Source: Bradyrhizobium sp. ISRA430 (GTDB lineage: Bacteria; Pseudomonadota; Alphaproteobacteria; Rhizobiales; Xanthobacteraceae). From it: DNA of 64,000 bases. The DNA lies in assembly GCF_029909975.1 (NCBI RefSeq), contig NZ_CP094516.1:8500907-8564906 (forward strand), given 5' to 3'. Shown here piece by piece: positions 1 to 64,000 of the stretch. Under the pieces are notes generated by a model. That model was not told where the DNA came from and did not search any database. It saw nothing but the letters and a program-made list of their open reading frames with translations. How positions within the stretch are numbered: the stretch's first letter is position 1; each line of letters begins with the position of its first letter. Both the position numbers and the translations under genes were made by a program.

Positions 1-87
1 TGGATCAGCGCGGCGATCGCGGCCGCCGACCGCTTCAGCGTCGGCCACGGCCATGGGCCGATCCATCATTTCCACCGGTTCTATTGA
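1..87 (+). CDS. C-terminal end of an unknown protein (partial)
   Basis: The reading frame is open from the first base and stops with TGA at 85-87, giving 28 residues that end in a histidine-rich tail (HGHGPIHHFHRFY). Codon use fits the neighbouring genes. The fragment is too short to assign a family, so no function is proposed. It could also be a chance open frame, because nothing upstream is available. Confidence 0.35.
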   Translation, partial: WISAAIAAADRFSVGHGHGPIHHFHRFY

Positions 88-317
88 TCCCGGCTGCGAT
101 TGCGGCCGGGATACGCGCTGCGGTCCGCCTTCGTAAGCCAATAAACCTATGGGTTCCCGGGATTTTGCGGAGACCTGTGCGGCACCATGTCGCCTGATTG
201 TCGCATGCGGCTGGTATCCGGCTGACAGGGCGAGGCGAAGTTTGATTCGTATCTGAGGGTGCCTCACGGGTTCAATCGGTCATCCCCCTGTCACGGGACA
301 TTGTTACAGGCTGGCGC

Positions 318-1130
318 ATGGGAAGTTACGATGTGAGTGACGAAAGCCCGGAGCGGCGCTTTCGCACGTTGTTCATCTCCGACGTCCATCTCGGAGCCCG
401 CGGCTCGCAAGCCGACCTTCTGCTGGATTTCCTGCGCTACCATGATGCCGATACCATCTACCTCGTCGGCGACATCGTCGACGGCTGGGCGCTGAAGTCG
501 AGCTGGCACTGGCCGCAATCGCATAACGACCTCGTCCAGAAACTGCTGCGCAAGGCGCGCAAGGGTGCCAAGGTCATCTACATCCCAGGCAATCACGACG
601 AGTTCCTGCGGAAGTATTACGGCACGCATTTCGGCGGCATCGACGTCGTCGAAAACACCGTCCACACCGGCCCCGACGGCAAGCGCTATCTCGTCATTCA
701 CGGCGACATCTTCGACCTCGTGGTGCAGAACGCGCGCTGGCTCGCCCATCTCGGCGACAAGGCCTACGACTTCGCGATCCAGATGAATCGCTTCGTCAAC
801 TTCTTCCGCCGCATGCTTGGCGTGCCCTACTGGTCGCTGTCGCAATGGGCGAAGCAGAAGGTCAAGAAGGCCGTCAATTACATCGGCGCGTTCGAGCAGG
901 CGCTCGCGGCCGAAGCGCGACGGCACGAGGCCGACGGCGTGATCTGCGGTCACATCCACTATGCCGTGATCCGCGACGAGGCCGGCATCCGCTACATGAA
1001 CTGCGGTGACTGGGTCGAGAGCTGCACGGCGCTCGTCGAACATGACGACGGCCATTTCGAGATTATCACCTGGGCGGATCAGTTGCACAAGCCGGCGCAG
1101 GTCCCCCAAGTCGCCGCAAGAGCTGCCTGA
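318..1130 (+). CDS. UDP-2,3-diacylglucosamine diphosphatase-like metallophosphoesterase (LpxH family)
   Basis: This 270-residue calcineurin-like phosphoesterase carries the full dinuclear metal set in order: SDVHLG (D22, H24), GDIVDGW (D52), GNHDE (N92, H93), VIHGD (H128) and GHIH (H212, H214). This is the COG2908 (LpxH) pattern. LpxH removes UMP from UDP-2,3-diacylglucosamine in lipid A synthesis. Many alphaproteobacteria use LpxI for that step, so the substrate here is an inference. The stop codon shares one base with the start of the next glycosyltransferase (TGATG), so the two are translationally coupled. This points to a joint role in an envelope lipid or glycolipid pathway. Confidence 0.85.
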   Translation: MGSYDVSDESPERRFRTLFISDVHLGARGSQADLLLDFLRYHDADTIYLVGDIVDGWALKSSWHWPQSHNDLVQKLLRKARKGAKVIYIPGNHDEFLRKYYGTHFGGIDVVENTVHTGPDGKRYLVIHGDIFDLVVQNARWLAHLGDKAYDFAIQMNRFVNFFRRMLGVPYWSLSQWAKQKVKKAVNYIGAFEQALAAEARRHEADGVICGHIHYAVIRDEAGIRYMNCGDWVESCTALVEHDDGHFEIITWADQLHKPAQVPQVAARAA

Positions 1131-2173
1131 TGCGCATCCTGGTCGCGACCGACGCTTGGCACCCGCAAGTCAACGGTGTCGTTCGGACGCTGACCAAGCT
1201 GGCCGATGCGGCCAAAGCGCTCGGCGTCGAGTTCGCGTTCCTCACACCGCAATCGTTCCGCACCTTTGCCATGCCGAGCTATCGCGACGTGCGGCTCGCC
1301 GTGCCGCGCCCGGCCAGAATCGCGAGGCTGATCGAGGAGGCTCGGCCCGACAGCATCCATATCGCGACGGAAGGGCCGATCGGCCTGATGGTCCGCCGCT
1401 ATTGCCGCCAGCGCAAGCTGCCGTTCACGACCAGCTTCCACACCCGCTTTCCCGAATATGTGCGCGCCAGGGTGCCGGTTCCGGGCTCCCTGATCTGGCG
1501 GGCGCTGCGCCGCTTTCATGGCGCGAGCAGCGCCGTGATGGCGGCGACGCCGGCGCTGGCCCGTGAGCTCGGCGAGCGCGGCTTCGACAATGTCGTGCTG
1601 TGGCCGCGCGGCGTGGACACCGGGTTGTTCCACCCGCGCGCGATCGATCTCTGCCTGCCGGCGCCGGTGTTCCTCTCGGTCGGCCGCGTGGCGGTGGAGA
1701 AGAATCTCGAGGCCTTCCTCGCGCTCGACCTGCCTGGCACCAAGGTGATCGTCGGCGACGGCCCGGCGCGCGCGTCGCTCGAAGAGGCCTATCCGGAGGC
1801 GATTTTTCTGGGCGAGAAGCACGGCGAGGCGCTGGCGGAAATCTATGCTGCGGCCGACGTCTTCGTGTTTCCCAGCAAGACCGACACGTTCGGCCTGGTC
1901 CTTTTGGAAGCGCTGGCGAGCGGGCTGCCGGTCGCGGCCTTCCCGGTGAAAGGGCCTCACGACGTGATCGGCGATGCGCCGGTCGGCGCGCTGGATCACG
2001 ACCTGCGCGGCGCGTGCCTTTCGGCGCTCGACATTTCCCGGCAGGCCTGCGTCGAATTCGCCGCCAACCACACCTGGGAGGCCTCGGCGCGGTCCTTCGT
2101 CGACAACATCCGGGCGGTCGGCGCGGTGTTGCCGGGCAGGGGCGAGGCGGAGCCGGCGCGCTTCGTCGCCTGA
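1130..2173 (+). CDS. Glycosyltransferase family 4 (GT-B), envelope glycolipid type
   Basis: The 347-residue protein begins with the typical GT-B opening MRILVATDAWHPQVNGVV. It then has SVGRVAVEKN near residues 186-195, a nucleotide-phosphate-binding segment with the conserved lysine, and the E-x7-E type donor site in PSKTDTFGLVLLEALASG near 248-265. The family moves a sugar from a nucleotide sugar to a lipid or glycan acceptor on the cytoplasmic face of the membrane. Its start overlaps the stop of the LpxH-like gene, so both are made from one message. Donor and acceptor cannot be read from the sequence; a mannosyl- or glucosyl-lipid is plausible. Confidence 0.85.
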   Translation: MRILVATDAWHPQVNGVVRTLTKLADAAKALGVEFAFLTPQSFRTFAMPSYRDVRLAVPRPARIARLIEEARPDSIHIATEGPIGLMVRRYCRQRKLPFTTSFHTRFPEYVRARVPVPGSLIWRALRRFHGASSAVMAATPALARELGERGFDNVVLWPRGVDTGLFHPRAIDLCLPAPVFLSVGRVAVEKNLEAFLALDLPGTKVIVGDGPARASLEEAYPEAIFLGEKHGEALAEIYAAADVFVFPSKTDTFGLVLLEALASGLPVAAFPVKGPHDVIGDAPVGALDHDLRGACLSALDISRQACVEFAANHTWEASARSFVDNIRAVGAVLPGRGEAEPARFVA

Positions 2174-2237
2174 CGGCCGAAACTCCTCACGCCGGGGTGT
2201 CTTGCCCGCGCCTCGCCAGCCGCGATACAAATCCCCC

Positions 2238-3221
2238 ATGACGGAACAGCCCCTCCCGGTCGGCCCCGCCGACATCGACGCCGCAGCGCGCGTGATCGCG
2301 CCCTTCGCCATCCGCACCCCGCTGTTGTCCTTTCCCGTGCTCAATGAGCGCGTCGGCGCAAAGGTCTTTCTGAAGCCGGAGATGCTCCAGCGCACCGGCT
2401 CCTTCAAGTTCCGCGGCGCCTTCAACAAGGTTTTTTCGATCCCGCAGGACAAACGCTCCGGCGGCGTCGTCGCTTTCTCGTCCGGCAACCACGCCCAGGG
2501 CGTGGCGGCCGCCGCAAAGATCCTCGATATGCAGGCGACCATCGTGATGCCGTCGGATGCGCCGCTGTCCAAGCGTGAGCGCACCAAGTCTTATGGCGCC
2601 GAGGTGGTGCTGTACGATCGCGACCGCGACGATCGCGAGGCGATCTCGCGCGGCATCGCCGAGAAGCGCGGCGCGACGCTGGTCAAGCCCTATGACGATC
2701 CCTTTGTGATCGCGGGACAGGGCACCGCCGGCCGCGAGATCGCCGAGGACATGGCGAGCCTCGGCATCGCGCCCGACATCGTTGTCGCGCCGGCCTCCGG
2801 CGGCGGCCTGATCGCGGGCGTCGCGACCGCGGTGAAGGCGCGTTACCCGCAGGCCCAGGTCGTCGTGGCCGAGCCCGAGGCGTTCGACGATCACACCCGA
2901 TCGCTCGCCGTCGGCCATCGCGAGCCGCATCCGCCTGCGGCCCGCACCATCTGCGACGCGTTGATGGCCTTGATGCCGGGTGAGATGACGTTTGCGATCA
3001 ACAGCAAGCTGCTGGCGCGCGGCGTCACTGCGTCGGATGCCGAAGTCGGCGCGGCCGTGGCCTTCGCCTATCGCGAGCTGAAACTCGTGGTCGAGCCGGG
3101 CGGCGCCGTCGGCCTCGCCGCACTGCTCGCCGGGCGCCTCGATGTCGCCGGCAAGAACGTCGTGATCGTGCTCTCGGGCGGCAATGTCGACGCCGACCTG
3201 TTCGCCGAGCTGGTTGCCTGA
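2238..3221 (+). CDS. Threonine/serine dehydratase (PLP, fold type II)
   Basis: The 327-residue protein has the fold-type II PLP signature TGSFKFRGA with the Schiff-base lysine at K57. It is followed by SSGNHAQG, a glycine-rich phosphate-binding loop (PASGGGLIAG, about residue 186) and SGGN near the end. It lacks a C-terminal ACT regulatory domain, so it is the short catabolic form that deaminates threonine or serine, or a serine racemase-like enzyme. The ATG at 2238 was chosen because it matches the family N-terminus and lies in the gap after the glycosyltransferase. The longer upstream frame runs back into that gene and is not used. A strong terminator follows. Confidence 0.88.
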   Translation: MTEQPLPVGPADIDAAARVIAPFAIRTPLLSFPVLNERVGAKVFLKPEMLQRTGSFKFRGAFNKVFSIPQDKRSGGVVAFSSGNHAQGVAAAAKILDMQATIVMPSDAPLSKRERTKSYGAEVVLYDRDRDDREAISRGIAEKRGATLVKPYDDPFVIAGQGTAGREIAEDMASLGIAPDIVVAPASGGGLIAGVATAVKARYPQAQVVVAEPEAFDDHTRSLAVGHREPHPPAARTICDALMALMPGEMTFAINSKLLARGVTASDAEVGAAVAFAYRELKLVVEPGGAVGLAALLAGRLDVAGKNVVIVLSGGNVDADLFAELVA

Positions 3222-3236
3222 TCTTTCGATATGAAG

Positions 3237-3264
3237 AGGGGCAGAGCGTTGTCGCTCTGCCCCT
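3237..3264 (+). terminator. Rho-independent-like hairpin after the threonine dehydratase
   Basis: A perfect 12-bp stem AGGGGCAGAGCG / CGCTCTGCCCCT closes on a TTGT loop just 15 bases after the stop codon. The T-run is weak. It separates this gene from the convergent Na/Pi transporter and could serve both strands. Confidence 0.75.
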
Positions 3265-3304
3265 TGTCGTGTGCCGGATGCTTCCTGACCCCCGCGGACG
3301 TGAT

Positions 3305-4981
3305 TTAGCCCCGACCGACAAGATGAACCGCAGAGCGCCAGGCGTGCTGCGACAGGGCTTCGAGGGTTCGAACCGTTTCGACGCGAAGCAGGGCAACGTC
3401 GGCGGTGAGGGTGCCATCGGACACCGCGCCGAGCGTCGCGCTGCGATGCCTGCGCAGCACCTCGTCGAGTTCCGTCGTACAACGCTCGAGCTCGGCGATG
3501 GCCTCGTCAGGCGGGTTCGCGCGCGGGCCGGCCATGGCGTCGGCATGTGACGCTGGCGGCGATCCAGCGACGCGAGGCGGCGCCGCGACACCGCGCGCAA
3601 TCGCGACAGCGCTTCGCATCACTTCTGCGCATACCTCTGCAGCGCGGATGTCCTCCGGTCCGTTTGCAATCGCACCGAAATTGGTTTCTCCATTCGCCAG
3701 GTCCGTCAGTCGGGACGCGCGGTCGAGTGCGTGGAGCGTGCTGGTGAGAGACCGTTGTTCGTCGTCGATGTCAGGGGGGCCGGTGACGTCCGACAGGAAG
3801 ACTTGTGCCTGACGCAGCGCGTCGGCCGCCTCTTGGACGGATACGGCGGTCTTTCCCAGGCGTATGGGGCCAGCGCGGCCGGCCAGTCGCGCCTCGACCG
3901 AACCGCACACCGTCACGAGCACGCGCGCGATGGTTTGTCGCACCGCCTGCACCGCCACGATCGGGGTCGCGAGCGCGGACGGGTCGAGACATCGTGTCAG
4001 CGGCGAGCCGCGCTCGGGCAGGATCCACTCGACGAGGCCTGTGAACCAGTTGATCAGCGGCAGCAGCACCGCCACGCCGACGACATTGAACGCAGTGTGG
4101 TATCCGGCGAGCAGCATGACGCCGTCGGTCGTGTCAGAGGCGCGCAGAAGCAGAGGCGTGACGACGGGAAAAGCAACCAGCGCGATGAGCGCGGCGATCA
4201 GCTTGAAAAGCACATAGGCAATGGCGAGCCGCTTGGCCGTGGTGCTCGCGCCGATCGCGGCGAGCGCAGAGCTCGTCGCCGTGCCGATATTTTGGCCGAT
4301 GATCAACGCGCAGGATTGGTCCAGTCCGACCGCGCCGGCGTAATAGCCGGACAAGGTCACCGCGATCGCGGCTGTCGACGATTGCATCAGCGCGGTCATG
4401 ACCAGTCCGGTCACGACCAGCGCCAGCACGCCGAACAAGCCTAACCACCATGGGGTCCCGGGGCCACCGAGAACGGCAGGCAGGTCCGCCGGGTGCAATC
4501 GTTCCGCGAGCCCACCCATGCCCTGCTGCAGGGTCGTCAGGCCGAACAGCACGAGTCCGAAGCCTGCGAGCGCGGCGCCCACCCCGGAGATCCGTCCCTT
4601 GCCCAGAAGTTTGGTCAGCGCACCGACGAAAATCATCGGCAGCGCCGCGGCCGTGAGCGAGACGCGGACGCCAATTAGCGCCACCAGCCAGCCCGTGCCC
4701 GTGGTGCCGATGTTCGCGCCGAAGACGAGGCCCAAGCCTTGCTGGAACGTCAGCAGGCCGGCGCTGACCAGACCGATCGTCGTCATGGTCGTTGCGCTCG
4801 AAGACTGCACCAGCAGCGTGACGACGGCGCCCCAAAGCGAGCCAAGCAGCGGCGTTGACGCCGCTTTGCTGAGCACCGCGCGCAGGGCGGAGCCGGCCAG
4901 CGCTTTCAGGCCCTCCGTCATCACGGTCATGCCAAGCAGGAAAAGACCTACGCCGCCGAGTGTCGCGACTGCCGTAGACAT
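3305..4981 (-). CDS. Na/Pi cotransporter family protein with C-terminal PhoU-like region
   Basis: The 558-residue membrane protein shows the two inverted repeat halves of the Na/Pi (PF02690) family. The first has LLVQSSSATTMTT followed by FGANIGTTGTG, and the second has ALMQSSTAAIAVTLSG followed by IGQNIGTATSS. About ten hydrophobic segments fill residues 1-340, and a soluble helical region rich in charged residues (about 350-558) resembles PhoU. The family moves phosphate with sodium across the inner membrane. The start at 4981 (MSTAVATLGG) is preferred over an upstream in-frame start because AGGAG lies at the right spacing (4987-4991). Transport of another anion is possible. Confidence 0.85.
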   Translation of the reverse strand: MSTAVATLGGVGLFLLGMTVMTEGLKALAGSALRAVLSKAASTPLLGSLWGAVVTLLVQSSSATTMTTIGLVSAGLLTFQQGLGLVFGANIGTTGTGWLVALIGVRVSLTAAALPMIFVGALTKLLGKGRISGVGAALAGFGLVLFGLTTLQQGMGGLAERLHPADLPAVLGGPGTPWWLGLFGVLALVVTGLVMTALMQSSTAAIAVTLSGYYAGAVGLDQSCALIIGQNIGTATSSALAAIGASTTAKRLAIAYVLFKLIAALIALVAFPVVTPLLLRASDTTDGVMLLAGYHTAFNVVGVAVLLPLINWFTGLVEWILPERGSPLTRCLDPSALATPIVAVQAVRQTIARVLVTVCGSVEARLAGRAGPIRLGKTAVSVQEAADALRQAQVFLSDVTGPPDIDDEQRSLTSTLHALDRASRLTDLANGETNFGAIANGPEDIRAAEVCAEVMRSAVAIARGVAAPPRVAGSPPASHADAMAGPRANPPDEAIAELERCTTELDEVLRRHRSATLGAVSDGTLTADVALLRVETVRTLEALSQHAWRSAVHLVGRG

Positions 4982-6093
4982 GCGCACTCCTGAGCTGGCT
5001 GACGACCGGGGGAGCGCCCACACTGTAGCGCAGTTGCAGCGCAAGCACAGCCGCCAAACTGGCGCGCATAAGGTCGCAACGCGATCTCATCGTTTCTGTC
5101 TTCCCATACCTCCCACAACGTAGTTTGACCCACCTGCGCGGGCCTGAAAAACGTCACCTATGTCGAGCGACCGAACGCAAGCTTCCCGTTTGCCCCCACG
5201 GGCAAAACATCTGCGCCGCTTCCGAGGCCTGTCAAGTCGGTCCGACGCAAATATTCCGTGTTACCGAAATTCGGATTTGTCGTATGTCTCGCCCATCCCG
5301 GTCCACCGAGAGGGGCGATCGTACGTCGTCGCGATTTCGCGGACCGGGTTGCGGTGGACGCGGCAGCGTCGGCACGAGGGGCGCGGGCAGGGCGGATAGT
5401 CCCTGTGAAGCCCGAGGGCAGCGTGCAGACGAGCGGCGCTGTAAGGTTCGTCTCGCCAACATTTTGATGGCTAATGTGCATGACGCCATCGAACCCCGTG
5501 GCGATCAGCGAACGCGCGTACGGCAAATCCGTGTGGTCCTTTCTGCAAGCAGCTTTTCGAGGGCTGTGGAAATCGGCCTAAGCCCCTGAAGGTACTTCTC
5601 AGTCGTGGCTGGAAAACGGAGAGCCCGCCCGAAACCTGCCGGGCCCTATTAGGCCCTATGTCACAGATGCGCGGGCGCGGCCCGATCTGGTGACGTTTCG
5701 CCGCTCTCTGCGACGTCGCTGTAACGGCCTCTCCGCGACCTTGCCGCGCTGCCGTCCGGGTGTGCTGGTAGCCCTGCCGCTCCCGGCGCCCGTACGGCCG
5801 TCCTGCGGCCCCGCGCCGGTCGCCTCTTCTCGCCCGCGATAGTGACGCCTGCGACGTTGGCGCGGGACCGCGCTGCCCTGCCGCTATGTCCGCTTAGCGA
5901 AGGCTGACATAATGAAGGTCAGGTCGAATGTCGCAGAAGGGCCCACTTGCAGACGTGCGGTCGTCGGACACACCGGCCTTCCCGGCGGTAGCCACGCCAC
6001 GTCGATCAATTCGATCACCCGGAAACTCTTGCCGCTCTCCGACGACGTCGACTTCATCCGCGGCCACGCGCCGGTTCGAGGTCGCAGTTTCGT
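4982..6093. other. Gene-poor interval of about 1.1 kb
   Basis: No reading frame here has a credible start, ribosome binding site and family resemblance together. The open frames are Arg/Pro/Ser-rich shadows. The only recognisable pieces are the ribosome binding site of the Na/Pi gene at its left edge and, near 5885-5912, a segment (ATGTCCGCTT ... GCTGACAT) like short degenerate sequences often seen between genes in Bradyrhizobium. It may be the scar of an eroded gene. Confidence 0.4.
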
Positions 6094-7185
6094 TCAGCCC
6101 TTCGGGCGCGTGCGGATCATGAAGGTTTCATATGAGTACTCCGCGACCTGCCACCAGAGATTTTCGTCGTTTCGAAAGTCCATTTGTGAATCGTAGATCT
6201 TCTTGAAATCAGGGTTGGACGCGGAGGTTTCCGCATTGACCTCGTTGGAAGCCTTTAAGCACGCTTCCATCACCGCCTGGCTGAACGGACGCAGCAGTGT
6301 CCCGTTGGCGACGAGGCGCTTGAGGGCTGGCGGATTGCGTGCATCGTAGCGCGCCTGAACGTCCATATTGGCATAGCCGCAGGCGACAGCGAGGAGCGCC
6401 TTGTAAGCCTTCGGCAGAGCGTTCCACTTGTCCAAATTGATGAAGAAATGCAGGGCCGTGCCACCTTCCCACCAACCGGGATAATAGTAATACTTGGCGA
6501 CCTTGTAGAAGCCGAGCTTCTCATCGTCGTAGGGGCCGACCCATTCGGTCGCGTCGATCGTGCCTTTCTCCAAGGCCGGATAGATGTCGCCACCCGCGAT
6601 CTGCTGCGGGACCGTACCGAGCTTGGACAGCGTCTTGCCTGCCCAACCGCCGATCCGCATTTTAAGTCCGTTGAGATCTTCGACGCTGTTGATCTCCTTG
6701 CGAAACCAACCGCCCATCTGAGTCCCGGTATTGCCGCCCGCAATGCCGTATATACCGTACTTCTTGCCGAACTCGTTCAGCATGTCCTGACCGCCGTGAT
6801 CCTGAAACCATGCATTCTGCTGGCGCGAGTTCAGACCGAACGGAACGGAGCAATAAAGTGCGAAGGTCGGATCCTTGCCGATGAAGTAATAGGCGGCTGT
6901 GTGACACATCTCGACAGTTGCATTGCTCACTGCATCGACCGCCTGCAATGCAGGAACGATCTCGCCGCCTGCGAAGGGCTGAATCTGAAATTTGTTGTCG
7001 CTGGCTTCCGCAACATATTTCGAGATCGTCTCTGATGCGCTGAATGGCACATCCAGCGACTTCGGCCAACTTGTGGTGCAGCGCCACTTCATTTCAGGCA
7101 TCGACTGCGCGATGGCTGGCGCAGCAACAGCGGCCGACGCGGCGAGGCCAGCGCCTGCCGTTTTGAGAAAATGACGACGTTTCAT
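6094..7185 (-). CDS. TRAP transporter substrate-binding protein, 2-oxo acid (TakP-like) type
   Basis: The 363-residue protein starts with a Tat-type signal (RRHFLKTAGAG, then a small hydrophobic stretch ending AIAQ) and continues as a DctP-family periplasmic binding protein. Motifs such as TGTQMGGWFRKEI, GLKMRIGG and EWVGPYDDEKLGFYKVAKYYYYPGWWEGG match the TakP branch, whose members bind monocarboxylic 2-oxo acids. It would capture ligand in the periplasm and hand it to a DctQ/DctM membrane pair. No such pair is in the window, so it is an orphan here. The start at 7185 gives the complete signal and has GGAGGGG upstream; an upstream in-frame start would add 18 residues before the signal. Confidence 0.88.
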   Translation of the reverse strand: MKRRHFLKTAGAGLAASAAVAAPAIAQSMPEMKWRCTTSWPKSLDVPFSASETISKYVAEASDNKFQIQPFAGGEIVPALQAVDAVSNATVEMCHTAAYYFIGKDPTFALYCSVPFGLNSRQQNAWFQDHGGQDMLNEFGKKYGIYGIAGGNTGTQMGGWFRKEINSVEDLNGLKMRIGGWAGKTLSKLGTVPQQIAGGDIYPALEKGTIDATEWVGPYDDEKLGFYKVAKYYYYPGWWEGGTALHFFINLDKWNALPKAYKALLAVACGYANMDVQARYDARNPPALKRLVANGTLLRPFSQAVMEACLKASNEVNAETSASNPDFKKIYDSQMDFRNDENLWWQVAEYSYETFMIRTRPKG

Positions 7186-7663
7186 GGCGTTTCCCCTCCG
7201 GATTCTTGCGCACTGAACAAAGCGCCCGCCCGCGGCCATTTCGGCAGCGGTGCTCCTCCGGGGATCAAGTCTTCATGCTAGCGGGCATTCCTTGGATGAA
7301 CCCGGAAAGCCACCAATTATAACAGGCATTGGGATGCGCAGGAGATGTGAAAGCCACCATCGGCGAGTCAAAAAGATCTCGATCAGTCCGCTCCCGGCGT
7401 GGCGCCGCCTGTCGCCGCCGCGCTCGATGGTGATGACGCGATGCGGCGCCAGCGATGGACCGTGGAGGGATGGCTGCTCCCTCCGCACGGTCGTCCGGGT
7501 CCTCTGGGGCGCGTGGAAACCGCGGGGTGCGCGACCGCGACCTTTGAAGATATTTGCCATCCATCAATCGCGCTTAAATTTTTGTGCGGATCGGTACACA
7601 AAGGCGTGCGCGATGTGACGCAATGAGGTCGTCCGGCATCGTCGAAGTCCGCTTCCCGTGGCC
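7186..7663. other. Intergenic stretch without a convincing gene
   Basis: Between the TRAP protein and the next small gene there are only overlapping arginine-rich frames on both strands, with no ribosome binding sites or recognisable families. The promoter of the TRAP gene must lie at its left end. Nothing else is supported. Confidence 0.4.
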
Positions 7664-7870
7664 TCACTTGCCAAACACCGGCTGGCCTGGTGCGCGGTCC
7701 AGTGGCGCGTGTGGCTTAGCGAGGCCTGTCGTACCGGGCGGGGTCTCGTTGCTAGCGGTCCTAGTGTCGACCCGCTCAAACGTCGTGACGAGTGCCGCGA
7801 TTGTTGCGATTGTCACAGCAAGCGCGAAAAGTACGATAGCGGTACGGTGGCTGTTCTGCTCGTTACTCAT
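7664..7870 (-). CDS. Small single-pass membrane protein, unknown
   Basis: A 68-residue frame begins MSNEQNSHRTAIVLFALAV. It has one clear hydrophobic segment (about residues 9-28) followed by a Thr/Pro-rich tail outside or inside the membrane. The composition looks protein-like, unlike the arginine-rich frames around it. No family is recognised. The ATG at 7870 is taken; an in-frame TTG at 7882 is a possible earlier start. The ribosome binding site is weak, so this stays tentative. Confidence 0.4.
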   Translation of the reverse strand: MSNEQNSHRTAIVLFALAVTIATIAALVTTFERVDTRTASNETPPGTTGLAKPHAPLDRAPGQPVFGK

Positions 7871-7910
7871 GAGGGCACTCAACAGGTGATATCGGGCTAA
7901 CGAGCACGAA

Positions 7911-7936
7911 AGAGGCCGCCAACTGAGGCGGCCTCT
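7911..7936 (-). terminator. Hairpin terminator after the small secreted protein
   Basis: A perfect 10-bp stem AGAGGCCGCC / GGCGGCCTCT encloses a six-base loop and is followed on the minus strand by TTTCGTGC. It lies seven bases after the stop of the secreted small protein gene and separates it from the next small gene. Confidence 0.75.
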
Positions 7937-7942
7937 GGCTTG

Positions 7943-8152
7943 TTACGAGCAAGCTGCCCCAGACATCTTTTGACGCGATGTGCAGGTAGTCATCATCGGC
8001 CTTTTCTTCGCGGCCATACCTTTGCCGGATTGCTGCATCGTGGCAGGGGTCTTTGTCGCCCCGCTAGAAGGTTGCGCCGATTGCGCCATTACCTCTGACG
8101 AAAGTGAGATACCCAGAGCAGCAATAGCAATGACGGCAAGTAAGTTCCTCAT
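7943..8152 (-). CDS. Small exported protein, unknown
   Basis: The 69-residue product starts MRNLLAVIAIAALGISLSS and has a clean Sec signal peptide with a cleavage site around VMA-QSA near residues 22-25. The mature part is about 45 residues, rich in Thr, Ser, Lys and Met, with two cysteines near the end (TTCTSRQKMSGAACS). GGGGAG lies at good spacing before the ATG at 8152, and a terminator follows directly, so it is a self-contained small gene. The family is not recognised. Two cysteines in a small secreted protein suggest a disulfide or metal site, but this is inference. Confidence 0.6.
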   Translation of the reverse strand: MRNLLAVIAIAALGISLSSEVMAQSAQPSSGATKTPATMQQSGKGMAAKKRPMMTTCTSRQKMSGAACS

Positions 8153-8302
8153 TGTATACTCCCCACGTTTGCGATGAGCGCATACAACCACAGGTCATGT
8201 CAGCCCGCACTATGGCGGGGGTGGTAATCCAAAAGTAGCAACACCACGACCGCCTATGACGCGGGCGTCCGGGTTGAAATCAGCTCAGAGCGGACCGGAC
8301 GT

Positions 8303-8402
8303 TCACGGCCTGCCCCGCTGCTTGATGGCCCAGAGGCGATGGGCTTCCTCGATGTACGGATCGGGGGCGGTCGGCTCCGGTATCAACTTCGCGCCTTCCT
8401 CA
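8303..8402 (-). pseudogene. Open C-terminal fragment of an unknown protein
   Basis: On the minus strand a short frame ends at the stop at 8303-8305 and encodes a plausible protein tail containing IPEPTAPDPYIEEAHRLWAI. It has no start of its own: a stop lies upstream in frame, and the adjoining integrase fragment is in another frame. It is probably the 3' remnant of a disrupted gene. It is not identified. Confidence 0.3.
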
Positions 8403-8404
8403 CG

Positions 8405-8660
8405 CGCCGCTTCTTGACCCGCTTCAGCGGCACATCAAACCGCGGGTTCTCGCCGTCGAGGTCAAACAATTCGTCGCGGTGCGCGCCGAGCAACTCGCTC
8501 GACCGCAGCATGGTCACTAGCTCGAACTTCAGCGCCAGCCGCGTTCTGCGATCCCATGACCGCATCAAATTCTCATCGTCGAGGCCTGCCAGAATATCTT
8601 GATCTCGTCCTCGGAAAGGACGCGGGTGCGGGCATCGAGCTTCGGCAGATTGATGTGTTC
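8405..8660 (-). pseudogene. Phage/P4-type tyrosine integrase, middle segment, frameshifted
   Basis: Two minus-strand frames join to give an integrase catalytic-domain stretch. The first piece reads LPKLDARTRVLSEDEIKIFW. After a one-base shift near 8575 the second continues with DDENLMRSWDRRTRLALKF, then LVTMLRSSELLGAHRDEL, which includes the conserved R of the first active-site box. It stops at about 8405, before the H-x-x-R and tyrosine motifs. Start, N-terminus and catalytic tyrosine are all missing, so it cannot be functional. It marks an old integration event. Confidence 0.6.
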
Positions 8661-8841
8661 TCCCACGCCTCCAGCCGGGGCCGCATCTCGCCGTCCGGCT
8701 TGCGGACGGGCGTCTTCATCCAGTTGATCCGCTCCTCGATGATCGATTTCCCTCTGGCCTCTCTCACTCCCCTGAATTGACGGTGCCGTCCGCCCTGCCG
8801 CCGCCCCCTCAGCCAAGCGGGGCCGCAAGTGCAGCGTCATC

Positions 8842-8912
8842 CTGACCGACCGCATGTGCGAGAAGCGGGTGACTGAGCGCACCAAATCTACGACCGCAAA
8901 TGCCCCGGCCTC
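8842..8912 (+). pseudogene. Integrase N-terminal fragment, opposite orientation, frameshifted
   Basis: On the plus strand the sequence encodes LTDRMCEKRVTERTK and, after a one-base loss near 8887, YDRKCPGL. This matches the N-terminal start of the same class of P4-type integrases (LTDRMC...ERTK-YDRKCPGLYVS). It is broken off at 8912, exactly where a dispersed palindromic element begins. The match rests on memory of the family and the piece is short, so confidence is moderate. Confidence 0.45.
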
Positions 8913-8981
8913 GGCGCAGCGAAGTAATCCAGAATCCCTCCGCGGCAGCAGCCTGGATTGCTTCGCTTCGCTCGCAATGAC
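8912..8981. repeat. Dispersed palindromic element, copy 1
   Basis: Arms GCAGCGAAGTAATCCAGA and CTGGATTGCTTCGCTTCGC end in CGCAATGAC. It is the same element as 36526-36603 and 49689-49766 but with a decayed left end. It belongs to a family of hairpin repeats found between genes in Bradyrhizobium-type genomes. Confidence 0.7.
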
Positions 8982-9015
8982 GATGTGGACACAGGTGCAC
9001 GCCAGAACTTCGGTC

Positions 9016-9165
9016 GTCATGCCCGGGGCTTGCCGTCTTCGCTGAAGCTACGCCGGCCCAACACCGGTAGCCGGCGAAGCCTCGGCGGAGCCGGGTCCCG
9101 GACATCCACATCTACCCTCACGTGCGGTGATGCGTGGATGGCCGGGGACAAGCCCGGCCATGATG
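9016..9165. repeat. GTCATGCCCGG-type palindromic repeat cluster
   Basis: The outer arms GTCATGCCCGGGGCTTG and CAAGCCCGGCCATGATGA face each other. Inside is a second inverted pair around CGCCGGC ... GCCGGCG. It fills the space before the next gene and could act as a strong hairpin at transcript ends. Confidence 0.55.
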
Positions 9166-9180
9166 AAGTGACCGCTCGTC

Positions 9181-10557
9181 TCAGGAGAAGAACGCGATCT
9201 TCTCCGCCTGGGTCATGCGGCGGATCGGGGCGAGGGGATCGTTCGCGGGAGCGCGGGGCTTTTGCAGGATGCCGCTAGCGAGAATGGTTGCGCCGAGCGA
9301 AGGCTCGGGCAGGGGGGACGGCATGGGCAGCGTCGCGGTCGGCGCCATGGGGAATGTCGCCGTGACTGCCACGGCCGGGGCCGGATGCTCCATCACCTCA
9401 GCCGCAGCCTCGGCGATCGCGTCGGTGAGGCGCGCGAGCGATTCAGCCGCAATCGGCGCCTCGACAGCCGGCGCCTGTGCTGCAATCGGCGCGACGGCAG
9501 GCTCTTCCTCGATCGGTGCGACGGCCGGCTCGGCTGCGATCGGCTCAGCGACGTCAGCGGCCATCGGCTCGCGGATGTCCGCGGGCATCTCCATCGGCTC
9601 GATGATCTCGTCGAAATCCGGATCGGGCGCGGCCATCTCGAATGCGATCCGCTCGAGCACGGCTTCGTCCTCGGCCTCCGCGGCGGCATCGAACGGAAGC
9701 TCCGTCATCTCCGCGATCGCAGCAGGTTCAACGAGGCTCTCTTCAGCCGCGACCTGGCTTTCGGCAACGATCTCCGGCTCAACCGCGACGTCCATCGCTT
9801 CGTCAGCGCCGGAGTTCGCCTCGGTGGCGCCGATCTCTTCAAGGGCCGCTTCAGGCTCGGCCGGCGCTGCAACGCCCTGCGGCGCCTCCGTAAAGGCCGT
9901 GGGCGCTTCGCTGGCCATTGCGGCAGGTGCAGCCTCGACAGCCGCTGCTTCCACCACAGTCGGCGCTTCCTGCACCGGAGCCGACGAAGGACGTGCGGCT
10001 GTCTGCGGCGCTGCGCTGCCGTCAACGTCGGTCTGCTCGATCCGGTCCTTGAGCAGATCGAAGGCGGCCTTGAGCTCGGTGCGCAGGTCGATGGTCGAGA
10101 CCTGCGTGCAGGCGCTCTCGATCGAGGCGAGCTGCGAATCAATCAGGTCGCAGATTCGCCCGTCGGCGCCGATCTCGCGCCAGCGCCAGGAGATCTCCTT
10201 GATGATGCGGACGCCGCGCTGGATCGGCGCGAGGGCCGCCTCGATCGCCGACGGATTGAACGCCGCGGCGGCTGCGCCTTCGGTGTCCTCGACCGCGCGG
10301 CGGATCGCCACCAGCGCCTCGGGCAGGCGATCCTCGATGACAGGTTGCCGCTGCGCCGCAAGGGTTTCTTCGATTTTCGCGACCGCATCAAGCACCATGC
10401 GGGTGTCGGCATTTCGGTTGCGCTTGGCGTATTCGCCGAGGAACCAGCGGCCGCGCGCAGTCTCCATGAAGGCTTCGCGGATCGCGTCGTAGTCCTGCTC
10501 GTTCGGCTCGGCCGCGCGGGCAGACATGGGCGAGAGGGCAAATGCTTCAGTGGCCAT
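9181..10557 (-). CDS. Conserved Ala/Glu/Pro-rich protein of unknown function
   Basis: The 458-residue protein has two parts. Residues about 1-190 are well-ordered and charged, with RGRWFLGEYAKRNRNADT followed by helices (VLDAVAKIEETL, IKEISWRWREIGADGR). Residues about 200-440 are a very acidic, Ala/Pro/Glu-rich low-complexity region with repeated P-x-E and AEP units. The C-terminus (PLAPIRRMTQAEKIAFFS) is again conserved-looking. There is no signal peptide or membrane segment. The ATG at 10557 gives the conserved start; an earlier in-frame start at 10605 adds 16 residues of poor quality. The helical N-terminal region faintly recalls chemotaxis phosphatase-type helices, but this is not enough for a call. 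Confidence 0.65.
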   Translation of the reverse strand: MATEAFALSPMSARAAEPNEQDYDAIREAFMETARGRWFLGEYAKRNRNADTRMVLDAVAKIEETLAAQRQPVIEDRLPEALVAIRRAVEDTEGAAAAAFNPSAIEAALAPIQRGVRIIKEISWRWREIGADGRICDLIDSQLASIESACTQVSTIDLRTELKAAFDLLKDRIEQTDVDGSAAPQTAARPSSAPVQEAPTVVEAAAVEAAPAAMASEAPTAFTEAPQGVAAPAEPEAALEEIGATEANSGADEAMDVAVEPEIVAESQVAAEESLVEPAAIAEMTELPFDAAAEAEDEAVLERIAFEMAAPDPDFDEIIEPMEMPADIREPMAADVAEPIAAEPAVAPIEEEPAVAPIAAQAPAVEAPIAAESLARLTDAIAEAAAEVMEHPAPAVAVTATFPMAPTATLPMPSPLPEPSLGATILASGILQKPRAPANDPLAPIRRMTQAEKIAFFS

Positions 10558-10632
10558 GGCAATCTCGTCGCGCAAATCAGTGCGCGTTACAGTAACGATC
10601 ACCACGATATCGACCGAATCGCAATTGGTTTG

Positions 10633-11829
10633 ATGGCACCCGAATCACAAATCCCCGTTGCTGCACCTCTGAAGCAGCGATTCGCCGTACGCCTGGCGCT
10701 GTTCTATTCGGCGGTGTTCGCGGTGTCGGGCGCTCATCTGCCGTTCTTCTCGGTCTGGCTGAAAGCGATCGGCATCGATGCGGCCTGGATCGGCGTTATC
10801 ATGGCGCTGCCGGCGATGACGCGTTTTACCACGCTGCCTTACGCAACCGCTTTGGCCGAAAAGCGCCGCGCCATTCGCGCCGGCATGATGGTGTCGGTGT
10901 TCGCGACCGCCGCGGGCTTTGCCGTGCTCGGCCTGCAGCAACAGCCGCTGGCGCTGTTCCTGGTCTACGCTGTGACCTGCGTGCTCTGGACGCCGACGAT
11001 CCCGCTGACTGATGCTTATGCATTGCGTGGCGTCGCTCACTACAAGCTCGACTATGGGCCGGTGCGGCTGTGGGGCTCGGCGGCCTTCGCCGCCGGTTCT
11101 CTCGCTTGCGGCTTTCTGGTCGACACGATAGCCGCGCGCGACCTGATCTGGGTCATCGTCGCGCTTGCCGTCGTCGCCGCGCTCGCAAGCCTCCTGCTTC
11201 AGCCGCTCGACGATGTGCGGCGAAAGGGCGCGGAGCTGCGCGGCGGAACGGCACTGCTGCGCGATCCCGCCTTCTGGGCCATCATCGTCTCGGCTGCGCT
11301 GATCCAGGACAGCCATGTCGCCTACTATACATTTTCGGCGATCAACTGGCGGGCCCACGGCCTCGGCGGGCTAACCATCGCGGGCCTGTGGACGCTCGGC
11401 GTGATCGCCGAGATTTGCGTCTTCGCGCTGTCGCGCCGCTTCTCGCTGCACGCCTCGTCACTCATGGCGATCGGCGGTGCGGGCGCCGTCGCGCGCTGGA
11501 TCGTCACCGCGAACGAGCCGCCGCTTGCACTGCTCGCGATCGTGCAGCTTGGCCACGGTCTTACCTTCGGCATGACCATCCTCGGCACCATGAGTCTCCT
11601 GGTGCAGCGCGTGCCATCGCATCAGATCGCACGCGGGCAGGGCTACTACGCTGCGTGCATCGGGCTGTTGGGTGCGGCGACCTCGATCGTCTCGGGCGCG
11701 ATCTACGCGCGCATCGGCGAGGGCCTGTATTACGTGATGGCTGCGATGGCCGGCGTTGGTGCGCTCGTGATCTGGTCGACGCGGCACCGTCTCAGGGCTC
11801 AGCCCCAGAGCGAGGAGTCCGGCGGATAG
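10633..11829 (+). CDS. MFS transporter, HcaT/nucleoside-symporter-like
   Basis: The 398-residue protein has twelve hydrophobic segments and begins with FAVRLALFYSAVFAVSGAHLPFF, typical of the MFS_1-like (PF12832) group that includes HcaT. KLDYGPVRLWGSAAF after the fourth segment is a hallmark of that group. The substrate is unknown; aromatic acids or nucleosides are known for relatives. It is divergent from the Ala-rich protein gene, and its 3' end overlaps the convergent epimerase gene by 31 bases. The ATG at 10633 is chosen because the longer open frame upstream is antisense to the neighbouring gene. Its ribosome binding site is weak. Confidence 0.85.
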   Translation: MAPESQIPVAAPLKQRFAVRLALFYSAVFAVSGAHLPFFSVWLKAIGIDAAWIGVIMALPAMTRFTTLPYATALAEKRRAIRAGMMVSVFATAAGFAVLGLQQQPLALFLVYAVTCVLWTPTIPLTDAYALRGVAHYKLDYGPVRLWGSAAFAAGSLACGFLVDTIAARDLIWVIVALAVVAALASLLLQPLDDVRRKGAELRGGTALLRDPAFWAIIVSAALIQDSHVAYYTFSAINWRAHGLGGLTIAGLWTLGVIAEICVFALSRRFSLHASSLMAIGGAGAVARWIVTANEPPLALLAIVQLGHGLTFGMTILGTMSLLVQRVPSHQIARGQGYYAACIGLLGAATSIVSGAIYARIGEGLYYVMAAMAGVGALVIWSTRHRLRAQPQSEESGG

Positions 11830-12791
11830 ACCAGGCTGCCGTCATAGCGCAGGGCGTGATCGCGATCGCGCGCCAGCAGGAGCGGTCCGTCGAGATCGAC
11901 GAAGCGCGCCTGCGGCGTGACCAGCATCGCGGGTGCCATCGACAGCGAGGTGGCGACCATGCAGCCGACCATGATCTTGAAGCCGAGCGCCTGTGCCGCA
12001 TCGGCCATGGCGAGCGCCTCGGTGAGGCCGCCGGTCTTGTCGAGCTTGATGTTCACGGCGTCATAGCGCTCGCGCAAAGGCGCGAGCGAAGAGCGGTCAT
12101 GCACGCTCTCATCGGCGCAGACCGCGAGCGGGCGCTTGATCCGTGCCAGCGCGCCGTCCTGCCCGGCCGGCAGCGGCTGCTCTACCAGCGTGACGCCGAC
12201 CGCGGCGCAGGCGGCGAGGTTGCGTTCCAGATTGGCCTCGGTCCAGGCCTCGTTGGCATCGACGATCAGTTCCGATTCGGGGGCGGCCTTGCGCACCGCT
12301 GCGATCCTGGCTTCGTCGCCATCGCCGCCGAGCTTGATCTTGAGCAGCGGCCGGTGCGCCGCCTTGGCGGTGGCCGTCGCCATCGCCTCCGGGCTGCCCA
12401 GCGAGATCGTGTAGGCCGTGGTGCACTCGCCCGGCACCGGGCGGCCCAGCAGGTTCCAGGCTCGAACGTCCGCTGTCTTGGCTTCCAGGTCGATCAGGGC
12501 GCAGTCCAGCGCGTTGCGGGCCGCGCCCGGCGGCATAGCCGTTTGCAGGGCCTTCCGGGTGAGGCCCCCGGCAATGGCGTCCTGCATGGCCTGGAGGGCC
12601 CCAAGCGTTCCCTCGGGCGTCTCGCCATAGCGTGGATAAGGAACGCATTCGCCCCGGCCGGTCAGCCCATCCCGGCTAATTTCCGCCACAACGGTGACGG
12701 CCTCTGTCTTGGCACCTCGACTGATCGTGAAGGTCCCGGCGATCGGGAAGCGCTCGATGCGCGCCAACATCGAAAGTTTGCTGGAAGTCAT
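11799..12791 (-). CDS. L-Ala-D/L-Glu (dipeptide) epimerase, enolase superfamily
   Basis: The 330-residue enolase-superfamily protein keeps the muconate-lactonizing subgroup catalytic set: KIKLGG (the KxK base), VDANEAW (metal Asp), VEQPLP (metal Glu), CADES (metal Asp) and NIKLDKTGG (second base Lys). The pattern and length match dipeptide epimerases that act on L-Ala-Glu released during murein recycling. An N-terminal capping domain covers residues about 1-120. The ATG at 12791 is preferred; a TTG five codons earlier is possible. It converges on the MFS gene with a 31-base overlap at the 3' ends. Confidence 0.85.
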   Translation of the reverse strand: MTSSKLSMLARIERFPIAGTFTISRGAKTEAVTVVAEISRDGLTGRGECVPYPRYGETPEGTLGALQAMQDAIAGGLTRKALQTAMPPGAARNALDCALIDLEAKTADVRAWNLLGRPVPGECTTAYTISLGSPEAMATATAKAAHRPLLKIKLGGDGDEARIAAVRKAAPESELIVDANEAWTEANLERNLAACAAVGVTLVEQPLPAGQDGALARIKRPLAVCADESVHDRSSLAPLRERYDAVNIKLDKTGGLTEALAMADAAQALGFKIMVGCMVATSLSMAPAMLVTPQARFVDLDGPLLLARDRDHALRYDGSLVYPPDSSLWG

Positions 12792-12934
12792 TTGGAACTC
12801 TGGCAATTTCTGAACCGGCTGGTTACCTGATGCAACTAACAGTGGCTAGTTGGGGGTACCTTCTCTAGGTAGGGGCGCGTGCGCAACCATCTCTATTCTT
12901 CCGCCTCGGATGCCTCGGCACGGGAGCGGACATC

Positions 12935-14068
12935 TTGAGCGGCGATCCGAAGCTGGAGCGGATTGCCAAAGGCAATGCGCTGGCACTCTGCGCCACCGGA
13001 ACCTGGACCGCGAGCTTCGCGCCGGTCCTGGAGCGGATGGTGGCTGAGGCCGAGAAACTCGCCGGCAGCCCGCAGAGCATTTTCATCGACGTCTCCGAAG
13101 TCGCGAAACTCGACACCTTTGGTGCCTGGCTGATCGAGCGGCTGCGCCGCAGCCTCACGCAAGGTCCCGTCGAGGCGCAGATCGCAGGTCTGTCGGCGGA
13201 CTATTCGAGCCTGGTCGACGAAGTGCGGCGGGTGAAGGCGACGCCGGTCGTCGAGACCGGCGCGGTCACGATCACCGGCATGCTGGAGCAGATCGGCCGG
13301 GCCGTGGCTGGTGTTGCCGGCACGGTAGCGGGCCTCGTCGACATGCTCGGCGCGGTGCTTGCGGCGAGCGGCCGCGTGCTGATCCACCCGCGATCGCTCC
13401 GCCTGACCTCGACCGTGCATCATCTCGAGCAGGTCTGCTGGCGCGCGGTGCCGATCATCGTGCTGATCACCTTCCTGATCGGCTGCATCATCGCACAGCA
13501 GGGCATCTTCCATTTCCGCAGGTTCGGCGCCGATATCTTCGTCGTCGACATGCTGGGCGTGCTGGTGCTGCGCGAGATCGGCGTCTTGCTGGTCGCGATC
13601 ATGGTCGCGGGCCGTTCCGGCAGTGCCTACACCGCCGAGCTCGGCTCGATGAAGATGCGCGAGGAGATCGACGCGCTGCGGACTATGGGTTTTGATCCGA
13701 TCGAGGTCTTGGTGCTGCCGCGCATGCTGGCGCTGGTGCTGGCGCTGCCGATCCTCGCCTTTCTCGGCGCCATGGCGGCGCTCTATGGCGGCGGGCTGGT
13801 GGCGTGGCTCTATGGTGGCGTCGATCCCGAGGCCTTCCTCTTGCGCCTGCGCGACGCCATCTCGATCGACCATTTCATCGTCGGCATCGTGAAGGCGCCG
13901 GTGATGGCCGCCGTGATCGGCATCGTCGCCTGTGTCGAAGGGTTAGCTGTGCAGGGCAGCGCGGAATCGCTCGGGCAGCACACGACGTCGTCTGTGGTGA
14001 AGGGCATCTTCTTCGTCATCGTCATGGACGGCGTGTTCGCCATCTTCTTCGCATCGATCGGAATGTGA
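12935..14068 (+). CDS. mlaE: MlaE-type lipid ABC transporter permease with N-terminal STAS domain
   Basis: The 377-residue protein fuses a STAS-like domain (about 1-95, with FIDVSEVAKLDTFGAWLIERL) to an MlaE permease (about 120-377). The permease carries the conserved coupling region REIGVLLVAIMVAGRSGSAYTAELGSMK and REEIDALRTMG. In E. coli the STAS protein MlaB is separate. The fusion is common in alphaproteobacteria. The gene starts with TTG at 12935, behind GGGAG at 12922-12926; no in-frame ATG is available. Its stop overlaps the start of the ATPase gene. Together with the next two genes it forms an importer or exporter of phospholipids between the membranes. Confidence 0.9.
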   Translation: MSGDPKLERIAKGNALALCATGTWTASFAPVLERMVAEAEKLAGSPQSIFIDVSEVAKLDTFGAWLIERLRRSLTQGPVEAQIAGLSADYSSLVDEVRRVKATPVVETGAVTITGMLEQIGRAVAGVAGTVAGLVDMLGAVLAASGRVLIHPRSLRLTSTVHHLEQVCWRAVPIIVLITFLIGCIIAQQGIFHFRRFGADIFVVDMLGVLVLREIGVLLVAIMVAGRSGSAYTAELGSMKMREEIDALRTMGFDPIEVLVLPRMLALVLALPILAFLGAMAALYGGGLVAWLYGGVDPEAFLLRLRDAISIDHFIVGIVKAPVMAAVIGIVACVEGLAVQGSAESLGQHTTSSVVKGIFFVIVMDGVFAIFFASIGM

Positions 14069-14853
14069 TGATGGCGCAAGAAATCCAAACCGCGATTCAA
14101 AATCCCATCATCCGCGTCCGCGACATCACCGTGCAGTTCGGCGCGACGCGCGTGCTCGACGGCCTCAATCTCGACGTCAAGCGCGGCGAGATCCTCGGCT
14201 TCGTCGGCCCGTCGGGCGCGGGCAAATCGGTGCTGACGCGCACCATCATCGGCCTCGTGCCGAAGGTCGCCGGCCGCATCGAGGTGTTCGGCGTCGATCT
14301 CGATGCGTCCGGCGGCGCAGAGCGCCGCGGCGTCGAACGGCGCTGGGGCGTGCTGTTTCAGCAGGGCGCGCTGTTCTCCTCGCTGACCGTACGGCAGAAC
14401 ATCCAGTTTCCGATGCGCGAATATCTGCGGGTGTCGCAGCGGCTGATGGACGAGATCACCATCGCCAAGCTCATCATGGTCGGCCTCAAGCCCGAGGTCG
14501 CCGAGCGCTTCCCGTCGGAGCTCTCCGGCGGCATGATCAAGCGCGTGGCGCTGGCGCGGGCGCTGTCGCTCGATCCGGACCTTGTCTTCCTGGATGAGCC
14601 GACTTCTGGCCTCGATCCGATCGGCGCCGGCGATTTCGACGAGCTGGTCAGGACCCTGCAGCGTACTTTGGGCCTGACCGTTTTCATGGTAACCCACGAC
14701 CTCGACAGCCTCTACACAGCCTGTGACCGCATCGCCGTTTTAGGGAACGGTAAGATCATTGCGGCAGGGTCGATGGCCGACATGCAGGCCTCGCAGCATC
14801 CCTGGCTGAGGCAGTATTTTCATGGCAAGCGCGCCCGCGCGGTCATGGGTTGA
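14068..14853 (+). CDS. mlaF: MlaF-type ABC transporter ATP-binding protein
   Basis: The 261-residue ATPase has Walker A GPSGAGKS (47-54), Q-loop LFQQGALFSSLTV, signature LSGGM (about 152), Walker B LVFLDEPTSGLDP and switch histidine VTHD. The FQQGALFSSLTV segment is characteristic of the Mla/Mkl branch. It powers the MlaE permease. The start overlaps the mlaE stop by one base (TGATG), with a second ATG one codon later, so the two proteins are coupled. Confidence 0.93.
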   Translation: MMAQEIQTAIQNPIIRVRDITVQFGATRVLDGLNLDVKRGEILGFVGPSGAGKSVLTRTIIGLVPKVAGRIEVFGVDLDASGGAERRGVERRWGVLFQQGALFSSLTVRQNIQFPMREYLRVSQRLMDEITIAKLIMVGLKPEVAERFPSELSGGMIKRVALARALSLDPDLVFLDEPTSGLDPIGAGDFDELVRTLQRTLGLTVFMVTHDLDSLYTACDRIAVLGNGKIIAAGSMADMQASQHPWLRQYFHGKRARAVMG

Positions 14854-14869
14854 GTAGCCGGAGCACCTG

Positions 14870-15748
14870 ATGGAAACGCGGGCGAATTACGTACTGATCG
14901 GGTCGTTCACGCTGGCGGTGATCGCCGCTGCGATCGGCTTCGTGCTGTGGTTTCAGTCGCTGCACACCACCAAGCAGCGCAGTCCCCTGCGTGTCGTGTT
15001 CGAGGGACCGGCGGCCGGCCTGCGCAATGGCGGTAGCGTCAACTTCAACGGTATCAGGGTAGGTGAAGTTGTTTCGGTGAAGCTGGACAACCCGCGGCGG
15101 GTTGTCGCACTCGCCATGGTCGAGAACAATGCCCCGATCCGCAAGGACACCCTGGTCGGCCTGGAATTCCAGGGTCTAACCGGCGTCGCCGCGATCTCGC
15201 TCAAGGGCGGCGAGGAGGCCGCGCCCGCGCCGCCGCTCGACGAAGACGGCATCCCGACGCTGACGGCCGACCCGAACAAGCTCCAGGATGTCACCGAGGC
15301 GATCCGCGGCACGCTCCAGAACATCAACAAGCTTGTCGCCGACAATCAGGAATCGGTGAAGAAGTCGCTGAGGAACCTCGAGACTTTCACCAACTCGCTG
15401 GCGCGCAACTCCGAGAGGGTCGACGCCGTGATGGCCAAGGTCGACGGCGTGATGCTCAAGGCCGACAACCTCATGCTCGGCCTCAATACGCTCGCCGGCG
15501 GCAAGGACGGTGGCGAGCTATTCCAGGCGGTGAAGTCGATCCGCGAGCTCGCCGATGACTTCGACAAGCGCTCCGGTGCGCTGATGGCCGACGGCCGCCG
15601 CACACTCGGCGACATCAGTCGCGCCGTGAACAATTTCGACCGCAACCCCACGCGCGTGCTTTTCGGCGCCAGCAACAGCACGCAGGCCGCGCCGCCACCG
15701 GCCGAGCCGCCGAAGCCCACGTCTTCGAACGAGCGCCGGCGGCAGTAG
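14870..15748 (+). CDS. mlaD: MCE/MlaD-family lipid-binding protein
   Basis: The 292-residue protein has one N-terminal membrane anchor (about residues 7-28) and one MCE domain (about 40-120, with GLRNGGSVNFNGIRVGEV and LEFQGLTGVAAISLKGG). A long helical tail of about 130 residues follows, then a Pro-rich end. MCE proteins form hexameric rings that bind lipid in the periplasm next to MlaE/MlaF. GGAG precedes the ATG. No MlaC-like carrier or auxiliary lipoprotein follows: a terminator comes next, so the operon is a minimal three-gene version. Confidence 0.9.
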   Translation: METRANYVLIGSFTLAVIAAAIGFVLWFQSLHTTKQRSPLRVVFEGPAAGLRNGGSVNFNGIRVGEVVSVKLDNPRRVVALAMVENNAPIRKDTLVGLEFQGLTGVAAISLKGGEEAAPAPPLDEDGIPTLTADPNKLQDVTEAIRGTLQNINKLVADNQESVKKSLRNLETFTNSLARNSERVDAVMAKVDGVMLKADNLMLGLNTLAGGKDGGELFQAVKSIRELADDFDKRSGALMADGRRTLGDISRAVNNFDRNPTRVLFGASNSTQAAPPPAEPPKPTSSNERRRQ

Positions 15749-15753
15749 AGGGC

Positions 15754-15866
15754 GCGAATGGCGCGTGGCGAATAGCCATAGGGCCCTCCACACAGCGTCG
15801 ATCCAAAACAAAACGGAGCCCGCGAGGGCTCCGTTTTTCATGCGCTATTCGCTACTCGCCATTCGC
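15754..15866. repeat. Inverted repeat flanking the mla terminator
   Basis: GCGAATGGCGCGTGGCGAATAGC (15754-15776) faces GCTATTCGCTACTCGCCATTCGC (15844-15866), 21 of 23 positions pairing. The terminator hairpin sits between them, so the whole segment can fold into one long cruciform between two convergent operons. Confidence 0.6.
15811..15838 (+). terminator. Rho-independent terminator of the mla operon
   Basis: A perfect 11-bp stem AAACGGAGCCC / GGGCTCCGTTT closes on GCGA and runs into TT, with an A-rich upstream side. It could work in both directions between mlaD and the convergent giant coiled-coil gene. Confidence 0.85.
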
Positions 15867-15876
15867 GAGCTTCGTC

Positions 15877-18800
15877 TCACCCCAACCGTCCCGCTGCATG
15901 TGCGAGCAGGGTGTAGACCAGACCCGTCTCCGAGGTGAGGTGGCTGCGCAGCTCCTGCGGGCCACGGCCGTCGCGGGCGACTTCGTCGAGCAGGCGTTCG
16001 AACTCCGCGATGTAGCGGTCGACCGTGCTCTTGAAGTTGCGGTCGGCGCGGTACTTGCGGGCGACCTCGTCGAAGGCCTTCTGGCCGGCGGGCGTATAGA
16101 GCCGCTTGGTGAAGGCCTTGTTCTCGCCGCGCTGATAGCGGTCCCACATCTCGGATGCGAGGTTGCGGTCCATCAGCCGGCCGATGTCGAGCGACAGCGA
16201 CTCCAGCGGATTGCCACCATTCTGCGGGGCCTGCGGCTGCTGCGGAGCCGGAGCACGGCCGCGCGGTGCCTCACGGCCCGCGGGGGCGGCAGGACCGGTG
16301 TCGGCGCGGTTCAAGAGGTCCGACAGCCAGCCGTCACGGCCCTGGTCGTTGCCGGCGGGCGCGACCGGGGGAGCCTCGGGGCGGCGCGAGGCGGGCACGC
16401 CGAGGTCGGGCGGCGGCAGGGTCGAGGCGCTGGTGCTCTCGCGCATGCGCGTCTCGGTGCCGCGGCCGGCGACGGCTGCCAACATCGGCTCTTCCTGACG
16501 CTGGACCGTGGCGCGGCCTGTCGTCGTGACATCGAGACCGCGGCCGTGCTGCGCCACGATGCGGTTGAGCTCGGCGAGCGCCTCGATCTGGTCGACGATC
16601 ACCTTGCGCATCTGCGCGGTGCTCTCGGCGGCCTCCTGAGGCATCTCGAGCACACCGCGCCGCAGCTCGTTGCGGGTGGCTTCGAGCTCGTTGTGCATCT
16701 CGAACGCCATCTGCTTCATGCTGGAGACGAGGTTGGCGAACTTCTCGGTCGATTGCTTGAACATCGCATCCGCCTCGTCTGTGGTCTGGCGGTAGATGTC
16801 GTGCATGGCCTCGATGGTCTGCCGGTGTTCCTCTTCGGACGCGGACCGCACCGCCTCGAACTGGCGGGTGATCGCGGCCGAGCCGGCGCCGGCGGTCTCT
16901 GCCACGACGCGGGCGATGTCGCGGGCGCGCTCTTCGGCTGCGGCGAGCGATTCATCGAGCAGGCCGGTGAAGCGCGACAGCCGCTGGTCGAGATCGGCCG
17001 TGCGCAGGTCGATCGTGGTGACGAGCGACTCCAGCGCCTGCTTGCGCTCGGCAAGCGAAGCGGTGGTGTTCTTGTTGCTCTGCTCGACAACGGTCGCGGC
17101 ATCGACGAGCGCCTTGCCGTGAGCGTCGAACTGGGTCGACAGCTCGCCGAGATCCTGGAGCGCCTTCGTGGTCTTGGTGTTGAACACGTTGAGCTGCTCT
17201 TCCAGGTTCTGCGTCGCCGTGCCGTTGCGGGCGGTGACGTCGTTCATCGCCGAGACGAAGTCGGCGACGCGCGTCACCAGCGCCCGCTCGAGCGAGTTGA
17301 GGTTGTCGTGCGCCCCGGTCAGCACCTCCTGGAGGAGGATGTTGCCTTCGCGCAGCCGCTCGAACAGGGCCACCGTGTCGGTGCGCAGGATCTTGCTGGT
17401 CTCCTGCATCTCGGTGACCGCCGCGATCGAGACCTGGCGCGACTGGTCGATCGCGGAACGCGAGGCTTGCTCGAGGTCCTTGAGCGACTTGGCGACCGCG
17501 CCAGTGGCGAGCTCGCTCGCCGCGTTGATGGTGCGCGCCACCTCGGAGCCGTTGCCCATCATCGCCTGCGAGAACGCCTGGCCGCGCGTCTCGATCGACT
17601 TCAGCGCGTCCGACGTGACGCGGTCGATGTCGAGCGTGAGCTGACTGGCCTTCGAGCCGATCGCATCGATCAGCGCACCGCGCTTGGCGTCGATCATGTT
17701 CGACAGGCGGTCGGCCTGCTGCTGCACGTAGGTGACGATCTCGTCGGTCTTGCCGGTCATAGCCTGGCCGAAGCTGCTGCTGGCGGCGAGCACTGAGCGC
17801 TCGACGTCGGCCGAGCTCGACTTGACTCGCGAGCTCGCCTCGTTGGAGGCGCTGATCAGCGCGTTCTGCGCGTTGAGCGCGCTGGTCTGGATGTCGTTGG
17901 TCGCGTTCGCGGTGGCCGCGCCGAGCGCACGCTCGATTTCGGTCGAGATCGTGCGGATCTGGCTGGCGGCGTCCGCCGACGTCGAGGTCAGGGACGTCTG
18001 CGCTTCGCGCGCGCTGTTGAGGATCGTCGAGGCCGTGTCGGCGCCGACCGCGGTCAGCGTGCGCTCGATGTCCGTGGTCAGCGACTTGATCTGGCTTGCT
18101 GCGTCCGTCGAAGCGGAGATCAGCGTGCCTTGGGCCTCGCGCACGCCGCTCGTGAGCGCCTCGATGGTAGCGCCGCCGGCGGTCGCCAGCGCGCGCTGCA
18201 TCTCGGCCGCGAGCGAGCGGACCTGGCCGGTCTGCTCGACCGAGACAGCGAGCAGGGTGCTCTGGGCGTCGCGGGCGCTGGCCGTGATCGTTTCGGCCGT
18301 CATCTGGCCGGCCTGCGAGAGCGAACGATGCACCTCGGCTGCGAGCGACTTGACCTGGTTTGCCGCATCCGAGGACGCCGTGACCAGCGTGGTCTGGGCC
18401 TCGCGGGCGCCGGCCGTGATGGTCTCGGCCGTCGAGGTACCCGCCATCGAGAGCGAGCGCTGCACGTCCGAGGACAGCGCTTTGATCTGATTGGCGGTCT
18501 CGGTCGAAGCCGCGATCAGCGTGCCCTGCGCATCACGCGCACCGGCGGTGATCGCCTCGGCCGTGGTGGCACCGGCCATCGACAGCGAGTGCTGCACGTC
18601 GGCGGTGAGCGTCTTGACATGGGTCGCCGCATCCGCGGAGGCGGTGACGAGCGTGGTCTGCACCTCACGGGCGCCGGCCAGGATCGAGGCGGCCGTCGCC
18701 GATCCCGCTGCCGACAGGGTGCGCTCGATGTCGGCCGACAGGGCCTTGATCTGGTTCGATGCTTCGCCCGACGCCCCGACCAGGGTCGACTGCGCCTCAC

Positions 18801-21417
18801 GGGCGCTGGCCAGGATCGAGTTCGCGGCGCCCGTGCCGACCGCAGTCAGCGCGCGCTCGACCTCGGCCGAGGTCAGATTGAGCTGCGCATTGACCTCGGA
18901 GGAGACCGTCATCAGCGACTGCTGGGCGGCGCGCGCGCCGGTCTGGATCGTCTCGCTGGTGTTGACCACGAGGTTGGTGAGCGAGCGCTCGGCGTCCTCG
19001 ACATGCGAGCGGATCGCGGTCGAGATCATCTCGGAGCGTGACATCAGGTCTTCGCTGGCCTGGCGTCCGCTGCTCTCGATGCGGCCGGCAACGGCCTCGA
19101 CACGCGAGCCGAGCAGGTCCTCGAACTGCGCCACGCGCACGTCGATGTCGTTGGCGACCGAGCCGACCTTGGCCTCGATGGCCTGGTGGATCTCCTGGAA
19201 GCGCGCCGTGACCGTGTCGGTCAGGTGCAGGCTGCGGCCGTCGATGGTCTCGGTGACGCCGGCGATGCGGCGGTCGACCGCCTCGATCGCCTGCGCTGTG
19301 CCGTCCGTGAGCGTCGAGGTCAGGAGGGTGAGGCGCGTGTCGATCGACTGCACGGCCTGCGATGCGCCGTTCGTCAGCGTCGCCGTCAGATGGGTGAGGC
19401 GGGCATCGATCGACTGGATCGTCTGCGAGGCGCCATCCGTGAGCGACGTCGTGAGGTGGGTGAGGCGGGAGTCGATCGATTGGATCGCCTGTGTGGCGCC
19501 GTCGGTCAGCGACGTCGCCAGTGTGTTGAGACGTGCGTCGATGGTCTCGGTGACGGATTTCGCGCGCGCATCGAACGACTGTTCGAGGACGCCGACGCGG
19601 CCGCCGAACTGCTCGTCGAAGGTCTTGATGTGGCCCTCGATCGACGAGTCGAGGTTGGTGACGCGTTCGCCCAGCGTGGTTTCGAACTGCACCAGGCGCT
19701 GATCCAGCGCCGCGGTGATCTGGCCGCCGTTCGAGGTGAGGCGGGTGTCGAAGTTCTCGACGTACGTCTTCAGCGTTTCGGCAATGTCCTGCGTGCGCTG
19801 ACCCATGCGATCGACGATCTCGCCGCCGAACGTCTTCACGGTGCGGTCGAACTCGGAGATGTGGCGCGTGATCAGCGCCCCCAGCGTGCCGGAGTCGCGG
19901 GCGAACTTCTCGACCAGCTCGGCACCCTGGTTCTTCACCAGCTCGTCGAATGCGCTCATCTGCAGCGACAGCGAGTCATGCGCGGTCTCGGTCTGGCTCA
20001 CCACCTTGGCGACCAGCGTGTTCACGGTGGCGTCGAGCGCCTCGCTGGCCTTATCGCCGGAGCTCATGATCTGGCCGGCCAGCCGGTTGCCGGCGTCGTC
20101 GATCTTGGCGGAGAGGTCGTTGCTGCGCAGCTCGAGTTCGAGCAGCAGCGAGTCGGACGAATTCTTCAGGGAGTCGTGCACCTGCTCAGTACGCTCGGAG
20201 ATGCCATCGACGATCGCGGCGGAGCGCTGCTCGAACTCGCCGGTGATGCGGTCAATGCGCTCGTTCAGCATTTCGTGGACGCGGTCGGCGAGGTCGACGA
20301 ACTCATCGTGGACGTGGCCGGTCTTGAAGTTGAGGCTGGTAGTCAGCCGCTCGCTGGCGTCGAGCACGGCGCGCGTGGTCTCGTTGCTGGCCTCTTCGAG
20401 GCGGTCGAGCAGGTCGCCGCCGCGCTCGCCGAGCGCCAGGATCATGTTGTCGCCCGCGTTGCTGAGCGCCTGGGTGATATGGGCGCCGCGCTCTTCCAGC
20501 GCGCCGGTGATGCTCTTGGCGACCTCGTCGACGCGCGAGGCGATCGCATCGGAGATCAGCGCAATGTCGTGGCGCAGGTCGATCTGTACGCCCGAGATGG
20601 CGCTGCGGACTTGCTCGGCCTGGCCGACCAGGTTGTCGCGCTGGTGGGCGATGTCCTGAAGCAGGGCTCGGATGCGCACTTCATTGTCGGAATAGGCGCG
20701 TTCGAGCGCCGCGACTTCGTTCGCGACCAGCGTTTCGAGCTCGCCGGCGCGCGCGATCGCGCGCTCGATACCGTCGCCCATGGCGGCGACTTCGCGGCGG
20801 ATCGCCTGGCCGACGGTGACCATCGAATCGGAGGCCGAGCCTTCCGGCTCGGAGAAGCGCATCGCCACTTGTGCCATGGCCTGCGCGATCATGCGCATCT
20901 CCTGGCCGCGCCAGACGAGGCTCGCGAGGAAGTAGAACAGCATGATGGGCGCGAAGAACATCGCGATCAGGCCGGCGATGACCAGCACGCCGCCGCTCTG
21001 GCCCATGGCAGCCTGGATCGAGGGCAGGAAGCCGACGCTCAGCGCGGCGCAGGCAGCGAGCCAGATGCCGGCGAACACGGTCGCGAAGGTGTACACGCTG
21101 CGGGCGGGGCGGCCCTTCTGCAGTGCCTGGAGCAACTGGCCGATGGTCTCGCGGTCGTCGTTGGCGGCGCGGTGCGAGGGGCGAGGCTCCTCGATCGACT
21201 CGAACACCGCCCGCTCGTTGGCGGCAGACCGCGGCTCGAAAGCGGGATCGTCGAACACGGGAGGTGCGGGCGGCGCCACCGGAGGCACCGCGTCGTTGCG
21301 CGCTGCCGATGCAGCGCGGCTGGTGTCCGCAGCGGTGTCGCTGATGTTCAGGGCTTCCTGGATCGCAGAAAGTGCCACTTCAGTTGGGTCTTTGACCTTT
21401 TTGGGAGTGTTCGCCAT
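15877..21417 (-). CDS. Giant two-TM coiled-coil protein with apolipoprotein-like 22/44-residue repeats; candidate growth pole ring (GPR) homologue
   Basis: The 1846-residue protein has a Pro/Ala-rich cytoplasmic start (1-100), two membrane helices (about 109-131 and 143-167) and then roughly 1450 residues of continuous amphipathic helix. Within that lie four tandem 22-residue units (626-713, pattern ID-RL--L---LT-GA-QAIQS) and eight tandem 44-residue units (850-1201). Both lengths are multiples of 11, the period of apolipoprotein A/E helices. A Pro-rich linker leads to a conserved folded C-terminus (about 1735-1846). Agrobacterium GPR, a very large membrane-anchored protein with an apolipoprotein-like region, forms a ring at the growing pole and is needed for rod shape. 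Length and architecture fit, but homology was not computed. A CtrA box lies 180 bases upstream. Confidence 0.7.
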   Translation of the reverse strand: MANTPKKVKDPTEVALSAIQEALNISDTAADTSRAASAARNDAVPPVAPPAPPVFDDPAFEPRSAANERAVFESIEEPRPSHRAANDDRETIGQLLQALQKGRPARSVYTFATVFAGIWLAACAALSVGFLPSIQAAMGQSGGVLVIAGLIAMFFAPIMLFYFLASLVWRGQEMRMIAQAMAQVAMRFSEPEGSASDSMVTVGQAIRREVAAMGDGIERAIARAGELETLVANEVAALERAYSDNEVRIRALLQDIAHQRDNLVGQAEQVRSAISGVQIDLRHDIALISDAIASRVDEVAKSITGALEERGAHITQALSNAGDNMILALGERGGDLLDRLEEASNETTRAVLDASERLTTSLNFKTGHVHDEFVDLADRVHEMLNERIDRITGEFEQRSAAIVDGISERTEQVHDSLKNSSDSLLLELELRSNDLSAKIDDAGNRLAGQIMSSGDKASEALDATVNTLVAKVVSQTETAHDSLSLQMSAFDELVKNQGAELVEKFARDSGTLGALITRHISEFDRTVKTFGGEIVDRMGQRTQDIAETLKTYVENFDTRLTSNGGQITAALDQRLVQFETTLGERVTNLDSSIEGHIKTFDEQFGGRVGVLEQSFDARAKSVTETIDARLNTLATSLTDGATQAIQSIDSRLTHLTTSLTDGASQTIQSIDARLTHLTATLTNGASQAVQSIDTRLTLLTSTLTDGTAQAIEAVDRRIAGVTETIDGRSLHLTDTVTARFQEIHQAIEAKVGSVANDIDVRVAQFEDLLGSRVEAVAGRIESSGRQASEDLMSRSEMISTAIRSHVEDAERSLTNLVVNTSETIQTGARAAQQSLMTVSSEVNAQLNLTSAEVERALTAVGTGAANSILASAREAQSTLVGASGEASNQIKALSADIERTLSAAGSATAASILAGAREVQTTLVTASADAATHVKTLTADVQHSLSMAGATTAEAITAGARDAQGTLIAASTETANQIKALSSDVQRSLSMAGTSTAETITAGAREAQTTLVTASSDAANQVKSLAAEVHRSLSQAGQMTAETITASARDAQSTLLAVSVEQTGQVRSLAAEMQRALATAGGATIEALTSGVREAQGTLISASTDAASQIKSLTTDIERTLTAVGADTASTILNSAREAQTSLTSTSADAASQIRTISTEIERALGAATANATNDIQTSALNAQNALISASNEASSRVKSSSADVERSVLAASSSFGQAMTGKTDEIVTYVQQQADRLSNMIDAKRGALIDAIGSKASQLTLDIDRVTSDALKSIETRGQAFSQAMMGNGSEVARTINAASELATGAVAKSLKDLEQASRSAIDQSRQVSIAAVTEMQETSKILRTDTVALFERLREGNILLQEVLTGAHDNLNSLERALVTRVADFVSAMNDVTARNGTATQNLEEQLNVFNTKTTKALQDLGELSTQFDAHGKALVDAATVVEQSNKNTTASLAERKQALESLVTTIDLRTADLDQRLSRFTGLLDESLAAAEERARDIARVVAETAGAGSAAITRQFEAVRSASEEEHRQTIEAMHDIYRQTTDEADAMFKQSTEKFANLVSSMKQMAFEMHNELEATRNELRRGVLEMPQEAAESTAQMRKVIVDQIEALAELNRIVAQHGRGLDVTTTGRATVQRQEEPMLAAVAGRGTETRMRESTSASTLPPPDLGVPASRRPEAPPVAPAGNDQGRDGWLSDLLNRADTGPAAPAGREAPRGRAPAPQQPQAPQNGGNPLESLSLDIGRLMDRNLASEMWDRYQRGENKAFTKRLYTPAGQKAFDEVARKYRADRNFKSTVDRYIAEFERLLDEVARDGRGPQELRSHLTSETGLVYTLLAHAAGRLG
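17815..18870 (-). repeat. Eight tandem 132-bp in-frame repeats inside the giant coiled-coil gene
   Basis: Eight consecutive units of exactly 44 codons run from 18870 down to 17815 without any gap. Each reads roughly S-x-[DE]-[VI]-x-R-[AS]-L then AREAQ-TL--AS--A-QIK-L. The phase is kept perfectly: the next unit would start at 17814, where the motif SADVERS begins and then diverges. Confidence 0.9.
19279..19542 (-). repeat. Four tandem 66-bp in-frame repeats inside the giant coiled-coil gene
   Basis: Four units of exactly 22 codons occupy 19542 down to 19279 (residues 626-713). They share the pattern [IV]D-x-RL--L--[ST]LT[DN]GA-QA[IV]Q. A fifth, decayed unit (VDRRIAGVTETI) follows. Confidence 0.9.
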
Positions 21418-21593
21418 GTTCAGTCTGAGCCCTCGTTACTTGTCACGCCCCCCGCGAGCCCCGCGCGCCACGCAAGCCCACAGACCGGATCATGCCGCTT
21501 ATGCGGATCTCCGAGCCGTCCCCACCCGAACGGCTTGTCCGCTAATTTCCGCAACATCCTATTGGCAGAGCGTCGCGAATGAAATGCCCGCGA

Positions 21594-21608
21594 TTAAGAC
21601 ATTCTTAA
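21594..21608. promoter_or_regulatory. Perfect CtrA box (TTAA-N7-TTAA)
   Basis: TTAA-GACATTC-TTAA matches the full CtrA consensus with the exact seven-base spacer. A further TTAA follows at 21615-21618. It lies between the divergent giant coiled-coil gene (start 21417) and the Hpt gene (start 21815) and could control either. Confidence 0.65.
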
Positions 21609-21734
21609 TCATCGTTAACAGGATCGGGCCGTAACGCCTTAGCACTAAATGGAATTTTCCACGGAACTCGGCCGATTGCGGCAACTTTTCGTCAATAAAC
21701 GGGCAGAATTACGTAAAGCTGTCCAAACACTTCG

Positions 21735-21742
21735 TTAACCAT
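21735..21742. promoter_or_regulatory. CtrA half-site TTAACCAT
   Basis: TTAACCAT matches the classical CtrA half-site and lies 73 bases before the chosen ATG of the Hpt gene. It supports cell-cycle control of this divergent promoter region. Confidence 0.4.
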
Positions 21743-21814
21743 TTCCATGCTTGGGTGGAGCAAAGCTCGCCGCCCATCGGCGGAGCGCCGCGCGATGCCG
21801 GGGGGCCTGTCGCC

Positions 21815-22189
21815 ATGATGCCTGACCTGCAACGGATGGACTGGATGCCCTCGCCGCCGCTTGCACCTCTCGACAGCCCCCTTGATCTCGACCATCTCGC
21901 GCGCATGACCCTCGGCGATGCCGGGCTGGAACAGGAAGTGCTCGCGATGTTCGCCGAGCAGTCGGTCCGGCTGATCGCCGCGATGTCGGCCGTGCCGGCC
22001 GACGCCGCTGTGCTCGCACACAAGCTTAAAGGGTCCGCGCGCGGGGTCGGTGCCTTTGCGGTGGCCGATGCCGCGGCGAGCCTCGAGACCGCGATCCGGA
22101 CCGGCGACAACCCGTCCCGCGCCTTCGCCGCGCTGAAGGAGGCGGTGGCCGAGGTCCGTGCCGTCATCGCGACGATCCTGAAGGCCTGA
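21815..22189 (+). CDS. Stand-alone Hpt (histidine phosphotransfer) domain protein
   Basis: The 124-residue protein is almost entirely one Hpt four-helix bundle. The phosphoaccepting motif AHKLKGSARGVGA puts the active histidine at about H69, preceded by FAEQSVRLIAAM and followed by the helix LETAIRTGD. Hpt proteins shuttle phosphate between hybrid kinases and response regulators. The ATG at 21815 is chosen because a GGGGGG tract precedes it at 21800-21805 (about ten bases before the ATG); a GTG at 21755 has none. It is divergent from the giant coiled-coil gene and shares a CtrA-box region with it, so a link to the cell-cycle phosphorelay is an attractive inference. Confidence 0.8.
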   Translation: MMPDLQRMDWMPSPPLAPLDSPLDLDHLARMTLGDAGLEQEVLAMFAEQSVRLIAAMSAVPADAAVLAHKLKGSARGVGAFAVADAAASLETAIRTGDNPSRAFAALKEAVAEVRAVIATILKA

Positions 22190-22302
22190 GCCGCGATCCC
22201 GCGGCGACCCGGTGGCTTGCGCACTAGCGCAGGCCGGATCGACCCGTTATAGGACAGCCCGGACCCTCCCTTATTCCAAAGATCCCGGCAGCACGAGCAC
22301 AC

Positions 22303-22623
22303 ATGGCCAAGATTCACTTCATCGACCACAAGGGCGAAACCCGCACGGTGGACATCGAGAACGGCGCGACCGTGATGGAAGCCGCCATCCGCAACAGCAT
22401 TCCCGGGATCGAGGCCGAATGCGGCGGCGCCTGCGCCTGCGCCACCTGCCATGTCTATGTCGATGAAGCCTGGCGCGAGAAGGTCGGCAGCCCGACGCCG
22501 ATGGAAGAGGACATGCTCGACTTCGGCTTCGACGTGCGTCCGAACTCGCGCCTGTCCTGTCAGATCAAGGTGAGCGACGAACTCGACGGGCTCGTGGTGT
22601 CGACGCCGGAACGCCAGGCCTGA
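22303..22623 (+). CDS. Adrenodoxin-type [2Fe-2S] ferredoxin
   Basis: The 106-residue protein has the cluster ligands in adrenodoxin spacing: C40, C46, C49 and C86 ([12 protein letters not shown] ... RLSCQ). An extra cysteine is at 44. The central region [20 protein letters not shown] is typical of FdxB-type bacterial ferredoxins, which serve P450s or iron-sulfur assembly. A matching ferredoxin reductase lies 700 bases downstream, separated only by an opposite-strand thioesterase gene, so the two probably form an electron-transfer pair. Confidence 0.92.
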
Positions 22624-22647
22624 TCCTTCTTACATATTCCATATGTT

Positions 22648-23115
22648 CTAGCCGCTCGGCGGCGCGACCTCGATACCGCGCTTGTGCCAGGGTCTGAGCT
22701 TCTCGACGATCTCGGCGGTGAGGGGTGCCGGCCGCCGCGTCGCCTCGTCGAGCATGACGCCGACCGACGTAGCCGAGGCGATACACGTTCCTTCCGAAAA
22801 CACGACCTGCTCGAAGGTCACCGAGGTCCGACCTATTTTCACGACGCCCAGGCCGAGTTCGATGGTGTTGGGCCAGTGCAGCTCGGCGCGGAAATGGATG
22901 TCGAGCCGCACCATGATCCAGGCGAGGCCCGGCGGCGTCAGCCCGTATTGCGGGCTCTTCATCAGCGTGACGCGGCCGGTCTCGAAATAGGTGGCGTAGA
23001 CCGCGTTGTTGACGTGCTGGTTGGGATCGAGATCGCCGAAGCGGACGTTGTCGCTGAGCCGATAGGGGAAGTCCTCCAGTCGCGGCGTCGTATCGAGGTG
23101 GCTTGGTGCGTTCAC
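22648..23115 (-). CDS. Acyl-CoA thioesterase, hotdog fold (YbgC/4HBT-like)
   Basis: The 155-residue protein has the hotdog catalytic segment FGDLDPNQHVNNAVYATYFE, with the conserved Asp and the HVNN motif, then the long strand region typical of 4-hydroxybenzoyl-CoA thioesterase relatives. It would hydrolyse an acyl-CoA thioester in the cytoplasm; chain length is unknown. It uses a GTG start at 23115 behind GGAG with eight bases of spacing. It is convergent with the ferredoxin gene. Confidence 0.85.
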   Translation of the reverse strand: MNAPSHLDTTPRLEDFPYRLSDNVRFGDLDPNQHVNNAVYATYFETGRVTLMKSPQYGLTPPGLAWIMVRLDIHFRAELHWPNTIELGLGVVKIGRTSVTFEQVVFSEGTCIASATSVGVMLDEATRRPAPLTAEIVEKLRPWHKRGIEVAPPSG

Positions 23116-23289
23116 CGATTGATCTCCGTCATATCCCTCATCCCTTACAGCTCAGTTATTTTGACCCGGCAAGTAGGCCAGGCTGCGGGGTGCTCCTGCT
23201 TTTATGCCTTCCCTGATCTATCCTCGTTGGCTAGACAGGAAAGGTTCCCTCTGCCCGCCTGGCGCCGTCCAACCGATAACGACCGATAA

Positions 23290-24327
<1,038 letters not shown>

Positions 24328-24434
24328 GCTTACCGCGGCGGGAAGGCGATGCCCCATGTTTCTGATGCTGGAACCCTTCGCGAAATCGCCGTAGTCTGCG
24401 GCCATCCCAGTCGTGGCTTAGCAAGGTGATCATA

Positions 24435-25025
24435 ATGCGGAATCTCGTTTCCAGCCCTCGGCTGCTCTCGCTTCTCGCGATCGGGCTCGCGCTCGGTGCG
24501 GTTCGCCCGGCTACCGCGCAAGCGCCGGAGCCCACCGCTGCGGGCCTCTGGCAGAAGGTCGAAGACGGCAGGCCGGTGGGATGGTTTCTCTTCGTCGACC
24601 ACAATGGCGTCTTCGAAGGCGTCATCGCCAAGACCTTTCCGCGGCCCGGCGACAATCCGAACGAGATCTGCGCCAAGTGCACGGACGACCGCAAGAACGC
24701 GCCGCTGCTCGGCATCTCCTTCGTCCGTAACATGAAGCGCGAGGGATTGAAGTACGAAGGCGGCAACGTGCTCAATCCGCGCGACGGCAACATCTGGAAG
24801 GCCAACATGAAGGTCAGCCCGGACGGGCAGACGCTGACCTTGCGCGGCTATCTCGGCATTTCGCTGCTCGGCAAGGACGAGACCTGGACCCGCCTGCCGG
24901 ACGCCAACATGGCGCAGATCGATCCGGCCATCATCGCCAAATATCTCCCCGCCCAGGCCGCCGCGGTGAAGCCGCCACCCGCGGCGAAGAAGGGCGGGGC
25001 GATGATGGCGCCGGCGAAGCAGTAG
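24435..25025 (+). CDS. Exported DUF2147-like protein
   Basis: The 196-residue protein has a Sec signal peptide (1-29, ending AVRPATAQA). It then has a compact domain with [19 protein letters not shown], a C-x-x-C pair (ICAKC) and [21 protein letters not shown], which matches the DUF2147 family of small periplasmic beta-rich proteins. The tail is Pro/Lys/Ala-rich. Function in the family is unknown. The ATG at 24435 gives the proper signal; a GTG three codons earlier is also possible. Confidence 0.75.
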
Positions 25026-25151
25026 GGCCACGTCGCGGGTCCTTCTCGAGCGCTTCCCTCACACACCGCTGTCATAGCCGGCCCCCAGTGCGTAATTGCG
25101 CACAAGGCGGTCGATGACAGCATTGGTGTGGAACGTGCGGACCTCGAGCTC

Positions 25152-25174
25152 GTCATTGCGAGCGCAGCGAAGCA
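25152..25174. repeat. Half copy of the dispersed palindromic element
   Basis: Only the left arm is present (GTCATTGCGAGCGCAGCG then AAGCA). It lies 100 bases before the CYTH-CHAD gene. Without its partner arm it cannot form the hairpin, so this copy is decayed. Confidence 0.6.
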
Positions 25175-25275
25175 CTCAAGGGCCTGCGCAACGCGGTTCC
25201 GGTCTCCTCATCCATCGCGGCACTTGGTGCGTTCTCGTGCGTTACAGAAAGTCCGCCGAGCGTGCGGAGGTCGGG

Positions 25276-26781
25276 ATGGCCGTCGAAGCCGAATTAAAAT
25301 TCCAGGTTCCTGCGCGTCGCCTCGCGACAATAGCGCAGGGGCGGGTGCCGGGCGGCAAGGCGGGAACGCGCGCCACAAGCGACTTGCTCTCGACCTATTT
25401 CGATACCACCAAATGCAGGTTGAAGCGGCATGGGTTGACGCTTCGCGTGCGACGGGATGGCCACACGCACGTTCAGACCGTGAAGTCGGCGAACGGGGCC
25501 GAGTTCGGTCGCGGCGAATGGGAAAGCGAGATAAGGGATGACGTGCCGCACCTCGGCAAGGCCGATGGCACGCCACTGAAGCCGATCGCCTCGAAAAAGC
25601 TGTGCCGCAAGCTGAAGCCGGTCTTCGAGACGTCGGTCCGTCGCATCACGTTGCCGATCCGCACCAGGCGCAGCGAGATCGAACTCGCCATCGACCGTGG
25701 CCGGATCATTGCCGGACCGCGCTCGAGCCCGATCGCTGAGCTCGAACTCGAGCTCAAGCGCGGCCGCCCTGTGGACCTGTTTCGGATGGCCAAGACGCTC
25801 GAGCGCAAGTCGCAGGCCGAGCTCGACTTGCGGTCAAAATCTGATCGCGGCTATGCGCTCGCGCGCGGCGAGGAGCATCCGGTCATGTCCGCCGACGGCA
25901 TCATGCTGGATGCCGATATGAGCGCGGACGCCGCATTCAGGATCGTTGCCCGCGCGACCGCGCGCCATTTCTCCGGCAACGCCAACGCCGTACGCCGCGG
26001 GGATGCGGAAGGTATTCACCAGATGCGGGTGGGCCTGCGGCGTCTGCGCGCGGCCATCTCGTTGTTCTCTGGAATCCTGTCGCGAACGGGTCGCGAAAAG
26101 GCCAAGACGGATCTGAAGTGGCTGTCGAACGAGCTCGCGCCTGCGCGTGAGATCGACGTGTTCGTGAAGGACAATATCGAGCCGGCTAGCCGCGATGCGC
26201 TGCTGCGCCGCGGCGGCAAAGCGATCAGACAGGAGTTTTCGGAGCGGCGGGAGCGGGCCTTCGAGCGTGCGAGGAAAGCGGTCTGTTCGGAGCGATTTCG
26301 CGCGCTGCTGATCGATACGTTGCAGTGGATCGAATCCGGCTCAACGATCGCACCGGACCAGGGCAAGACACGAATCGGAAAATTCGCGCGCGACGTGCTC
26401 CATCGCCGCATCAAGAAGGTCCGCAAGGATGGCCGGCATCTCGACCGGATGTCCGCGCGGGAGCGGCACAAGTTCCGGATCGGGATCAAGAAGCTCAGAT
26501 ACGCGATCGAGTTTTTCGAGAGCCTGTTCGCGGATAAAGGCGAGCAGAAGCAGCTCGCGCGCCTGTCGAAACATATGAAGAATATCCAGGATGCTTTGGG
26601 CTCGCTGAACGACTTCGTCGCCCATCACGAGATGGCCGTCGATGCCGCACTTCATGCGCCACGCCGCAACGGCAGAGCCGGCGCCTTTGCTTCGGGCGTG
26701 ATCGTCGGTCGCGAGGATCGGGCCGTGAAGCCGCTGATGGCGACCGCAGCACGCGAGGTGCGGGCGCTCGAAAAATTCTGA
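25276..26781 (+). CDS. CYTH-CHAD protein (inorganic triphosphatase-like, polyphosphate-associated)
   Basis: The 501-residue protein begins with a CYTH domain (about 1-195) showing the ExExK signature in VEAELKF and the tunnel-lining basic and acidic residues (LSTYFDT, LRVRRDG, WESEI, ELELK). A CHAD domain follows (about 215-490), a conserved histidine-rich helical fold with HQMRVGLRRLRA and RHKFRIGIKKLRYAIEF. CYTH domains bind or split triphosphates and CHAD domains bind polyphosphate. The ATG at 25276 follows GGAGG at ideal spacing. The longer frame upstream runs through a repeat element and is not used. It stands alone on its strand. Confidence 0.87.
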   Translation: MAVEAELKFQVPARRLATIAQGRVPGGKAGTRATSDLLSTYFDTTKCRLKRHGLTLRVRRDGHTHVQTVKSANGAEFGRGEWESEIRDDVPHLGKADGTPLKPIASKKLCRKLKPVFETSVRRITLPIRTRRSEIELAIDRGRIIAGPRSSPIAELELELKRGRPVDLFRMAKTLERKSQAELDLRSKSDRGYALARGEEHPVMSADGIMLDADMSADAAFRIVARATARHFSGNANAVRRGDAEGIHQMRVGLRRLRAAISLFSGILSRTGREKAKTDLKWLSNELAPAREIDVFVKDNIEPASRDALLRRGGKAIRQEFSERRERAFERARKAVCSERFRALLIDTLQWIESGSTIAPDQGKTRIGKFARDVLHRRIKKVRKDGRHLDRMSARERHKFRIGIKKLRYAIEFFESLFADKGEQKQLARLSKHMKNIQDALGSLNDFVAHHEMAVDAALHAPRRNGRAGAFASGVIVGREDRAVKPLMATAAREVRALEKF

Positions 26782-26902
26782 CGTGCGCCAGCGCGCGTCA
26801 TTGCTGCGTGGTGCGGCCGCAACGAAGCGGAGCAGACGTTTTTCCGCGCCAATGTTTCCGGACAGTGTCGAGGCCGTCGCGTGACGACGCGCGGATTGTG
26901 CC

Positions 26903-28108
26903 TTACGCGCCAAGCTTCGACTCTCGCACCACTGCGTCCGCACGGCGATGCAAGTCCGGGTTGAGCGCAAGTCCGAGGCCGGGTGCAGTCGGCGCGGATA
27001 CGATGCCGTTGTTTACAATCGGAAGCGCGGTGACGAGATCGCGATACCAGGTCGACAGCGTCGCACGAACCACCTCCTGGAAGATCGCGGTCGGCGCATG
27101 CAACGCCAAGTGCAGGCCCGCCATCAGCGCCACCGGTCCCGTGCAATCGTGCGGAGCGAGCGGCTTGTTGTAAGACTCGGCAAGGGCGGCGATCTTGCGC
27201 GTTTCGCTCAATCCGCCGCACCAGGCGATATCGAGCATGACCACGTCGATGGCATCGGCCGCGAGCAGATTGCGGAAGCTCGCCGCGCCGGCCAGCGTCT
27301 CGCTGCCGCAGATCGGCGTCTTGACGCGGCGCCTGAGGTCGGCAAGGCCCTGCACGTCGTCCATCTTGCCAAGCGGATCCTCGACCCAGAACACGCCGTA
27401 ATCTTCCAGCGCACGGCAGATGCGCTCGGCGGTGTGCGCGCCCCACAGGCTGTGCAGCTCACACATGATCTCGATGCGATCGCCGACGGCGGCGCGAATC
27501 TTACGGAACGGTTCGAGACCGGTGTTGAGGTCGGCGAGCGAAATCGAATGGCCGCCATTGGCGGCAAAGGGATCGAACGGCCAGATCTTCATCGCGCCAA
27601 AGCCTTCGCTGACGAGGCTTTCGGCGAGCGCGCCGGCGTCGCGCATGAAGGCGATCTGGTCGTCATAGGGGCCGAGCGCGGCATCCTCAGCGCCGATCTC
27701 GCGGCGCTTGGCGCTCTTGGTGTTGTAGGCATAGCCGGCGCAGGTGTTGTAGGCACGGATCTCGAGCCGGCTCGCGCCGCCGAGCGCCTCGTGCACGGGA
27801 ATGCCGTGGCGCTGGCCCTTGATGTCCCACAGCGCGATGTCAATGGCGCTAGCGGCGCGCACCTCGGCGCTGACGCTGTGGAAGCCGAGATACGGCGTCA
27901 GCAATTGGCGCGAGATCGCCTCGATCCGGCGGGAATCCTGGCCGAGCAGCAGGGGCGCGGCGAGCTCATGTACGGCGGCTTCGACGGCCTGCGCGCCGCG
28001 GAAGCTCTCGCCTAAGCCGGTCAGTCCTTCGTCGGTCTCGATCTCGACCCAGATCAGGTTCGGCCGCTCATCGATGCGGATGGTGCGCAGGGTCGTGATG
28101 CGGGACAT
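26903..28108 (-). CDS. Enolase-superfamily acid-sugar dehydratase, substrate unknown
   Basis: The 401-residue protein has the mandelate-racemase-type fold. Likely metal ligands are E217 (in MCELHSLW), E243 (WVEDPL) and E270 (CGSETLAG), with possible catalytic histidines H219 and H320 (APHDCTGP). The usual KxK base is reduced to MKIW at 173-176. This E-x-H plus distal His pattern resembles D-galactonate or mannonate dehydratases rather than racemases. It is the last gene of the aldarate operon, so it probably dehydrates or prepares a third sugar acid for the same route. The interval before it holds a palindromic repeat, which may lower its expression. Confidence 0.75.
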   Translation of the reverse strand: MSRITTLRTIRIDERPNLIWVEIETDEGLTGLGESFRGAQAVEAAVHELAAPLLLGQDSRRIEAISRQLLTPYLGFHSVSAEVRAASAIDIALWDIKGQRHGIPVHEALGGASRLEIRAYNTCAGYAYNTKSAKRREIGAEDAALGPYDDQIAFMRDAGALAESLVSEGFGAMKIWPFDPFAANGGHSISLADLNTGLEPFRKIRAAVGDRIEIMCELHSLWGAHTAERICRALEDYGVFWVEDPLGKMDDVQGLADLRRRVKTPICGSETLAGAASFRNLLAADAIDVVMLDIAWCGGLSETRKIAALAESYNKPLAPHDCTGPVALMAGLHLALHAPTAIFQEVVRATLSTWYRDLVTALPIVNNGIVSAPTAPGLGLALNPDLHRRADAVVRESKLGA

Positions 28109-28149
28109 TCAGGAGTCCTCTTGGTCTTAAAGCGCGATTATCGTGAGCT

Positions 28150-28285
28150 GTCATTCCGGGGCGACGCGTAAGCGTCGAGCCCGGAATCCATAACCACGAA
28201 CTGGGGATATGGATTCCGGACCTGCGTCGGAGCCTGTCATCGGGCCGGCCGAAGGCCGGACCCGGTGGGCGCATCCCGGAATGAC
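28150..28285. repeat. GTCATTCCGGG-type palindromic repeat
   Basis: GTCATTCCGGG at the left faces CCCGGAATGAC at the right, with nested inverted pairs inside (GGGGCGACGC-type and GGCCGGCCGAAGGCCGG). It occupies nearly the whole gap between the two last operon genes. Confidence 0.65.
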
Positions 28286-28300
28286 GACGGGAAGATACAA

Positions 28301-29842
28301 CTAGGTCACCGGAGCTGGATTGAACAATGTGAGATCGTTGTGGATGCCCCAGCGGTCCGACCAGGGCTTGGTGCGGCCGCTGGCGACGTCGAGGATCAGG
28401 CGGAACAGGTCCCAGCCGGTTTCCTCGATGGTCTTCTCGCCGGTGGCGATGCGGCCCGCATCGAAGTCGATCAGGTCCTTCCAGCGCCGCGCAAGCTCGC
28501 TGCGGGTTGCGACCTTGATCACGGGTGCAGCGGCAAGGCCGTAGGGCGTGCCGCGGCCGGTGGTGAACACCTGCAGCGTCATGCCAGAGGCAAGCTGGAG
28601 CGTGCCACAGATGAAATCGGACGCCGGCGTTGCCGCGAACAGCATGCCCTTCTGCGTCGCCTTCTCGCCGGGCGAGAGCACGCCGGTGATGGCACTTGAT
28701 CCGGACTTGACGATCGAGCCGAGCGACTTCTCGACGATGTTGGCGAGCCCGCCCTTCTTGTTGCCGGGCGTGGTGTTGGCGCTGCGGTCGGCGCCGCCGC
28801 GGGCGAGATAGGAATCGTACCAGGCCATCTCGCGCACCAGCGCGCGGCCGACATCCTCGTTGATGGCACGGCGGGTGAGGAGCTGGATGGCGTCGCGCAC
28901 CTCCGTGACCTCGGAGAACATCACGGTGGCGCCGGCGCGCACCAGAAGGTCGGCGGCGAAGCCGACGGCGGGGTTCGCGGTGACGCCGGAGAAGGCGTCG
29001 CTGCCGCCGCATTGCAGGCCGATGACGAGGTCGGAAGCCGGGCAGGTCTCGCGCTTGCGCGTGTTGAGGACTTTCAGCCGCGCCTCGGCCTGGGTCGTGA
29101 TCGCATCGACGATCGCGCCGAAGCCATCGAAGGCCTCGTCCTGCATGCGGACGATGGCGTCGCCCACGCCTTCCGGCACCAGCCGTTCGGGCGCGAGCTT
29201 CTCGCAGCCGAGGCCGACGACGAGGATCTCGCCACCGAAGTTCGGATTGAGCGCGAGGTTCTGCAGCGTGCGGATCGGCACGACCGCGTCGGGCGCGGTG
29301 ATCGCGACGCCGCAGCCATAGGCATGGGTGAGGGGAACGACGTCGTCGACGTTCGGATATTTCGGCAGCAGCTCGGTGCGGATGCGCTTCACAGCATATT
29401 CCATCGTGCCCTTGACGCATTGCACGGAGGAGGAGATGCCGAGGATGTTCTTGGTTCCGACCGAGCCGTCGGGATTGCGATAGCCCTCGAATGTGTAGCC
29501 TTCGAGCGGCGGCAGCGGAGCGGGGACGGCGGTGGAGATCTCCAGCTTGTCGAGCGGTGGCGCCTCCGGCATGCGGATGCTTGCCTCATCGACCCATTCG
29601 CCGGCGAGGATTGGCGCCAGCGCGTAGCCGATCACCTCGCCATAGCGGATGATCGGCGCGCCTTCCGCAATATCGACCAGCGCCGTCTTGTGCCCCTGCG
29701 GCACGAAAGCGCGCAGCGTGAGCCCGCAGGCGAAGCGGGAGCCGGCGGGAAGCCCGAAATCATTGACCACGATCGCGACGTTGTCGCGCTCGTTGAGCTT
29801 GATGTAGCGGGGCTGCTCTTTCGCCGCGATGTCCTGGTCCAT
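28301..29842 (-). CDS. garD: Galactarate dehydratase (GarD, UxaA/GarD family)
   Basis: The 513-residue protein has an N-terminal SAF-like domain (about 1-100, [14 protein letters not shown]) and a large catalytic part. The latter has [29 protein letters not shown] and [18 protein letters not shown], all marks of the iron-dependent GarD/UxaA hydro-lyases. GarD turns galactarate into 5-keto-4-deoxyglucarate, the same product that glucarate dehydratase makes, and KdgD is encoded upstream to consume it. Altronate dehydratase is the alternative, but the presence of KdgD and the semialdehyde dehydrogenase favours galactarate. Confidence 0.85.
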
Positions 29843-29865
29843 GCGCTTTCCTCAAGAACAGAATT

Positions 29866-29950
29866 GTAGGGTGGGTTAGCCGAAGGCGTAACCCACCATG
29901 CTTCATGCGTTGTGGCCGAGGTGGGTTACGCTGACGCGAACCCACCCTAC
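29866..29950. repeat. GTAGGGTGGGTT-type palindromic repeat
   Basis: Perfect 12-bp outer arms GTAGGGTGGGTT and AACCCACCCTAC enclose a second pair GCGTAACCCACC / GGTGGGTTACGC. It fills the gap between garD and the semialdehyde dehydrogenase gene inside the operon and could form a strong mRNA hairpin. Confidence 0.75.
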
Positions 29951-29962
29951 GGTGTTGGCCTA

Positions 29963-31411
29963 TCAGCCGGGATTCGTGTAGGCGGTCTTCACCGCGGTGT
30001 AGAACTCGCGGGCGTAGGAACCCTGCTCGCGGGCGCCATAGCTCGAACCCTTCCGGCCGCCGAACGGCACGTGATAGTCGACGCCGGCGGTCGGCAGGTT
30101 GACCATCACCATGCCGGCCTCGCTGTTGCGCTTGTAGTGCGTGGCGTATTTCAGGCTGGTGGTGCAGATGCCGGAGGCGAGGCCGAACTCGGTGTCGTTG
30201 GAGATCGCGAGCGCCTCCTCGTAATTCTTGGCGCGGATGACGGTGGCAACCGGACCGAAGATTTCCTCACGCGCGATGCGCATGTTGTTGTTGGCTTCCG
30301 TGAACAGCGCCGGCTGGAGGTAGTAGCCGGGCGTCTCGCGGTTCAGCAGCTCGCCGCCCCAGGCGAGCGTGGCGCCTTCGTCCTGGCCGATCTTGAGATA
30401 GCGCAGGTCCTGGTCGAGCTGGCTCTGGTCGACCACGGGGCCGATATGCACGCCGGCCTTGAGCGCATCATCGACCGACAGCCCCTTCATGCGCTCGGTC
30501 ATCGCCGCGACGAAGCGGTCGTGGATGCCTTCGGTGACGATCAGGCGGGAGGAGGCGGTGCAGCGCTGGCCGGTGGAGAAATAGGCGCCGTTGACGGCGA
30601 CTTCGACCGCAGTCTTGAGATCCGCATCGTCGAGCACGACCAGCGGATTTTTGCCGCCCATCTCGAGCTGGAATTTCTTCATGGGGTTCGACAGTACGCA
30701 GGCCTGCGCGATCTTGCGACCCGTCTGCACCGAACCGGTGAAGGAGATCGCGGCGACGTCGGGATGCTCGAGCAGGGTCTGGCCGACCACGGAGCCGGAG
30801 CCGACGACGAGGTTGAACACGCCGGCCGGAATTCCGGAGCGGGTGATGATCTCGGAGAGCGCATGCGCAGAGCCCGGTACGAGCTCGGCGGGCTTGAACA
30901 CGACGGTATTGCCGTAGCACAGCGCGGGTGCGATCTTCCAGGCGGGGATCGCGATCGGGAAATTCCAGGGAGTGATCATGCCGACGACGCCGACCGCCTC
31001 GCGGGTGATTTCGACTTCGAGTCCGGGACGGACGGATGCGCCCTTCTCGCCGGTCAGCCGCAGTGCTTCGCCGGCAAAGAATGCGAAGATCTGACCGGCG
31101 CGCGCGACCTCGCCGATGCCTTCAGGCAGCGTCTTGCCTTCCTCGCGGGCGAGCAGGCGGCCAAGTTCCTCCTTGCGGGCGAGGATTTCGGTTGAGATCT
31201 TGTTCAGCGCGTCATAGCGCTCCTGCGGCGTCGAGCGCGCCCAGGCGGGGAAGGCGGCCTTAGCGGCCGCGATCGCCTTCTCGGTCTGCGCCTTATCAGC
31301 CTTGGCGTATTCGCCGACGAGATCGTTGGTGTTGGAGGGGTTGATGTTCCTGGTGACGCCGGAGCCATCGACCCATTCGCCACCGATGAAGTTCTTCAGG
31401 ATCGCAGTCAT
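29963..31411 (-). CDS. 2-oxoglutarate semialdehyde dehydrogenase (aldehyde dehydrogenase family)
   Basis: The 482-residue enzyme has the NAD(P)-binding motifs TPWNFPIAIPAWKIAPAL and FTGSVQTGRKI, the general-base region LEMGGKNP and the nucleophile C284 in STGQRCTASS. In the aldarate pathway it oxidises 2-oxoglutarate semialdehyde, the product of KdgD, to 2-oxoglutarate for the TCA cycle. It sits 18 bases after gudD with GGAGG before its ATG, firmly inside the operon. The specific substrate is inferred from the neighbours. Confidence 0.88.
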   Translation of the reverse strand: MTAILKNFIGGEWVDGSGVTRNINPSNTNDLVGEYAKADKAQTEKAIAAAKAAFPAWARSTPQERYDALNKISTEILARKEELGRLLAREEGKTLPEGIGEVARAGQIFAFFAGEALRLTGEKGASVRPGLEVEITREAVGVVGMITPWNFPIAIPAWKIAPALCYGNTVVFKPAELVPGSAHALSEIITRSGIPAGVFNLVVGSGSVVGQTLLEHPDVAAISFTGSVQTGRKIAQACVLSNPMKKFQLEMGGKNPLVVLDDADLKTAVEVAVNGAYFSTGQRCTASSRLIVTEGIHDRFVAAMTERMKGLSVDDALKAGVHIGPVVDQSQLDQDLRYLKIGQDEGATLAWGGELLNRETPGYYLQPALFTEANNNMRIAREEIFGPVATVIRAKNYEEALAISNDTEFGLASGICTTSLKYATHYKRNSEAGMVMVNLPTAGVDYHVPFGGRKGSSYGAREQGSYAREFYTAVKTAYTNPG

Positions 31412-31429
31412 CGCTTCCTCCAGGGTTTC

Positions 31430-32773
31430 TTAACGCACTAGGCAGGGACGCTTGTCGTCAAAGGTCCAGCCGGGGATCAGGTCCTGCATGGCAATAGCGT
31501 CATCGCGGGCGCCAAGTCCATGCTGCTTGTAGAGCTCATGCGCGGCGTCGATAGCTGCCCGGTCAATTTCGACGCCAAGGCCGGGACGATCGGGCACGGC
31601 AATCTGGCCGCCCTTGATCTGGAGCGGCTCCTTGGTCAGCGCCTGGCCATCCTGCCAGATCCAGTGGGTATCGATCGCGGTGACCTTGCCAGGAGCGGCG
31701 GCGCCGACATGGGTGAACATGGCGAGCGAAATGTCAAAGTGGTTGTTGGAGTGCGAGCCCCAGGTCAGGCCGTTGTCACGGCAGGTCTGGGCAACGCGCA
31801 CCGAGCCTTGCATCGTCCAGAAATGGGGGTCAGCGAGCGGAATGTCCACCGCCCCTAAGCGCAGCGCGTGGGAGAGCTGCCGCCAGTCGGTCGCGATCAT
31901 GTTGGTCGCGGTCGGCAGCCCGGTGGCGCGGCGGAACTCGGCCATGATCTCGCGGCCGGAGAAGCCCGCTTCGGCGCCGCAGGGATCCTCCGCATAGGCG
32001 AGGATGCCGTGCATGTCCTTGCAGAGCCGGATCGCCTCGTCGAGCGACCAGGCGCCGTTCGGGTCCAGCGTGACGCGCGCCTTGGGGAAGCGCTTGGCGA
32101 TGGCGGTGACGGCCTCGATCTCCTGCTCGCCGCGCAGCACGCCGCCCTTCAGCTTGAAGTCGGCGAAGCCGTAGTGGTCGTGGGTGGCCTCCGCGAGCCG
32201 CACCACTGTCTCCGGCGTCATTGCTTCCCGATGGCGGAGATTGAACCATTCGGGTTTGCCGGTCTCGCCCTTAACGTAATCGAGCTTGCTCTTGTTGATG
32301 TCGCCGACGAAGAAGAGATAGCCGAGCGTCTTGACGCTCTTGCGCTGCTGGCCTTCGCCGAGCAGCGCCGCAACGGGCAGGCCGAGATGCTGGCCGAGCA
32401 GATCGAGCAGCGCGGATTCCACGGCTGTAACGGCATGGATCATGACTCGCAGGTCGAACGTCTGCTTGCCGCGGCCGCCGGCGTCCCGGTCGGCAAAGGC
32501 CGTGTGGATGTCGGCAAGAATGTTGTTCAGGGCGCCGATGGTCTTGCCGATCACGAGATCGCGCGCGTCCTGCAGCGTCTGCCAGATTTTTTGCCCGCCC
32601 GGCACCTCGCCGACGCCGGTGTGACCGGAGTTGTCGGTGAGGATGACGATGTTGCGGGTGAAGAACGGTGCATGCGCGCCGCTTAAGTTGAGGAGCATGC
32701 TGTCGCGGCCCGCGACCGGAATCACCTGCATCGACGTGACGACTGGTGCGCCGGAGATTCCGCTCTCGACCAT
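31430..32773 (-). CDS. gudD: Glucarate dehydratase
   Basis: The 447-residue enolase-superfamily enzyme matches GudD closely. It has [18 protein letters not shown] with the KxK base, [14 protein letters not shown] and AYAEDPCG with metal ligands, and the His-Asp dyad region [19 protein letters not shown]. It removes water from D-glucarate (and L-idarate) to give 5-keto-4-deoxyglucarate. GGGAGGAG precedes the ATG. It lies 24 bases after kdgD and 18 bases before the dehydrogenase gene. Confidence 0.95.
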
Positions 32774-32797
32774 CGGCTGCTCCTCCCTTTTGTGTCG

Positions 32798-33742
32798 TTA
32801 TTCTGCCGCTTGTTGTGTCGATCGGATGGCGGGCAGTTTCTCGACCAGCGCGGTCAGTTCCGCAATCTCCTGGCCGGTGAGGTCGGTGAGCGGCGGGCGG
32901 ACCGGGCCGGAGTTGCGGCCGATCACCTTCATGCCGGCCTTGATGATCGAGACTGCATAGCCCTTCTTGCGGTTGCGGATCGCGATCAGGGGCAGGATGA
33001 AGTTCTTCAAGCCTGCATGGATCGTCTCATGGTCGCGTTTGCGCACGGCGGCGTAGAATTTGGTCGCGAACTCCGGCACGAAGTTGAACACGGCCGAGGA
33101 GTAGGTCGTCACGCCCATGTCGAGATAGGGCAGCGCGAAAGTTTCCGCCGTCGGCAGGCCGCCGATATAGGTCAGGCGATCGCCGAGCTTGGTGTAGACG
33201 CGGGTCATCAGCTCGATGTCGCCGATGCCGTCCTTGTAGCCGACGAGGTTCGGGCAGCGCTCGGCGAGACGCGCCAGCGTATCGGGCTGCAGGATGGCAT
33301 TGTCGCGGTTGTAGACGACGACGCCGATCTTCACGGCGGCGCAGACCGCCTCGACATGGGCGGCAAGGCCGTCCTGCTCGGAATGTGTGAGATAGGGCGG
33401 CAGCAAGAGCAGGCCGTCAGCGCCTGCCTTCTCCGCACCGATCGCGATCTCGCGCGCGATCGCAGTGCCGTAGCCGGTGCCGGCGAGCACCGGCACGCGG
33501 CCCTTGGTCTCTTCGACAGCGACCTTCACCACTTGCGGAACTTCGGTCGGCGTCAGTGAGAAGAACTCGCCGGTGCCGCCGGCGGCGAACAGACCCGCGA
33601 CGTCGTAGCCGCAGAGCCAGTCCATGTTGGCACGGTAGGTGGTCTCGTCGAAGGAATAGTCAGCCTTGAAGGGCGTGACGGGGAAGGACAGGAGGCCAGA
33701 GCCGATTGTCTTGGCCATCTCCTGCGGGGTCATCTTGCTCAT
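32798..33742 (-). CDS. kdgD: 5-dehydro-4-deoxyglucarate dehydratase
   Basis: The 314-residue protein belongs to the DHDPS/NAL class I aldolase-like family. The Schiff-base lysine is K170 in VGYKDGIGD, with Y144 (VVVYNRDN) and the carboxylate-binding GGTGEFFSL. It dehydrates and decarboxylates 5-keto-4-deoxyglucarate to 2-oxoglutarate semialdehyde and CO2, the shared middle step of the pathway. The ATG at 33742 (MSKMTPQEM) has GGGAG eight bases upstream; an in-frame GTG at 33751 would add three residues. It is the first gene after the putative LysR operator. Confidence 0.93.
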
Positions 33743-33851
33743 GGGCGCCACTCCCTTCTCTCATGTTGTGGAGGACGCAACCAAAGCCGCGTCCATGCGG
33801 CGTTGTTTAAGAGACCGTTCGATGCGCGTCCAAGCCAAAGCCTATATCGAC

Positions 33852-33870
33852 TGATGCGGAATCAGCATCA
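33852..33870 (-). promoter_or_regulatory. Putative LysR-type operator of the aldarate operon
   Basis: On the minus strand the 19-mer TGATGC-TGATTCC-GCATCA is a perfect inverted repeat of six bases with a seven-base spacer. It contains the T-N11-A geometry of LysR boxes. It lies 110 bases upstream of kdgD and overlaps the last codon of the LysR gene. Confidence 0.6.
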
Positions 33871-34773
33871 ATCTTCCGCGGTGTCCTGCGAGGCCAGTTC
33901 GCCCGCGATCTTCACCAGGGCCGAGAGCAGCGGGTTCTCGTCGTCGCGGCGCCAGACCATGAACAGCTCCACGGGGACGCGTGTGCGCAGCTTGAGCGGG
34001 CGCAGGCGCACGTCGGAGATCTTCAGGCTCGCAGCCGCGGCCGGCACGATGGCAAGGCCGAGGCCGGCACGAACCATAGCGAGGATCGAGTGGATCTGAC
34101 TGAGGTGCTGGACATAGCGCGGCAGGATGTCAGCGCGGGTGAAGAGTGCCACCAAGAGGTCGTGGAAGTAGCGGCTCTCATAAGGCGAGTACATCACGAA
34201 GGGCTGGTCGTCGAAATCTTTGATGGTGATGTTCTCGGCATTCGCCAGCGGATGCTTCTTCGGGATCGCGGCGAGCAGCGGCTCGGCGACGACGCGGCGG
34301 CTGGTGAGCTCCGGGCGCGCGATCGGCGGCCGCAACAGGCCGGCATCGATCTGGCCCGAGGTCAGCGCCTCGAACTGGTCGCCAGAGACCATCTCCTTCA
34401 ACGAGAAATCGACCTCGGGCAATTTCGCGCGGCAGGCCGCGATGAGCTCGGGGAGGAAGCCGTAGGCGGCGGCCGCGGTGAAGCCGATCTTCAGCGAGCC
34501 GGTCTTGCCGAGCGCGATGCGGCGGGCGACCTGCGAAGCGCTCTCTGCAAGCTTGAGGATGCGCTGCGCCTCCGGCAGGAAGCTGCGCCCGGCCGGCGTC
34601 AGCCGCACCGAGCGGCTGGTGCGCTCCAGAAGCGGCGCATCGATGATGTGCTCGAGCACCTGGATCTGCCTGGATAGCGGCGGCTGGGTCATGTTCAGCC
34701 GCGCGGCGGCGCGGCCGAAATGCAATTCCTCCGCCACTGTGACGAAGCAGCGGAGTTGGTTGAGGTCGAACAT
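33868..34773 (-). CDS. LysR-family regulator of the aldarate operon
   Basis: The 301-residue protein starts MFDLNQLRCFVTVAEELHFG and has the standard winged helix (about 1-60, RAAARLNMTQPPLSRQIQ). An effector-binding domain follows (about 90-290, LKIGFTAAAAYGFLPELI). The ATG at 34773 is chosen over an upstream frame because it matches the family start and has AAGG before it. It is encoded just upstream of kdgD on the same strand, with the palindromic candidate operator between them. By analogy it would activate the operon when a glucarate or galactarate derivative binds. Confidence 0.88.
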   Translation of the reverse strand: MFDLNQLRCFVTVAEELHFGRAAARLNMTQPPLSRQIQVLEHIIDAPLLERTSRSVRLTPAGRSFLPEAQRILKLAESASQVARRIALGKTGSLKIGFTAAAAYGFLPELIAACRAKLPEVDFSLKEMVSGDQFEALTSGQIDAGLLRPPIARPELTSRRVVAEPLLAAIPKKHPLANAENITIKDFDDQPFVMYSPYESRYFHDLLVALFTRADILPRYVQHLSQIHSILAMVRAGLGLAIVPAAAASLKISDVRLRPLKLRTRVPVELFMVWRRDDENPLLSALVKIAGELASQDTAED

Positions 34774-34841
34774 CGATACATGCCTTAGATGGATAAGGCG
34801 TTTCCCCGGCATTTCTAGCATCGATCACCCCCAAAACAAAG

Positions 34842-34863
34842 ACGGCGGCTGTGAGGCCGCCGT
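34842..34863 (-). terminator. Terminator of the aldarate carrier gene
   Basis: ACGGCGGC and GCCGCCGT pair around a six-base loop. Read on the minus strand, the hairpin is followed by CTTTGTTTT. It lies 32 bases after the carrier gene stop, separating it from the LysR gene. Confidence 0.7.
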
Positions 34864-34895
34864 TGAGTTGCCTGGTCAAGCTCCCATGGGAGCCC

Positions 34896-36236
34896 TCAGG
34901 AGGAACGCTTGAGCACCACCCGCTCGATCTTGCCGACCACGACGAGATAGGCGATCGCGGCGATGAGCGCGTTGATGCCGACGAATACGAGGGCGCCGTT
35001 GAACGAGCCAGTCGCGGCCACGATGTAGCCGATCACGATCGGGGTGGTGATCGAGGAGAGGTTGCCGAAGGTGTTGAACAAGCCGCCGGAGACGCCGCCG
35101 GCTTCCTTCGGCGAGGTATCGGAGACGACCGCCCAGCCGAGCGCGCCGATGCCCTTGCCGAAGAAGGCGAGCGCCATGAAGCCGACAACGAGCGCCTGTC
35201 CGTTGACATAGTTGCAGGCAATGATCGACATCGACAGGAGCATGCCACCGACGATCGGGATCTTGCGCGCCATAGTCAGCGAGTTCGTCTTGCGCAGGAT
35301 GAAATCAGAGATGATGCCGCCGAGCACGCCGCCGATGAAGCCGCACAGCGCCGGCAGCGTCGCGACGAATCCGGCTTGCAGGATCGACAGGCCGCGCTCC
35401 TTGACGAGGTAGACCGGGAACCAGGTCAGGAGGAAGTAGGTCAGCGTATTGATGCAGTATTGGCCGAGATAGACGCCGAGCATCATGCGGTTAGAGAGGA
35501 GCTGGCGGATATGGTCCCATTTCGGGCCGGAGTCCGGCGCGCGCTCGTCCTTGGGCGCGTCGAGATCGACCAGCGCGCCGCCTTCCTTGATGTAGTCGAA
35601 CTCTGCGTCGTTGATCGAAGGATGCTCCTTCGGGCCGTAGATCGTCTTGATCCAGGCAAGGCCCATGACGACGCCGAGCGCGCCCATCACGAAGAACACG
35701 TAGCGCCAGCCGTAGTCGTGGGCGATCCAGCCCATCAGCGGCGCGAAGATCACGGTCGCGAAATACTGTCCCGAGTTGAAGAAGGCCGAGGCGGTGCCGC
35801 GCTCATTGCCGGGAAACCAGGCCGCGACGATGCGGGCATTGGCAGGGAAGGAGGGCGCCTCCGCGATGCCGACGAGGAAGCGAAGGGCGAACAGGACGAC
35901 GATCGCGGTGCCGGCGCTGAAGAAGCCGACCCAGCCCTGCATCAGCGTGAACAGCGACCAGACGATGATACTGAAGGCGTAGACGAGGCGCGAACCGTAG
36001 CGGTCGAGAAGCCAGCCGCCCGGCACCTGCGCGATTACATAGGACCAGCCGAACGCCGAGAAGATGTAGCCCATGGCGACGGGATCGAGATGGAGCTCCT
36101 TGGCGAGCGCGGGACCCGCGATCGACAGCGTGGCGCGGTCGGCATAGTTGACGGTGGTGACCAGGAACAACATGGTCACGATGAACAGTCTGACGCGAGA
36201 CCTCCTCACGTCCGCTGCGGACACCACTGCGCTCAT
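34896..36236 (-). CDS. MFS glucarate/galactarate:H+ symporter (GudP/GarP type)
   Basis: The 446-residue carrier belongs to the anion:cation symporter family. It has TVNYADRATLSIAGPALAKE in the first helix, GGWLLDRYGSR in the loop between helices 2 and 3, and the long central loop before KWDHIRQLLSNR. GudP and GarP share this layout. It would bring aldarates into the cytoplasm for the dehydratases. The start at 36236 has a strong AGGAGG. A much longer upstream frame exists but is low quality. Its own terminator means it is transcribed apart from the LysR and catabolic genes. Confidence 0.85.
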   Translation of the reverse strand: MSAVVSAADVRRSRVRLFIVTMLFLVTTVNYADRATLSIAGPALAKELHLDPVAMGYIFSAFGWSYVIAQVPGGWLLDRYGSRLVYAFSIIVWSLFTLMQGWVGFFSAGTAIVVLFALRFLVGIAEAPSFPANARIVAAWFPGNERGTASAFFNSGQYFATVIFAPLMGWIAHDYGWRYVFFVMGALGVVMGLAWIKTIYGPKEHPSINDAEFDYIKEGGALVDLDAPKDERAPDSGPKWDHIRQLLSNRMMLGVYLGQYCINTLTYFLLTWFPVYLVKERGLSILQAGFVATLPALCGFIGGVLGGIISDFILRKTNSLTMARKIPIVGGMLLSMSIIACNYVNGQALVVGFMALAFFGKGIGALGWAVVSDTSPKEAGGVSGGLFNTFGNLSSITTPIVIGYIVAATGSFNGALVFVGINALIAAIAYLVVVGKIERVVLKRSS

Positions 36237-36404
36237 CACGCGCCTCCTCAAGTCGAAACGTTTCCTCGCGGGGACTCCTAGAGGCGCGCGCGGGAAACTG
36301 TCCAAGTTGAAGGGGGTATCGATTGATGCCGTTTTTGGATTGATGGAACGGCAGGTGAGGGGACGATAGCGAGGATGGCGAACACGGCCGCCACCCACTC
36401 CACG

Positions 36405-36492
36405 GTCATTCCCCGCGAAAGCGGGGAATCCAGTACGCCGTATCCGTCACCGCCTCTGGAATACTGGATCGCCCGCCTTCGCGGGCGATGAC
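36405..36492. repeat. GTCATTCC-type palindromic element with two hairpin ends
   Basis: GTCATTCCCCGCGAAAGCGGGG pairs within itself, and GCCCGCCTTCGCGGGC near the other end does the same. CCAGTA and TACTGG join them. It lies 170 bases upstream of the carrier gene. Confidence 0.65.
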
Positions 36493-36525
36493 AGCGAGAA
36501 GGTGGCGAGCGCGTTCCTCAATCTC

Positions 36526-36603
36526 GTCATTGCGAGTGCAGCGAAGCAATCCAGGATCTTTCCGCGGTGGGACTCTGGATTGTTTCGCTGCACTCGCAAT
36601 GAC
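36526..36603. repeat. Dispersed palindromic element, copy 2
   Basis: A 78-bp element with arms GTCATTGCGAGTGCAGCG and CGCTGCACTCGCAATGAC. Relative to the 49689 copy, the left arm has T for C and the right arm has the matching A for G, so the hairpin is preserved by paired changes. Confidence 0.75.
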
Positions 36604-36622
36604 GATTTGGGAGAGCTCGTTT

Positions 36623-38572
36623 TTACTGCTGTGCGCTCGGCAGAAGCTGAGGCAGGAAGCCCCGCGTCACGCCGGGCGGCACCGCATCCAAACCGAGCAC
36701 GGCGCTCGCGGCTGGAAGCGTCGCGTCTGCCATCGCAGCGTGGCCTTCGGCAGAGGGATGCACGGCGCCGCCATAGACGGCCGACAGCACGCCCCAGGTG
36801 GCATCGTGAATGTCGGTCGGCTGGCTCGCCGCCGGCAATCCTTGCGGATAGGTCATTGCGGCGAAGTAGCTGTCATTGGCGTCGCGGATCCAGCGGGCGC
36901 GGGGCAGATAGGCGCGATATTCGGAAGCGCCGCGGCCACACAGCATCGGCTGGCTCGCCGCGGTCACGATATCCGGATTGAAGCTCTGGCCGTTCTCAGC
37001 AAAGCAGGTGCGGTCGAATTCGGGATCGTTGCCGGAATGGGCGCAGAAGCCGTGATCGGCGAACGCGGCCTGATGTGTATCGACGAAAGTCATCCGGTCG
37101 GACTCGGGATCGCGGCACAGCGCGCCGCGGGTGCAGGTGGCGAGCCCCCTCAGTTGCGGCAGGAACTCGGTGTCGACGAAGGTCGAGACCCGGGCGAGCC
37201 GTTGCGGATCGGCGTTGAAGGATGGATGGATGTCGAAGCCGGCGCGGCCGCCGCGGCAGGGCACGCCGCCATCTGCAAGCGCGGGATTGGCGTAGGAGAC
37301 GTAGACGACGTGCGAGAGGTCGCCGCCGACGAGCGGCTTTAGCGCTTCGCGCAGCCTGACGAAGTTCTGCGGCAGTTCGCGCGTCAGCGCATCGCGGGAG
37401 TCGTCGACGCTCGCCATCACACCGGAGCGTCGGAACAGCGTGCGCTCGGTCGCTGTGTCGACGATGACATCGGCAACGAGGCCGGAGAAGTAGACGTCGT
37501 TGGCGCCGATCGAGAGCAGCACGAGGTCCAGCGTGCGGTCCGGCTGGCGCTTTCTGGCAGCGGTGAGCGCCTCGCGCAGCTCGGAGACCTGCGCGCTCAC
37601 GCTGGTCTGGCAGGTGCCGCTCTTGCCGGGTGGGCATTCGCGAGCGCGTTGCGAGCCGAGGAGCCCATCGCTGATGCTGGCGCCGGTGCAGGCGAGCGGC
37701 AGATAGGTCACCGCGATGTGGGTATAGCGCACCGCGAGCGCCAGTGCGGTGCGGGTCTGGTAGCTGTAGAGCGAGCGGTGACAGGGAGAGTTGAACCAAA
37801 GCGCGCCGTAGCGCTGCCAGTTGGCGAGCGTATCGGGGGCCTCGCAGGCGCGGCCGCCCTTGAAGCCGGCGCGGCTAGGCCGGTAGTACTGCGCACCCGC
37901 CGTGCCGAGATAGGAGCGGAAGCAGAAGCCTTCGTCGGACAGCGCCAGCGCCCGGTCCGGATTGCCTTCGCCGGAGGCGATGCTATCGCCGAGACCGGCG
38001 ATGAAGAGGTCGCGAACCTGGATCTCGGTCTGCACCCGCTGGACCGGATCGGAGCCGGCAGAGACGTCGACAGTCGCGACCGTCTGCTTGCCGTAGCGGA
38101 CGCGCAGGTTCACCGGCTCGGCGCAGTCGAAGGTGGAGGCTTGCGGCCCGTCGCCGTCGTCGAACGACCAGGCGCAGATCGCCCCGACCGGCACCGCGCC
38201 GGTCAGGCGCACGGTGACGGGATGGTCGATCGGGGTGATGTAGTTCTCCTTGACGTTGTCGCGGGTGCAAGGCTGGTTGATCCGGCCCTGGAGATCAATG
38301 CAGAGCCGGTTGACCATGTTGCGGGCCCAGCCGCGGCCCTCGCTCTGGATTTCCAGCGACTGCTCGGCGGAGAGGATGCTGCGGTTCCGCGCGTTCTCAA
38401 CATGCAGCAGGAAGTCGCGCTCTTCGCGGAACAGGCGGAAACGGTTGCGGACCTCCCAGGTGATCTGCATGGCGCCCTCGTCCTGGGCGGCGGCGCGCTC
38501 AATCGGCAAAGCGCTGAGAATCCCGGCAAGCAGGGCGCCTGCGAGGAAGGTGCGAAGGGTGGTTCGGATCAT
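36623..38572 (-). CDS. Large exported SGNH/GDSL-family hydrolase
   Basis: The 649-residue protein has an N-terminal signal peptide (about 1-30, ending RAAAQ). A region of about 160 residues, perhaps a beta-sandwich, follows (with AICAWSFDDGDGP, PKD-like). Then comes an SGNH hydrolase core: block I LGDSIASGEGN, block III SIGANDVYFSG and block V VHPSAEGHAAM with the catalytic His. Many cysteine pairs suggest disulfides in the periplasm. Such enzymes are esterases or acetyl-hydrolases acting on lipids or polysaccharides. The ATG at 38572 gives the signal peptide; an in-frame TTG seven codons earlier is possible. Confidence 0.82.
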   Translation of the reverse strand: MIRTTLRTFLAGALLAGILSALPIERAAAQDEGAMQITWEVRNRFRLFREERDFLLHVENARNRSILSAEQSLEIQSEGRGWARNMVNRLCIDLQGRINQPCTRDNVKENYITPIDHPVTVRLTGAVPVGAICAWSFDDGDGPQASTFDCAEPVNLRVRYGKQTVATVDVSAGSDPVQRVQTEIQVRDLFIAGLGDSIASGEGNPDRALALSDEGFCFRSYLGTAGAQYYRPSRAGFKGGRACEAPDTLANWQRYGALWFNSPCHRSLYSYQTRTALALAVRYTHIAVTYLPLACTGASISDGLLGSQRARECPPGKSGTCQTSVSAQVSELREALTAARKRQPDRTLDLVLLSIGANDVYFSGLVADVIVDTATERTLFRRSGVMASVDDSRDALTRELPQNFVRLREALKPLVGGDLSHVVYVSYANPALADGGVPCRGGRAGFDIHPSFNADPQRLARVSTFVDTEFLPQLRGLATCTRGALCRDPESDRMTFVDTHQAAFADHGFCAHSGNDPEFDRTCFAENGQSFNPDIVTAASQPMLCGRGASEYRAYLPRARWIRDANDSYFAAMTYPQGLPAASQPTDIHDATWGVLSAVYGGAVHPSAEGHAAMADATLPAASAVLGLDAVPPGVTRGFLPQLLPSAQQ

Positions 38573-38674
38573 GGCCCGCGTTTTCAACGGCAAAGTTGAG
38601 GCGGAAATAAGAGAGGCTTGATCGATCCGCCTGCGACGTTTGTCTGACCGGTTTAAGGCCGCCCGTCCAGCGCC

Positions 38675-39757
38675 TTACCGCTTGTTGGCCTGCCGCAACG
38701 GCCGCTCGCGCTCCATCGGCGTCACCTGCTTGGGTAGGTTGGCCTGGGCGCAGGCCTCCGCCAGCCGCCGCCGCTCCTGCCATGGTTCGACCACGTTCAT
38801 CCAGAGCTCGCGGGTGCCCATGATGGAAATGGCAAGGCCGAACGGAATTACGAAATAGAGGATGCGGAACACCAGGAGAGTGGCCAGGAGCTGCTCGCGT
38901 CCGAACTCCGGCAGCGCCACCAGCATGGCGGCGTCGAACACGCCGATCGAGCCGGGGGCATGGCTGGCGAAACCGAGAAGCGTCGCCAGGATGAAGACCA
39001 CCGCGAGCGACATGAAGTCGATCGGCGGATTGGCCGGCATCAACAGGTACATCGCGGTGGCGCAGAAGCCGAGGTCGACTACGCCGATCAGGATCTGCAC
39101 CAGCGTCAGCGGGGCGGACGGCAGTACCACCTTCCAACCCTTCTGGCCGAGCTCGCGACGCTTCTCGCCCATGGACAGCCAGACCAGATAGGCGCCAATC
39201 GAGGCGAGACCGCCCAATGCGATCAGACGGTTAATCGCCGAGGGGAGCTGATCCATCGCCGAGGCCGCGTCCGGATGGATGGCCATGCCGATCGAGAGCA
39301 CGAAGATGTTACCGAGCCAGAAGGTCAGGCCGGAGAGGAAACAGATTTTGGCGACGTCGATCGCGTTCAACCCGTAATCCGAATAGATCCGGAATCGGAT
39401 CGCCCCACCGGTGAAGACGGTGGCACCGATATTGTGGCCGATCGAATAGGAGGTGAAGCTGGAGAGCGCCGCAATGCGATAGGGAACGTGTTTCTTACCG
39501 ATCGTGCGCAGCGCAAAAAAGTCATAGAAGGTCAGCGTACAGAACGCGAAGAGCACACAAATCGCGGCAAGCCCGATGTTTCCACGGGGAATCTCGGTTA
39601 ACGCGGTCAGGATGACGCTGGTATCGATGCCCTTGAGGGTCCGTACCAGTGTAGTGATCGCGAAGGCGATGATCATGACGCTCGCGGCAATTCCGAGGCG
39701 TCGCCAGCCGATCCATCGTTTGAAGCCGCGTTTCAGCGCGGGCAGCAGTCCGTGCAT
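38675..39757 (-). CDS. YbhN/UPF0104 membrane protein (lysylphosphatidylglycerol synthase TM-like)
   Basis: The 360-residue integral membrane protein has about eight hydrophobic helices and the family motifs YSIGHNIGATVFTGGAIRFRIYS and GFASHAPGSIGVFDAAML, typical of the MprF flippase-like domain (PF03706). It has no soluble aminoacyl transferase part. Such proteins are thought to move lipids across the inner membrane. GGGAGGATGA precedes the ATG. It stands alone between the SGNH hydrolase gene and a divergent stress gene. Confidence 0.85.
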   Translation of the reverse strand: MHGLLPALKRGFKRWIGWRRLGIAASVMIIAFAITTLVRTLKGIDTSVILTALTEIPRGNIGLAAICVLFAFCTLTFYDFFALRTIGKKHVPYRIAALSSFTSYSIGHNIGATVFTGGAIRFRIYSDYGLNAIDVAKICFLSGLTFWLGNIFVLSIGMAIHPDAASAMDQLPSAINRLIALGGLASIGAYLVWLSMGEKRRELGQKGWKVVLPSAPLTLVQILIGVVDLGFCATAMYLLMPANPPIDFMSLAVVFILATLLGFASHAPGSIGVFDAAMLVALPEFGREQLLATLLVFRILYFVIPFGLAISIMGTRELWMNVVEPWQERRRLAEACAQANLPKQVTPMERERPLRQANKR

Positions 39758-40024
39758 TCATCCTCCCGGTGGGGGCAAGACCGCCCGATCCGGCTCGCAG
39801 GCTGATCGGGGCGCGATCGCTACCAAAAGTGGGGGCGCCGATCGCTAGGCATGATCTAATCCATTAGGGCAAAAACGTCGACTTGTGCAGCCCTTGACAA
39901 GGATGGGTTCTCCATCTGACCCGGCCGCTTTTGTCATACGTGCTACACATTGCGGTCCGTTAAGGATTTGAGTCGCGGGTCTTCCGCCGGCATTGTTCCA
40001 GCGCAAACGAATGCGAGCTTTTTC

Positions 40025-40049
40025 GGAACGTCGGCGCAATGTGCCGGTT
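40025..40049 (+). promoter_or_regulatory. EcfG-like general stress promoter
   Basis: GGAAC at 40025-40029 is followed by 16 bases and GGTT at 40046-40049. This is one base from the GGAAC-N16/17-CGTT consensus of the alphaproteobacterial EcfG sigma factor. It lies 89 bases upstream of the ferritin-like gene. Confidence 0.55.
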
Positions 40050-40137
40050 AGCGCCGCATCAGCAATCGAACATGGCGGGATAGGCCTTGCGTGCAAGCCC
40101 GCGCCGTCCTGTTCCCAAACTCCCGAGGATTGGAACG

Positions 40138-40644
40138 ATGGGACTGTTCACAAAAGATATCAAAACCATGAACGACCTGTTCGTGCATCAGCTCCAGGAC
40201 ATCTATTACGCCGAGCAGCAACTCACCAAGGCGCTGCCCAAGATGGCCAATAGGGCCACCGATCCACAGTTGAAGCAGGGCTTTTTGACGCATCTGGAAG
40301 AGACAAAGCAGCACGTCACGCGTCTTGAGGAAGTGTTCAGGATGCACGGCGTCGCCGTGAAGGCGATCGACTGCCCAGCGATCGACGGGATCATCGAAGA
40401 GACCGATGACACGACCGGCGAAGTCGCCGACAAGGCGGTGCTCGACGCGGCCCTGATCAACGCAGCGCAAGCTGCCGAGCACTACGAGATCGTGCGTTAT
40501 GGCAGCCTGATCGCCTGGGCCAAGCAGCTCGGCCGCAACGACTGCGCAGCGGTTCTCGCCAAGACGCTCGAGGAAGAGAAGGCGACCGACAAGAAGCTGA
40601 CCTCACTCGCCGAGAGCAACGTGAACCTGCGCGCGGCAAGCTGA
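40138..40644 (+). CDS. YciE/YciF-type ferritin-like stress protein (DUF892)
   Basis: The 168-residue protein is a four-helix ferritin-like bundle. It has the family opening NDLFVHQLQDIYYAEQQLTKALPKM, then HLEETKQHVTRLEEVF and AAQAAEHYEIVRYGSL, which supply the Glu/His iron-type ligands. Relatives are induced by osmotic and general stress. An EcfG-like promoter upstream and a terminator right after make it a single-gene stress unit. The biochemical role in the family is unsettled; iron or peroxide handling is likely. Confidence 0.88.
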   Translation: MGLFTKDIKTMNDLFVHQLQDIYYAEQQLTKALPKMANRATDPQLKQGFLTHLEETKQHVTRLEEVFRMHGVAVKAIDCPAIDGIIEETDDTTGEVADKAVLDAALINAAQAAEHYEIVRYGSLIAWAKQLGRNDCAAVLAKTLEEEKATDKKLTSLAESNVNLRAAS

Positions 40645-40666
40645 GGCGAGATGCCTTTTGTCAGGA

Positions 40667-40699
40667 AAACGCCGCGCGTCCCGTGCAGCGTTTCTTTTT
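40667..40699 (+). terminator. Rho-independent terminator of the ferritin-like gene
   Basis: AAACGC pairs with GCGTTT around a GC-rich loop that can also pair in part. A CTTTTT run follows. It lies 22 bases after the stop. Confidence 0.7.
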
Positions 40700-40709
40700 G
40701 CGGCTGCGC

Positions 40710-41933
40710 CTACTCGACCTGGTATTTCAGCCCAAACGCCAGTGCGACCACCGCAAAGACTGCGATGGTCACGGCAAAGACCAGACTCGCCACGGTCGAG
40801 CTGATCAGGGTCGAGAGGATGCCGATGCCGATGACCGGAAGCGCGTTGCCGAGGAAACAGCAGATGAAATAGGCCGAGACCACCTCGGCGCGCCGATCAT
40901 CGGGCGCGATCTGGTTTACCACCTGCAGGCTGCCGCGATAGCCGAGGCCCGCCGCCACTCCGCAGATCGCGGTGGCCGCGATCATGATGCCCAGCGACTC
41001 CATGAACTGTGCGATCACGAGCAGCGCAAGGCTCGGCAGCATGAGACCGAGCGACCATAGCATCGCGGTGCGGCTCGACAGCGAGCGGGTCAGGGCGATG
41101 ACGAGGGCCACGGCGGCCGCAAGCTCGAGGAAGATCGCTCCTGCAACGGCGTGGCTGGCTTCGTGCAGCTCGTTCGCGAGCACGCTCGGAGCGAGCGCGG
41201 CGAAGAAGGCGACGAGGGCCATGGCGCCGAAACCGGTCACCGCCGGCGCGACGAACCGGGACCGGATGGATGATGGGACGCTCGCACGCGGCCGTATCGA
41301 CACCCGGGCAAATGTACCGAGCGGCCGCTCCACGGTCTCGCGGGCAAAGGCAAGAAGTGCCGCGACCACGACCAGCGTTGCGAGATAAGCAACGAACGGT
41401 ATTCGCAGCGGAAGCGCGACATATTCGGCCAGCAGACCGGCAACCAACGCGCCGAGACCAAGGCCGGTGAAGTTCGCGACCGTCGCGATCACGGTGGCGC
41501 GCGAACGATCCTGTTCGGCGATCAGTTCCGCAAGCCACGCAGTGCCGGTTCCTGCGCCGATCCCGATCGCAAGGCCGCTCAGCACCCGTGCAACGTAAAG
41601 CGAGGCAACCCCGCGCGCTAACAGGAACACGAGCGCGCCCACGATGGCGATGCCCATGGCAATGGCCGCAGCGCGCCGGCGTCCGATCTCGTCGGAGATC
41701 CGGCCAAACACCAGAAGCGCGGTCAGGTTTCCGACGACGTAAACGGCATAGATCAAGGTCAACGTGATCTGGGAGAAACCGAACTGCTGCTTGTAGATGA
41801 CGTAGAGCGGGGTTGCGATCGTGCTGCCGGCGAACAGTGCGCCGATCATGCAGGCGACCGCAACGACGGTTGCGCTCTTGCCGAACTCCCATCTTGCCGA
41901 TGATGGAATCGAGGTGTTGCCAACTCTTGCCAT
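40710..41933 (-). CDS. MFS transporter, multidrug-efflux-like
   Basis: The 407-residue protein has twelve hydrophobic segments and the MFS loop motif GRISDEIGRRRA between helices 2 and 3. It has LSGLAIGIGAGTGTAWLAELI in helix 4 and a long cytoplasmic loop before IRSRFVAPAV. Substrate unknown. The ATG at 41933 (MARVGNTS) was taken; an earlier in-frame start would add 15 residues. It is divergent from another MFS gene with no regulator between them. Confidence 0.82.
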   Translation of the reverse strand: MARVGNTSIPSSARWEFGKSATVVAVACMIGALFAGSTIATPLYVIYKQQFGFSQITLTLIYAVYVVGNLTALLVFGRISDEIGRRRAAAIAMGIAIVGALVFLLARGVASLYVARVLSGLAIGIGAGTGTAWLAELIAEQDRSRATVIATVANFTGLGLGALVAGLLAEYVALPLRIPFVAYLATLVVVAALLAFARETVERPLGTFARVSIRPRASVPSSIRSRFVAPAVTGFGAMALVAFFAALAPSVLANELHEASHAVAGAIFLELAAAVALVIALTRSLSSRTAMLWSLGLMLPSLALLVIAQFMESLGIMIAATAICGVAAGLGYRGSLQVVNQIAPDDRRAEVVSAYFICCFLGNALPVIGIGILSTLISSTVASLVFAVTIAVFAVVALAFGLKYQVE

Positions 41934-42158
41934 GACTTCGCTGCCTTGAAGAGAATTGAGGGGATCAACACGAAGCAATCTCGCGCTGTTCCCATGTCAC
42001 CATGGGGATCCGGCCTGCGTGGCGAGCAGGGCCGAGACTTCGATGCATTCTGCTGAAAGATACGATTCGTCGCGCGGCAATGCTTCGATCAGAGCCGAAG
42101 CATGATCACGCAACGGAAGCCTAATGGTTGCGTTCACCCGCAAACATCGAGGTGGATC

Positions 42159-43562
42159 ATGCCGGTAAAATCTCTCGAGCTGCAATCGTTGCCGCAGGCA
42201 AGGAACGCACGGAACGCGCAAGCCGCGTCTTCACTGACGCTTGCTGCCATGAGTCTCGGCTATGGCGTGGTGCAGCTCGACGTCACTATCGTCAATACCG
42301 CGCTCGATGCGATGGGCAAGACGCTCGGCGGCGGTGTCGCCGAACTGCAATGGGTGGTCAGCGCCTACACCATCGCCTTTGCGGCCTTCATCCTGACCGC
42401 CGGCGCGCTCGGCGACCGCATCGGCGCCAAGCGCATCTTCATGGCAGGGTTCGCCATCTTCACCGCGGCCTCGCTCGCCTGCGCGCTGTCGCCCAATGCG
42501 GCCGTGCTGATCGGGGCGCGGCTGGCCCAGGGACTGGCGGCGGCGATCCTGGTGCCGAATTCGCTGGCGCTGCTGAACCATGCCTACGCGGATGATCGCG
42601 CGCGCGGCCGCGGCGTTGCGGTGTGGGCCGCCGGCGCGAGCCTGGCGCTCACCGCAGGCCCCTTCATCGGCGGTGGCCTGATTACGCTGGTCGGCTGGCG
42701 CGCGATCTTTCTGGTCAATCTGCCCATCGGCGTGATGGGCCTGTGGCTGACCTGGCACTATGCCGACGAGACTACGCGCGCCCCCTCGCGCGAGATCGAC
42801 CTGCCCGGCCAACTCGCTGCGATCGGCGCGCTGGGTGCACTCGCCGGTGCGATCATCGAAGCCGGCGCGCTCGGCTGGGCCCATCCCGCCGTGTTCGGAG
42901 CCTTCGCCGCGGCCGCGATCCTCGGAGGACTGTTCGTATGGCAGGAGAGCCGCGCAGCGCAGCCGATGCTGCCGCTGTCGCTGTTCAGCCATCGGCTGTT
43001 CGCACTGACCTCGCTCGTCGGCCTTCTTGTAAACGTTGCGATCTACGGCCTGATCTTCGTGCTCAGCCTGTACTTTCAGAGGATCAATGGGCTGTCGGCG
43101 TGGTGGACCGGGCTTGCCTTCGTGCCGATGATGGGCGCCGTGCTGCCGGTCAACCTGCTGGCGCCGCGCGTGGCCGAGCGCATCGGCCCATGCCCGACGA
43201 TCGTCGTCGGCACCTGCATTTCGGCGCTCGGCTGCATCGGCCTGCTCTGGATCGGCGCCGGGACGAGCTACTGGGCGATCTGCGCGCAGCTCATCGCGAT
43301 CAGCGGCGGGCTCGGGCTGCTCGTGCCACCGTTAACCTCGACCTTATTGGGCAGTGCGGAGAAGGCCCGCTCCGGCATTGCCGCCGGAGTCCTTAACGCG
43401 ACGCGGCAGACCGGTAGCGTGCTAGGCGTCGCGCTGTTCGGCTCCCTGGTCGCGGGCGAAGGCGCGTTCATGGCGGGCCTGCATCTGTCGCTGCTCGTTT
43501 CAGCCGCCGTGCTGCTGCTTGCGGCCGCCGTGATCGGACTCGGCGCATCGCCGCGCGCATGA
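42159..43562 (+). CDS. DHA2-family MFS exporter, 14 TM
   Basis: The 467-residue protein has about fourteen hydrophobic helices. It has the DHA2 marks LDVTIVNTALDAMGKTLGGG, LQWVVSAYTIAFAAFILTAGALGDRIG and the helix-5 antiporter motif GASLALTAGPFIGGGLI. Relatives expel drugs or dyes in exchange for protons (EmrB/QacA group). GAGGTGG lies before the ATG at 42159. There is no membrane-fusion partner beside it, so it probably works alone in the inner membrane. Confidence 0.87.
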   Translation: MPVKSLELQSLPQARNARNAQAASSLTLAAMSLGYGVVQLDVTIVNTALDAMGKTLGGGVAELQWVVSAYTIAFAAFILTAGALGDRIGAKRIFMAGFAIFTAASLACALSPNAAVLIGARLAQGLAAAILVPNSLALLNHAYADDRARGRGVAVWAAGASLALTAGPFIGGGLITLVGWRAIFLVNLPIGVMGLWLTWHYADETTRAPSREIDLPGQLAAIGALGALAGAIIEAGALGWAHPAVFGAFAAAAILGGLFVWQESRAAQPMLPLSLFSHRLFALTSLVGLLVNVAIYGLIFVLSLYFQRINGLSAWWTGLAFVPMMGAVLPVNLLAPRVAERIGPCPTIVVGTCISALGCIGLLWIGAGTSYWAICAQLIAISGGLGLLVPPLTSTLLGSAEKARSGIAAGVLNATRQTGSVLGVALFGSLVAGEGAFMAGLHLSLLVSAAVLLLAAAVIGLGASPRA

Positions 43563-43675
43563 ACAATGTGAGCGAGCGCACACATTCTCTGTTCACCATT
43601 TCGGAAACCGGTTTGTAGCCAGTTACCGACTATCCACCTCTGTGGGCTCAAGTGCAGGTCCAACAGGGGCTGGCC

Positions 43676-46075
43676 ATGTACCAAGTTCTTTACTGTCTCA
43701 CCGACGAGCATGATTGGCGCCTCGTCGCGCTCGGCGGCGCGGTGTGCCTGCTCGCCAGCGCGGCGGCGATCAGCCTGTTTCACCGGGCGCGCGCGGCGCA
43801 CGGAGGGGCTCGTGTGGCGTGGATCACGCTCGACGCTGCTGTCGCCGGCGGCGGCATCTGGGCAACGCATTTCATCGCGATGCTGGCCTATGGTCCCGGC
43901 GCCGCGGGCGCCTACGACATTCCGGTGACGCTCCTCTCGCTCATCTTTGCGATCGCCGTCACCTTCATCGGGCTGAGCATCTCGGTGTCGACCACGCGCC
44001 GTCCCCTGGTCGCGCTTGGCGGCGCCGTCGTCGGTGGCGGCGTGGCAGCGATGCACTATACCGGCATGATGGCGCTCGATATCCCCGCGGATATCAGTTG
44101 GGCGACCGGTACCGTGACGGTATCGATCGTGCTCGGCATCATTTTCGGATCGCTTGCCTTGTTCGTCGCTGGACGAAGCGACAGCCTGTCGGACGCTCTG
44201 GGCGCGACAGTCCTGCTGACCGTCGCCATCGTCTCACATCATTTCACGGCCATGGGCGCGGTGCAGTTGACGCCCGATCCCGCGCGCGCGATCGGCGGGT
44301 TGTCGATCCCGCCGGCTTCGATGTCCTTCCTCACCGCCAGCGCTGCGGTCGCGATCATCGCGATTGCGCTCGTGGCGGCGCTGCTCGACCGCCGCGCCAA
44401 GGGTGAGCTGGGACGTCAGCAGGTCGTGCTGGACACCGCGCTCGAGAACATGTCGCAGGGGCTGTGCATGTTCGATTCCGAGGGCAAGATCCTGCTGTTC
44501 AATGAGCGCTATGCGGCGATGCTGCGCCGCTCCGACATGCAGCTCACCGGCCGCCTGCTCCTCGATGTCTTGAAGGAAGAGCAAGCTAAGGGTCAGTGGA
44601 ACGGCGATCCCGACCAGTTCTTCGCGCGTATCGTGGAGGACGCCCGCGGCGGCCGTACGACGACCGATGTTGTCAAGCGGTTCGGCCGCTCGATCCGCGT
44701 CGTCAACCAGCCGATGCAGGGCGGCGGCTGGGTCGCGACCTTCGAGGACATCACTGAATGGCTCGAGGCGCAGGCGAAGATCTCGCACATGGCACGCCAC
44801 GATGCGCTCACCAATCTGCCGAACCGCATGCTGTTCCACGAGCGGCTGGAGCAGGGGCTTCGCGTGGCGAAGGCGAACGATCAGCTCGCGGTGCTCTGCC
44901 TCGATCTCGATCACTTCAAGGACATCAACGATTCCCTCGGTCATCCGATCGGCGATGCGCTGCTGCAGCAGGTCGGCCGCAGGCTCGCCGCCTGCGTCGG
45001 GGAGAACGACACCGTGGCGCGTCTCGGCGGCGACGAGTTCGCCGTAGTCCAGCTCGGCCGGTCGGAAGAGGCCGCCGCGACGGTCCTCGCCGGCCGCCTC
45101 GTCGAGGTGATTTCCGCGCCCTACGAGATTGCCGATCATCAGATCGTGATCGGTGTCTCGATCGGCATCTCGCTGTCGCCGCAGGACGGCAGCAATCCGG
45201 ACGAGCTGTTGAAGAATGCCGACCTGGCGCTGTACCGCGCCAAGGCGGACGGCCGCGGCACCTATCGCTTCTTCGAGGCAGGCATGGATGCGCGCGCGCA
45301 AGCGCGGCGCCTTCTGGAAATGGATTTGCGCGCGGCGCTGCAACGGAGCGAGTTCGAGGTCCACTACCAGCCGATCCGCGACGTTGCCAGCGATCGCGTC
45401 GTCGCCTTCGAAGCGCTGCTGCGCTGGAACCATCCGCAGCGCGGCCTGATCTCGCCCATCAGCTTCATTCCGCTGGCCGAGGAGACCGGACTGATCGTGC
45501 AGCTCGGCGAGCTCGTGCTGCGTCGCGCCTGCGCGGATGCGGCGACCTGGCCGGACGATATCGGCGTCGCCGTCAACCTGTCGCCGGTCCAGTTCAAGAG
45601 CCCGAACCTGATTGCATCCGTCGTCGACGCACTGGAATCGTCGGGACTTGCGGCGCGTCGCCTCGAACTCGAGATCACCGAGTCCGTCCTGCTCCAGAAC
45701 AGCGAGGCGACGCTTGCCATCCTGCACGAGCTGCGCGCCAAGGGCGTGCGGATCTCGCTCGACGATTTCGGCACCGGCTATTCCTCGCTGAGCTATCTGC
45801 GCAGCTTCCCGTTCGACAAGATCAAGATCGACCGCTCCTTCGTGTCGGAGCTTGCGACCCGCGAGGACTCCATGGCGATCATCCGCGCCGTGACGGGCCT
45901 GGGGCGAAGCCTCGGCATCGTGACCACGGCGGAAGGTGTCGAGAACGACGCGCAGCTCGAACTGCTGCGGCGTGAAGGCTGCACCCAGGCGCAGGGTTAT
46001 CTGTTCAGCAAGCCGAGGCCGGCCTCCGACGTGGCGATGATGCTGGAACGGCCGCGGCTGCGCGCCTCGGCGTAA
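43676..46075 (+). CDS. MHYT-PAS-GGDEF-EAL cyclic-di-GMP protein
   Basis: The 799-residue protein opens with a seven-helix MHYT sensor (about 1-215) bearing WATHF, MHYTGM and HHFTAM, proposed to bind copper and sense O2, CO or NO. A PAS domain follows (about 240-360, ALENMSQGLCMFDSEGKILLFNERY). The GGDEF domain has intact RLGGDEF at about 449-455. The EAL domain has intact FEALLRW (about 577), NLSPVQF and LDDFGTGYSSLSYLR. Both catalytic sites look functional, so it may make or break c-di-GMP in response to a gas signal. The flagellar locus in the window is a natural output. Confidence 0.92.
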   Translation: MYQVLYCLTDEHDWRLVALGGAVCLLASAAAISLFHRARAAHGGARVAWITLDAAVAGGGIWATHFIAMLAYGPGAAGAYDIPVTLLSLIFAIAVTFIGLSISVSTTRRPLVALGGAVVGGGVAAMHYTGMMALDIPADISWATGTVTVSIVLGIIFGSLALFVAGRSDSLSDALGATVLLTVAIVSHHFTAMGAVQLTPDPARAIGGLSIPPASMSFLTASAAVAIIAIALVAALLDRRAKGELGRQQVVLDTALENMSQGLCMFDSEGKILLFNERYAAMLRRSDMQLTGRLLLDVLKEEQAKGQWNGDPDQFFARIVEDARGGRTTTDVVKRFGRSIRVVNQPMQGGGWVATFEDITEWLEAQAKISHMARHDALTNLPNRMLFHERLEQGLRVAKANDQLAVLCLDLDHFKDINDSLGHPIGDALLQQVGRRLAACVGENDTVARLGGDEFAVVQLGRSEEAAATVLAGRLVEVISAPYEIADHQIVIGVSIGISLSPQDGSNPDELLKNADLALYRAKADGRGTYRFFEAGMDARAQARRLLEMDLRAALQRSEFEVHYQPIRDVASDRVVAFEALLRWNHPQRGLISPISFIPLAEETGLIVQLGELVLRRACADAATWPDDIGVAVNLSPVQFKSPNLIASVVDALESSGLAARRLELEITESVLLQNSEATLAILHELRAKGVRISLDDFGTGYSSLSYLRSFPFDKIKIDRSFVSELATREDSMAIIRAVTGLGRSLGIVTTAEGVENDAQLELLRREGCTQAQGYLFSKPRPASDVAMMLERPRLRASA

Positions 46076-46078
46076 GGG

Positions 46079-46513
46079 TTATCCGCGGCGTAGCGCGAAA
46101 TGCGCGCCGCAAAATGCCATCACGGCGCCGAGGCTGAGCGCGGCAAGGCCCGCAAGCACGGCGGAGGCGGTCGAGATCGTGCTCGGCGCGGACGCCGCCT
46201 GGCCCGCACCGGCAAGCAGAAGCACGCCGACCGCGATCAGGAACTGCCGCATCCGCTGCGGGATCTGGCCGGAAACGGCGCTGTGCATCAGCGTGGCGGT
46301 GAAGTAGCCGCCGGAAAAGCCGACCGTTGCAATCAGCCACCAGGCGATCGCCGCACCCGCCGGCATGAATTCGTGCGTGTCCGAGCGCCAGAGGCCGCCG
46401 AGGTCGAGCCCGTAGCGCGCTCCCAGCATGTGCACCGCGAGCGCGAGCAGCACGCCGGAAATCACGGCAGCCCCGAGAATCAGACGGCGCGGAAAAAAGA
46501 TCGTCTCAGCCAT
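46079..46513 (-). CDS. Small four-TM membrane protein, unknown
   Basis: The 144-residue protein has four hydrophobic segments at about residues 10-30, 50-72, 88-105 and 112-135, with short polar links. No family is recognised. The start at 46513 (MAETIFFPRRL) gives a sensible positive-inside N-terminus. It is convergent with the c-di-GMP gene, whose stop lies three bases away, and divergent from the next gene. Confidence 0.65.
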   Translation of the reverse strand: MAETIFFPRRLILGAAVISGVLLALAVHMLGARYGLDLGGLWRSDTHEFMPAGAAIAWWLIATVGFSGGYFTATLMHSAVSGQIPQRMRQFLIAVGVLLLAGAGQAASAPSTISTASAVLAGLAALSLGAVMAFCGAHFALRRG

Positions 46514-46578
46514 GCCTCGCTTGTAGGATGGCGGAGGGCGATCGCGCAAGCCGATCGCGGACGGGATCGGTCATCAAG

Positions 46579-47193
46579 ATGCAGGTTTCCGAGGCGCAGG
46601 CCGCTTCAGTCACAAGCTACGCCTACAAGGCCTCGCTGATCGGCTCGGCGCACCGCTTCGAGCTGACCGATAATGGCCTGTCCTGGCACATCGCCGGCCG
46701 CTCCGGCCTGTGGCGCTATGACGAGATCAGCGCGATCCGGCTGTCGTTCCGCCCGGTGTCGATGCAGCAGCGCCGCTTTCGTGCAGATGTCAGCCGTGCG
46801 GGCGGCGGCCGCATCGCGATCCTGTCGACGAGCTGGCAGAGCGCGGCCCTGATGGCGCCGCAGGACAATGGCTATCGCGACTTCATCGTGGAATTGCATG
46901 CGCGGATGGCGAAAGCCGGCAGCCGCGCGGTGCTGACTGCAGGGCTCGGGCGCAAAACCTATGCGGCGGCGCTTGCGCTTCTGGCGATGCTGGCGGTGGC
47001 GATGGCCGGGCTCCTGATCCGTGCGCTCATGGTCGGCGAATTCGCCGGCGCACTGTTCGTGATCGGCTTTGCTGCCTTGTTCGCCTGGCAGATCGGCGGC
47101 TTCGTGCGGCGCAACCAGCCGCGGACCTATACTTTCGATCGTCTGCCGCAGTCCTTGCTGCCTAGGCCTGCAACCGGCCGCAATCAAACGTGA
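46579..47193 (+). CDS. Membrane protein with cytoplasmic PH-like N-terminus, unknown
   Basis: The 204-residue protein has a soluble first half (about 1-120; HRFELTDNGLSWHIAGRSGLWRY recalls bacterial PH-like or YcxB-type domains). Two membrane helices follow (about 125-147 and 155-172), then a short tail. Function unknown. It is followed after 36 bases by the YdcF gene on the same strand. Confidence 0.65.
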   Translation: MQVSEAQAASVTSYAYKASLIGSAHRFELTDNGLSWHIAGRSGLWRYDEISAIRLSFRPVSMQQRRFRADVSRAGGGRIAILSTSWQSAALMAPQDNGYRDFIVELHARMAKAGSRAVLTAGLGRKTYAAALALLAMLAVAMAGLLIRALMVGEFAGALFVIGFAALFAWQIGGFVRRNQPRTYTFDRLPQSLLPRPATGRNQT

Positions 47194-47229
47194 CTTCGCG
47201 ACCGGGCGACGGTGTCGCATCGTGCGACC

Positions 47230-47829
47230 ATGTCAGCCATGGATCGCAGCATCCGCGTGCCGACGGCCGATGAGGTCGCCGAGATCAACCGGACCCATCT
47301 GATCGATACGCCACTCTTGCCGGCCGACCTGTTGTTCATGTTCGGCACGCGCGAGGACGTCGCGTTGCGCGTCGAGGCCGCCGCGCGGCTCTGGCGCGAC
47401 GGCTATTTCCGCTGGTCTATTGTCAGCGGCGGCGTGACGCCGGGCTCGGAGCAATCCGAGTGCACGATCATCAAGGCGGCGATGGCCGCGGCAGGCATTC
47501 CGGCGGACCGGATCCTGGAGGAACATCGCGCGATGAACACCGGCGAGAACGTGATCCTCTCGCTGCCGATCATCGACGCGGCGCTGGGACTGCAAAACAT
47601 CCGCAGCGTGATCTGCCTCGGCAACACCTGGACCGCGCGGCGCTACCCGATGACGCTGCACCGGCATTGGCCGGATGTTACGAAGATGCTGCTCACAGTC
47701 GACAGCTTTCCAACCCCGCGCGCGCTCTGGCACACCGATGCCGAATTCCGCCGCCGCATCTTGCACGAATGGGACAAGATCGAGCCGTACAAGGCGAGGG
47801 GCTTTATCGCGGAATGGCCGCAAGGCTGA
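47230..47829 (+). CDS. YdcF/ElyC-like DUF218 protein
   Basis: The 199-residue protein has the DUF218 fold: LLFMFGT, then VEAAARLWRDG-F-WSIVSGG, ECTIIKAAMAAAGIPADRILEEHRA and NTGENVILS. E. coli members YdcF and ElyC/SanA act in envelope processes, and YdcF binds SAM. This version has no membrane anchor. The ATG at 47230 was chosen; an in-frame ATG three codons later (47239) and an upstream GTG are alternatives. Confidence 0.78.
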   Translation: MSAMDRSIRVPTADEVAEINRTHLIDTPLLPADLLFMFGTREDVALRVEAAARLWRDGYFRWSIVSGGVTPGSEQSECTIIKAAMAAAGIPADRILEEHRAMNTGENVILSLPIIDAALGLQNIRSVICLGNTWTARRYPMTLHRHWPDVTKMLLTVDSFPTPRALWHTDAEFRRRILHEWDKIEPYKARGFIAEWPQG

Positions 47830-47847
47830 GCGGCGAAGGCACTCGCG

Positions 47848-49191
47848 CTACTCCGTCGAGTCGAAATCCTCTTCCTTGGTGCCGAGCAAGGAGGCAATCG
47901 TGCGCAGGCCGGCATCGAGCTGCTCGGGCGAGGGCGGTGCGAGGGCGAGCCGCACGGCGTTCGGCGCGTGACCATGTGCGATCGCAAACGTCGAGGACGG
48001 CGTCAGCGCGATGCCGCGCCGGGCTGCTGCGGCGACGAAGGTCTGCGAGCGCCAATGCGGCGGCAGCGTGAGCCACAGATGATACGAGCGCGTGTCGGCC
48101 GAGATCTGATAGCCGGCGAGATGCCGCGCTGCAGCCTGCTGGCGTCGTGTGGCGTCGATGCGCTTCAGCCGTGTCAGCTCGGCGACCGTGCCGTCGGCCA
48201 TCAGCCGTTGCCCGGCTGCGAGCGCATGGCCCGAGGCGATCCATCCGCCGGTCCGGACCGCGCTCATCACGCTCTCGCGCAGGCGAGGTGGCGCGACCAG
48301 GATGCCGAGCGCGAGACCCGGAGCGACCTTCTTGGACAGGCTGTCGAGCACGAGGCAGCGGTCCGGGGCGAGCGCGGCTAGCGGCGTTTCGTCGGCGAGG
48401 AAGCCGTAGACGGTGTCCTCGATGATGGTGAGTTCGAGCTTCTCGGCGACGCGGATGATGTCCGCGCGGCGCGCCGCATTCATGGTGACGCCGAGCGGAT
48501 TGTGGATCGTGGGCTGGATATACAGCGCGGTGAGGTGTGCCTCGCGATGCGCCTTCTGGACCGCGTCGGGACGCGCGCCGTACTCGTCCATCGCGATCGG
48601 GACGAGGGTGACCCCGAGCCGTGCCGCGATACTCTTGACGTAGGGGTAGGTAAGCGCCTCGACGCCGCAACGGCCGCCCGTCGGCACGAGTGCGGCGAGC
48701 GCGGCGGCAATCGATTGCTTGCCGTTGGCGGTAAAGACGATCTGGTCGGCCTGCGGCGTCCACTCCTTGCGCGCGAGATAGGCGGCCGCGGCATTGCGCG
48801 CGCTCTTCGTGCCGGTGCTGGTCGAGGCGCGCAGCACGGATTCGAGCGCGTCGATGCGCTCCAGTCCCGCAAGGCTCTTGGCGATCATCGCCCATTGCTG
48901 CGGCAACAGCGGATAATTGACCTCGAAATCGATGCGTGCGTCGCGCGGCTCGCTCATCACTTCGATCTCGCGCTTGACGTCGCCGGAGATGAAGGTGCCG
49001 CGGCCGACCTCGCCGACCACGAGCCCGCGGCGCAGCAGCTCGGTATAAACCCGGCTCGCGGTCGAGACCGCAATGCCGCGGTCATAGGCAAAATTGCGCT
49101 GCGGCGGCAGCCGGTCGCCCGGTTTTAACGTCCCGTTAGAGATATCGGCCGCAATGGCGTCGGCCAGCTTCACATACTCGAACTTGGACAT
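47848..49191 (-). CDS. MocR-type regulator (GntR winged helix fused to aminotransferase-like domain), YjiR-like
   Basis: The 447-residue protein has a GntR winged helix (about 1-75, DRLPPQRNFAYDRGIAVSTASRVYTELLRRGLV). It is joined by a linker to a fold-type I aminotransferase domain. PLP lysine K287 lies in DSLSKKVAPGLALG, and YIQPTIHNPLG is the conserved Asn region. MocR proteins use PLP ligands to sense amino compounds. It is divergent from a DUF1127 gene, the same partnership as yjiR/yjiS in E. coli. Two direct repeats lie directly at its start. Confidence 0.88.
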   Translation of the reverse strand: MSKFEYVKLADAIAADISNGTLKPGDRLPPQRNFAYDRGIAVSTASRVYTELLRRGLVVGEVGRGTFISGDVKREIEVMSEPRDARIDFEVNYPLLPQQWAMIAKSLAGLERIDALESVLRASTSTGTKSARNAAAAYLARKEWTPQADQIVFTANGKQSIAAALAALVPTGGRCGVEALTYPYVKSIAARLGVTLVPIAMDEYGARPDAVQKAHREAHLTALYIQPTIHNPLGVTMNAARRADIIRVAEKLELTIIEDTVYGFLADETPLAALAPDRCLVLDSLSKKVAPGLALGILVAPPRLRESVMSAVRTGGWIASGHALAAGQRLMADGTVAELTRLKRIDATRRQQAAARHLAGYQISADTRSYHLWLTLPPHWRSQTFVAAAARRGIALTPSSTFAIAHGHAPNAVRLALAPPSPEQLDAGLRTIASLLGTKEEDFDSTE

Positions 49192-49193
49192 TA

Positions 49194-49227
49194 TTGCACC
49201 GAGAGCAATGTTTTTCTTGCACCGAGA
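49194..49227. promoter_or_regulatory. Direct repeats TTGCACCGAGA at the MocR promoter
   Basis: TTGCACCGAGA occurs at 49194-49204 and 49217-49227, 23 bases apart, in the gap between the MocR start (49191) and the DUF1127 gene. Paired direct repeats are the usual binding site of MocR dimers. The first copy touches the start codon region, so autorepression is likely. Confidence 0.6.
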
Positions 49228-49379
49228 ATTGTACTGGAGCATTTAAGTTCCATCAAGTTCCGCGATTGAACCGAGGAGTGCGAGAGCAATCCGAGGGCAC
49301 AAAGGTGCAGGCGCCTCGCCAGGCGTGTGCGCCAACGGCATCGGCTGCGCCGCGCGGGATGCTACGCCGGAGAAGAACA

Positions 49380-49610
49380 ATGACCACGATCTCGCAAACT
49401 GCCGGGCAGAATTTACGCCCATCGGGCGGATTTTTCCGCGCGCTTGCCAGCGGCGCCTATGCGCTGTTCGAGCGCCTGGAGCGCCGCTCCGCCATCAAGA
49501 CGCTGAACGAGCTCGACGACCGCGCGCTGCGCGACATCGGGATCACGCGCTGCCAGATCGAGGACGCCGTCTACGGGCAGGTCAAGGCCGAGCTGACGCG
49601 GTATCTGTAG
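49380..49610 (+). CDS. DUF1127 (YjiS-like) small protein
   Basis: The 76-residue protein ends with the DUF1127 motif, here RRSAIKTLNELDDRALRDIGI, after an aromatic-rich helix. DUF1127 proteins are small Arg-rich factors linked to RNA turnover and phosphate or stress physiology in alphaproteobacteria. GGAG precedes the ATG. It faces the MocR gene with about 190 bases between the starts, including the candidate operators. Confidence 0.85.
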   Translation: MTTISQTAGQNLRPSGGFFRALASGAYALFERLERRSAIKTLNELDDRALRDIGITRCQIEDAVYGQVKAELTRYL

Positions 49611-49626
49611 AGGTGTTTCGACGACC

Positions 49627-49658
49627 GTCATGCCCGGAATATGCCCGGGCATGATGAC
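49627..49658. repeat. GTCATGCCCGG hairpin after the DUF1127 gene
   Basis: GTCATGCCCGG faces CCGGGCATGATGAC with a short loop. It is the same family as the cluster at 9016-9165 and may serve as a transcript end for the DUF1127 gene. Confidence 0.55.
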
Positions 49659-49688
49659 CTATCGAGAGGCGTGCAATGCCTGACCATC

Positions 49689-49766
49689 GTCATTGCGAGC
49701 GCAGCGAAGCAATCCAGAATCGTTCCGCGGCGGCAGTCTGGATTGCTTCGCTGCGCTCACAATGAC
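49689..49766. repeat. Dispersed palindromic element, copy 3
   Basis: A 78-bp element with arms GTCATTGCGAGCGCAGCG and CGCTGCGCTCACAATGAC, the best preserved copy besides 36526-36603. It lies between the DUF1127 gene and the convergent UspA gene. Confidence 0.75.
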
Positions 49767-49782
49767 GGAATAGGCGCGAAGG

Positions 49783-50208
49783 TTAGTGCCGTACGACCAG
49801 CACCGAGCACTTGGCGTAGCGCACGACATGCCCGGCATTTGAGCCCAGGAAATAGGTGCGCATCGCCGGCCGGTGCGAGGTCATGACGATCAAATCGGCC
49901 TTCATGTGGGCCGCTTCCTCCAAAATCTCGTGATAGATGCCGCCCTGGCGCACCACGCTGGAGATGCGCGCCGGCTCGATGCCGGACTCGCGTGCGACGA
50001 TGGCGAGCGCTTCCTCCGAGGTCTGGCGCTGCTGCTCGTCGAAATCCGCCGGCACATATTCGGCGAGCATAACCGGCGTCATCGGCAGCACGTTGAGCAG
50101 CCGTATCGTTCCGCTCCAAGTCTGCGACAGCGTCGCCGCGGTCGCAATCGCCGGCTTTGCCAGATCGGTGTCGGCGAGGTCGATGGGCACGAGAATGGAC
50201 TTGAACAT
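49783..50208 (-). CDS. Universal stress protein (UspA family)
   Basis: The 141-residue single Usp domain starts MFKSILVPIDLADTD. It has DLIVMTSHRP followed by LGSNAGHVVRYAKCSVLVVR, a variant of the ATP-binding G-2x-G-9x-G-S/T motif. Proteins of this type aid survival under stress or low oxygen. GGAGG precedes the ATG at 50208. A palindrome TTGATC-N6-GATCAA lies at 50222-50239, but too close to the start for a normal activator site. Confidence 0.88.
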   Translation of the reverse strand: MFKSILVPIDLADTDLAKPAIATAATLSQTWSGTIRLLNVLPMTPVMLAEYVPADFDEQQRQTSEEALAIVARESGIEPARISSVVRQGGIYHEILEEAAHMKADLIVMTSHRPAMRTYFLGSNAGHVVRYAKCSVLVVRH

Positions 50209-50264
50209 CTGCGCCTCCCTATTGATCAAGCTGGATCAACCGGTCGAGACGGCGCCCGCGCGTC

Positions 50265-50801
50265 TCATCCCAGTCGAAGCAGCTTGGGGCTGACGAACAG
50301 CACCAGCTTGCCGCGGCGGTAGGCCACGTCTTCCCAATCCTTGACGTCAAAGTCGAAGATCGCAAGTCCCGCGGTAGGCAGGTTGTGGGCGAGCGCCTTG
50401 GCGCCGGCCGGATCGCCGCCGCCCATCAGCATCAGGGCGACCTCATGCATGCCGGGATTGTGGCCGATCAGCATCAGCCGCCTGGGGGCGGCGGGCGCGG
50501 TTGCAGTGCGAATGGAATCCAGGATCTGCGCCGGATCGGCGCCGTAGAGTTCCGGCAGGATTTCGACCTGCGGCGCTGCGACGCGGTCCTTCATCGTCTC
50601 CCAGGCAATGTCCCAGGTCTGCCTCGCCCGGACGGCGTGAGACACCAGCACGACCTCGGGGAACGGCGGATGGGCGGCCAGCCAGTCCCCCATTTGCGCC
50701 GCATCCCTGTGGCCGCGGTCGTCGAGCCGGCGATCCCGGTCACGGCCGCTGGGTGCGTCAGTCTCGGTCTTGGCGTGACGCAGCAGCATCAAACGGCGCA
50801 T
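50265..50801 (-). CDS. SixA-like histidine phosphatase
   Basis: The 178-residue protein has the phosphatase start MLLRHAKT with the nucleophilic H9, a second Arg/His pair at VSHAVRARQTW and the conserved LIGHNPGMHEVALML. SixA in E. coli removes phosphate from histidine phosphotransfer proteins or PtsN-system components. The target here is unknown; the Hpt protein at 21815 is one of many possibilities. Confidence 0.85.
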   Translation of the reverse strand: MRRLMLLRHAKTETDAPSGRDRDRRLDDRGHRDAAQMGDWLAAHPPFPEVVLVSHAVRARQTWDIAWETMKDRVAAPQVEILPELYGADPAQILDSIRTATAPAAPRRLMLIGHNPGMHEVALMLMGGGDPAGAKALAHNLPTAGLAIFDFDVKDWEDVAYRRGKLVLFVSPKLLRLG

Positions 50802-50894
50802 GGCATTCTCGAATCGTTACGCGTCCTGGATAATCTACAGACGCCGGTTGCGGACAAGATGACAAGCGCCGGATCGGTCCTTTAAGAAAACGGC

Positions 50895-52358
50895 ATGAGC
50901 GAGACTTTCACAAGCATGTCCCAGAAAGAAGAAGCCGGCTTTCGTGAGCGCGAGCTGCTGACATTCGATCTCGACGCCGACATCTGTGTCATCGGCGCCG
51001 GTCTCGCCGGGCTTTCCGTGGCGCTGGAGGCGGCCCGGCTCGGCGCCAGCGTCGCCGTGCTCGAGGGGCGTCACGTCGGCTGGAACGCCTCGGGCAACCA
51101 GCTCGGCACGGTGATGCCGGGCTTCGCGCTGCCGCTTGCCGAGCTGGTCGAGCGCATCGGGTTCGAGGACGCGCGCGAATTGTGGACGCTGTCGAAGGAG
51201 GGGGCCGAGTTCGTTCGCGCCAATGCCACCGAGGCGAACATGCCGGGCATTGGCGTTAGCGACGGCGTGCTGGAAGTATCCAATGTCGATGCCGGCGACC
51301 GGCTGATCAGCCGCTTGCAGATGCTCAATGAGGATTTCGACACGGAAGTCGAGGGCTGGCAGGTCGATCGCGTCCGCGACGTGCTCGGGACCGATCGGTA
51401 TTTCCACGGCGTGTACTATCCGAGGGCATTCCAGGTCGACGGGCGCAAATATGTGCATGGTCTTGCGGCGTTGGCGCGGCGGGCGGGTGCGCGCATCTTC
51501 GAGGATACGCCGGTGGTCAGCATCGATCATTCCGGCATCCGCAAGCGCATCGTCACACCGTCGGCGCGGCTGCGCGCCACTCACATCGTGCTCGCGGGAA
51601 ACATCCATCTTGGCGCGCCATTGAAGCGCTTGTCGGAGACGTTGCTGCCGGTGTCGCGCTATGCCGGGATCACCGCGCCGCTCGGCGAGCGCATCCATGA
51701 CATCATCGCATTCAAGGGCTCGGTGATGGATTCCGACGGCATCGACCATTTCCGCATCGTCGATGGCGACCGGCTGATGTGGGAGAGCCCGGAAACCACC
51801 TGGGCCGCACGCCCGCAGCGTTTCGCCGGCGCCGTCAGGCGGCGGATCCGGACCATCTTCCCCGAGCTCGGCAATGTCGAGATCGCCGACATGTTCGGCG
51901 GCGCCACCGGACAGACCGTGCACGGCATGCCGCAGATCGGCGAGCTGCGCAAAGGTCTGTGGGTGGCGAGCGGTTTTGGCCGCCAGGGCATGAACACCTC
52001 GGCCATGGCCGGACAATTGATCGCGCGTAGCATCCTGAGGGGAGACGAGCGCTGGCGGCTGTTCTCGCCGTTCGAGCTGGTGTGGGCGGGAGGCGCGACG
52101 GGAAGGGTTGCAGGCCAGCTCGTCGGGATTTGGACCAGGGCGAGTTCCAGCGCCGCGGGCTCGTTGGCCCGCTATCGCGAAAAGGCGCGGGTCAAGGAGC
52201 GTGAGCGGGAGGCGCGGCTCGCCGAAGCCAACCGGGCCGCAGGTACGGGTCCGCGGCGCCCGCACCCAGGGCACCCGCCGGTGCGGCCTGCCGCCCCGCC
52301 GGAACGGGCACCAGTGGCAGGCAGCAGGGCCGGGGAGGAGGAACCTCTCTCGCAATAA
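50895..52358 (+). CDS. FAD-dependent oxidoreductase (DAO family)
   Basis: The 487-residue protein has the dinucleotide-binding motif VIGAGLAGLSVALEAARLGASVAVLE near residues 32-58, GWNASGNQLG (FAD loop) and the C-terminal FAD segment LWVASGFGRQGMNTSAMAGQL. It resembles the glycine/D-amino acid oxidase or PuuB-like (gamma-glutamylputrescine oxidase) group. The last 70 residues are an Arg/Pro-rich tail unlike the family. It lies between SixA and MsrB; the substrate is not evident. Confidence 0.82.
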   Translation: MSETFTSMSQKEEAGFRERELLTFDLDADICVIGAGLAGLSVALEAARLGASVAVLEGRHVGWNASGNQLGTVMPGFALPLAELVERIGFEDARELWTLSKEGAEFVRANATEANMPGIGVSDGVLEVSNVDAGDRLISRLQMLNEDFDTEVEGWQVDRVRDVLGTDRYFHGVYYPRAFQVDGRKYVHGLAALARRAGARIFEDTPVVSIDHSGIRKRIVTPSARLRATHIVLAGNIHLGAPLKRLSETLLPVSRYAGITAPLGERIHDIIAFKGSVMDSDGIDHFRIVDGDRLMWESPETTWAARPQRFAGAVRRRIRTIFPELGNVEIADMFGGATGQTVHGMPQIGELRKGLWVASGFGRQGMNTSAMAGQLIARSILRGDERWRLFSPFELVWAGGATGRVAGQLVGIWTRASSSAAGSLARYREKARVKEREREARLAEANRAAGTGPRRPHPGHPPVRPAAPPERAPVAGSRAGEEEPLSQ

Positions 52359-52447
52359 GTTGAGAAAAATCTCCGCCTGACGGTGTAACGTCGGTCGTTA
52401 GAACCCGTATCTCAGCGCGTGGACTTGGCCAGCGCACGGAGAAAGAG

Positions 52448-52960
52448 ATGTTTGACCGCCGCATCCTGTTGACGACTGTCGCCGGCCTGTTCGGCCTTTC
52501 GGCCCTCCGCTGGCTGCGAGCATCACCTGCCGAGGCCGGTGAGAAGGCCGCGGAAAAGTTCGAGATCGAGAAGACCGAGGCCGAGTGGCGTGCCCAACTC
52601 ACGCCGCAGCAATACGAAATCTTGCGTAACCATGGCACCGAGCGGCCGGGCTCCAGCCCGCTTCTCAAGGAGCACCGCAAAGGCGTCTTTGCCTGTGCCG
52701 GCTGCGACCTGCCGCTGTTCTCGTCCGACACCAAGTTCGAGAGCGGCACGGGCTGGCCGAGCTTCTACCAGCCGATCGAGGGCAATGTCGGCAAGACCGA
52801 AGATCGGACCTACGGCATGGTCCGCACCGAGGTGCATTGCCGCCGCTGCGGCGGCCATCTCGGCCATGTCTTCGACGATGGTCCGAAGCCGACCGGACTG
52901 CGCTACTGCATCGACGGTTTCGGGCTGGTCTTCCACCCGGCGACGCCGTCCGCGACGTAG
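52448..52960 (+). CDS. msrB: Peptide-methionine (R)-S-oxide reductase, exported
   Basis: The 170-residue protein has an N-terminal export signal with a twin-arginine ([18 protein letters not shown]) and a complete MsrB domain. Zinc cysteines are C83, C86, C131 and C134, and the catalytic residue is C154 in LRYCIDG. It repairs oxidised methionines in proteins, here apparently in the periplasm. GGAG precedes the ATG. Two hairpins follow the stop. Confidence 0.93.
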
Positions 52961-52996
52961 GTCGGATCCCGGCAATTGTTGCCGGCCCGGCAATTG

Positions 52997-53020
52997 TGCC
53001 CCGGTCATCCAGCCGGGGCA
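52997..53020 (+). terminator. Terminator-like hairpin after msrB
   Basis: TGCCCCGG and CCGGGGCA pair around an eight-base loop; TCACTATTT follows. A second short palindrome (CCGGCAATTGTTGCCGG) lies at 52969-52985. Together they insulate the flagellar operon from msrB. Confidence 0.6.
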
Positions 53021-53058
53021 TCACTATTTAAGCCATTGATTTTCTTAAGATACCGCAT

Positions 53059-53074
53059 TGGCATAGGCCTTGCG
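53059..53074 (+). promoter_or_regulatory. Sigma-54 (RpoN)-like promoter for flgE
   Basis: TGGCATAGGCCTTGCG carries the invariant GG (53060-53061) and GC (53072-53073) exactly ten bases apart and is close to TGGCAC-N5-TTGC. It lies 65 bases upstream of the flgE start. Confidence 0.6.
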
Positions 53075-53138
53075 ACGTCTCCTTTCGACTGCGGCCATGG
53101 GTCGACCGGCCGCCGAGATCGGATTTGGAGACAAAGTT

Positions 53139-55400
53139 ATGGGTATCTTCGATGCAATGAACACCTCGGTGGGTGGCCTGCAGGCGCAGTCCTATGCGCT
53201 TCAGAACATTTCCGGCAACATCGCGAACTCATCCACCACCGGTTACAAGGGCATCGGGACCAGCTTCGAGGATCTCATCCCCGACTCCTCCGTGCCGAGC
53301 AAGCAGGTCGCCGGCGGCGTCACCGCGCATGCGCAGGCGACCATCACGACGCAAGGCACAATCTCGGCCTCCAGCGTCGCCACCAACATGGCGATCACCG
53401 GCGACGGCTTCTTCTCGGTGCAGAAGGCGAGCGGTGTCGTCGACAACGTGCCGGTGTTCAACGGCGTCACCTATTACACCCGCCGCGGCGACTTCCAGGT
53501 CAATGCCAACGGCAATCTGGTCAACGGCGCCGGTTACTACCTGATGGGCGTCGCGGTCGACCCGAAGACCGGCAACCCGCTCGGTAACGTGCCGACGGTG
53601 CTGCAATTCCAGAACAACTTCATCCCGGCGCAGGCGACGACTTCAATCCAGTACGCGGCGAACCTGCCGACCCAACCGAACACGGTGGCAAGCTCGACGG
53701 CGCAGAGCGGATCGCTGCTCGCGGCCGGCGGGCTCAACCCGTCGGACTTCTCCGCCAACCCGCTGCCGGTAGGTACGCCGCCGGCACCCTATACGAATGC
53801 GACGGTCTCCGGCGCAGCCGCGACTGGCAACGTCCGCTCGGCCTACTCGTCAACGACCGGAACGGGCACGGTTGCGCTCCAGAACAATTCCTCGGCGGTA
53901 GCCTCCACAACCACCTCCCTCGATAACTCCGCGGGCACGCATCTCGCCTCCAGTATCCTCACCGCGCTGAGTGGCCAGACGCTGACCATCAACGGCAATA
54001 CGATCACCTTCAACGCCGGCACCACCGTCTCGACGGTCGGCAGCAACACCACGATCGGTCTCGGCGCGGGTACGACGGCCACGGTGTCCGATATCCTGAA
54101 CGCGATCCAGACCGCCGGCGGCGCCGGCGTCACGGCGTCGCTAAGCGCCAGCGGCAACATCCAGATCTCGACCGGCACCGGCACCGACGTGGCGATCGGC
54201 AGCGGCACGGCGGCCACCGCGCTCGGTATCAGTAGCGTGACCCGCGGCGGCAACGTGCTGTCCACGCCTGCCATCACTGGTGCGACGGTACTCAGCGGCA
54301 CCGCGACCGCCGGCGGTGCGGAAGTGCTCTCATCGGGCTTCTCGGCAGGACCTCCCGCCGACACCATCACGGTGAACGGTCAGACGCTGACCTTCGTGGC
54401 TTCGGGTGCATCCGGCCCGAACCAGATCAACGTCACCGACAACATCACAACGCTGCTCGGCAAGATCGACGCGCTCAGCGGCGCATCGGGCTCCTCGATC
54501 AGCAGCGCCGGCGTGATCACTCTGAACACCGGCACCGCCTCTAACCTGACAGTGTCCAGTTCTAACAGCGCAGCCTTCGCTGCGCTCGGATTCACCTCGT
54601 CCATCAGCAAGAACCGCGACGGCGGCGGCACCGCCGGCACCGGCACCGTGATCGGCAACGATATCGCCACCTTCACCAAGGAGTCGATCAGCGGTGGTGC
54701 GGTGACCGCATATAACGCCGCCGGTACGCCGGTGAACCTGCAACTGCGCTGGGCCAAGACCGACAGCGCCTCGCTCGGCGCAGGTCATTCCGACACCTGG
54801 AACCTGTTCTACCAGACCGACCCCAACGCGACCGGCACGACGGTCGGCTGGGTCAACACTGGACAGGCTTTCACCTTCGCCAGCGACGGCTCGCTGACGT
54901 CGCCGAGCGGCTCGGGCATCACCATCAACAACGTTGTCGTCAGCGGTCAGTCGCTCGGCTCGGTCGCCTTCAACATCTCTTCCGGCGGACTGACGCAATA
55001 TGCCAGCACCAGCGGCGCGGTCACGATCAACACCATCACGCAGAACGGCTACGCCGCCGGTCAGCTCCGCTCGGTCGCCGTCAACAACAACGGCCTCGTG
55101 GTCGGCACCTTCTCCAACGGCCAGAACCTCGACCTCGCCGCGGTGACGCTGTCGCACTTCAACGGCACCAACTACCTGAAGGCGCTCGACGGCGGCGCCT
55201 ACGCGGTAACCGACCAGTCGGGCCCGGCCATCGCCGGCGCATCCGGCACCATCAGCGGCTCGTCGCTGGAAGGATCCAACACCGACATCGCCGACGAATT
55301 CACCAAGCTGATCGTGACCCAGCAGGCCTATTCGGCCAACACCAAGGTGATCACGACGGCGAATTCGATGGTGCAGGACCTCCTCAACGTGTTGCGCTGA
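53139..55400 (+). CDS. flgE: Flagellar hook protein FlgE, enlarged
   Basis: The 753-residue protein has the rod/hook N-terminal signature (MGIFDAMNTSVGGLQAQSYA, LQNISGNIANSSTTGYK). The matching C-terminal helix is EFTKLIVTQQAYSANTKVITTANSMVQDLLNVLR. These helices form the hook core. At 753 residues it is nearly twice the enteric FlgE. The middle holds two copies (about 278-365 and 404-487) of a Thr/Gly-rich module with the pattern T-[IV]-NG-T-TF. GGAG precedes the ATG at 53139. It is first in the flgE-flgK-flgL operon. Confidence 0.95.
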   Translation: MGIFDAMNTSVGGLQAQSYALQNISGNIANSSTTGYKGIGTSFEDLIPDSSVPSKQVAGGVTAHAQATITTQGTISASSVATNMAITGDGFFSVQKASGVVDNVPVFNGVTYYTRRGDFQVNANGNLVNGAGYYLMGVAVDPKTGNPLGNVPTVLQFQNNFIPAQATTSIQYAANLPTQPNTVASSTAQSGSLLAAGGLNPSDFSANPLPVGTPPAPYTNATVSGAAATGNVRSAYSSTTGTGTVALQNNSSAVASTTTSLDNSAGTHLASSILTALSGQTLTINGNTITFNAGTTVSTVGSNTTIGLGAGTTATVSDILNAIQTAGGAGVTASLSASGNIQISTGTGTDVAIGSGTAATALGISSVTRGGNVLSTPAITGATVLSGTATAGGAEVLSSGFSAGPPADTITVNGQTLTFVASGASGPNQINVTDNITTLLGKIDALSGASGSSISSAGVITLNTGTASNLTVSSSNSAAFAALGFTSSISKNRDGGGTAGTGTVIGNDIATFTKESISGGAVTAYNAAGTPVNLQLRWAKTDSASLGAGHSDTWNLFYQTDPNATGTTVGWVNTGQAFTFASDGSLTSPSGSGITINNVVVSGQSLGSVAFNISSGGLTQYASTSGAVTINTITQNGYAAGQLRSVAVNNNGLVVGTFSNGQNLDLAAVTLSHFNGTNYLKALDGGAYAVTDQSGPAIAGASGTISGSSLEGSNTDIADEFTKLIVTQQAYSANTKVITTANSMVQDLLNVLR

Positions 55401-55435
55401 TCGGCGCGTAACGTAACCAAAGGCGGCCAGTCAAC

Positions 55436-57319
55436 ATGGGTTTGAGTTCAGCCCTCGCCAGTGCGATGAGCGGCCTGCGTGCCAACCAGGCCGCGCTCTC
55501 GATCGTCTCCTCGAACGTCGCAAACTCGCAGACGCCGGGTTACGTCGTCCAGACGCCGAACCAGATCGAGGTCACCACCGGCGACTTCGGCTCGACGGCG
55601 ATGACGACCGGCGTCAGCCGGGAGCTCGACACCTACGTGCTGAACCAGCTCCGCACCGAGACCGGCGGCAGCGGCTACGCCGACCAGATGGCCAACATTC
55701 TGAAGCAGCTTCAGAATGTCTACGGCACGCCCGGCAATGACGGAACGCTCGAAACTGCGCTGAACAATTTCACCTCGGCGCTGCAGGCGCTGTCGACAAG
55801 CGCAGGTTCCTCGTCGGCTCAGACGGTCGCTCTCGGTGCGGCACAGACGCTGGCACAGCAGCTCAACGTCACGACCAAGGGTATCCAGTCGCTGCGCTCC
55901 AACGTCGAGCAGGATCTCGGCACCTCGGCGCAGCAGGCGAACGCGGCGATGCAGAAGATCGCCGACATCAACACCAAGCTGCAAGGCCTGTCGGCGAACG
56001 ATCCGTCCGCCGCGACGTTGATGGATCAGCGCGACCAGGCCATCAATACGCTGTCGAAATATGTCGACGTCCGCGTCGTCACCGACGGTTCGAACCAGGC
56101 CAACATCTTCACCAACACCGGCATCCAGCTCGTCGGCGCCGGGCTCGCCTCGCAATTCTCCTTCGCGTCGGCCGGCGCGCTCGGGGCGACCTCGCTCTAC
56201 AATACCGATCCGGCCAAGTCCGGCGTCGGTGCGTTCAACATCAGGCTGCCGAACGGCTCGCAGGTCGACGTCGTCGCCAACAACGTGGTCTCCTCGGGCC
56301 AGATCGCGGCCGATCTGAAGCTGCGCGACCAGACCCTGGTGCAGGCGCAGAACCAGATCGACCAGCTCGCTGCGACGATGGCGAGCGCGCTGTCCGACAA
56401 GACCACGGCCGGCAGCACGGTTTCCGGCCCGCCGGCGGGCTTCGACGTCGACCTCGCCGGTGCGCAGCCCGGCAACACCGTCAACATCACCTACACGGAC
56501 ACGACGACCAACACCCAGCGCCAGATCACGCTGGTCAACGTCACCGATCCGGCGGCGCTGCCACTCCAGAACGCCACCAATGCCAACCCGATGCGGGTCG
56601 GTGTGAACTTCTCCGGCGGCATGGGCGCGATCGCCTCCGCGCTCAACACCGCGCTTGCCGGGTCACATCTGACGTTCTCCGCCGCCCCATCTCCGGCCAC
56701 CGCCACGACGCTGCGGATCACGGACGACAACACCGGCCTCGCCAAGGTCAATTCCTCGTCCAGCACCAAGACGATCTCGTCGCTGACCTCGGGCAATCCG
56801 CAATTGCCGCTGTTCACCGACGGTGGCCAGGCGCTGTATACCGGCGCGATTACGGCATCGGGCTCGCAGATGACCGGCCTTGCCGGACGCATCGCGGTGA
56901 ACACGTCGCTGGCCGCCGATCCGACCCGGCTGTCGGTCTACAGCACCTCGCCGGTGACGCCCGCAGGCGACACCACCCGCTCGGACTATCTCTATTCGCA
57001 GCTCACCACGGCGGTGTTCTCATATTCACCGCAGACCGGCCTCGGCTCGGCGAGCCAGCCTTTCACCGGCAGCGTCTCGAACTACCTCCAGCAGTTCCTC
57101 AGCGTTCAGAGCAACGCGTCGACGCAGGCGACCCAGCTCCAGCAAGGGCAGAGTGTCGTGGTGTCGACGCTCCAGGCCAAGTTCAACTCGACCTCCAGCG
57201 TCAACCTCGACTCGGAGATGTCGAACCTGATCCAGCTCCAGAACGCCTACGCCGCCAACGCCCACGTCATGTCGGTGGTGCAGAGCATGATGAACACCTT
57301 GATCCAGGCTCAAGTGTAA
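55436..57319 (+). CDS. flgK: Flagellar hook-associated protein FlgK (HAP1)
   Basis: The 627-residue protein has the HAP1 start MGLSSALASAMSGLRANQAA and LSIVSSNVANSQTPGYV, a long helix region (about 90-200) and the C-terminal motif SVNLDSEMSNLIQLQNAYAANAHVM. It links the hook to the filament. It starts 35 bases after flgE and ends 20 bases before flgL, so the three are cotranscribed. Confidence 0.95.
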   Translation: MGLSSALASAMSGLRANQAALSIVSSNVANSQTPGYVVQTPNQIEVTTGDFGSTAMTTGVSRELDTYVLNQLRTETGGSGYADQMANILKQLQNVYGTPGNDGTLETALNNFTSALQALSTSAGSSSAQTVALGAAQTLAQQLNVTTKGIQSLRSNVEQDLGTSAQQANAAMQKIADINTKLQGLSANDPSAATLMDQRDQAINTLSKYVDVRVVTDGSNQANIFTNTGIQLVGAGLASQFSFASAGALGATSLYNTDPAKSGVGAFNIRLPNGSQVDVVANNVVSSGQIAADLKLRDQTLVQAQNQIDQLAATMASALSDKTTAGSTVSGPPAGFDVDLAGAQPGNTVNITYTDTTTNTQRQITLVNVTDPAALPLQNATNANPMRVGVNFSGGMGAIASALNTALAGSHLTFSAAPSPATATTLRITDDNTGLAKVNSSSSTKTISSLTSGNPQLPLFTDGGQALYTGAITASGSQMTGLAGRIAVNTSLAADPTRLSVYSTSPVTPAGDTTRSDYLYSQLTTAVFSYSPQTGLGSASQPFTGSVSNYLQQFLSVQSNASTQATQLQQGQSVVVSTLQAKFNSTSSVNLDSEMSNLIQLQNAYAANAHVMSVVQSMMNTLIQAQV

Positions 57320-57339
57320 CCAGTACAGGGCTCTGAAAG

Positions 57340-59229
57340 ATGTCGATCAGCAGTATCAACTACTCCTCGTCGGTCCTCGGCGCGCAGATCCGCAACATCA
57401 ATCAGCAGCTCACCGACCTGTCGACGCAGCTCTCCACGGGCAAGCTGTCGCAGAATTACTCGGGCATGGGCACCAACGAAGGCTTTGCCATCGCCTCGCG
57501 CGCACAGCTTTCCAACATCGGCGCCTATACCGACACGATCACCAACGTCAACGTCAACATCAACCTCGCCAACACGGCGCTGCAGTCGCTGACGACGATC
57601 CGCAATACGGTGCAGACGGGCTCGGCTAACACCGCGCAGGATCTCAACGTCAACGGACAGACCATCGCGCAGAACACCGCTGCCGCCCAGTTCGGCTCGA
57701 TGGTCGGCGTGCTCAACACGCAGTCGGGCAATCGCTATCTGTTCTCCGGAACGGCCGTCAATACACAGTCGGTCGCGGACGCGGGCATCATCATCAATGG
57801 CACCACGACACAGGCGGGGCTGAAGACTGTGATGGCCGAGCGACAGGCGGCCGACCTCGGTGCCAACGGCATGGGACGGCTGGTGCAGACGCAGACTGGG
57901 AGTTCGATCACGGTGGCGGAAGATTCTGCCACCTCGCCGTTCGGCCTGAAAATCGCGGCGGTCTCCTCGACGCTGACGGGTGCAACGCTCACCGGCCCGA
58001 GCGGCTCGCCGGTGTCGTTCTCGATCAATCTTAACGGCACCAATCCGAGCAACGGCGACAAGCTGAGTGTTCAGTTCACGCTGCCGGACGGATCGACAGA
58101 GCAGGTCAACCTGACTGCGTCCAGGGCCACGCCGACGCCGACGGGTAGCTTCGCGATCGACACGAGCACTCCGCCCAACCCAGCCAACACGGTATCGAAT
58201 CTCAACGCGGCGTTGAACGACGCCATCAAGAAGCTCGCCAACACATCGTTGGTGGCGGCGTCCGCCGTCACGGCGGGCGACAATTTCTTCAACACGGCGA
58301 GTTTAGCGATCGGGACTACGGCGGTCACCAATCAGGCCGCACCGCCGGCTTCGACCACGGCCACGGGCGCGACGGCGCTGTCCGGCACCAACCCATCGGA
58401 TTCGATCTCGCCCGGCTTCACCGCCGGCAACACCATCACTGTGAACGGGACCACGCTGACATTCGTCAATTCAGGTGCGACCGGCAACCAGCTCAACGTC
58501 ACCGACAGCATCCAGACCCTGCTGAGCAAGATCGACTCGATCACGGGAACATCGAAGCCATCGACGATCCATGGCGGCGTGATCACGATCAACACCGACG
58601 ATGCTGCCAGCCTGAACATCACGAGCACGAACACGGCGGCAATGACCTCGCTTGGCTTCAGTTCGTCCCCGATCACGGCAACGCAGCCGCCGCTGCGTGT
58701 CGGCTCGTCGCCAGCAAGCTCGGCGACGACGTTGGTGAACGGCTCGGCCGACACCGTGAAATGGTACCAGGGCAATGATGGGCCCGGCTCGCCGCGCTCG
58801 ACCGCGATGGCGCGGGTCGACGATTCCATCACCGTGCAATATGGCGCGCAGGCCGATGAGGACGCGATCCGCCGGCAGCTCCAGGCGATCGCCGTGTTCG
58901 GCACGTTCTCGACCTCGCCGACCGGGCAATATTCAAGCGGGCAGGTTGCGGCGCTGAGCCTGCGCACGACCCAGGCGCTGACGCAGCAGCCCGGACAGCA
59001 GCGCATCGAGGACATCCAGACCGATATCGCGATGGCCCAGAACACGATGAAGGACGCGACCACGCGCCAGACCCAGGCCAAGGCGCAGCTCCAGAGCATT
59101 ATCGACCAGGCGGAGTCGGCCTCTCCCGACCAGGTGGCGAGCGAAATTCTGGCGCTCCAGAACGCGCTCCAGGCCTCCTACCAGACCACCGCGAACCTCG
59201 CGCAGCTCTCGCTGGTCAAGTTCCTTTAA
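57340..59229 (+). CDS. flgL: Flagellar hook-associated protein FlgL (HAP3), enlarged
   Basis: The 629-residue protein has a flagellin-like N-terminal domain (IRNINQQLTDLSTQLSTGKL, ANTALQSLTTIRNTVQ, SGNRYLFSGT) and the matching C-terminal coiled region (IDQAESASPDQVASEILALQ, TTANLAQLSLVKFL). It joins the HAP1 ring to the filament. It is about twice the usual FlgL length. The extra middle contains one copy (about 364-445) of the module also found twice in FlgE. Confidence 0.93.
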   Translation: MSISSINYSSSVLGAQIRNINQQLTDLSTQLSTGKLSQNYSGMGTNEGFAIASRAQLSNIGAYTDTITNVNVNINLANTALQSLTTIRNTVQTGSANTAQDLNVNGQTIAQNTAAAQFGSMVGVLNTQSGNRYLFSGTAVNTQSVADAGIIINGTTTQAGLKTVMAERQAADLGANGMGRLVQTQTGSSITVAEDSATSPFGLKIAAVSSTLTGATLTGPSGSPVSFSINLNGTNPSNGDKLSVQFTLPDGSTEQVNLTASRATPTPTGSFAIDTSTPPNPANTVSNLNAALNDAIKKLANTSLVAASAVTAGDNFFNTASLAIGTTAVTNQAAPPASTTATGATALSGTNPSDSISPGFTAGNTITVNGTTLTFVNSGATGNQLNVTDSIQTLLSKIDSITGTSKPSTIHGGVITINTDDAASLNITSTNTAAMTSLGFSSSPITATQPPLRVGSSPASSATTLVNGSADTVKWYQGNDGPGSPRSTAMARVDDSITVQYGAQADEDAIRRQLQAIAVFGTFSTSPTGQYSSGQVAALSLRTTQALTQQPGQQRIEDIQTDIAMAQNTMKDATTRQTQAKAQLQSIIDQAESASPDQVASEILALQNALQASYQTTANLAQLSLVKFL

Positions 59230-59235
59230 GGAGCG

Positions 59236-59250
59236 TTAAGTCGCCGTTAA
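59236..59250 (+). promoter_or_regulatory. Perfect CtrA box before the ATP-grasp/decarboxylase operon
   Basis: TTAA-GTCGCCG-TTAA, followed by CCAT, matches the full CtrA consensus. It lies just after flgL and 53 bases before the glycosyltransferase-like gene, where a promoter for the next operon is expected. Confidence 0.65.
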
Positions 59251-59303
59251 CCATGCCTGTTTACCTCTTGGTGAGGGTTTGAGGTTGGGGGCGGGGGCCG
59301 TCG

Positions 59304-60089
59304 ATGTCGGATAAGATGCAGCTCGTGGTAGCAACGCCCTGCTTCGGCGGGCAGGTCTCGAGCATCTATGCGAGTTCGATCTTCGCGCTCCAGCGTGCCG
59401 TGCACGGAATGTCAAATCTCGAGCTAAAGGTGCTGCTGCGCGATGGCGATGCGCTGATCACGCGGGCGCGGGCCAATCTGGTCGCGATGTTCCTGGACGA
59501 CCCCAATGCGACGCATTTCCTTTTCGTCGACGCTGACATCGGCTTCAAGCCGGAGCAGGTGTTCCGCCTGATCGAATGCGGGGCTGACGTCGTCGCCGGC
59601 TGCTACCCGATCAAGCGGGTCAATTGGGACAAGGCCAAGCGGGCGATCACGGCAGGCCGGACCGACGTGGCAGCAGCCTCGCTCGACTATGTCCTCGAGA
59701 TCGAGGATCCCGACCGCATCGTGGTGGTCAACGGCTTTACCCGTGTGCGTTTTGCCGGCACCGGATTCCTGATGATCCGGCGTCACGTACTGGAGGCGAT
59801 GTGCCGCCATCCGAACTACGCGGGCTTGCAATTCTTCCGCGAGCATTCGCATGACACGCTGGCGGCGAGCTGCAACCGGTTCGCGCTGTTCGAATGCATG
59901 ATCGATCCGGCGACCGGCACCTACCTTTCCGAGGACTTCGCCTTCTGCAAGCGCTGGACCGACATCGGCGGCGAGATCTGGGCCGACATCCAGAGCTCGC
60001 TCGATCATGTCGGCCCGTCTGTCTTCCACGGCGACATCGCCTCGCAATTCGCGCCGGCACCCGCGACGTCGGCGGCCGATGCGGCGTGA
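59304..60089 (+). CDS. Glycosyltransferase-like (GT-A fold) protein in the flagellar locus
   Basis: The 261-residue protein lacks membrane segments. It shows LVVATPCFGGQ at the start and HFLFVDADIGFKPEQVFRLIECGADVVAGCYPIK, a GT-A nucleotide-sugar site with a D-x-D (VDAD). Later it has FAGTGFLMIRRHV and LSEDFAFCKRWTDIGGEIWAD, with an E-D-x-x-F acid pair typical of GT2 enzymes. It could glycosylate flagellin or a small molecule. It is first in a tight operon of four genes behind a CtrA box, and all four lie between flgL and flbT. Confidence 0.75.
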   Translation: MSDKMQLVVATPCFGGQVSSIYASSIFALQRAVHGMSNLELKVLLRDGDALITRARANLVAMFLDDPNATHFLFVDADIGFKPEQVFRLIECGADVVAGCYPIKRVNWDKAKRAITAGRTDVAAASLDYVLEIEDPDRIVVVNGFTRVRFAGTGFLMIRRHVLEAMCRHPNYAGLQFFREHSHDTLAASCNRFALFECMIDPATGTYLSEDFAFCKRWTDIGGEIWADIQSSLDHVGPSVFHGDIASQFAPAPATSAADAA

Positions 60090-60099
60090 GTCTTTCGGG

Positions 60100-60399
60100 A
60101 TGAGCATCGGCGCATCCCGTTGGCAGGCAGCGGAGCGCCCCTTTGGCGGCGGCTCGCGCTATGGCCTGCGCGATGTCTTCACGCCGCTCGACACGCTGCT
60201 CGCCTACGGCGGCGGCCCGTGGCGCATGTGCGTCGGCGCGCGAAACGTGACCGATGCCTGGTCGGCGGACGAAGCGCAGGTGCAACGCAATCTGCAGCAT
60301 GTCCTCGATAGTATCGCCCACGTCCTGGTGAAGATCGAGCTGCTGCTTGGCCGCGCGGACGGCGCGGCTCTGCCGGGCAAGTCCGTGTTCGAGGTGTGA
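60100..60399 (+). CDS. Small conserved-looking protein of the operon, unknown
   Basis: The 99-residue protein has no signal or membrane helix. It contains FGGGSRYGLRDVFTPLDTLLAYGG and a helical C-terminal half (NLQHVLDSIAHVLVKIELLLG). Its codon use matches the neighbours, and it sits between the glycosyltransferase-like and ATP-grasp genes with 10- and 1-base gaps, so it is surely cotranslated. An in-frame ATG at 60079 would overlap the upstream gene and add seven residues. No family is recognised. Confidence 0.65.
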   Translation: MSIGASRWQAAERPFGGGSRYGLRDVFTPLDTLLAYGGGPWRMCVGARNVTDAWSADEAQVQRNLQHVLDSIAHVLVKIELLLGRADGAALPGKSVFEV

Positions 60400-60400
60400 A

Positions 60401-61654
60401 ATGCAGTATCCCGTTTCCGCGCCGATCGGCGTGACCGTACCAAACTATGCCGATCGCATCGGCTTTGCCCGGCTGACTCACCAGGCTTTTGACGGCGTCG
60501 ATCTGCGTCCGCTCCGCGACCGGCTGGTCGCCCGGATCGCGGAAGGCACTGCGCAGGCCGGCGAAGGACTCGATCTATCGTTGATCGCCCAGCTTCTCGG
60601 CGACAAGGAGGCGGGACTCGCAATCCAGGCCGAGGTGCTCGCCTTTCATCAATTGTTTCGCTCGCCCTGCGCGGTCACAAAGCCGGCCCTGCGCGTCCTT
60701 GCGCTGGCAGCCGCCATCGACATGGGCGGCAATACGCCGATCGAATTCCTGCTCGAAGGCTCCGACATCGAGCTGATGACGCTCTACGTCGTCAAGGGAG
60801 TCGGTTTGCCTGATCCACTGCCGGATCACGACATTGCGATTGTCATCGCATCCGATTCCGAGGAGTGCCGCGAGGCGCTTGCTGCGATCGAGCAGGCGGC
60901 GCCGCGCTGGCCGCGGCCGCTGCTCAATCATCCGGACCGCATCGCCAATCTGGATCGCGACAAGCTGCATCGGTTGCTCGCGGGTACCACCGGTCTCGAC
61001 ATTCCCGCAACCGTCAACGTCACGCGCGCGCAATTGTCGGCGCTTGCACAAGGCACGATCCGCTGCGCGGACCTCACCGGAGATCTGCATTTTCCGATGA
61101 TCGCGCGGCCGCGCGGCTCGCATGCCGGCGTGGGACTGGCGAAGCTCGACAACGCCGCATCGCTCGCGGCCTATCTCGCCGAGAGGCAGGAGCAGGAATT
61201 CTTCGTCGCGCGCTTCGTCGACTATGCGAGCGCCGACGGGCTCTATCGCAAGTATCGTCTCGCCATCGTCGACGGCAAACCCTACGCCTGCCATATGGCG
61301 ATCGCCGACCGCTGGGACATCTGGTATCTCAACGCCTACATGGCGTTCAGCGAAGAGAAGCGCTCGGAAGAGGCTGCATTCATGCGCGACTTCGACGATG
61401 CCTTCGCCGCGCGTCATCGTGGCGCGCTGGGGGAGATGTCCGGGCGCGTCGGGCTCGACTATTTCACGATCGATTGCGCCGAGAACAAAGACGGCGAGCT
61501 GCTGATCTTCGAGGCCGACAACACCGCGGTCGTGCACAACATGGATTCGCCGGACGTCTTTCCGTACAAGCAGCCGCAGATGCGCAAGATCTTCGCGGCG
61601 TTCACGGCCATGCTGGCCCGTCACGCCGGGGCCGGCGAGGGGAGTGCAACATGA
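60401..61654 (+). CDS. ATP-grasp ligase of unknown substrate
   Basis: The 417-residue protein has an all-helical N-terminal part (about 1-135). An ATP-grasp module follows (about 145-405): the pre-ATP region LLNHPDRIANLDRDKLHRLL, the phosphate-binding loop FPMIARPRGSHAGVG, KYRLAIVDGKPYACHMAI and the metal-binding strand GELLIFEADNTAVVHNMD with E371, D373 and N374. It resembles RimK and glutathione-synthetase-like enzymes that join a carboxylate to an amine using ATP. Its stop overlaps the start of the decarboxylase gene by four bases (ATGA), so the two are coupled. Ligation partners are unknown. Confidence 0.8.
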   Translation: MQYPVSAPIGVTVPNYADRIGFARLTHQAFDGVDLRPLRDRLVARIAEGTAQAGEGLDLSLIAQLLGDKEAGLAIQAEVLAFHQLFRSPCAVTKPALRVLALAAAIDMGGNTPIEFLLEGSDIELMTLYVVKGVGLPDPLPDHDIAIVIASDSEECREALAAIEQAAPRWPRPLLNHPDRIANLDRDKLHRLLAGTTGLDIPATVNVTRAQLSALAQGTIRCADLTGDLHFPMIARPRGSHAGVGLAKLDNAASLAAYLAERQEQEFFVARFVDYASADGLYRKYRLAIVDGKPYACHMAIADRWDIWYLNAYMAFSEEKRSEEAAFMRDFDDAFAARHRGALGEMSGRVGLDYFTIDCAENKDGELLIFEADNTAVVHNMDSPDVFPYKQPQMRKIFAAFTAMLARHAGAGEGSAT

Positions 61655-63150
61655 ACGAGATCATCCGCAACACGCAAGCAGCCGTCACCGGCAATTCGCT
61701 CGATCCGCAGGACTGGAACGAGTTTCGCGCGCTCGCCCATCGCATGCTGGACGAGACGATCGACGGCATTGCAAACGTCCGTGCGCGTCCGGTCTGGCGG
61801 CCGATCCCCGACGATGTCCGCGCGAAGTTCAGGGCCGACGTGCCACGTCGGGCAACTGATCTCGCCGATGTCTATCGCGAATTCTCCGAGAGCGTCGCTC
61901 CTTACGCGACTGGCAACGTCCATCCCGGCTTCATGGGTTGGGTGCATGGTGGCGGCACCGCCGTCGGCATGCTCGCCGAGATGTTGTCTGCGGGACTCAA
62001 CGCCAATCTCGGCGGGCGGGATCACATGCCGATCGAGGTCGAGCGCCAGATCGTCGATTGGATGCGCGCCCTGTTCGCTTTCCCGGAGAGCGCCAGCGGC
62101 CTCTTCGTCACGGGCACGTCGATGGCCAATCTGATGGCTATGCTGGTGGCGCGCTCGAGCGCGCTCGGCGCGCTGGCACGGCAGCATGGTATCGGCAATG
62201 ACGGCGCGCTGCTCACGGCCTACACCTCGAGGGCCGCGCATGGCTGCATCTCCAGGGCAATGGACATTGCGGGGCTCGGCACCGACGCGCTGCGTAAGAT
62301 CGACGTCGATGCCGATCATCGCATCGATGTCGCCGCACTGCGTGCGCAGATCGCGATTGATCGCGAGGTCGGGTTCAAGCCGTTTCTCGTCGTTGCCTCC
62401 GCCGGCACGGTCGACATCGGCGCGATCGACGATCTCAAGGCACTCGCGGCGCTGTGCCGCGAGGAGGGGATCTGGTTCCACGTCGATGGCGCGTTCGGCG
62501 CGCTCGCGATACTCTCACCAGAGCTCGCGCCGCTGCTGGACGGCATCGAGCTGGCGGATTCGATCGCGCTCGACTTCCACAAATGGGGGCAAGTGCCCTA
62601 TGACGCCGGCTTCTTGCTGGTGCGCGACGGTGAGCGGCATCGGCAGGCGTTCGCGCAGCCCGCGGCCTATCTGCGGCGCGAGGCGAGGGGGCTTGCGGCC
62701 GGCGCGGTCTGGCCCTGCGATCTCGGTCCGGATCTGTCGCGCGGCTTCCGCGCGCTGAAGACCTGGTTCACGCTGAAGACGTTCGGCACCGACCGGCTGG
62801 GCGCGGTGATCGCGCGAAGCTGCGCGCTGGCAAGATATCTCGAGTCGCGCGTGCTCGCGGAGCCGCGGCTGGAATTGCTCGCCCCCGTGAATCTCAACAT
62901 CGTGTGCTTCCGCTATCGCGCCGACGATGCGATCAATCGCGAGATCGTCGCCGACGTCCAGGAGTCCGGCATTGCGGCGCCGTCGAGCACGACGCTGGAC
63001 GGAAACTTCGCGATCCGAGCCGCGATCGTCAATCACCGCACGGATGAGACCGACATCGATGCGCTGGTATCGGCCGTGCTGGAGTTCGGCTCGCGGCGAT
63101 CGGGCCAAGGCCTGATCGAAACCGAGGCGCCGCCGCTCGCGGTACAGTGA
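61651..63150 (+). CDS. PLP-dependent group II amino acid decarboxylase
   Basis: The 499-residue fold-type I enzyme has the group II decarboxylase set: GNVHPGFMGWVHGGGTAVG, TGTSMANLMAM, the ring-stacking H197 (RAAHGCISRA), WFHVDGAFG with D279 and the Schiff-base K311 in ALDFHKWGQVPYD. Relatives decarboxylate aromatic amino acids, glutamate, aspartate or diaminobutyrate. Substrate cannot be read. Overlap with the ATP-grasp gene suggests that the amine it makes, or the amino acid it consumes, is a partner of that ligase. Confidence 0.87.
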   Translation: MNEIIRNTQAAVTGNSLDPQDWNEFRALAHRMLDETIDGIANVRARPVWRPIPDDVRAKFRADVPRRATDLADVYREFSESVAPYATGNVHPGFMGWVHGGGTAVGMLAEMLSAGLNANLGGRDHMPIEVERQIVDWMRALFAFPESASGLFVTGTSMANLMAMLVARSSALGALARQHGIGNDGALLTAYTSRAAHGCISRAMDIAGLGTDALRKIDVDADHRIDVAALRAQIAIDREVGFKPFLVVASAGTVDIGAIDDLKALAALCREEGIWFHVDGAFGALAILSPELAPLLDGIELADSIALDFHKWGQVPYDAGFLLVRDGERHRQAFAQPAAYLRREARGLAAGAVWPCDLGPDLSRGFRALKTWFTLKTFGTDRLGAVIARSCALARYLESRVLAEPRLELLAPVNLNIVCFRYRADDAINREIVADVQESGIAAPSSTTLDGNFAIRAAIVNHRTDETDIDALVSAVLEFGSRRSGQGLIETEAPPLAVQ

Positions 63151-63173
63151 GCTCGAGAGCGACCGAAATGAAC

Positions 63174-63198
63174 ACGCCCCGGACCTCGTCCAGGGCGT
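63174..63198. terminator. Bidirectional hairpin between the decarboxylase gene and flbT
   Basis: ACGCCC-C-GGAC and GTCC-A-GGGCGT pair around CTC. It lies between two convergent genes and can end both transcripts, although T-runs are poor. Confidence 0.55.
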
Positions 63199-63223
63199 TG
63201 ACCATTGTGATGTGGCGAAGCGC

Positions 63224-63661
63224 TTAGGCCGCGGTACTGACGTCACCTTTGACGTCATCCTTGGGATGGGTGGCCTCGTATTGATTCCGCAGCTTGTCTT
63301 CATAGGCGATCAGCTTGCGCGCATCCTTCAGCGCCCGGTAGAGATCGCCGCTCATGATGTTGTTGTTGATGCCCTCGATGATCGGCCAGGCGCTCGGCAC
63401 GGCGGTGACGATGTCGCGCACGAGATTGAAGTAGGTGCCGTGCTGGGTCTGCGGATCGGGCGAGATGTACATGAGCTGGACCGCCAGATAGACCAGCTTG
63501 GCCGGCGTGTTGGCGGTCTCCGGCGTGAGGATGTCGCGCTCGCGCAGGATCGGCACGTTGTCGCCGTCGATCAGGAGGCGGGCGCGCTGGTCGGTGTTGG
63601 TAATCACGCAATTGCCGACGATGATGCGTTCGTGCGGCCTGAGCTCGACCTTGAGGGCCAT
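63224..63661 (-). CDS. flbT: Flagellar biosynthesis repressor FlbT
   Basis: The 145-residue protein matches FlbT throughout: MALKVELRPHERIIVGNCVI, LLIDGDNVPILRERDIL, TPAKLVYLAVQLMY and MSGDLYRALKDARKLI. In Caulobacter FlbT binds the 5' leader of flagellin mRNA and promotes its decay until the hook is done; in some rhizobia it acts positively. GGAG precedes the ATG. It faces away from the flagellin gene, which begins 324 bases to the right. The usual partner flaF is not in the window. Confidence 0.95.
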   Translation of the reverse strand: MALKVELRPHERIIVGNCVITNTDQRARLLIDGDNVPILRERDILTPETANTPAKLVYLAVQLMYISPDPQTQHGTYFNLVRDIVTAVPSAWPIIEGINNNIMSGDLYRALKDARKLIAYEDKLRNQYEATHPKDDVKGDVSTAA

Positions 63662-63757
63662 GCCTGTTCTCCATCAACTCTTTAGTAACGAGCGTCGCGC
63701 GCGCCACGCGATGACGGCAGTCGGCTCTGATTTGGAGTTGATCCTTGCTGAATGTGG

Positions 63758-63772
63758 TTAACGGGTCGTAAA
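63758..63772. promoter_or_regulatory. Near-consensus CtrA box
   Basis: TTAA-CGGGTCG-TAAA differs by one base from TTAA-N7-TTAA. It lies 97 bases upstream of flbT and could influence both flbT and the divergent flagellin gene. Confidence 0.4.
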
Positions 63773-63817
63773 CGCTGACGGTCGACGCAGAAAGCGTAAT
63801 AATTTCAATGGGGATGG

Positions 63818-63848
63818 GGCCAGTTCGAGGCCGGTTCGGGCCGGCTCG
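63818..63848 (+). repeat. Three helically phased 10-bp direct repeats upstream of flagellin
   Basis: GGCCAGTTCG, GGCCGGTTCG and GGCCGGCTCG start at 63818, 63829 and 63839, so they are 11 and 10 bases apart, one helical turn each. They lie about 140 bases before the flagellin start. Confidence 0.6.
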
Positions 63849-63912
63849 GGGTACCTTTGTTAGTCCGTCTGGGACAAACCGGCGATTTCATTTCACGGAT
63901 TGTTAGAGGCTT

Positions 63913-63960
63913 GGACGCACCGTCCGCCGGTCGTTTGATCAATCTCGGTCAAACAGGACG
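63913..63960 (+). promoter_or_regulatory. Possible two-state hairpin in the flagellin leader
   Basis: CGTCC at 63921-63925 can pair with GGACG just upstream (63913-63917, three-base loop) or with GGACG at 63956-63960. In the second form an inner stem GTTTGA / TCAAAC (63933-63938 with 63949-63954) also closes. The structure ends 25 bases before the start codon. Confidence 0.45.
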
Positions 63961-63985
63961 CGTAGCTACCAGAAAGGTAACAAGT

Positions 63986-64000
63986 ATGTCCGGTATCGTC
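63986..64000 (+). CDS. Flagellin, first five codons (partial)
   Basis: ATG TCC GGT ATC GTC encodes MSGIV, the opening of Bradyrhizobium flagellins of the lateral type. AAGG at 63974-63977 is a suitable ribosome binding site. The neighbours (flgE-flgK-flgL, flbT) fit. Only five codons are visible, so the call rests mostly on context. Confidence 0.6.

Follow-up and report, generated by a model that had tools for sequence, protein, structure and literature searches.

A putative amine-forming and ATP-grasp ligase cassette at the subpolar flagellar locus of Bradyrhizobium

What might an ATP-grasp ligase and a PLP-dependent decarboxylase contribute to a flagellum, given that their genes lie between flgL and flbT in Bradyrhizobium sp. 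ISRA430? The stretch of DNA analyzed in full, referred to here as the window, comprises 64,000 nucleotides (NZ_CP094516.1, positions 8,500,907 to 8,564,906), and an ORF scan of it gave the order flgL, glycosyltransferase (GT)-like gene, 99-aa ORF, ATP-grasp ligase, decarboxylase, flbT. The upstream flank, flgL (57340..59229, + strand), was assigned by a weak Flagellin_N match, by sub-threshold matches to FlgL and flagellin models and by synteny in relatives; the downstream flank, flbT (63224..63661, - strand), scored 143 bits with PF07378 and 231 bits with NF009432, and both FlbT and FlgK exceeded their curated cut-offs. The four reading frames in between are all on the + strand: a GT-A-like protein of 261 aa (59304..60089), the 99-aa ORF (60100..60399), an ATP-grasp ligase-like protein of 417 aa (60401..61654) and a group II PLP-dependent decarboxylase of 499 aa (61651..63150).

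The gaps along the run from flgL to the decarboxylase are 74, 10, 1 and -4 bp, the last being an overlap of the decarboxylase ATG with the ligase TGA (ATGA); the tight packing and the overlapping start described in an earlier, sequence-only reading of this DNA were thus both found. A consensus scan from the flgL stop to the decarboxylase stop returned no promoter-like site and a single terminator-like stem, located within the decarboxylase gene. A terminator-like hairpin with an 11-bp stem (63174..63198, - strand) lies where the decarboxylase and flbT genes converge, the number of such sites in 57000-64000 (3 observed, 4.2 expected) being not above chance.

The flagellin neighboring the cassette has 746 aa and a mass of 73.5 kDa. 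Compared with the 68 kDa of subpolar FliC and the 34 kDa of lateral LafA, as given in the excerpted text of PMC4823718, this size rules out the lateral flagellum and identifies the locus as that of the subpolar (thick) flagellum; the sequence-only reading, which had directed its neighborhood check at lateral flagellar genes, was mistaken on this point. The explanation we favor, with a probability of about one half, is that the cassette encodes a pathway generating an amine and coupling it through an amide bond to a carboxylate, either on the subpolar flagellin or on its glycan.

The encoded proteins

The 99-aa ORF had been taken for a gene of unknown function, but it is not an independent gene: it is a deletion remnant of a class V aminotransferase-fold enzyme of ~548 aa, here called PLP6, which is intact in most relatives examined. 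An N-terminal piece of PLP6 is joined in frame to its last 58 aa, with ~1.3 kb missing and a 10-bp overlap at 60205-60214 (blastn); the PLP6-homologous reading opens at 60079 (106 aa). When the genome of the window strain was searched with the intact protein, these two pieces were recovered at 82% and 81% identity together with one insignificant match (E 0.34), and no second intact PLP6 was found. Over the last 58 PLP6 codons dN/dS was 0.38-0.57; a comparison of two intact genes gave 0.25. In relatives, the intact enzyme is predicted to have the class V aminotransferase fold; in contrast to class V aminotransferases such as alanine-glyoxylate aminotransferase, PhnW and NifS, two diverse copies gave no Pfam match (PF00266 included) up to E 1, and a PLP6 profile gave no meaningful match to PDB sequences. 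With PLP6 deleted, the proposed pathway would need another source of its amino acid in the window strain, or its product would differ.

The decarboxylase matched PF00282 over the whole domain (221.9 bits against a cut-off of 27), and its HK, HVD and His motifs align with those of the family (4obu and other solved decarboxylases). We take the lysine of HK to be the PLP lysine, and the Asp and His to lie around the cofactor. The enzyme thus resembles group II PLP decarboxylases acting on tryptophan, DOPA, diaminobutyrate or cysteine sulfinate in its full-length domain and aligned catalytic motifs, but it falls below every equivalog cut-off: the NCBIfam models for named decarboxylases (DABA, Asp, Tyr, Glu, His) were not reached, the best giving 180 of 900 bits. 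As the scores stayed far under the cut-offs of all the equivalog models listed, no substrate name was assigned; taurine, beta-alanine and ethanolamine-type amines are candidate products.

The GT-like protein had no match in Pfam or NCBIfam and chance-level matches only among PDB sequences. Its best matches were PHROG 1574, of unknown function (E 8e-30), and, weakly, a glycosyltransferase PHROG (E 0.002); we presume its DADIGF and SEDFAF to be GT motifs. It is 75-95% identical to eight copies from the genus and was found only within Bradyrhizobium. Among the best 80 of at least 567 loci, a sample biased to near relatives, three hold the ligase and decarboxylase with neither a full GT nor PLP6, as does one further locus (L063), and the GT seems dispensable for the cassette.

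The ligase consists of a short TPR-like N-terminal part followed by an ATP-grasp domain (about 94-415). Up to E 1 no Pfam family matched it, and a long paralogue matched the Pfam RimK family only at E 0.1; a ligase profile gave TPR matches among PDB sequences and otherwise weak or chance-level ones. The predicted model has the ATP-grasp fold and matches RimK, ArgX and LysX, although the ligase is only 12-18% identical to these enzymes, carries the additional TPR-like N-terminus and lies far under the RimK cut-off (TIGR00768, NCBIfam: 11.5 bits against 143.4), which places it outside the RimK family. ITPK kinases and RimK reach equal Z scores with this model; we propose that the protein is a carboxylate-amine ligase rather than a kinase. 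The N-terminal profile matches TPR proteins including O-GlcNAc transferase, and one could imagine that the ligase docks on flagellin through this part and couples the decarboxylase-made amine, derived from a PLP6 amino acid, to filament carboxylates or to an acidic sugar; we regard this as unlikely. Also improbable is a direct amidation with no glycan, in which the ligase would bind flagellin via its TPR-like N-terminus and add the amine to protein carboxylates as RimK and LysX/ArgX do. The close folds, the TPR-type profile and the three loci that lack both a full GT and PLP6 are consistent with it, while the presence of only one degenerate TPR-like stretch, the low RimK score and a clostridial precedent, discussed below, in which the modification is a glycan substituent argue against it.

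Distribution within and outside the genus

Ligase and decarboxylase orthologues were found in the identical 95 of 146 Bradyrhizobium genomes and never apart, when the single best ligase match per genome was counted and decarboxylase matches under 60% identity (G035, G019 and the second one in G095) were excluded as non-orthologous. The best ligase copy adjoins the decarboxylase in 89 of the 95, and in five of the six others a second copy does. FlbT is encoded within 6 kb in 94 of the 95 cassette genomes, the remaining one having a contig break; this count includes a divergent flbT (G074; 54%, same strand). Both the pairing of ligase with decarboxylase and its tie to the flagellar locus, as proposed from the sequence alone, were thereby borne out within the genus. 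The cassette is absent from the other 51 genomes, and FlbT was found in 144 of the 146. Fourteen of these 51 ligase-negative genomes were inspected, and in 13 flgL abuts flbT at a spacing of 72-207 bp, so that the locus is syntenic but for having or lacking the cassette.

One possible explanation for such a pattern is that the cassette has no flagellar function, being a hitch-hiker or undergoing decay in the window strain. The deletion of PLP6, the 51 genomes that do without the cassette and retain FlbT in nearly all cases, and the incomplete genes of other loci would fit: of the best 80 of the at least 567 loci, all 80 have a complete decarboxylase, 74 a complete PLP6 and 72 a complete GT. 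Against this, when the window was compared pairwise with two near relatives, dN/dS was 0.06-0.13 across the three genes (GT, 0.06-0.12; ligase, 0.11-0.12; decarboxylase, 0.11-0.13). All three are under purifying selection in the window strain, and the ligase and decarboxylase have been kept so despite the PLP6 deletion; these two genes, moreover, never occur apart in the 146 genomes. We consider this the least probable of the explanations weighed here.

The trio of PLP6, ligase and decarboxylase recurs in other orders and classes. PLP6 is present at 14 of 27 loci outside the genus, all 14 with a decarboxylase, the 27 being those whose ligase measures about 400-430 aa; four divergent loci (L145-L148; open frames of 453-739 aa), at which no decarboxylase was seen, were left out of the count, as were loci that were weak or of the long type (L109-L114, L149 and L150 among them) and G892 and G1003. 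Natural fusions were observed of PLP6 with the ligase (P0260, 934 aa) and of the decarboxylase with the ligase (L143, 885 aa). They suggest that the three proteins may act jointly, and the second agrees with the ligase-plus-decarboxylase logic put forward in the sequence-only reading.

Flagellar neighbors were seen at three of the 17 non-genus loci with both ligase and decarboxylase and were not detected at the rest, so the role may not be purely flagellar. Flagellar settings include L103 (flgE/flgK/flgL/flbT), L142 (flagellin, flbT), L282, where the cassette directly follows fliD and fliS (Pfam), and L108, with the ligase alone. If flagellar genes are assumed to make up 3-5% of a genome, the Poisson chance of four such loci in 27 is 0.009-0.05. 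The pattern that the sequence-only reading had named as counting against it, a pair lying mostly away from flagellar genes, thus holds outside the genus. Genome-wide presence of flagellin was rejected as a test of the flagellar link: it is weak because the background is already 245 of 299.

These settings bear on a possible, though doubtful, alternative, in which the product of the trio is a free small molecule containing an amide, secreted or used as a signal, and the flagellar site merely couples expression of the trio to motility. ATP-grasp enzymes combined with PLP enzymes are a frequent theme in the biosynthesis of small peptide-like natural products. Trio operons with no flagellar neighbors detected were found in other lineages, for example beside what by eye are molybdenum-oxidoreductase-like genes (L105, L106), ahead of ABC-transporter genes (L279) and beside genes that look by eye like housekeeping ones (L281, L283, L284). 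On the other hand, the window's run has no exporter gene, the flgL-flbT site is constant across the genus, and further flagellar settings exist outside it. Modification of the filament, which the sequence-only reading had listed among its possibilities, is upheld as a candidate.

Precedents and the proposed route

Judging from the excerpted texts of PMC5207245 and PMC5207246, the closest known parallel is found in Clostridioides difficile, whose type B flagellin carries a taurine-bearing glycan cap that depends on an ATP-grasp protein. According to these, taurine, alanine and glycine make up the cap (PMC5207245), and mutating the ATP-grasp gene CDR20291_0245 leaves glycans without the sulfonated peptidylamido cap (PMC5207246). 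Like the cassette, that system (GT1-GT3, CDR20291_0244-0247) combines an ATP-grasp protein, described as being of the carboxylate-amine ligase kind, with GTs; unlike it, it has FemAB-like, ornithine cyclodeaminase-like and FdtB-like genes, for which the proteins between flgL and flbT gave no Pfam or NCBIfam match, and the term decarboxylase is absent from both texts. In Shewanella oneidensis, the excerpt of PMC3765264 describes an ATP-grasp protein, SfmE, that participates in flagellin modification, its deletion shifting flagellin mass and reducing spreading. The sfmABCDE set differs from the cassette in its NeuB, TPP enzyme and methyltransferase partners, and neither a decarboxylase nor an aminotransferase is mentioned in that text.

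TPR+GT proteins lie within the cassettes of four relatives (L064, L065, L067, L115). They have the architecture of the Caulobacter flagellin O-glycosyltransferase FlmG, whose TPR part binds flagellin according to the excerpt of PMC7591256; the window's run, by contrast, has no TPR+GT protein. Among the open-licence PMC papers inspected on flagellin (with ATP-grasp, decarboxylase or Bradyrhizobium), no title or abstract opening described a ligase-decarboxylase set or amidation of filament protein by such a system, and the locus tags bll5848-bll5852 and blr5847 had no mention in open-licence PMC papers.

The amide-forming pathway that we favor would proceed as follows. The full cassette in most relatives examined comprises PLP6, the decarboxylase and the ATP-grasp ligase, plus the GT-A-like protein in Bradyrhizobium. 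PLP6 would make or reshape an amino acid, which the decarboxylase would convert to an amine; the ATP-grasp enzyme would then use ATP to activate a carboxylate and form an amide between it and the amine. Subpolar flagellin, FliC, would carry this product, probably as a substituent on the glycan, and the GT may help build or transfer the FliC glycan.

A review raises the possibility, in the excerpt of PMC8429497, that B. diazoefficiens glycosylates its subpolar flagellum much as Azospirillum does its polar one, and the cassette would supply deletable genes for this idea. Records of B. diazoefficiens list the ligase (P0027). Beyond Bradyrhizobium, PLP6, the ATP-grasp protein and the decarboxylase represent an uncharacterized three-enzyme module, naturally fused in places, that extends well outside the genus.

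Layout of the locus and the neighbouring flagellin

The window closes a single-contig assembly of 8.56 Mb, whose best protein matches assign it to Bradyrhizobium. Here flgE, flgK and flgL are followed by a run of co-directional open reading frames and then by flbT on the opposite strand. The sequence-only reading had described these frames (59304-63150) as tightly packed, with the decarboxylase start overlapping the ligase stop, and the ORF and domain calls confirmed both points. A consensus scan listed no terminator- or promoter-like sites from flgL to the ligase stop, which makes it plausible that flgL and the cassette are co-transcribed.

The nearest complete flagellin, located past the contig join, has 746 amino acids and a mass of 73.5 kDa. 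For strain USDA 110, a 68-kDa subpolar filament composed of FliC1-4 (bll5843-bll5846) and a 34-kDa lateral filament composed of LafA have been reported (PMC4823718). Compared to these values, the size of the neighbouring flagellin indicates the subpolar filament, as does the name Bll5850, attached to PLP6 (the class V aminotransferase-fold enzyme of ∼548 residues found in relatives), provided that this name stands for the gene position in USDA 110. Together the two lines assign the cassette to the locus of the subpolar flagellin. The check proposed in the sequence-only reading had named lateral flagellar genes instead.

A flagellin gene at 63986-64000 is cut off by the contig end after five codons. 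When this frame was joined to the contig start (L071, 1-2484) it soon reached a stop, and the full 746-residue flagellin begins at base 244 of that segment. As relatives carry tandem flagellins, the join in the assembly probably marks the loss or collapse of one flagellin copy.

In the window PLP6 is reduced to a deletion remnant (60100-60399). When the window was compared pairwise with two close relatives, dN/dS was 0.06-0.12 for the GT-A-like gene (GT), 0.11-0.12 for the ligase and 0.11-0.13 for the decarboxylase. Over the last 58 codons of the PLP6 remnant the values were 0.38-0.57, and 0.25 for the same stretch when two intact genes were compared with each other, a comparison that is short and imprecise. 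By these ratios, the ligase and the decarboxylase appear to be still maintained despite the loss of PLP6.

Distribution within Bradyrhizobium

The ligase was found in 95 of the 146 genus genomes (best matches of at least 64% identity), and an orthologue of the decarboxylase (at least 74% identity) in the same 95; FlbT was matched in 144 of the 146. The decarboxylase lies no more than 6 kb from flbT in 94 of the 95 genomes, with a median gap of ∼92 bp; in the exception, G128, the two genes are on separate contigs, each at a contig end. The best ligase copy adjoins the decarboxylase in 89 of the 95 genomes and a second copy does so in G015, G048, G132, G041 and G032, while for G137 no decarboxylase-adjacent copy is among the matches listed. 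Two ligase copies share a single flagellar locus in G015, G048 and G132 (L064, L065 and L115); they are 72-74% and 64-66% identical to the window ligase, and only the less similar one adjoins the decarboxylase.

In the best 80 of at least 567 named loci, the ligase and the decarboxylase were each present 80 times, a complete PLP6 74 times, a complete GT 72 times and flbT 77 times; in L171, L214 and L248 the pair is kept without a full PLP6 or a full GT. The cassette is real and conserved and, since the ligase and decarboxylase persist in all 80 loci, including those in which PLP6 and GT are incomplete, these two genes are its core. The spacing between flgL and flbT was 72-207 bp in 13 of the 14 ligase-negative genomes examined; in the fourteenth (L166) the two are separated by a TPR+GT gene and flagellins.

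The cassettes of some relatives (L064, 8077-9696; also L065, L067 and L115) include a protein combining TPR with a weak Glyco_transf_9 match, whose domain layout resembles that of Caulobacter FlmG. A relative of this protein (40%) is found in the ligase-negative locus L166, between flgL and the flagellins. Elsewhere in some genus genomes, divergent pairs of long TPR+ATP-grasp proteins were observed (L111, 8525-12013, encoding 553 and 593 residues; also L112), with 29-37% identity to the ligase.

Ligase relatives outside the genus

Searches covered 297 order-, 289 class- and 398 phylum-level genomes, in overlapping sets that also contain genus members, and ligase relatives were found. Twenty-seven loci outside the genus, with a ligase of ∼400-430 residues, were examined. 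The decarboxylase was nearby in 17, L141 not being judged because it ends at a contig end; PLP6 was present in 14, every time with the decarboxylase, and GT was not found in any of the 27. Flagellar genes were seen at four loci (L103, L108, L142 and L282), and in L282 the PLP6, ligase and decarboxylase trio directly follows fliD and fliS. The proposed link to flagellar genes holds within the genus, where flbT is so consistently close; outside it, flagellar neighbours were seen at only 3 of the 17 decarboxylase-bearing loci.

In L286 (8200-10562) and L292 (8061-10440) no decarboxylase was found; the ligase relative instead adjoins a PF00266 class V aminotransferase, which looks SerC-like by eye and may represent an alternative ligase partner. 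In L101 (11079-12860) and L102 (7352-8992) the neighbour is a TPR+sulfotransferase protein (PF13469 match, checked in L101), and no flagellar genes were detected nearby. Two natural fusions, PLP6-ligase (P0260) and decarboxylase-ligase (L143, seen in one assembly), link the three enzymes to one another.

Of 28 genomes from outside the genus that carry the ligase, 27 gave a Flagellin_N match, 26 of them above the cut-off; the single genome without a match is 68% complete. Against a background of 245 of 299 phylum genomes, this co-presence agrees with a role in flagellin biology but is weak evidence for one.

Proposed chemistry

Judging by family membership, PLP6 would supply an amino acid, the decarboxylase would convert it to an amine and the ATP-grasp ligase would form an amide. 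Among several candidate amines is taurine, which a decarboxylase of this kind would form from cysteate. One possible outcome is that the trio makes a free metabolite, and this remains a serious rival because trio operons also occur with no flagellar neighbour. We nevertheless favour flagellin decoration as the outcome, on account of the flagellar location and of two precedents: a C. difficile ATP-grasp mutant reported to carry a flagellin glycan without its sulfonated peptidylamido cap (PMC5207246, PMC5207245), and Shewanella SfmE, described as an ATP-grasp flagellin-modification protein (PMC3765264). The initial interpretation, filament modification or a motility-linked signal molecule from genes embedded in a flagellar locus, is partly supported.

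No description of the cassette was found in the papers open to search. We would place it among the flagellar post-translational modification pathways, with a putative chemistry that is testable.
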